Positions 1-64,000 of a stretch of DNA of 64,000 bases are shown piece by piece. Under the pieces are notes generated by a model. The model saw only the letters and a list, made by a program, of their open reading frames with translations. It was not told where the DNA came from and ran no database searches. Within the stretch, counting starts at the first letter, position 1. Every line of letters begins with the position of its first letter. This stretch comes from Chondrosia reniformis (taxonomy: Eukaryota > Porifera > Demospongiae > Chondrillida > Chondrillidae): contig OX359190.1 in assembly GCA_947172415.1 (NCBI GenBank), positions 8,990,001 to 9,054,000 of the forward strand, in the 5' to 3' direction. The position numbers and the translations under genes were made by a program.

Positions 1-1898
1 GCTTAGTTATCAATAGAGAAGAATTTAATCAAGGTAAACACATTGCTAGTGGTTCTTGACTTGAACTGGTTTAATCATCATCTCTCCTTATTCAGCCCTT
101 GAGCAAGCAGGTCAACATTTAGAAGATTCTATGATAGCGTGTAATTGCGCTCTGTTACTGGGACTTTTGGCAAGACATGATAGAGTCAGTAGTGTTGTAG
201 CATCTCTACCAGGGATATTAGTCTGTGTTATACCTTTACAGTTGGTGATTTATTGTTGCATGCAAATTTGTATGTTTTTAATCATTATATTGCTTTAATT
301 CTTTATTTACTAATTCATTAATGTTATCTCTTTCGTTTTATGTCTAAAAGTCACTTTCTTTATTCATTCATGCAGGCATATAAGGAAGAAATTAGAAATT
401 GTCTACCATCAAAATCATTTGATGAAATGATAAAGATATTACAAAACTTTCTATCTTTCCTTGACTATGCAGTAAGTTTCTGGATTGTATGAGTACTGTA
501 TATGAACGTAAGTAAAGTTATTTACTACTGAGTAAGACTACGTGAATAACAGCAGGAAAGATCAATCACGAAAATAAAGCTTCATTTCTGCAAACTTTAG
601 TGAGTAATATTGTGTATTCTTGAACTGATGCCAATGTACTCCACCCTCTCCTTGCCTATGCCATCCGGATTTATATAAACCATTCAAACTAGCATGAGCA
701 CAGTTTCTGGCCCAGGCTCCACCAAAGTGATGATGACGGGCACAATGATATCCTAAATTTTCATCGTTGTCAACATCAGGAGTACTGAAAGCCATGCCAT
801 TGCTATATCTCAGTGCATCTCCTGCAGTACCTGTGTACCCACTCACATTCAGTCTGTAGTTAGTGTCAGCAATTCCTACAGAGAAGAAGGAATATTGCGC
901 ATACTTCTTTATTCCATCGAAATCTGCCATGTCTACTCTCAGCTGAACTCTTGCAGTAGCTGCAGTCAAGCAGTGTATGTTTTCCAGTCCAAGCCAAAAC
1001 TCTCTCTTGGGGTTTCCAAAGCCAGCGACGTAATCACTCCAACCTCTGTTAAAGTTTTCACTTCCATCTCTTCTTCTTTGAAAAACTGTCCACTGTCCAT
1101 TCATGTCACAATAGACCTTTACACGTCCACAACCAGCATCTATCGTGTAGACTCCAGATTTGGTACATCCATTTTGATATACTTCTTGACAGTTGCGAGG
1201 CAGATCATCAGGACCTGGAATATAGGACAGATTTTGTTTGAGCTACGTACAGTGTAGTTTCACCTTTTAAACTATTAGTTAGTTAGTGAGTACTTTGAAT
1301 TTGTGCCCTTACATGATTCTGCAGTCCATATAAGGACTGTAATGGTGATAATCAGTGAAAGGATTTCTCTTCTGCTACGCATCTTCAATCCTTGTGATTT
1401 CTGTGGTGCTCTGTGTCCACTTCGGTGATCCTTTTATAGTCATTGGTTTTGTAAAGTTTATGGCTCACTTGCTGAGTTAGCAATTATTAATTTTAAGGAG
1501 GTTTTTTAAATGTATAGTCCAATTTGAGCTGTCAACACACTCACGTGCAACCCACTTCACCCACTTGGTGAAAATGCTTTACTTGTATAAACAGGAGGTA
1601 ATTGGTACAAGAAATAACAAAATTTAGAGAATATCACTGAAAATTTGCAATAAACATGCTTAATTGGTAATTTAAAATACCTTTTAACATATACGTACGT
1701 TATGTAGTAGATTACATTACAAAATTCTCAGTAAATTTATACATTTGTAACTGTATGTATGTATTATATAACGTACATCTTTCCTGAATGTAGAAATTAG
1801 GTAGCAAGTCAGGTACACAGACAGTTCAATCAATAGTCGGTTTCCTTAAAGAAGAAAATGTTCAACAACAGAAATCAGTTTCTTCCTTAGAAAGCTGA
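1..1898 (+). CDS. WAPL: WAPL-like 3' module, unit 1 (5' partial)
   Basis: Partial 3' end of a WAPL-like gene. WAPL is the nuclear cohesin-release factor, and this stretch is the end of its C-terminal helical WAPL domain. Visible exons: B 1-33 (end of exon), C 96-184, D 376-471, E 1794-1898 with stop TGA. Exon C reads ALEQAGQHLEDS and CALLLGLL, matching the vertebrate ALQHAGKHMED and TALLLG block; exon D reads LQNFLSFL, matching LKKFLSFM. The D donor is a perfect GTAAGT in phase 0 and the E acceptor is also phase 0. Exon E (35 codons with stop) aligns without gaps to the last helix of WAPL. The 3' end of exon C is uncertain: 184 is chosen for length, later GT sites are possible. No disabling change is seen in the visible part. 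This unit may be the true end of the intact WAPL gene. Confidence 0.72.
562..1382 (-). CDS. Secreted fibrinogen-related domain protein, copy 1
   Basis: Two exons on the - strand: 1382-1313 (signal peptide, 23 residues plus one base) and 1214-562; total 240 residues. The intron (1312-1215) begins GTAAGG and ends ATATTCCAG. Residues 1-23 are basic then hydrophobic (MRSRREILSLIITITVLIW), a typical secretion signal. The rest is one fibrinogen-related domain as in ficolins and tachylectins: SGVYTI, VYCDMNGQWTVFQRR, REFWLGLENIH, YRLNVSGYTGTAGDA, calcium motif DVDND (about 170-174), a disulfide pair (about C181/C195), LNGLY, and C-terminal EMKLYFRD. There is no collagen or coiled-coil tail, so it is a minimal soluble lectin-like protein. 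It lies wholly inside the last intron of WAPL unit 1, on the opposite strand. Binding of acetylated sugars is the family expectation, not shown here. Confidence 0.9.
1431..1446 (-). promoter_or_regulatory. TATA and CCAAT boxes of fibrinogen-related copy 1
   Basis: On the - strand TATAAAAG (1438-1431) lies about 49 bases upstream of the ATG at 1382, with a CCAAT pentamer (1446-1442) just upstream. The spacing implies a 5' leader of about 20 bases. The same arrangement recurs in the other copies, which supports independent transcription of the nested gene. Confidence 0.65.
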
Positions 1899-3722
1899 AC
1901 AGATACAGTTACTATCTCAAATGCTTATGATTTTAGCAAAACCTAATGCATGGACAGCATATGTATATATATGTATTTCCTTTAGATCAACTTTCACTTA
2001 ATATTATACTTTTAATAATAACACAATAAGTAACTGATTTAGTGTACATGTCATACACAGGTGTCAAAAATAACAAATTTATTATATACGTACATTGCAC
2101 ATTAATATAGCTGTACATATACTGTATACTTACAACACATTCTCGAAGAGGCTGAGTGCATGTATAATCGATACACCGCAAAGTGACATTGTATAACTGT
2201 TATACAGTCCTCCCCCATGCAGGTTTTTCTTGCATTTTTGCAGGTAACTCAAACTTATAGGCTATATATAACTAGATATTCCACAAGTACAATAATTAGT
2301 ACATTGAATACAACTTACGCTTGCTCATGATCACTATATCTTCTGGTTTTGCAGGGGTTAACCCTTCTAATCAACCTGACTGAACACTCCCCCATTGAGA
2401 GGGGTGCCTTTAGAAAACCCTGGTTTGGGTGCTCTGAGAGAGATGACAAGGGAAGTCTGTCCTTAAGCAATACTTAGACTCTTCCTCCTTCACTATGAAG
2501 CCTCCGACCAAGTGGACATCAGTTTACCTAAAATGATGGAACGCCCAACAGACACACCCACACAATCTATACCACTTACACCAGAACCAGTTGGGGTGGG
2601 TGTGTCTACAACACCAACTGCAACTGGCCACGCCCAGCCTGAGCAGGATCCCACTGCCCCACCCCCATCAGTACCAGCGAAGGAGGAGCAAAGCAGGTCT
2701 CAACCAGAGGCCAAGTTCAGCTTGGATGAGAGTATTGGTATGAAGTGTGCAGCCAGACCTCTTCTTGGTGCCTGCCATTTTTATGACCTTTGTACTCTTG
2801 TATCAGTCCCCATTAGGCTCTCTTGTTGCACAGTATTCTCCATTTATACATATACGTATGTACCTCATTGATTTATTATAGGCATATGAGATACGTATAT
2901 CCTATGAACAATATATCCATATACGTTTATATATGTACATGTACGTTGTATATATCTCATTTTTTACCAAAACACCAAACCCATATTAGATCAACAGACA
3001 AACGACATACATTTATGAATATAGTTTTGTAAATCCTAGTATGTTATAGTACATTTTTGTCATATGGTTTAACTGTCTACTTACTCTTAGAATTTTTGAG
3101 TGATGAAGAGGAAGATCCTTCAATTAGTGCACATGAGTAGAGTATAGCAGATTTATCAACTAGCTTAGTTATCAATAGAGAAGAATTTAATCAAGGTAAG
3201 CAAGCACATTGCTAGTGGTTCCTGACTTGAACTGGTTTAATCATCATCTCTCCTTATTCAGCCCTTGAGCAAGCAGGTCAACATTTAGAAGATTCTATGA
3301 TAGCGTGTAATTGCGCTCTGTTACTGGGACTTTTGGCAAGACATGATAGAGTCAGTAGTACTGTTGTAGCATCTCTACCAGAGATATTAGTCTGTGTTAT
3401 ACCTTTACAGTGATATTAGTGCTTTACAGTTGGTGATTTATTGTTGCATGGAAATTTTGTATGTTTTTAATCATTATATTGCTTTAATTCTTTATTTACT
3501 AATTCATTAATGTCATCTCTTTAGTCCTATGTCTAAAAGTCACTTTCTTTTTTCATTCATATAAGGAAGAAATTAGAAATTGATGAAATGATAAAGATAT
3601 TACAAAACTTTCTATCTTTCCTTGACTATGCAGTAAGTTTCTGGATTGTATGAGTACTGTATATGAACGTAAATAAAGTTATTTACTACTAAGTAAGACT
3701 ACGTAAATAACAGCAGGCAAGA

Positions 3723-4539
3723 TCAATCACGAAAATAAAGCTTCATTTCTGCAAACTTTAGTGAGTACAATGGGGTATTCTTGAAGTAATACCAATGTAC
3801 TCCACCCTGTACTTGACTATGCCATCCGGATTTATATAAACCATTCAAATTAGCATGAGCACAGCTTCTGGTCCAGGCTCCACCAAAGTGAAACTGATGG
3901 GCACAGTGATATGAACTTACATCGTTATCAACATCAGGAGTACTGAAAGCTATGCCATTACTGTATCTCAGTGCATCTCCTGCAGTACCGTGTACCCACT
4001 CACATTCAGTCTGTAGTTAGTGTCAGCATTTCCGACAGAGAAGAAGGAATATTGCGCGTACTTCTTTACCCCATCAAAATCTGCCATGTCTACTCTCAGC
4101 TGAACTCTTGCAGTAGCTGCAGTCAAGCAGTGTATGTTTTCCAGTCCAAGCCAAAACTCTCTCTTGGGGTTTCCAAAGCCAGCAACGTAATCACTCCAAC
4201 CTCTGTTAAAGTTTTCACTTCCATCTCTTCTTCTTTGAAAAACTGTCCACTGTCCATTCATGTCACAATAGACCTTTACACGTCCACAACCAGCATCTAT
4301 CGTGTAGACTCCAGATTTGGTACATCCATTTTGATAAACTTCTTGACAGTTGCGAGGCAGATTATCAGGACCTGGAATATGGGACAGATTTTGTTTGAGC
4401 TATGTACAGTGTAGTTTCACCTTTTAAACTATTAGTTAGTTAGTAAGTACTTTGAATATGCACCCTTACATGATGCTGCAGTCCATATAAGGACTGTAAT
4501 GGTGATAACCAGTGAAGGAATTTCTCTTCTGCTACGCAT
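3723..4539 (-). pseudogene. Fibrinogen-related copy 2, single-base frameshift
   Basis: Exon 1 4539-4470 (signal peptide) and exon 2 4371-3723. Exon 2 is 649 bases, one fewer than the 650 of copies 3-5: a C is missing near 3987-3989, in the codons for GYTGTAGDA. Both halves are otherwise open, and the downstream half keeps all domain landmarks with its own pocket variant (DVDNDVSSYHCAHQFH, then SCAHANLNG). The break is therefore recent or a sequencing error. If real, translation is lost before the calcium site and the ligand pocket. TATA box, splice signals and signal peptide are intact. Confidence 0.8.
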
Positions 4540-4587
4540 CTTCAATCCTTGTGATTTCTGTGGTGCTCTGTGTCCACTTCGGTGATC

Positions 4588-4603
4588 CTTTTATAGTCAT
4601 TGG
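4588..4603 (-). promoter_or_regulatory. TATA and CCAAT boxes of fibrinogen-related copy 2
   Basis: TATAAAAG at 4595-4588 and CCAAT at 4603-4599 on the - strand, at the same distance from the ATG (4539) as in copy 1. The promoter is intact although the coding frame is broken. Confidence 0.6.
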
Positions 4604-5479
4604 TTTTGTAAAGTTTATGGCTCACTTGCTGAGTTAGCAATTATTAATTTTAAGGAGGTTTTTTAAATGTATAGTCCAATTTGATTAGTCAACACTCTCA
4701 TGTGCAACCCACTTCACCCACTTGGTGAAAATGCTTTACTTGTGTAAACAGGAGGTAATTGGTACAAGAAATAACAAAATTTACAGAATATCACTAAAAA
4801 TTTGCAATAAACATGCTTAATTGGTAATTTAAAATACCTTTTAACATATACATACGTTACGTAGTACATTACAAAATTCTCAGTAAATTTATACATTTAT
4901 AACTGTATGTATTATATAACGTACATCTTTCCTCAATGTAGAAATTAGGTAGCAAGTCAGGTACACAGACAGTTCAATCAATAGTCGGTTTCCTTAAAGA
5001 AGAGAATGTTCAACAACAGAAATCAGTTTCTTCCTTAGAAAGCTGAACAGATACAGTGACTATTTCAAATTCTTATGATTTTAGCAAAACCTAATGCATG
5101 GACAGCATATGTATATGTATTTCTTTTAGATCAACTTTCACTTAATATTATACTTTTAATAATAATGCGATAAGTAACTGATTTAATGTACATGTCTTAC
5201 ACAGGTGTCAAGGGATAACAAATTTATTATGTTGCACATTAATATAGCTGTACATATACTGTATACTTCCAATTACAAGACATTCGCGAAGAGGGTGAGT
5301 GCATGTATAATCAATACACCGCAAAGTGACATTGTGTAACTGTTATACAGTCCTCCCCTAGGCTTTTCTTGCACTTTTGCAGGTAACTCAAGCTTATAGG
5401 CTATATATAACTACAGATATTCCACAAGTACAATAATTAGTACATTGAATACTGCTCACTATATCTTCTGGTTTTGCAG

Positions 5480-8119
5480 GGGTTAACCCTTTTAATCAAC
5501 CTGACTGAACACTCCCCCATCAAGAGGGGTGCCTTCAGAAAACCCTGGTTTGGGTGCTCTGAGAGAGATGACAAAGGGAAGTCTGTCCTTAAGCAAATAC
5601 TTAGACTCTTCCTCTTCCACTATGAAGCCTCCGACCAAGTGGACATCAGTTTACCTAAAATGATGGAACGCCCAACAGACACACCCACAAAATTTATACC
5701 ACTTACACCAGAACCAGTTGGGGTGGGTGTATCTACAACACCAGCTGCAACTGGCCACGCCCAGCCTGAGCAGGATCCCACTGCCCCATCCCCATCAGTG
5801 CCAGTGAAAGAGGAGCAAAGCAGGTCTCAACCTGAGGCCAAGTTCAGCTTGGATGAGAGTATTGGTATGAAGTGTGCAGCCAGACCTCTTCTTGGTGCCT
5901 GCCATTTTTATGACCTTTGTACTCTTGTATCAGTCCCCATTAGGCTCTCTTGTTGCACAGTATTCTCCATTTATACATAATACCTCATTAATTTATTATA
6001 GGCATATGAGATACGTATATCCTATGAACAATATATCCAGATATATATATGTACGTACATGCACGTTGTATATATCTCATTTTTTACCAAAACACCAACC
6101 CCATATTAGATCAACCGTTTTTACAAACATACGACATGCATTTATGAATATAGTTTTGTAAATCCTAGTATGTTATAGTACATTTTTGTCATATGGTTTA
6201 ACTGTCTACTTACTCTTAGAATTTTTGAGTGATGAAGAGGAAGATCCTTCAATTAGTGTACATGAGCAGAGTATAGCAGATTTATCAACTAGCTTAGTTA
6301 TCAATAGAGAAGAATTTAATCAAGGTAAGCACATTGCTCGTGGTTCTTGACTTGAACTGGTTTAATCATCATCTCTCCTTATTCAGCCCTTGAGCAAGCA
6401 GGTCAACATTTAGAAGATTCTATGATAGCGTGTAATTGCGCTCTGTTACTGGGACTTTTGGCAAGACATAATCGGGTCAGTAGTACTGTTGTAGCATCTC
6501 TACCAGGGATATTAGTCTGTGTTATACCTTTACAGTTGGTGATTTATTGTTGCATGCAAATTTGTATGTTTTTAATCATTATATCACTTTTTTCATTCAT
6601 GCAGGCATATAAGGAAGAAATTAGAAATTGTCTACCATCAAAATCATTTGATGAAATGATAAAGATATTACAAAACTTTCTCTCTTTCCTTGACTATGCA
6701 GTAAGTTTCTGGATTGTATGAGTACTGTATATGAACGTAAGTAAAGTTATTTACTACTGAGTAAGACTAAGTGAATAACAGCAGGAAAGATCAATCACGA
6801 AAATAAAGCTTCATTTCTGCAAACTTTAGTGAGTAAACGTATGTATTCTTGAACGAATGCCAATGTACTCCACGCTCTGGTTGATCATGCCATCCGGATT
6901 TATATAAACCATTCAAACTAGCACTAGCACAGTTTCTGGTCCAGGCTCCACCAAAGTGAATTTCCAGTGCACAGTGACGTGAATCTTTATCGTGGTCAAC
7001 ATCAGGAGTACTGAAAGCTATGCCATTACTGTATCTCAGTGCATCTCCTGCAGTACCCGTGTACCCACTCACATTCAGTCTGTAGTTAGTGTCAGCATTT
7101 CCGACAGAGAAGAAGGAATATTGTGCATACTTCTTTACCCCATCAAAATCTGCCATGTCTACTCTCAGCTGAACTCTTGCAGTAGCTGCAGTCAAGCAGT
7201 GTATGTTTTCCAGTCCAAGCCAAAACTCTCTCTTGGGGTTTCCAAAGCCAGCGACGTAATCACTCCAACCTCTGTTAAAGTTTTCACTTCCATCTCTTCT
7301 TCTTTGAAAAACTGTCCACTGTCCATTCATGTCACAATAGACTTTTACAGGTCCACAACCAGCATCTATCGTGTGGACTCCAGATTTGGTACATCCATTT
7401 TGATAAACTTCTTGACAGTTGCGAGGCAGATTATCAGGACCTGGAATATAGGACAGATTTTGTTTGAGCTATGTACAGTGTAGTTTCACCTTTTAAACTA
7501 TTAGTTAGTTAGTGAGTACTTTGAATTTGTGCTCTTACATGATGCTGCAGTCCATATAACGACTGTAATGGTGACAACCAGTGAAGGGATTTCTCTTTTG
7601 CTACGCATCTTTAATCCTTTTGATTTCTGTGGTACTCTGTGTCTCCTTCGGTGATCCTTTTATAGTCATTGATTTTGTAAAGTTTATGGCTCACTTGCTG
7701 AGTTAGCAACTATTAATTTTAAGGAGGTTTTTTAAATGTATAGTCCAATTTGATCAGTCAACACTCTCATGTGCAACCCACTTCACCCACTTGGTGAAAA
7801 TGCTTTACTTGTGTAAACAGGAGGTAATTGGTACAAGAAATAACAAAATTTACAGAATATCACTAAAAATTTGCAATAAACATGCTTAATTGGTAATTTA
7901 AAATACCTTTTAACATATATGTACGTTACGTAGTACATTTCAAAATTCTCAGTAAATTTATACATTTGTAACTCTATGTATGTATTATATAACGTACATC
8001 TTTCCTCAATGTAGAAATTAGGTAGCAAGTCAGGTACACAGACAGTTCAATCAATAGTCGGTTTCCTTAAAGAAGAGAATGTTCAACAACAGAAATCAGT
8101 TTCTTCCTTAGAAAGCTGA
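5480..8119 (+). CDS. WAPL: WAPL-like 3' module, unit 3 (open)
   Basis: Exons: A 5480-5864 (385 bases, phase 0 in, phase 1 out), B 6220-6324, C 6387-6475 (3' end uncertain), D 6605-6700, E 8015-8119 with stop. All are open and the phases agree, giving roughly 259 residues: LTLLINLTEHSP, a proline/threonine-rich low-complexity insert, an acidic stretch FLSDEEEDPS, then ALEQAGQHLEDS, LQNFLSFL and the last helix TVQSIVGFLKEE. Vertebrate WAPL has LLINLVEYS, an acidic linker and ALQHAGKHMED in this order. No 5' exons of WAPL are present, so it is expressed only if an upstream WAPL transcript splices into exon A; otherwise it is a fragment. Confidence 0.72.
6791..7608 (-). CDS. Secreted fibrinogen-related domain protein, copy 3
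   Basis: Exon 1 7608-7539 (signal peptide) and exon 2 7440-6791; 239 residues. The intron begins GTAAGA. One codon shorter than copies 1 and 6, in the loop after the calcium motif. The pocket variant reads DVDHDKDSRHCALEIHFGG, then NCASASLNG, WHDQPERGVHWHSFKNTYV. It has glycine-proline-charged sequence where copies 1, 2 and 6 have HRQGEG or HSQVQG type sequence. The scaffold half is nearly the same as in copies 1 and 2. It is nested in the last intron of WAPL unit 3, and has a TATA box but no CCAAT pentamer. Confidence 0.9.
7657..7664 (-). promoter_or_regulatory. TATA box of fibrinogen-related copy 3
   Basis: TATAAAAG on the - strand, 49 bases upstream of the ATG at 7608. The CCAAT pentamer seen in copies 1, 2, 5 and 6 is changed here (CAATGA context with T for G in the + strand ATTGG). 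Confidence 0.6.
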
Positions 8120-9956
8120 ACAGATACAGTGACTATCTCAAATGCTTATGATTTTAGCAAAACCTAATGCATGGACAGCATACGTATATGTATTTCTTTT
8201 AGATCAACTTTCACTTAATATTGTACTTTTAATAATAATGCGATAAGTAACTGATTTAATGTACATGTCTTACACAGGTGTCAAAAGATAACAAATTTAT
8301 TATATTGCACATTAATATAGCTGTACATATACTGTAAACGTCCAATTACAACACATTCTCGAAGAGGGTGAGTGCATGTATAATCGATACACCACAAAGT
8401 GACATGGTATAACTGGTATATATACAGTCCTCCCCCAGGCTTTTCTTGCACTTTTGCAGGTAACTCAAGCTTTTAGGCTATATAACTTCAGATATACCAC
8501 AAGTACAATAATTAGTATACATTGAATACAACTTACTCTTGTCACTATATCTTCTGGTTTTGCAGGGGTTTACCCTTCTAATCAACCTGACTGAACACTC
8601 CCCCATCGAGAGGGGTGCCTTCAGAAAACCCTGGTTTGGGTGCTCTGAGAGAGATGACAAAGGGAAGTCTGTCCTTAAGCAAATACTTAGACTCTTCCTC
8701 CTTCACTATGAAGCCTCCGACCAAGTGGACATCAGTTTACCTAAAATGATGGAACGCCCAACAGACACACCCACAAAATCTATACCACTTACACCAGAAC
8801 CGGTTGGGGTGGGTGTATCTACAACACCAGCTGCAACTGGCCACGCCCAGCCTGAGCAGGATCAAACTGCCCCACCCCCATCAGTGCCAGCGAAAGAGGA
8901 GCAAAGCAGGTCTCAACCTGAGGCCAAGTTCAGCTTGGATGAGAGTATTGGTATGAAGTGTGCAGCCAGACCTCTTCTTGGTGCCTGCCATTTTTATGAC
9001 CTTTGTACTCTTGTATCAGTCCCCATTAGGCTCTCTTGTTGCACTGTATTCTTCATTTATACATATACGTATGTACCTCATTGATTTATTATAGGCATAT
9101 GAGATACGTATATCCTATGAACAATATATCCATATACGTATATATATATATGTACATGTGCGTTGTATATTTCTCATTTTTTACCAAAGCACCAACCCCA
9201 TATTAGATCAACCGTTTTTACAAACATACGACATACATTTATGAATATAGTTTTGTAAATTCTAGTATGTTATAGTACATTTTTGTCATATGGTTTAACT
9301 GTCTATTTACTCTTAGAATTTTTGAGTGATGAAGAGGAAGATCCTTCAATTAGTGCACATGAGCAGAGTATAGCAGATTTATCAACTAGCTTAGTTATAA
9401 ATAGAGAAGAATTTAATCAAGGTAAGCACATTGCTAGTGGTTCTTGACTTTAACTGGTTTAATCATCATCTCTCCTTATTCAGCCCTTGAGCAAGCAGGT
9501 CAACATTTAGAAGATTCTATGATAGCGTGTAATTGCGCTCTGTTACTGGGACTTTTGGCAAGACATAATAGAGTCAGTAGTACTGTTGTAGCATCTCTAC
9601 CAGGGATATTAGTCTGTGTTATATGTACCTTTACAGTTGGTGATTTATTGTTGCATGCAAATTTGTATGTTTTTAATCATTATATTGCTTTAATTCTTTA
9701 TTTACTAATTCATTAATGTTATCTCTTTAGTCCTATGTCTAAAAGTCACTTTCTTTATTCATTCATGCAGGCATATAAAGAAGAAATTTGAAATTGTCTA
9801 CCATCAAAATCATTTGATGAAATGATAAAGATATTACAAAACTTTCTCTCTTTCCTTGACTATGCAGTAAGTTTCTGGATTGTATGAGTACTGTATATGA
9901 ACGTAAGTAAAGTTATTTACTACTGAGTAAGACTAAGTGAATAACAGCAGGAAAGA

Positions 9957-10772
9957 TCAATCACGAAAATAAAGCTTCATTTCTGCAAACTTTAGTGAGT
10001 AAAAGTATGTATTCTTGAACTGATGCCAATGTACTCCACGCTCTGGTTGATCATGCCATCCGGATTTATATAAACCATTCAAACTAGCTGCAGCACAGTT
10101 TCTGGTCCAGGCTCCACCAAAGTGAATTTCCAGTGCACAGTGACGTGAATCTTCATCATGGTCAACATCAGGAGTACTGAAAGACAAGCCATTACTATAT
10201 CCCATTGCATCTCCTGCAGTACCCGTGTACCCTGTCACATTCAGTCTGTAGTTAGTGTCAGCATTTCCGACAGAGAAGAAGGAATATTGCGCGTACTTCT
10301 TTACTCCATCAAAATCTGCCATGTCTACTCTCAGCTGAACTCTTGCAGTAGCTGCAGTCAAGCAGTGTATGTTTTCCAGTCCAAGCCAAAACTCTCTCTT
10401 GGGGTTTCCAAAGCCAGCGACGTAATCACTCCAACCTCTGTTAAAGTTTTCACTTCCATCTCTTCTTCTTTGAAAAACTGTCCACTGTCCATTCATGTCA
10501 CAATAGACTTTTACAGGTCCACAACCAGCATCTATCGTGTGGACTCCAGATTTGGTACATCCATTTTGATATACTTCTTGACAGTTGCGAGGCAGATCAT
10601 CTGGACCTGGAATAGGACAGATTTTGTTTGAGCTACGTACAGTGTAGTTTCACCTTTTAAACTATTAGTTAGTTAGTGAGTACTTTGAATATGCGCCCTT
10701 ACATGATGCTGCAGTCCATATAAGGACTGTAATGGTGATAACCAGTGAAGGGATTTCTCGTCTGCTACACAT
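9957..10772 (-). CDS. Secreted fibrinogen-related domain protein, copy 4
   Basis: Exon 1 10772-10703 and exon 2 10606-9957; 239 residues. The acceptor is CCTATTCCAG, lacking the TA pair found in copies 1, 3 and 6; the difference is intronic and does not touch the frame. The signal peptide starts MCSRREIPSLV. Pocket variant: DAMGYSNGLSFS, DVDHDEDSRHCALEIH, NCAAASLNG, GVHWHQFKNTYF. It is closest to copies 3 and 5. It is nested in WAPL unit 4 and has its own TATA box. Its upstream DNA differs from that of copies 1-3 and 6 and contains a 48-base minisatellite. Confidence 0.9.
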
Positions 10773-10820
10773 CTTCAATCCTTGTGATTTCTGTGGTGCT
10801 CTGTGTCTCCTTTGGTGATC

Positions 10821-10828
10821 CTTTTATA
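10821..10828 (-). promoter_or_regulatory. TATA box of fibrinogen-related copy 4
   Basis: TATAAAAG on the - strand 49 bases upstream of the ATG at 10772; the CCAAT pentamer is lost here as in copy 3. Confidence 0.6.
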
Positions 10829-10983
10829 GTCATTGATTATTGTATATGGCTCACACAGTTACTTGCTGAGTTAGCAATTAATTATATTATTATTGCTACC
10901 CATTCCACCCACTTTGTGGTTAAAATGCTTTACTTGTGTAAACAGTATAAAGAAACAAAGCAATTGTTTTTAAAATGTATAGC

Positions 10984-11175
10984 CCAATCCTTTGATCAGT
11001 CAGTGACACTCTGTCTCATTTCCTACCCATTCCAATCCTTTGATCAGTCAGTGACACTCTGTCCCATTTCCTACCCATTCCAATCCTTTGATCAGTCAGT
11101 GACACTCTGTCCCATTTCCTACCCATTCTAATCCTTTGATCAGTCAGTGATACTCTGTCCCATTTCCTACCCATT
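10984..11175. repeat. 48-base minisatellite, four copies
   Basis: Units begin at 10984, 11032, 11080 and 11128 with an exact 48-base period; each begins CCAATCC or CTAATCC and contains TTTGATCAGTCAGTGACAC. It lies in the segment upstream of fibrinogen-related copy 4; a shorter version is in unit 5 near 14576-14660. Reading frames across it have no support as genes. Confidence 0.9.
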
Positions 11176-13409
11176 CCACCCACTTTGTTGTAAAATATAC
11201 TTTATTTGTGTAAACAGTAGGTTTTAATTGGTAATTAAAAACAATTTATTCACATACAGTACATTATATCATTTCTCAGTAAGCCCCTTCAGGATTACTT
11301 CCTTTAAGGATGTACTGATAAAATCAATAATAAAGCTATGAGTTAACTTATTTCCATTGCTAAAAATATCCAACACTTTGTCCTTAAAATAATGTGTTTT
11401 TGCTTGTGTCAGCTGCAGTTTAATTAATACATTTATAACTGTATGTATGTATTATATAACGTACATCTTTCCTCAATGTAGAAATTAGGTAGCAAGTCAG
11501 GTACACAGACAGTTCAATCAATAGTCGGTTTCCTTAAAGAAGAGAATGTTCAACAACAGAAATCAGTTTCTTCCTTAGAAAGCTGAACAGATACAGTTAC
11601 TATCTCAAATGCTTATGATTTTAGCAAAACCTAATGCATGGACAGCATATGTATATGTATTTCTTTTAGATCAACTTTCACTTAATATTGTACTTTTAAT
11701 AATAACGCAATAAGTAACTGATTTAATGTACATGTCTTACACAGGTGTCAAAAGATAACAAATTTATTATATTGCACATTAATATAGCTGTACATATACT
11801 GTATACTTCCAATTACAAGACATTCTCGAAGAGGGTGAGTGCATGTATAATCGATACACCGCAAAGTGACATTGTATAACTGTTATACAGTCCTCCCCTA
11901 GGCTTTTCTTACACTTTTGCAGGTAACTCAAGCTAATAGGCTATATATAACTAGATATTCCACAAGTACAATAATTAGTACATTGAATACAACTTACTCT
12001 TGCCACTATATCTTCTGGTTTTGCAGGGGTTAACCCTTCTAATCAACCTGACTGAACACTCCCCCATTGAGAGGGGTGCCTTTAGAAAACCCTAGTTTGG
12101 GCGCTCTGAGAGAGATGACAAAGGGAAGTCTGTCCTTAAGCAAATACTCAGACTCTTCCTCTTCCACTATGAAGCCTCCGACCAAGTGGACATCAGTTTA
12201 CCTAAAATGATGGAACGCCCAACAGACACACCCACAAAATCTATACCACTTACACCAGAACCAGTTGGGGTGGGTGTGTCTACAACACCAGCTGCAACTG
12301 GCCACACCCAGCCTGAGCAGGATCCCACTGCCCCACCCCCACCAGTGCCAGCGAAAGAGGAGCAAAGCAGGTCTCAACCTGAGGCCAAGTTCAGCTTGGA
12401 TGAGAGTATTGGTATGAAGTGTGCAGCCAGACCTCTTCTTGGTGCCTGCCATTTTTATGACCTTTGTACTCTTGTATCAGTCCCCATTAGGCTCTCTTGT
12501 TACACAGTATTCTCCATTTATACATATACGTATGTACCTCATTGATTTATTATAGGCATATGAGATACGTATATCCTATGAACAATATATCCATATACGT
12601 ATATATGTGTTCATGTACGTTGTATATATCTCATTTTTTACCAAAGCACCAACCCCATATTAAATCAACCATTTTTACAAACATATGAAATACATTTATG
12701 AATATAGTTTTGTAAATCCTAGTATGTTATAGTACATTTTTGTCATATGGTTTACCTCTCTACTTACTCTTAGAATTTTTGAGTGATGAAGAGGAAGATC
12801 CTTCAATTAGTGCACATGAGCAGAGTATAGCAGATTTATCAACTAGCTTAGTTATCAATAGAGAAGAATTTAATCAAGGTAAGCACATAGCTAGTGGTTC
12901 TTGACTTGAACTGGTTTAATCATCATCTCTCCTTATTCAGCCCTTGAGCAAGCAGGTCAACATTTAGAAGATTCTATGATAGCGTGTAATTGCGCTCTGT
13001 TACTGGGACTTTTGGTAAGACATGATAGGGTCAGTAGTACTGTTGTAGCATCTCTACCAGAGATATTAGTCTGTGTTATACCTTTACAGTTGGTGATTTA
13101 TTGTTGCATGCAAATTTTGTATGTTTTTAATCATTATATTGCTTTAATTCTTTATTTACTAATTCATTAATGTTATCTCTTTAGTTCTATGTCTAAAAGT
13201 CACTTTCTTTATTCATTCATGCAGGCATATAAGAAGAAATTAGAAATTGTCTACTATCAAAATCATTTGATGAAATGATAAAGATATTACAAAACTTTCT
13301 CTCTTTCCTTGACTATGCAGTAAGTTTCTGGATTGTATGAGTACTGTATATGAACGTAAGTAAAGTTATTTACTATTGAGTAAGACTACGTGAATAACAG
13401 CAGGAAAGA

Positions 13410-14229
13410 TCAATCACGAAAATAAAGCTTCATTTCTGCAAACTTTAGTGAATATAATCGTGTATTCTTGAACTGATACCAATGTACTCCACGCTCTGGT
13501 TGATCATGCCATCCGGATTTATATAAACCATTCAAACTAGCTGCAGCACAGTTTCTGGTCCAGGCTCCACCAAAGTGAATTTCCAGTGCACAGTGACGTG
13601 AACCTCCATCATTGTCAATATCAGGAGTACTGAAAGCTATGCCACTGCTATATCTCAGTGCATCTCCTGCAGTACCCGTGTACCCAGTCACATTCAGTCT
13701 GTAGTTAGTGTCAGCATTTCCGACAGAGAAGAAGGAATATTGTGCGTACTTCTTTACCCCATCAAAATCTGCCATGTCTACTCTCAGCTGCACTCTTGCA
13801 GTAGCTGCAGTCAAGCAGTGTATGTTTTCCAGTCCAAGCCAAAACTCTCTCTTGGGGTTTCCAAAGCCAGCGACGTAATCACTCCAGCCTCTGTTAAAGT
13901 TTTCACTTCCATCTCTTCTCCTTTGAAAAACTGTCCACTGTCCATTCATGTCACAATAGACCTTTACACGTCCACAACCAGCATCTATCGTGTAGACTCC
14001 AGATTTGGTACATCCATTTTGATAAACTTCTTGACAGTTGCGAGGCAGATCATCTGGACCTGGAATAGGACAGATTTTGTTTGAGCTACGTACAGTGTAC
14101 ATAGTTTCACCTTTTAAACTATCATTTAGTTAGTGAGTACTTTGAATATGCGCCCTTACATGATGCTGCAGTCCATATAAGGACTGTAATGGTGATAACC
14201 AGTGAAGGAATTTCTCTTCTGCTATGCAT
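13410..14229 (-). CDS. Secreted fibrinogen-related domain protein, copy 5
   Basis: Exon 1 14229-14160 and exon 2 14059-13410; 239 residues. In this copy the frame happens to stay open through the intron to an upstream ATG (14102), giving a 230-residue single-exon reading without a signal peptide; I reject that start because the spliced form is shared by all six copies. The signal peptide begins MHSRREIPSLV. Pocket variant: DIDNDGGSRHCALEIH, NCAAASLNG, WHDQPERGVHWYQFKNTRL. It is nested inside WAPL unit 5, whose own frame is dead, while this gene is intact. Confidence 0.9.
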
Positions 14230-14277
14230 CTTCAATCCTTGTGATTTCTGTGGTACTCTGTGTCTCCTTCAGTGATC

Positions 14278-14293
14278 CTTTTATAGTCATTGG
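14278..14293 (-). promoter_or_regulatory. TATA and CCAAT boxes of fibrinogen-related copy 5
   Basis: TATAAAAG at 14285-14278 and CCAAT at 14293-14289 on the - strand, upstream of the ATG at 14229. Confidence 0.6.
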
Positions 14294-14428
14294 TTATTGT
14301 ATATGGCTCACACAATTACTTGCTGAGTTAGCAATTAATTATATTATTATTGCTACCCATTCCACCCACTTTGTGGTAAAAATGTTTTACTTGTGTAAAC
14401 AGTGGGTAATAAAAAAAAACAAAGCAAT

Positions 14429-14554
14429 GGTGCCCCTATATTGTTTTCAGAAATTATGTTAACATGGCTTCCGGTTAACCGGATATCTAAGAACCAGCAT
14501 GTACATAGTTCAAGTTTGCATGGGACCCCACGAGTTTCTTAAACTCGAAATACT
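14429..14554. repeat. Insertion found only in unit 5
   Basis: Compared with unit 4, about 126 bases are inserted between CAAAGCAAT and TTGTTTTTAAA. It contains a perfect 14-base palindrome TCCGGTTAACCGGA (14470-14483) and a seven-base stem CGAGTTT/AAACTCG (14531-14547). It has no coding capacity. It may be a small non-autonomous element; no clear target duplication was seen. Confidence 0.55.
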
Positions 14555-15609
14555 TGTTTTTAAATTTTATAGTCTAATCCTTTGATCAGTCGACACTCTG
14601 TCCCTTTTGCTATCCATTCCAATCCTTTGATCAGTCAGTGACACTCTGTCCACTTTGTCCACTTTGTTGTAAAATATGCTTTATTTGTGTAAACAGTAGG
14701 TTTTAATTGGTAATTAAAGAGACTTTATTCACCTACAGTACATTTTATATGATTTCTCAGTAAGCCCCTTCAGGGTTATTTCCTTTAAAAAGATGTACTG
14801 ATAAAATCAATAATAAAGCTATGAGTTAAAAATTTAAAGGTAGCCTATAATCAGTTTTTTAAGCGCAACAATTCTAATTGCAATCTACCTGTATGTAGTT
14901 ATCTCTTTTATCATTCAAACAATCTGTACTATATAAATAACTCATCTCCATTACTAAAAAATCCAACACTTTGTCCTTAAAATATATGTTTTTGCTTGTG
15001 TCAGCTTCAGTTTAATTTATACATTTTTAACTGTATGTATGTATTATATAACGTACATCTTTCTTCAATGTAGAAATTAGGTAGCAAGTCAGGTACACAG
15101 ACAGTTCAATCAATAGTCGGTTTCCTTAAAGAAGAGAATGTTCAACAACAGAAATCAGTTTCTTCCTTAGAAAGCTGAACAGATACAGTGACTATCTCAA
15201 ATGCTTATGATTTTAGCAAAACCTAATGCATGGACAGCATACGTATATGTATTTCTTTTAGATCAACTTTCACTTAATATTATACTTTTAATAATAACGC
15301 AATAAGTAACTGATTTAATGCACATGTCTTACACAGGTGTCAAAAAATAATAAATTTATTACATTGCACATTAATATAGCTGTACATATACTGTATACTT
15401 CCAATTACAACACCTTCTCGAAGAGGGTGAGTGCATGTATAATCGATTCACCGCAAAGTGACATTGTATAACTGTTATACAGTCCTCCCCTAGGCTTTTC
15501 TTGCACTTTTGCAGGTAACTCAAGCTTATAGGCTAGATATTCCACAAGTATAATAATTAGTACATTGAATACAACTTACTCTTGCTCACTATATCTTCTG
15601 GTTTTGCAG

Positions 15610-18332
15610 GGGTTAATCCTTCTAATCAACCTGACTGAACACTCCCCCATCGAGAGGGGTGCCTTCAGAAAACCCTGGTTTGGGTGCTCTGAGAGAGATG
15701 ACAAAGGGAAATCTGTCCTAAAGCAAATACTTAGACTCTTCCTCCTCCACTATGAAGCCTCCGACCAAGTGGACATCAGTTTACCTAAAATGATGGAACG
15801 CCCAACAGACACACCCACAAAATCTATACCACTTACACCAGAACCAGTTGGGGTGGGTGTGTCTACAACACCAGCTGCAACTGGCCACGCCCAGCCTGAG
15901 CAGGATCCCACTGCCCCACCCCCACCAGTGGCAGCGAAAGAGGAGCAAAGCAGGTCTCAACCTGAGGCCAAGTTCAGCTTGGATGAGAGTATTGGTATGA
16001 AGTGTGCAGCCAGACCTCTTCTTGGTGCCTGCCATTTTTATGACCTTTGTACTCTTGTATCAGTCCCCATTAGGCTCTCTTGTTGCACAGTATTCTCCAT
16101 TTATACATATATGTATGTACCTCATTGATTTATTATAGGCATATGAGATATGTATATCCTATGAACAATATATCCATATACGTATATATATGTACATGTA
16201 CGTTGTATATATCTCATTTTTTACCAAAACACCAACCCCATATCAGATCAACCGTTTTTACAAACATACGAAATACATTTATTAATATAGTTTTGTAAAT
16301 CCTAGTATGTTATAGTACATTTTTGTCATATGGTTTAACTGTCTACTTACTCTTATATAGAATTTTTAAGTGATGAAGAGGAAGATCCTTCAATTAGTGC
16401 ACATGAGCAGAGTATAGCAGATTTATCAACTAGCCTAGTTATCAATAGAGAAGAATTTAATCAAGGTAAGCACATTGCTAGTGGTTCTTGACTTGAACTG
16501 GTTTAATCATCATCTCTCCTTATTCAGCCCTTGAGCAAGCAGGTCAACATTTAGAAGATTCTATGATAGCGTGTAATTGCGCTCTGTTACTGGGACTTTT
16601 GGCAAGACATGATAGAGTCAGTAGTACTGTTGTAGCATCTCTACCAGGGATATTAGTCTGTGTTATACCTTTACAGTTGGTGATTTATTGTTGCATGCAA
16701 ATTTGTATGTTTTTAATCATTATATTGCTTTAATTCTTTATTTACTAATTCATTAATGTTATCTCTTTAGTCCTATGTCTAAAAGTCACTTTCTTTATTC
16801 ATTCATGCAGGCATATAAGGAAGAAATTAGAAATTGTCTACCATCAAAATCATTTGATGAAATGATAAAGATATTACAAAACTTTCTCTCTTTCCTTGAC
16901 TATGCAGTAAGTTTCTGGATTGTATGAGTACTGTATATGAACGTAAGTAAAGTTATTTACTACTGAGTAAGACTACGTGAATAACAGCAGGAAAGATCAA
17001 TCACGAAAATAAAGCTTCATTTCTGCAAACTTTAGTGAGTAATAGTGTGTATTCTTGAAGTAATACCAATGTACTCCACCCTCTACTTGACTATGCCATC
17101 CGGATTTATATAAACCATTCAAATTAGCAAAAGCACAGTTTCTGGCCCAGGCTCCACCAAAGTGACGATGACGGGCACAGTGATATCCTGAAAATCCATC
17201 GTTGTCAACATCAGGAGTACTGAAAGCCATGCCACTACTATATCCCATTGCATCTCCTGCAGTACCCGTGTACCCACTCACATTCAGTGTGTAATTAGTG
17301 TCAGCATTTCCGACCGAGAAGAAGGAATATTGCGCATACTTCTTTACTCCATCAAAATCTGCCATGTCTACTCTCAGCTGAACTCTTGCAGTAGCTGCAG
17401 TCAAGCAGTGTATGTTTTCCAGTCCAAGCCAAAACTCTCTCTTGGGGTTTCCAAAGCCAGCGACGTAATCACTCCAGCCTCTGTTAAAGTTTTCACTTCC
17501 ATCTCTTCTCCTTTGAAAAACTGTCCACTGTCCATTCATGTCACAATAGACCTTTACACGTCCACAACCAGCATCTATCGTGTAGACTCCAGATTTGGTA
17601 CATCCATTTTGATAAACTTCTTGACAGTTGCGAGGCAGATCATCTGGACCTGGAATATAGGACAGATTTTGTTTGAGCTACGTGCAGTGTAGTTTCACCT
17701 TTTAAACTATCATTTAGTTAGTGAGTACTTTGAATATACGCCCTTACATGATGCTGCAGTCCATATAAGGACTGTAATGGTGACAACCAGTGAAGGGATT
17801 TCTCTTCTGCTACGCATCTTCAATCCTTGTGATTTCTGTGGTGCTCTGTGTCTCCTTCAGTGATCCTTTTATAGTCATTGGTTTTGAAAGGTTATGGCTC
17901 ACTTGCTGAATTAGCAATTATTGATACTAAGGAGGTTTTTTAAATGTATAGTGCAATTATTCCTTTGAGCAGTCAACACTCTCATGTGCAACCCACTTCA
18001 CCCACTTGGTGAAAATGCTTTACTTGTGTAAACAGGAGGTAATTGGTACAAGAAATAACAAAATTTACAGAATATCACTGAAAATTTGCATGCTTAATTG
18101 GTAATTTAAAATACCTTTTAACATATACGTACGTTATGTAATAGATTACATTACAAAATTCTCAGTAAATTTATACATTTTTAACTGTATGTATGTATTA
18201 TATAACGTACATCTTTCTTCAATGTAGAAATTAGGTAGCAAGTCAGGTACACAGACAGTTCAATCAATAGTCGGTTTCCTTAAAGAAGAGAATGTTCAAC
18301 AACAGAAATCAGTTTCTTCCTTAGAAAGCTGA
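15610..18332 (+). CDS. WAPL: WAPL-like 3' module, unit 6 (open, last in array)
   Basis: Exons: A 15610-15994, B 16361-16465, C 16528-16616 (3' end uncertain), D 16811-16906, E 18228-18332 with stop TGA. All are open and in phase, as in unit 3. As the last copy it keeps what may be the ancestral WAPL 3' flank. A canonical AATAAA lies at 18523-18528, about 190 bases past the stop, inside the small inverted segment that ends the array. Exon A encodes LTLLINLTEHSP then a Pro/Thr-rich insert; exon E encodes TVQSIVGFLKEE. Confidence 0.75.
16997..17817 (-). CDS. Secreted fibrinogen-related domain protein, copy 6
   Basis: Exon 1 17817-17748 and exon 2 17649-16997; 240 residues, the same length class as copy 1. 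Pocket variant: YTLNVSGY, DAMGYSSGMAFS, DVDNDGFSGYHCARHRH, NCAFANLNG, WHSQVEGGVHWYYFKNTHY. It resembles copy 1 in the cysteine loop (HCARH) but copy 2 in the later loops (HSQV, HWYYFKNT), a mosaic that suggests gene conversion. It is nested in the last intron of WAPL unit 6. Confidence 0.9.
17866..17881 (-). promoter_or_regulatory. TATA and CCAAT boxes of fibrinogen-related copy 6
   Basis: TATAAAAG at 17873-17866 and CCAAT at 17881-17877 on the - strand, upstream of the ATG at 17817. Confidence 0.6.
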
Positions 18333-18483
18333 ACAGATACAGTGACTATCTCAAATGCTTATGATTTTAGCAAAACCTAATGCATGGACAGCATACGTAT
18401 ATGTATTTCTTTTAGATCAACTTTCACTTAATATTATACTTCTAATAATAACACAATAAGTAACTGATTTAATGCACATGTCT

Positions 18484-18556
18484 TGTAATTGGAATACAGC
18501 TACGTATATTAATGTGCAATTTAATAAATTTGTTATCTTCTGACACCTGTGTATGA
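18484..18556. repeat. Inverted scar at the 3' border of the array
   Basis: Homology with the other units ends after CACATGTCTT. The next about 73 bases are the reverse complement of the DNA found at the same place in other units (compare 5200-5280): TGTAATTGGA, then TTAATGTGCAAT, then ACACCTGTGT. Beyond 18556 the sequence is unique. Confidence 0.75.
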
Positions 18557-19242
18557 GCTATGATGGATTATATTATACTGTATCGTGTATATGTTTACTG
18601 TATCCTATTTTGATGTACTGTATTATGTTGCAGCATTTGTACATGTAAGTTTGTATCATTTTGATTATTATATTTAATTTCAGTTCTGAATCATAAAATT
18701 AACAGATTAATGAACTAATTAGCTTAAATAATTTACCAAGTTCTACTTCAAAGAAACCTCAAGTCAGTCTGTTCTATGGCCTTAATATGCAGCAGTAAAA
18801 TATTCAAGGTTTCTTAATTCTCAATGTCTTGTATAGGAATCCAGACCATCACCATACAATATGGATTCTTGTATCATTGACTGCATGATGAAGTGTCTAC
18901 TTAACTGTGCTATAAATGGTTTATAGTCCCTTGTGAAATACATTAATGTCATTGTTCTCTTGAATGTGTGGGCAGAGAATGACGCAACATTTCTCTTCTA
19001 GTATATGTGGTATATTATGAGAAACTATACTTTTACACAAAGTGGTGATGTAATAGCAATATTGTTTTGTAAGGGTGTATCATATATAGATAACATAGGA
19101 ACCCATACCATTATGTGTCTATCAATTTATATGTATTATATACATAGGCCAAGTCTGAACCAGCTACAGTTTGACCAAGTTTCTAGTCTAAACAGTTTAT
19201 CTATAAAGTGAGCTTTTATTTAAGTGTTTACAAAGTAATAAA
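18557..19242. other. Unique AT-rich intergenic DNA
   Basis: Between the array and the GPCR gene. No conserved reading frame or repeat family was recognised. It must hold the promoter and 5' leader of the GPCR gene, but no clear TATA box could be assigned. Confidence 0.5.
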
Positions 19243-22200
19243 ATGGAAAACTCTACATTAGGAGCACTCATCAATACAAGTGGAGACTCTGATGATTTTT
19301 CAGATTGGAGACTGAGCCAAGATATCAACCCAATCGCTCTTGGACTATTTTGGGCTCTTTTAAACATCTATATATTGGTTGTCAATGCTTTTATATGCAT
19401 ATATTCTGTAGTCTACATATATAAAAAGAAGACCAGCTATATATCTCAGACCTATACCACCCAGTCGTCCCTGCTCCTCTTCAATCTGTCGCTGACCTAT
19501 CTAGTCCAAGGCCTCTTTGCTCTACCCTTTACTGTTATTGCCACCTTCAGCGGAGAATGGCTGGTCTACCAACCGAAATCTTCCAAGGAAGCAACCTGTA
19601 CTTTCTCTGGTTTTATCTTAAATTGGACTTACACCATTGCCCTCCACACGATAGCAGTCATTTCAATTGAGCGCTTCCTGTTTGTCACCAACCCCCACAA
19701 GCATAGGACCAAATTCACTACCAAAGTAAGGGAGACTTTACTACTTTTGTTTTGTATATATATATATATGTGTGTAATATACAAACTATTATATATATTG
19801 TATATAATAATAGTTATATGTGTATATATATGATACTGTAAAGGCTCATTGCTGCATGGAGGGTACTGGTTATAGAAATTAATTGAATTGTTCATTGTGT
19901 ATTCCAGTCACTGTGATTATGCTCAATAACTATCTATAATCATGTATATACGTATATTTGAAAAGGGAGTTTATATAATGCATGCACATTATCAATGCAT
20001 TGGCTATGATATTTATATACGTACGTATACTGATAATCAGTGGATTTCACCATGGTTTGCTATTTGATGCATTATTCATTTTCAGTGATTGTGAATATGG
20101 CATGTATACATACGTATGTTGTGCCTTAATCAAATATCCAATGAAATATACATAAATACGTAATCTGTCACAGGTTTACCCATTTAGGACTTGGTGCAAT
20201 AATCTTTTTAAGTACAAATACAATAAATGAAATGTTTTGTATCTAATTGTATATACTTCTAATTTGATTGACCTGTTCAAGCTCAACCATATATGTAATA
20301 ATATATTCAATTATAAATCCAGAATCATGTCAAAGAGTTTCCATATAATAGTATACGTACTATATGTATATAGATAATTTAATCTCTTTAAATGAAGTAA
20401 TTATATATATATACCATTCAATGTTGTTAATAAGGTGTACCTTATTTGCATATATATAAACAGCTAACTATGTTTTAAATTACTGGACCAGTATTATAAT
20501 TTTATTTTCACTTAAAATATTATGAATATCATTAAAGTTTGCTAAAAATGGCAGGTCAACCCTATATATGCTACCTTAACATGTGTTTACTGTAAATTCT
20601 TCTTTATACTGTATATATACAGGTTATAATAGGTCTCATACTATTCACCTGGCTATACCCCGCCCTGCTTGCAGCCACGCCTTATTTGTTTGGAGGTTAC
20701 ACATTCTTTTCAAAAGGAGGGATATGCATAACTCCAATGGTAAGCCATTTACAGGTATACATACATGTACACATATATTATGTGGATGGAGGAGGGAGAA
20801 GGAGGAAGGAGGAAGGAGGAGGAGGCGGGAGGAGGAAGGAGGGAGGAGGGAGAAGGGAGGAAGGAGGAGGGAGGAGGGAGGAGGGAGGAGGGAGGAGGGA
20901 GGAGGGAGGAGGGAGGAGGGAGGAGGGAGGAGGGAGGAGGGAGGAGGGTGGAGGGTGGAGGGAGGAGGGAGGAGGGAGGAGGGAGGAGGGAGGAGGGAGG
21001 AGGGTGGAGGGTGGAGGGAGGAGAGAGGAGGGAGGAAGGTGAATATGAGTGAAACACTTTCGATATTAATCTACATATACAATAGGAGAGTCAAAACCTA
21101 ATTACTAGAAATGATTATATCCAAATTTAATACATACATATAACTGTACGCATGTACATATATACTTTTATGTAATTCATTTATGATATACTGTTGTCAT
21201 CCTATTATTCTTCACACATGTACACATATATAGGCAGGCATTGGGCTCTACTGGTTGGCAGTGTTTGTTGTGTATGCCACAATTCCTATTGTGGTTGTCA
21301 TGGTAATGATTGTTGCAACGTGTGTATTTGCGAGAAGATTTGCAGTCAAGTTACGGAGAAAGGTTGGGAATGGTCATACAGCTGTCTACAGGACACCTTC
21401 TGGTCCAACTTCCAGTCAGAACAGTGGAAATGGGAATTTACATCAACCTACAGATAGCAATCAGAAAATGTGCTGCTCCGATTGTTGCTGCATGCGTAAG
21501 TGTTCTTTAGTAATTCCTCAAGGGGAAATGCATAGGAATTATATACTAGTTGTCCATCTATTATTTAATATATAATATTCAATTTTCAACATCTTTTACA
21601 GTTGCTTCCTATTTCTCCTCCATGTCACAGTTTTAAAATGGTTTTAATTCCCTCTTCCTCAGAAGACCTTGAGTTCTTGGTTGATTTTGTTAAAATTTGA
21701 ATTGCTAATTCATCATACATCATAATCATAATATGTTATATTCACTTATGTGTCTGATCAATTATTTTGGTTCTTTTATATAATTCTCTAGCTGGAAAAA
21801 AGTGTTTTGCTCTTTTTGGAGTGTTTGGTTCTCTGGTAGTCATTTACAGCATTCAGTTACTGACAGGCAGTGTTTCTACTATTGTAACTCTGTTTAAAGG
21901 ACCTGCTTTTCAACCAGATGTTTTACAGGGAGCCTTCACCTACCTAACCATATCATTACCAGCTATATCTGGAGCAGTACAAGTTTGTTAAAAAATTATG
22001 TACATGTAGACTGTCTGTATAAATTAGAAAGTCCTAGATGTTGATTTGTCTATATATAATCCCAGAATGTGTATATACTTATACAATTGTAGGTTCACTT
22101 TATGTATATGAGAATACATTATGCATATACGTAGAGTTGCAAGATATAGTTACACTATCATAGTTACCTTTGTGGCAATGCAACTGACAGGGGCAACAGT

Positions 22201-22956
22201 AGAGGGGGTTTCAGTCCCCCATTCTGATGAGCTGGGGGATGGTTTAGCCCCTTCATTCTGAAGCGCTAAGCCCAGGCTCCCACTTATAAGACTTTTCAAC
22301 AAATTCAGTATTAGTAAAATGTTTTATGTCATCCAGTTCCATGAAAGATGGAGCCCCTACTTATTAGGAGCTGCCACCGCCCCTGCAATAATATATACCC
22401 ATTATGTAATTGTAAAAGTCACTCTACTGACTTCCACATTATACAGGTGTATTTCAGACCAGAGTTTAGACGAGCTTTAATGTTCTGCATAAAAGGAAAG
22501 ATGTTTAAGAAAAGAACTCAACAACCCTGGGACAGTACTCCTCATAGTAGATCACAACAATCAACAAATCAGTTGCCAAGGCAACTGCATGACCCACCAT
22601 CAATACAAAATGGAGATAGTCGTAATGAAATAGAAAGCCAAACAACAGTGTTGTCTTCTAATTCAGACCTCAGAGCTCCTAATGTATACCTAGACTCCTT
22701 GGCTGTAACCCAGCAACCAACTTCTATTCAAAAGAGCCTTAGTCAAGAATTATCTCAAACCATTCAACAAAAATCCCCACTTATGTTAAAACGTGCAAAA
22801 ACCTTTCAAGTGAAAAGTGGTAAGCAAGGTGAAGACTTACTGAACATTAAAAACAAGAATAGCCCTGTCATGACAAAATCCATTAGCAGCTATAGCAACA
22901 GCAAGGACTTGCAATCTCAGCTGAGTGTCGCAGCCATCAGAGACTGTGTTGATTGA
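19243..22956 (+). CDS. Rhodopsin-class (class A) G protein-coupled receptor
   Basis: Five exons: 19243-19725, 20623-20739, 21234-21495, 21792-21982, 22447-22956; phases 0, 0, 1, 0; 520 residues. The start is the first ATG before an N-glycosylation-rich extracellular tail (NST, NTS). Seven hydrophobic segments: about 31-60, 75-102, 119-142, 162-184, 204-232, 289-315 and 326-350. Cys119 at the top of helix 3 and a Cys in the second outer loop can pair. The helix 3 end reads ERF in place of DRY, and helix 4 keeps its Trp. The third inner loop has a Cys cluster (CCSDCCC). The 160-residue tail is Ser/Gln rich. Helix 2 lacks the usual Asp (NLSLTYL), helix 6 lacks CWxP, and helix 7 has SGAVQ where NPxxY is expected. 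The ligand is unknown. A donor after GCA (21973) in exon 4 is an alternative. Confidence 0.85.
19726..20622 (+). other. GPCR intron 1, AT-rich
   Basis: About 900 bases, very AT-rich with many TATATA and TACGTA runs. No exon or repeat family recognised. Confidence 0.5.
20785..21043 (+). repeat. GGAGGGA purine minisatellite in GPCR intron 2
   Basis: About 260 bases of seven-base GGAGGGA units with a few GGTGGAG variants, starting about 45 bases after the exon 2 donor. The + (transcribed RNA) strand is pure purine for long runs. All reading frames across it are low complexity and rejected as genes. Confidence 0.92.
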
Positions 22957-23568
22957 ACATATAGTTCATATTATGAATTAATAATAATTCTAAATGTCAA
23001 TTGTCAATCAAATGTCAATATCTACGTTAATCATAATATAGAGAAAGTTAAGCTTTATTACACAAATGATATTCAATTTTTTGCAATTCTTATAATTTTT
23101 TATTGAAGTTCAAATTAATAACCAAGGATTGCACATGTTTGGGAAATTAAAAACGTATCATGATGTAAACTATATATTTAGCTACATATATAAACAATTT
23201 GTATACTATCATGTATAGCTGCAACTCAATAAAATATACAGATATATATGTAGCTACAACACTTGATGTCAGCATTTTCACTGCAATCAGACATATCATG
23301 TCTAAGGAGTTTGATGTATCATAAATTAAATACTAATGTTATATATATTTTTTAAAACAATGTGTGAATTATATATATAATAAGCCAACTTATATATGCG
23401 ACCTCTATATTATCTTCAAATTTTGGCTAGTCACATGAGAAAAAAACAAGAACGATTATGTATATATCGATTAGTTAGGGAGTTTGGATATATTAATCGA
23501 TTATTGCAAAAGAAAATGGCCTCGAGTGTAAATGTTTTCTAAGCCATTCTGGATCCATAGATCGTACA
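22957..23568. other. Intergenic DNA between GPCR and WDFY3-like genes
   Basis: About 610 bases, AT-rich, holding the GPCR 3' end and the promoter/5' leader of the next gene. Both genes are on the + strand. No other gene seen. Confidence 0.55.
23228..23233 (+). terminator. Probable poly(A) signal of the GPCR gene
   Basis: AATAAA about 270 bases after the GPCR stop codon in an AT-rich 3' region. It is the clearest canonical signal before the next gene. Confidence 0.4.

Positions 23569-64000
<40,432 letters not shown>

Follow-up and report, generated by a model that had tools for sequence, protein, structure and literature searches.

Nine tandem WAPL tails with antisense fibrinogen-related genes in their last introns in the sponge Chondrosia reniformis

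The WAPL locus and its tandem units

The window analysed here, meaning the whole 64,000-nucleotide stretch of DNA taken from Chondrosia reniformis chromosome 2 (C2), opens within a tandem array. At this one C2 locus the last five exons of WAPL (A to E) occur nine times on the plus strand, and the last WAPL intron of each unit, between D and E, carries a two-exon fibrinogen-related (FReD) gene on the minus strand. A first-pass annotation of the window had proposed that a recognition-type gene was multiplied six times, and had suggested searching upstream for the WAPL 5' exons and further units. That search found both: the WAPL body exons lie directly upstream of the array (gene start C2:8971158), and three units, U1, U2 and U3, precede the window, their exon A acceptors being C2:8979579, 8983047 and 8986090. 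The multiplication stands while the count does not, as six units lie in or partly in the window and the array has nine.

In window positions, U4 runs to 1898 from a start before the window at C2:8989096, so that exon A and part of B fall outside it; the end of B (1-33), C (96-184), D (376-471) and E (1794-1898) are accompanied by a FReD gene at 562-1382 with its TATA box at 1425-1438, and both frames are intact. U5 (2269-5393) is broken in both frames, the WAPL tail consisting of A (2355-2737), B (3091-3195), C (3262-3350), a remnant of D (3557-3632) and E (4942-5046), and the FReD gene (3726-4539) losing its frame after 157 residues. Both frames are again intact in U6 (5394-8479), with exons A (5480-5864), B (6220-6324), C (6387-6475), D (6605-6700) and E (8015-8119) and a FReD gene at 6791-7608. 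U7 (8480-11940) has exons A (8566-8950), B (9317-9421), C (9484-9572), D (9771-9866, with an in-frame stop) and E (11482-11586) and an intact FReD gene (9957-10772). The FReD gene of U8 (11941-15523) is likewise intact at 13410-14229, among exons A (12027-12411, with an in-frame stop), B (12774-12878), C (12941-13029), D (13225-13319, frameshifted) and E (15074-15178). The last unit, U9 (15524-18484), is intact in both genes, with A (15610-15994), B (16361-16465), C (16528-16616), D (16811-16906), E (18228-18332) and FReD (16997-17817); array similarity stops near 18484. Upstream, U2 lacks exon D and the 3' part of its FReD gene. Overall, WAPL tail frames are intact in four of nine units (U1, U4, U6 and U9) and FReD frames in seven, U2 and U5 being broken, so the nested gene earlier described as complete throughout is complete in seven of nine units, and in five of the six in the window.

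All 45 WAPL tail matches and all eight body matches in a genome search fell at this locus, with no tail found elsewhere in the genome. Body and tail joined matched Pfam WAPL at 66.7 bits (cut-off 24.6), a match over residues 1-349 of 596, which takes in the body and reaches a dozen residues into the tail. The tail itself, in a query that still included about 12 intron residues, matched human WAPL (4k6j, E 9.9e-6) as the sole PDB sequence listed at E <= 0.1. A six-frame Pfam WAPL search gave no match, and as 14 of 14 control genomes likewise gave none, this blank is not read as absence. GT follows exon D in all eight units where D was found and AG precedes exon E in all nine; the splice dinucleotides, phase and alignment to human WAPL agree with the predicted joining of exon D to exon E. 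Because unit 1 alone is contiguous with the WAPL body, it should provide the WAPL C-terminus.

It would be very surprising if this array were an assembly artefact, produced by stringing together haplotypes or reads that belong to just one or two genuine units. One primary haplotype was examined, which leaves some room for the idea; however, the closest pair of units is 3.2% apart over ungapped columns and unit lengths differ. The assembly is built from HiFi data at ~70x with a QV of 69.8, and the reads (10.31 Gb in 0.80 million) average ~12.9 kb, or about four units each.

A stretch between units (window ~5291-5401) contains a dispersed repeat that also has at least 36 matches beyond the array, with 40 candidates scored out of 103. 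It was considered as a cause of the duplication and is not taken as such, since among the matches listed it occurs at neither outer edge of the array.

The nested FReD gene and its relatives

The earlier description of a gene opposite to WAPL, between exons D and E, with its own TATA box and intron was borne out. Its first exon is 70 nt, its intron is 96-100 nt in nine of nine units, and the TATA motif TATAAAAGGATCAC lies 56 nt upstream of the ATG in every unit. Fibrinogen_C (200 bits, residues 29-236) is the sole Pfam domain of the 240-residue U4 protein; Pfam found in it no IgSF domain and no collagen-like region in the 28 residues that precede Fibrinogen_C. The N-terminus is hydrophobic, judged by eye, and is probably a signal peptide for secretion. 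The gene may well be transcribed independently, and its product could bind sugars and have an immune or symbiont-related role.

FIBCD1 was the best PDB match of the C-terminal part of the U1 protein. In the sequence alignment the copies keep the calcium aspartates as well as the cysteine pair next to the S1 site (Cys401-Cys414); columns 172, 174 and 195 are invariant in all seven intact copies, and column 181 is absent from the variable-column set. The FIBCD1 S1 pattern of Tyr405, His415 and Tyr431 is absent, reading His, Ala and Tyr in U1 only: the His415 position is Ala in all seven copies, and the Tyr431 position is Tyr in U1 and S, G, P, P, P and V in the others.

In a tree of 36 of the 38 FReD loci (two short ones dropped), which carries a long-branch warning, the seven array lectins formed one clade (100/99). 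The nearest dispersed clade has five loci, and the surroundings of three were read. One (L054) lies antisense between likely exons, judged by eye, of a CAP-Gly gene (82.9 bits); another (L055) is not nested and sits on the downstream side of a transketolase-domain gene that we take to be PDH E1-beta; the nesting status of the third (L056) is unclear. With one of three relatives nested antisense, such nesting is probably not specific to the array, and this weakens the earlier reading.

Divergence, exchange and selection between units

WAPL-derived parts of the units are some 2-4% diverged. Nucleotide diversity is 1.2-3.9% across WAPL exons A-D with their intervening introns, and 11.2% in the second FReD exon over the 3' half that holds the calcium/ligand site (in U6, 6791-7080 on the minus strand, a stretch ~11% diverged between units that spans the calcium and S1 region). 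The distal FReD promoter is of two types, 24-30% apart, one in U4, U5, U6 and U9 (7720-7943, minus strand, in U6) and one in U1, U2, U3, U7 and U8. Units are mosaic, their nearest neighbour switching by segment, and a PHI-like test on 105 gap-free two-state informative columns indicated exchange between units (p <= 0.001).

Across seven of the nine FReD copies, with the broken U2 and U5 left out, pN/pS was 0.10 (CI 0.04-0.22) in columns 24-143 and 1.37 in the binding half as a whole, where the CI of 0.73-2.92 means that dN>dS is not established region-wide. Synonymous divergence was alike, with pS 0.105 in the N-terminal half vs 0.118 in the binding half, and strong constraint on the former at similar pS argues that the FReD genes are under selection. 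The site model M2a was favoured over M1a (2dlnL 51.0, omega 6.9 on 8.1% of sites), and on three other trees by 62.0, 91.8 and 101.5, in a home-made implementation with seven sequences and of a kind that recombination can inflate. Variability of the 12 columns aligned to named FIBCD1 ligand or calcium residues was 0.220 vs a domain average of 0.057 (p 0.0005); compared with the rest of the binding half, excess variability was seen neither in these 12 (p 0.15) nor in the four columns of the S1 core (p 0.39). The site models support a positively selected site class in the binding half of the FReD gene, the other half being strongly constrained.

Could amplification have been neutral, by unequal crossing-over without benefit, leaving the diverged lectin half and promoters as old, unhomogenised segments? 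Promoter types 24-30% apart do suggest that old segments persist, two FReD copies are dead, pN/pS over the binding half as a whole does not significantly exceed 1, and the named contact residues are not its most variable columns. We nevertheless consider this unlikely, given the strong N-terminal constraint at similar pS and a site-class model that favours omega>1 on four trees.

WAPL exon E has two variable sites of 105 and no amino acid change across nine copies, and exons B-D and exon E are less variable than the units' non-coding parts (p 0.001 and 0.0007). With gapped or stop codons masked, omega was below 1 for the WAPL copies (0.42-0.44), at 0.42 for U2-U9 and 0.42 for the five broken tails. 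The tails of U2-U9 look constrained, which is unexpected for pure passengers without exchange and counts against the explanation we prefer below.

Such constraint, together with splice dinucleotides kept in nearly all exons, would fit a WAPL pre-mRNA transcribed across the array and joined to different units by splicing, making the tails functional alternative 3' ends. Yet five of nine tails are broken and share the omega of 0.42, the intact ones code for a near-identical peptide and so offer little gain, and mosaicism is a simpler source of the constraint. Alternative tails are therefore, in our judgement, rather improbable.

Interpretation and comparison with known systems

The reading we prefer, at a probability of roughly 0.7, is that a FReD gene inserted in the last WAPL intron, that the module then duplicated in tandem, and that exchange homogenises the units as selection diversifies the lectin. 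A probably secreted, single-FReD, two-exon gene would have settled, on the opposite strand, within the final intron of the sole WAPL found, and the segment from just before exon A to beyond exon E would have duplicated into nine units, the eight tails other than that of unit 1 being passengers. Gene conversion or unequal exchange would keep the WAPL-derived parts and the lectin N-terminal half alike, selection would diversify the binding-site half, and distal promoter types would be reshuffled among units. The array would then offer a set of lectins built on a common scaffold but with differing binding surfaces, plausibly for microbe discrimination. The earlier proposal that a duplicated housekeeping 3' end multiplied a recognition-type gene is supported, with nine copies and with signs of diversifying selection on the binding-site half.

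More speculatively, and with the odds against it, WAPL may anchor a generator of lectin diversity. As the first unit must supply the WAPL C-terminus, unequal exchange could shrink or reshuffle the array but not delete the locus; any unit whose tail is intact could rotate into first place, and purifying selection on WAPL would both preserve and homogenise the module frame, leaving the lectin's binding surface and its distal promoter free to diversify and recombine. Expression of the first lectin might also be damped or patterned by transcription of WAPL across its last intron.

Sponges host dense microbial communities, C. reniformis being a symbiont-rich filter feeder, and little is known of the molecules by which symbionts are told apart from food or pathogens. 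A compact array of lectins on one scaffold, varying in the binding-site half, is a ready panel for specificity tests. The locus also shows, in an early-branching animal, how a fast-evolving recognition-type gene can be duplicated in one module with a housekeeping gene, selection acting in opposite ways on their interleaved sequences.

Neither a WAPL-nested lectin nor a WAPL-tail array was found in the open-access literature, which is no proof of absence in print. Mollusc FREPs, proposed as the nearest comparison, do share the expansion of secreted FReD-type genes in an invertebrate (secretion being predicted in the sponge); however, Biomphalaria FREPs have one or two IgSF domains (PMC7588048), and the array protein, matching Fibrinogen_C only, is not a strict FREP. 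It differs from ficolins in having no collagen-like region. As aligned, the array FReDs resemble Tachylectin-5A and FIBCD1 in their calcium aspartates and Cys401-Cys414 pair, and differ in Ala for His415 and a Tyr431 equivalent in U1 only (PMC10825690, PMC3908420). Drosophila 2mit, nested antisense in a tim2 intron, likewise forms an independent gene on the strand opposite to its host's, but is described as a single nested gene whose host 3' end is not multiplied (PMC3786989).

The earlier remark that no such cassette was known is tempered by a close parallel, the human RCCX module (STK19-C4-CYP21-TNX). There complement C4 is multiplied along with TNXA, which repeats part of TNXB in truncated form on the opposite strand, so that an immune gene sits in a tandem module with a truncated neighbour copy subject to unequal crossover (PMC8362596). 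The sponge array shares the tandem module, truncated host-gene copies and exchange between units, seen as mosaics and in the PHI-like test. Whereas RCCX neighbours stand side by side with overlapping ends, the sponge gene lies wholly inside the last intron of its host, and that host is a cohesin regulator in an array of nine units.

Anatomy of the array

The array of WAPL-tail units carrying antisense FReD (fibrinogen-domain lectin-like) genes is real. The first-pass annotation had counted six copies; its units stand, but tblastn of exon peptides against the window and 50 kb upstream gave nine (U1-U9), three of them upstream of the window and six (U4-U9) wholly or partly inside it. The units, of ~3.0-3.6 kb, are tandemly repeated on chromosome 2 (C2); exon A begins at C2:8979579, 8983047 and 8986090 in U1-U3, C2:8989182, 8992355 and 8995480 in U4-U6, and C2:8998566, 9002027 and 9005610 in U7-U9. 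Array similarity spans ~C2:8979493 to 9008484 (right end at window 18484), and a short inverted piece of unit-junction sequence lies at this end (window 18478-18556; 80.9% over 89 bp). Just past the array is a 7TM rhodopsin family gene (window 19243-21500; 52.2 bits), a likely intron of which holds a purine-rich GGAGGA tandem repeat (window ~20779-21081).

In intact units WAPL exons A to E (the tail) measure 385, 105, 89, 96 and 105 nt and are flanked by AG and GT; exon D is a remnant without acceptor in U5 and was not found in U2 in the exon reading across the nine units. Between D and E, on the opposite strand, lies the FReD gene, with exon 1 of 70 nt, an intron of 96-100 nt and, in intact copies, exon 2 of 650-653 nt, encoding 239-240 residues. 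The nested gene had been called complete, which overstates it: its TATA box (TATAAAAGGATCAC, 56 nt upstream of the ATG) is present in all nine units, but its frame is intact in seven of nine and broken in U2 and U5.

An upstream search, proposed in that annotation for WAPL 5' exons and further units, found both: U1-U3, and a WAPL body that begins with MAERKPRKKG... at C2:8971158 and extends to an exon with its end near 8979249. Pfam WAPL (66.7 bits) covers the body and reaches a dozen residues into the tail; human WAPL (4k6j, E 9.9e-6) is the single PDB match of the tail at E <= 0.1. In the genome searched (117,379,552 bases in 15 contigs; C2 10,288,994 bases), with the best candidates scored, all 45 tail matches fell in the array and all 8 body matches directly upstream of it; we therefore found one WAPL body and nine 3' ends. 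Four units (U1, U4, U6 and U9) have an intact tail frame; in the other five (U2, U3, U5, U7 and U8) it is broken. Within L012, a locus in the WAPL region, a minisatellite at 7205-7547 (C2:8977205-8977547) in a WAPL intron repeats the acceptor-like motif CTCTCTTGCAG directly 5' of an exon, and a second tandem repeat lies at ~1520-1870.

Any two units differ overall by at least 3.2%. The assembly of this kidney sponge is described as 117.37 Mb in 14 chromosomes plus mitochondrion, with chromosome 2 at 10.29 Mb, HiFi coverage of ~70x and a primary QV of 69.8 (PMC12181767).

Constraint and mosaicism among the units

Across the nine units, nucleotide diversity was 1.2-2.9% for exons A-D, 2.2-3.9% for the introns separating them and 0.4% for exon E. 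Within FReD exon 2 it rose from 2.7% (5' half) to 11.2% (3' half), and from FReD exon 1 to exon E it reached 15%. This last stretch exists as two types 24-30% apart, with the surroundings of the TATA box common to both: U4/U5/U6/U9, and U1/U2/U3/U7/U8, the latter heterogeneous (2-18% between members, in a gap-rich alignment).

Codon-model omega was below 1 for all nine tails (0.44, p 0.0017), for U2-U9 (0.42, p 0.0012) and for the five broken tails (0.42, p 0.012). Compared with non-coding parts of the units, variable sites were fewer in exons B-D (p 0.001) and in exon E (2 of 105, p 0.0007; all nine copies encode the same amino acids), and exon A did not differ (p 0.28). The units are mosaics: the nearest neighbour of U6 is U7 for the lectin 3' half, U5 for the distal promoter and, narrowly, U9 for WAPL A-D. 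Among informative site pairs, 53% are incompatible, and a PHI-like test gave p <= 0.001. Our reading of the tail constraint is concerted evolution with the working copy. Alternative use of the tails is a less likely explanation. The near-invariance of exon E (for example window 1794-1898 and 18228-18332), despite five of nine tails being broken, possibly reflects a role beyond coding, such as regulating the adjoining lectin promoter.

Selection on the lectin

Among the seven intact FReD copies, pN/pS was 0.10 (CI 0.04-0.22; pS 0.105) in alignment columns 24-143 and 1.37 (CI 0.73-2.92; pS 0.118) in columns 172-227, an interval with which dN>dS is not established region-wide. A home-made M1a/M2a comparison, of a kind that recombination, present among the units, can inflate, gave 2dlnL 51.0 (p 8e-12), with omega 6.9 on 8.1% of sites and posteriors >0.9 at ten columns (148, 175, 176, 177, 184, 185, 197, 212, 220 and 225); on other trees 2dlnL was 62.0 (C-terminal part), 91.8 (N-terminal part) and 101.5 (star).

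FIBCD1 contacts the N-acetyl group via Cys414 N, His415 N and Tyr431 OH, while an extended pocket includes His396 (PMC10825690), and Asp393, Asp395, Ser397 and Asn399 are calcium ligands (PMC3908420). Alignment to FIBCD1 4m7f (chain index + 235, at which Cys414, His415, Tyr431, Asp393 and Asp395 match their letters) places columns 175, 176, 197 and 212 at His396, Ser397, Thr416 and Tyr431. The calcium aspartates and the Cys414 position are unvarying in the seven copies; the Tyr431 position is Tyr in U1 only. Taken together, the twelve FIBCD1-named columns exceed the domain average in variability (0.220 vs 0.057, p 0.0005) but show no excess over the rest of the binding half, the C-terminal half with the calcium/S1 site (p 0.15), nor is any excess significant for the four core S1 columns alone. 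A fair summary is that the lectin varies chiefly in the half with the site, some of the site rim included, and that the other half is held.

Relatives and known systems

In a tree of 36 FReD rows from this genome the seven lectins of the array group together as a single clade (100/99), and the best 14 matches outside the array have 54-62% identity and lie on other chromosomes. Counted by piece, FReD matches in the genome number at least 142; C6:2.12-2.64 Mb holds a large cluster. Two ficolin-like genes, L037 (C6:307459) and L041 (C6:514386), combine a short Gly-X-Y stretch, under the Pfam Collagen cut-off, with a coiled-coil-like stretch and a FReD. Read by eye, a relative at C13:5402287 (loci L054, C13:5399501-5405500, and L057) has a similar plan, with a TATA-like motif, a signal-like first exon and a same-phase intron. 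It is probably a second antisense-nested FReD gene, flanked by likely exons of a CAP-Gly gene on the minus strand (82.9 bits), which we take to be CEP350-like. Since introns and TATA boxes are kept, FReD genes would appear to have spread by DNA-level copying.

By domain and calcium site the array protein belongs to the TL5A/FIBCD1 type of FReD proteins, but its S1 residues differ, and it is no ficolin, lacking the collagen part. A likeness to mollusc FREPs, suggested earlier, extends to the fibrinogen domain but not to the IgSF part, absent here. In the sponge Dysidea avara fibrinogen-domain genes are reported as differentially expressed, up or down, after microbial molecules (PMC6208332), so that by analogy an immune or symbiont role is plausible for the array lectins. 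In the human RCCX module C4 is multiplied together with TNXA, which copies part of TNXB in truncated form on the opposite strand, and unequal crossover takes place (PMC8362596); the array resembles it as modular duplication of an immune-type gene with truncated host copies. The claim of no described counterpart needs narrowing: nesting and modular duplication each have separate precedents, and what is new is that the two are combined, the last intron of a cohesin regulator housing a diversified lectin.
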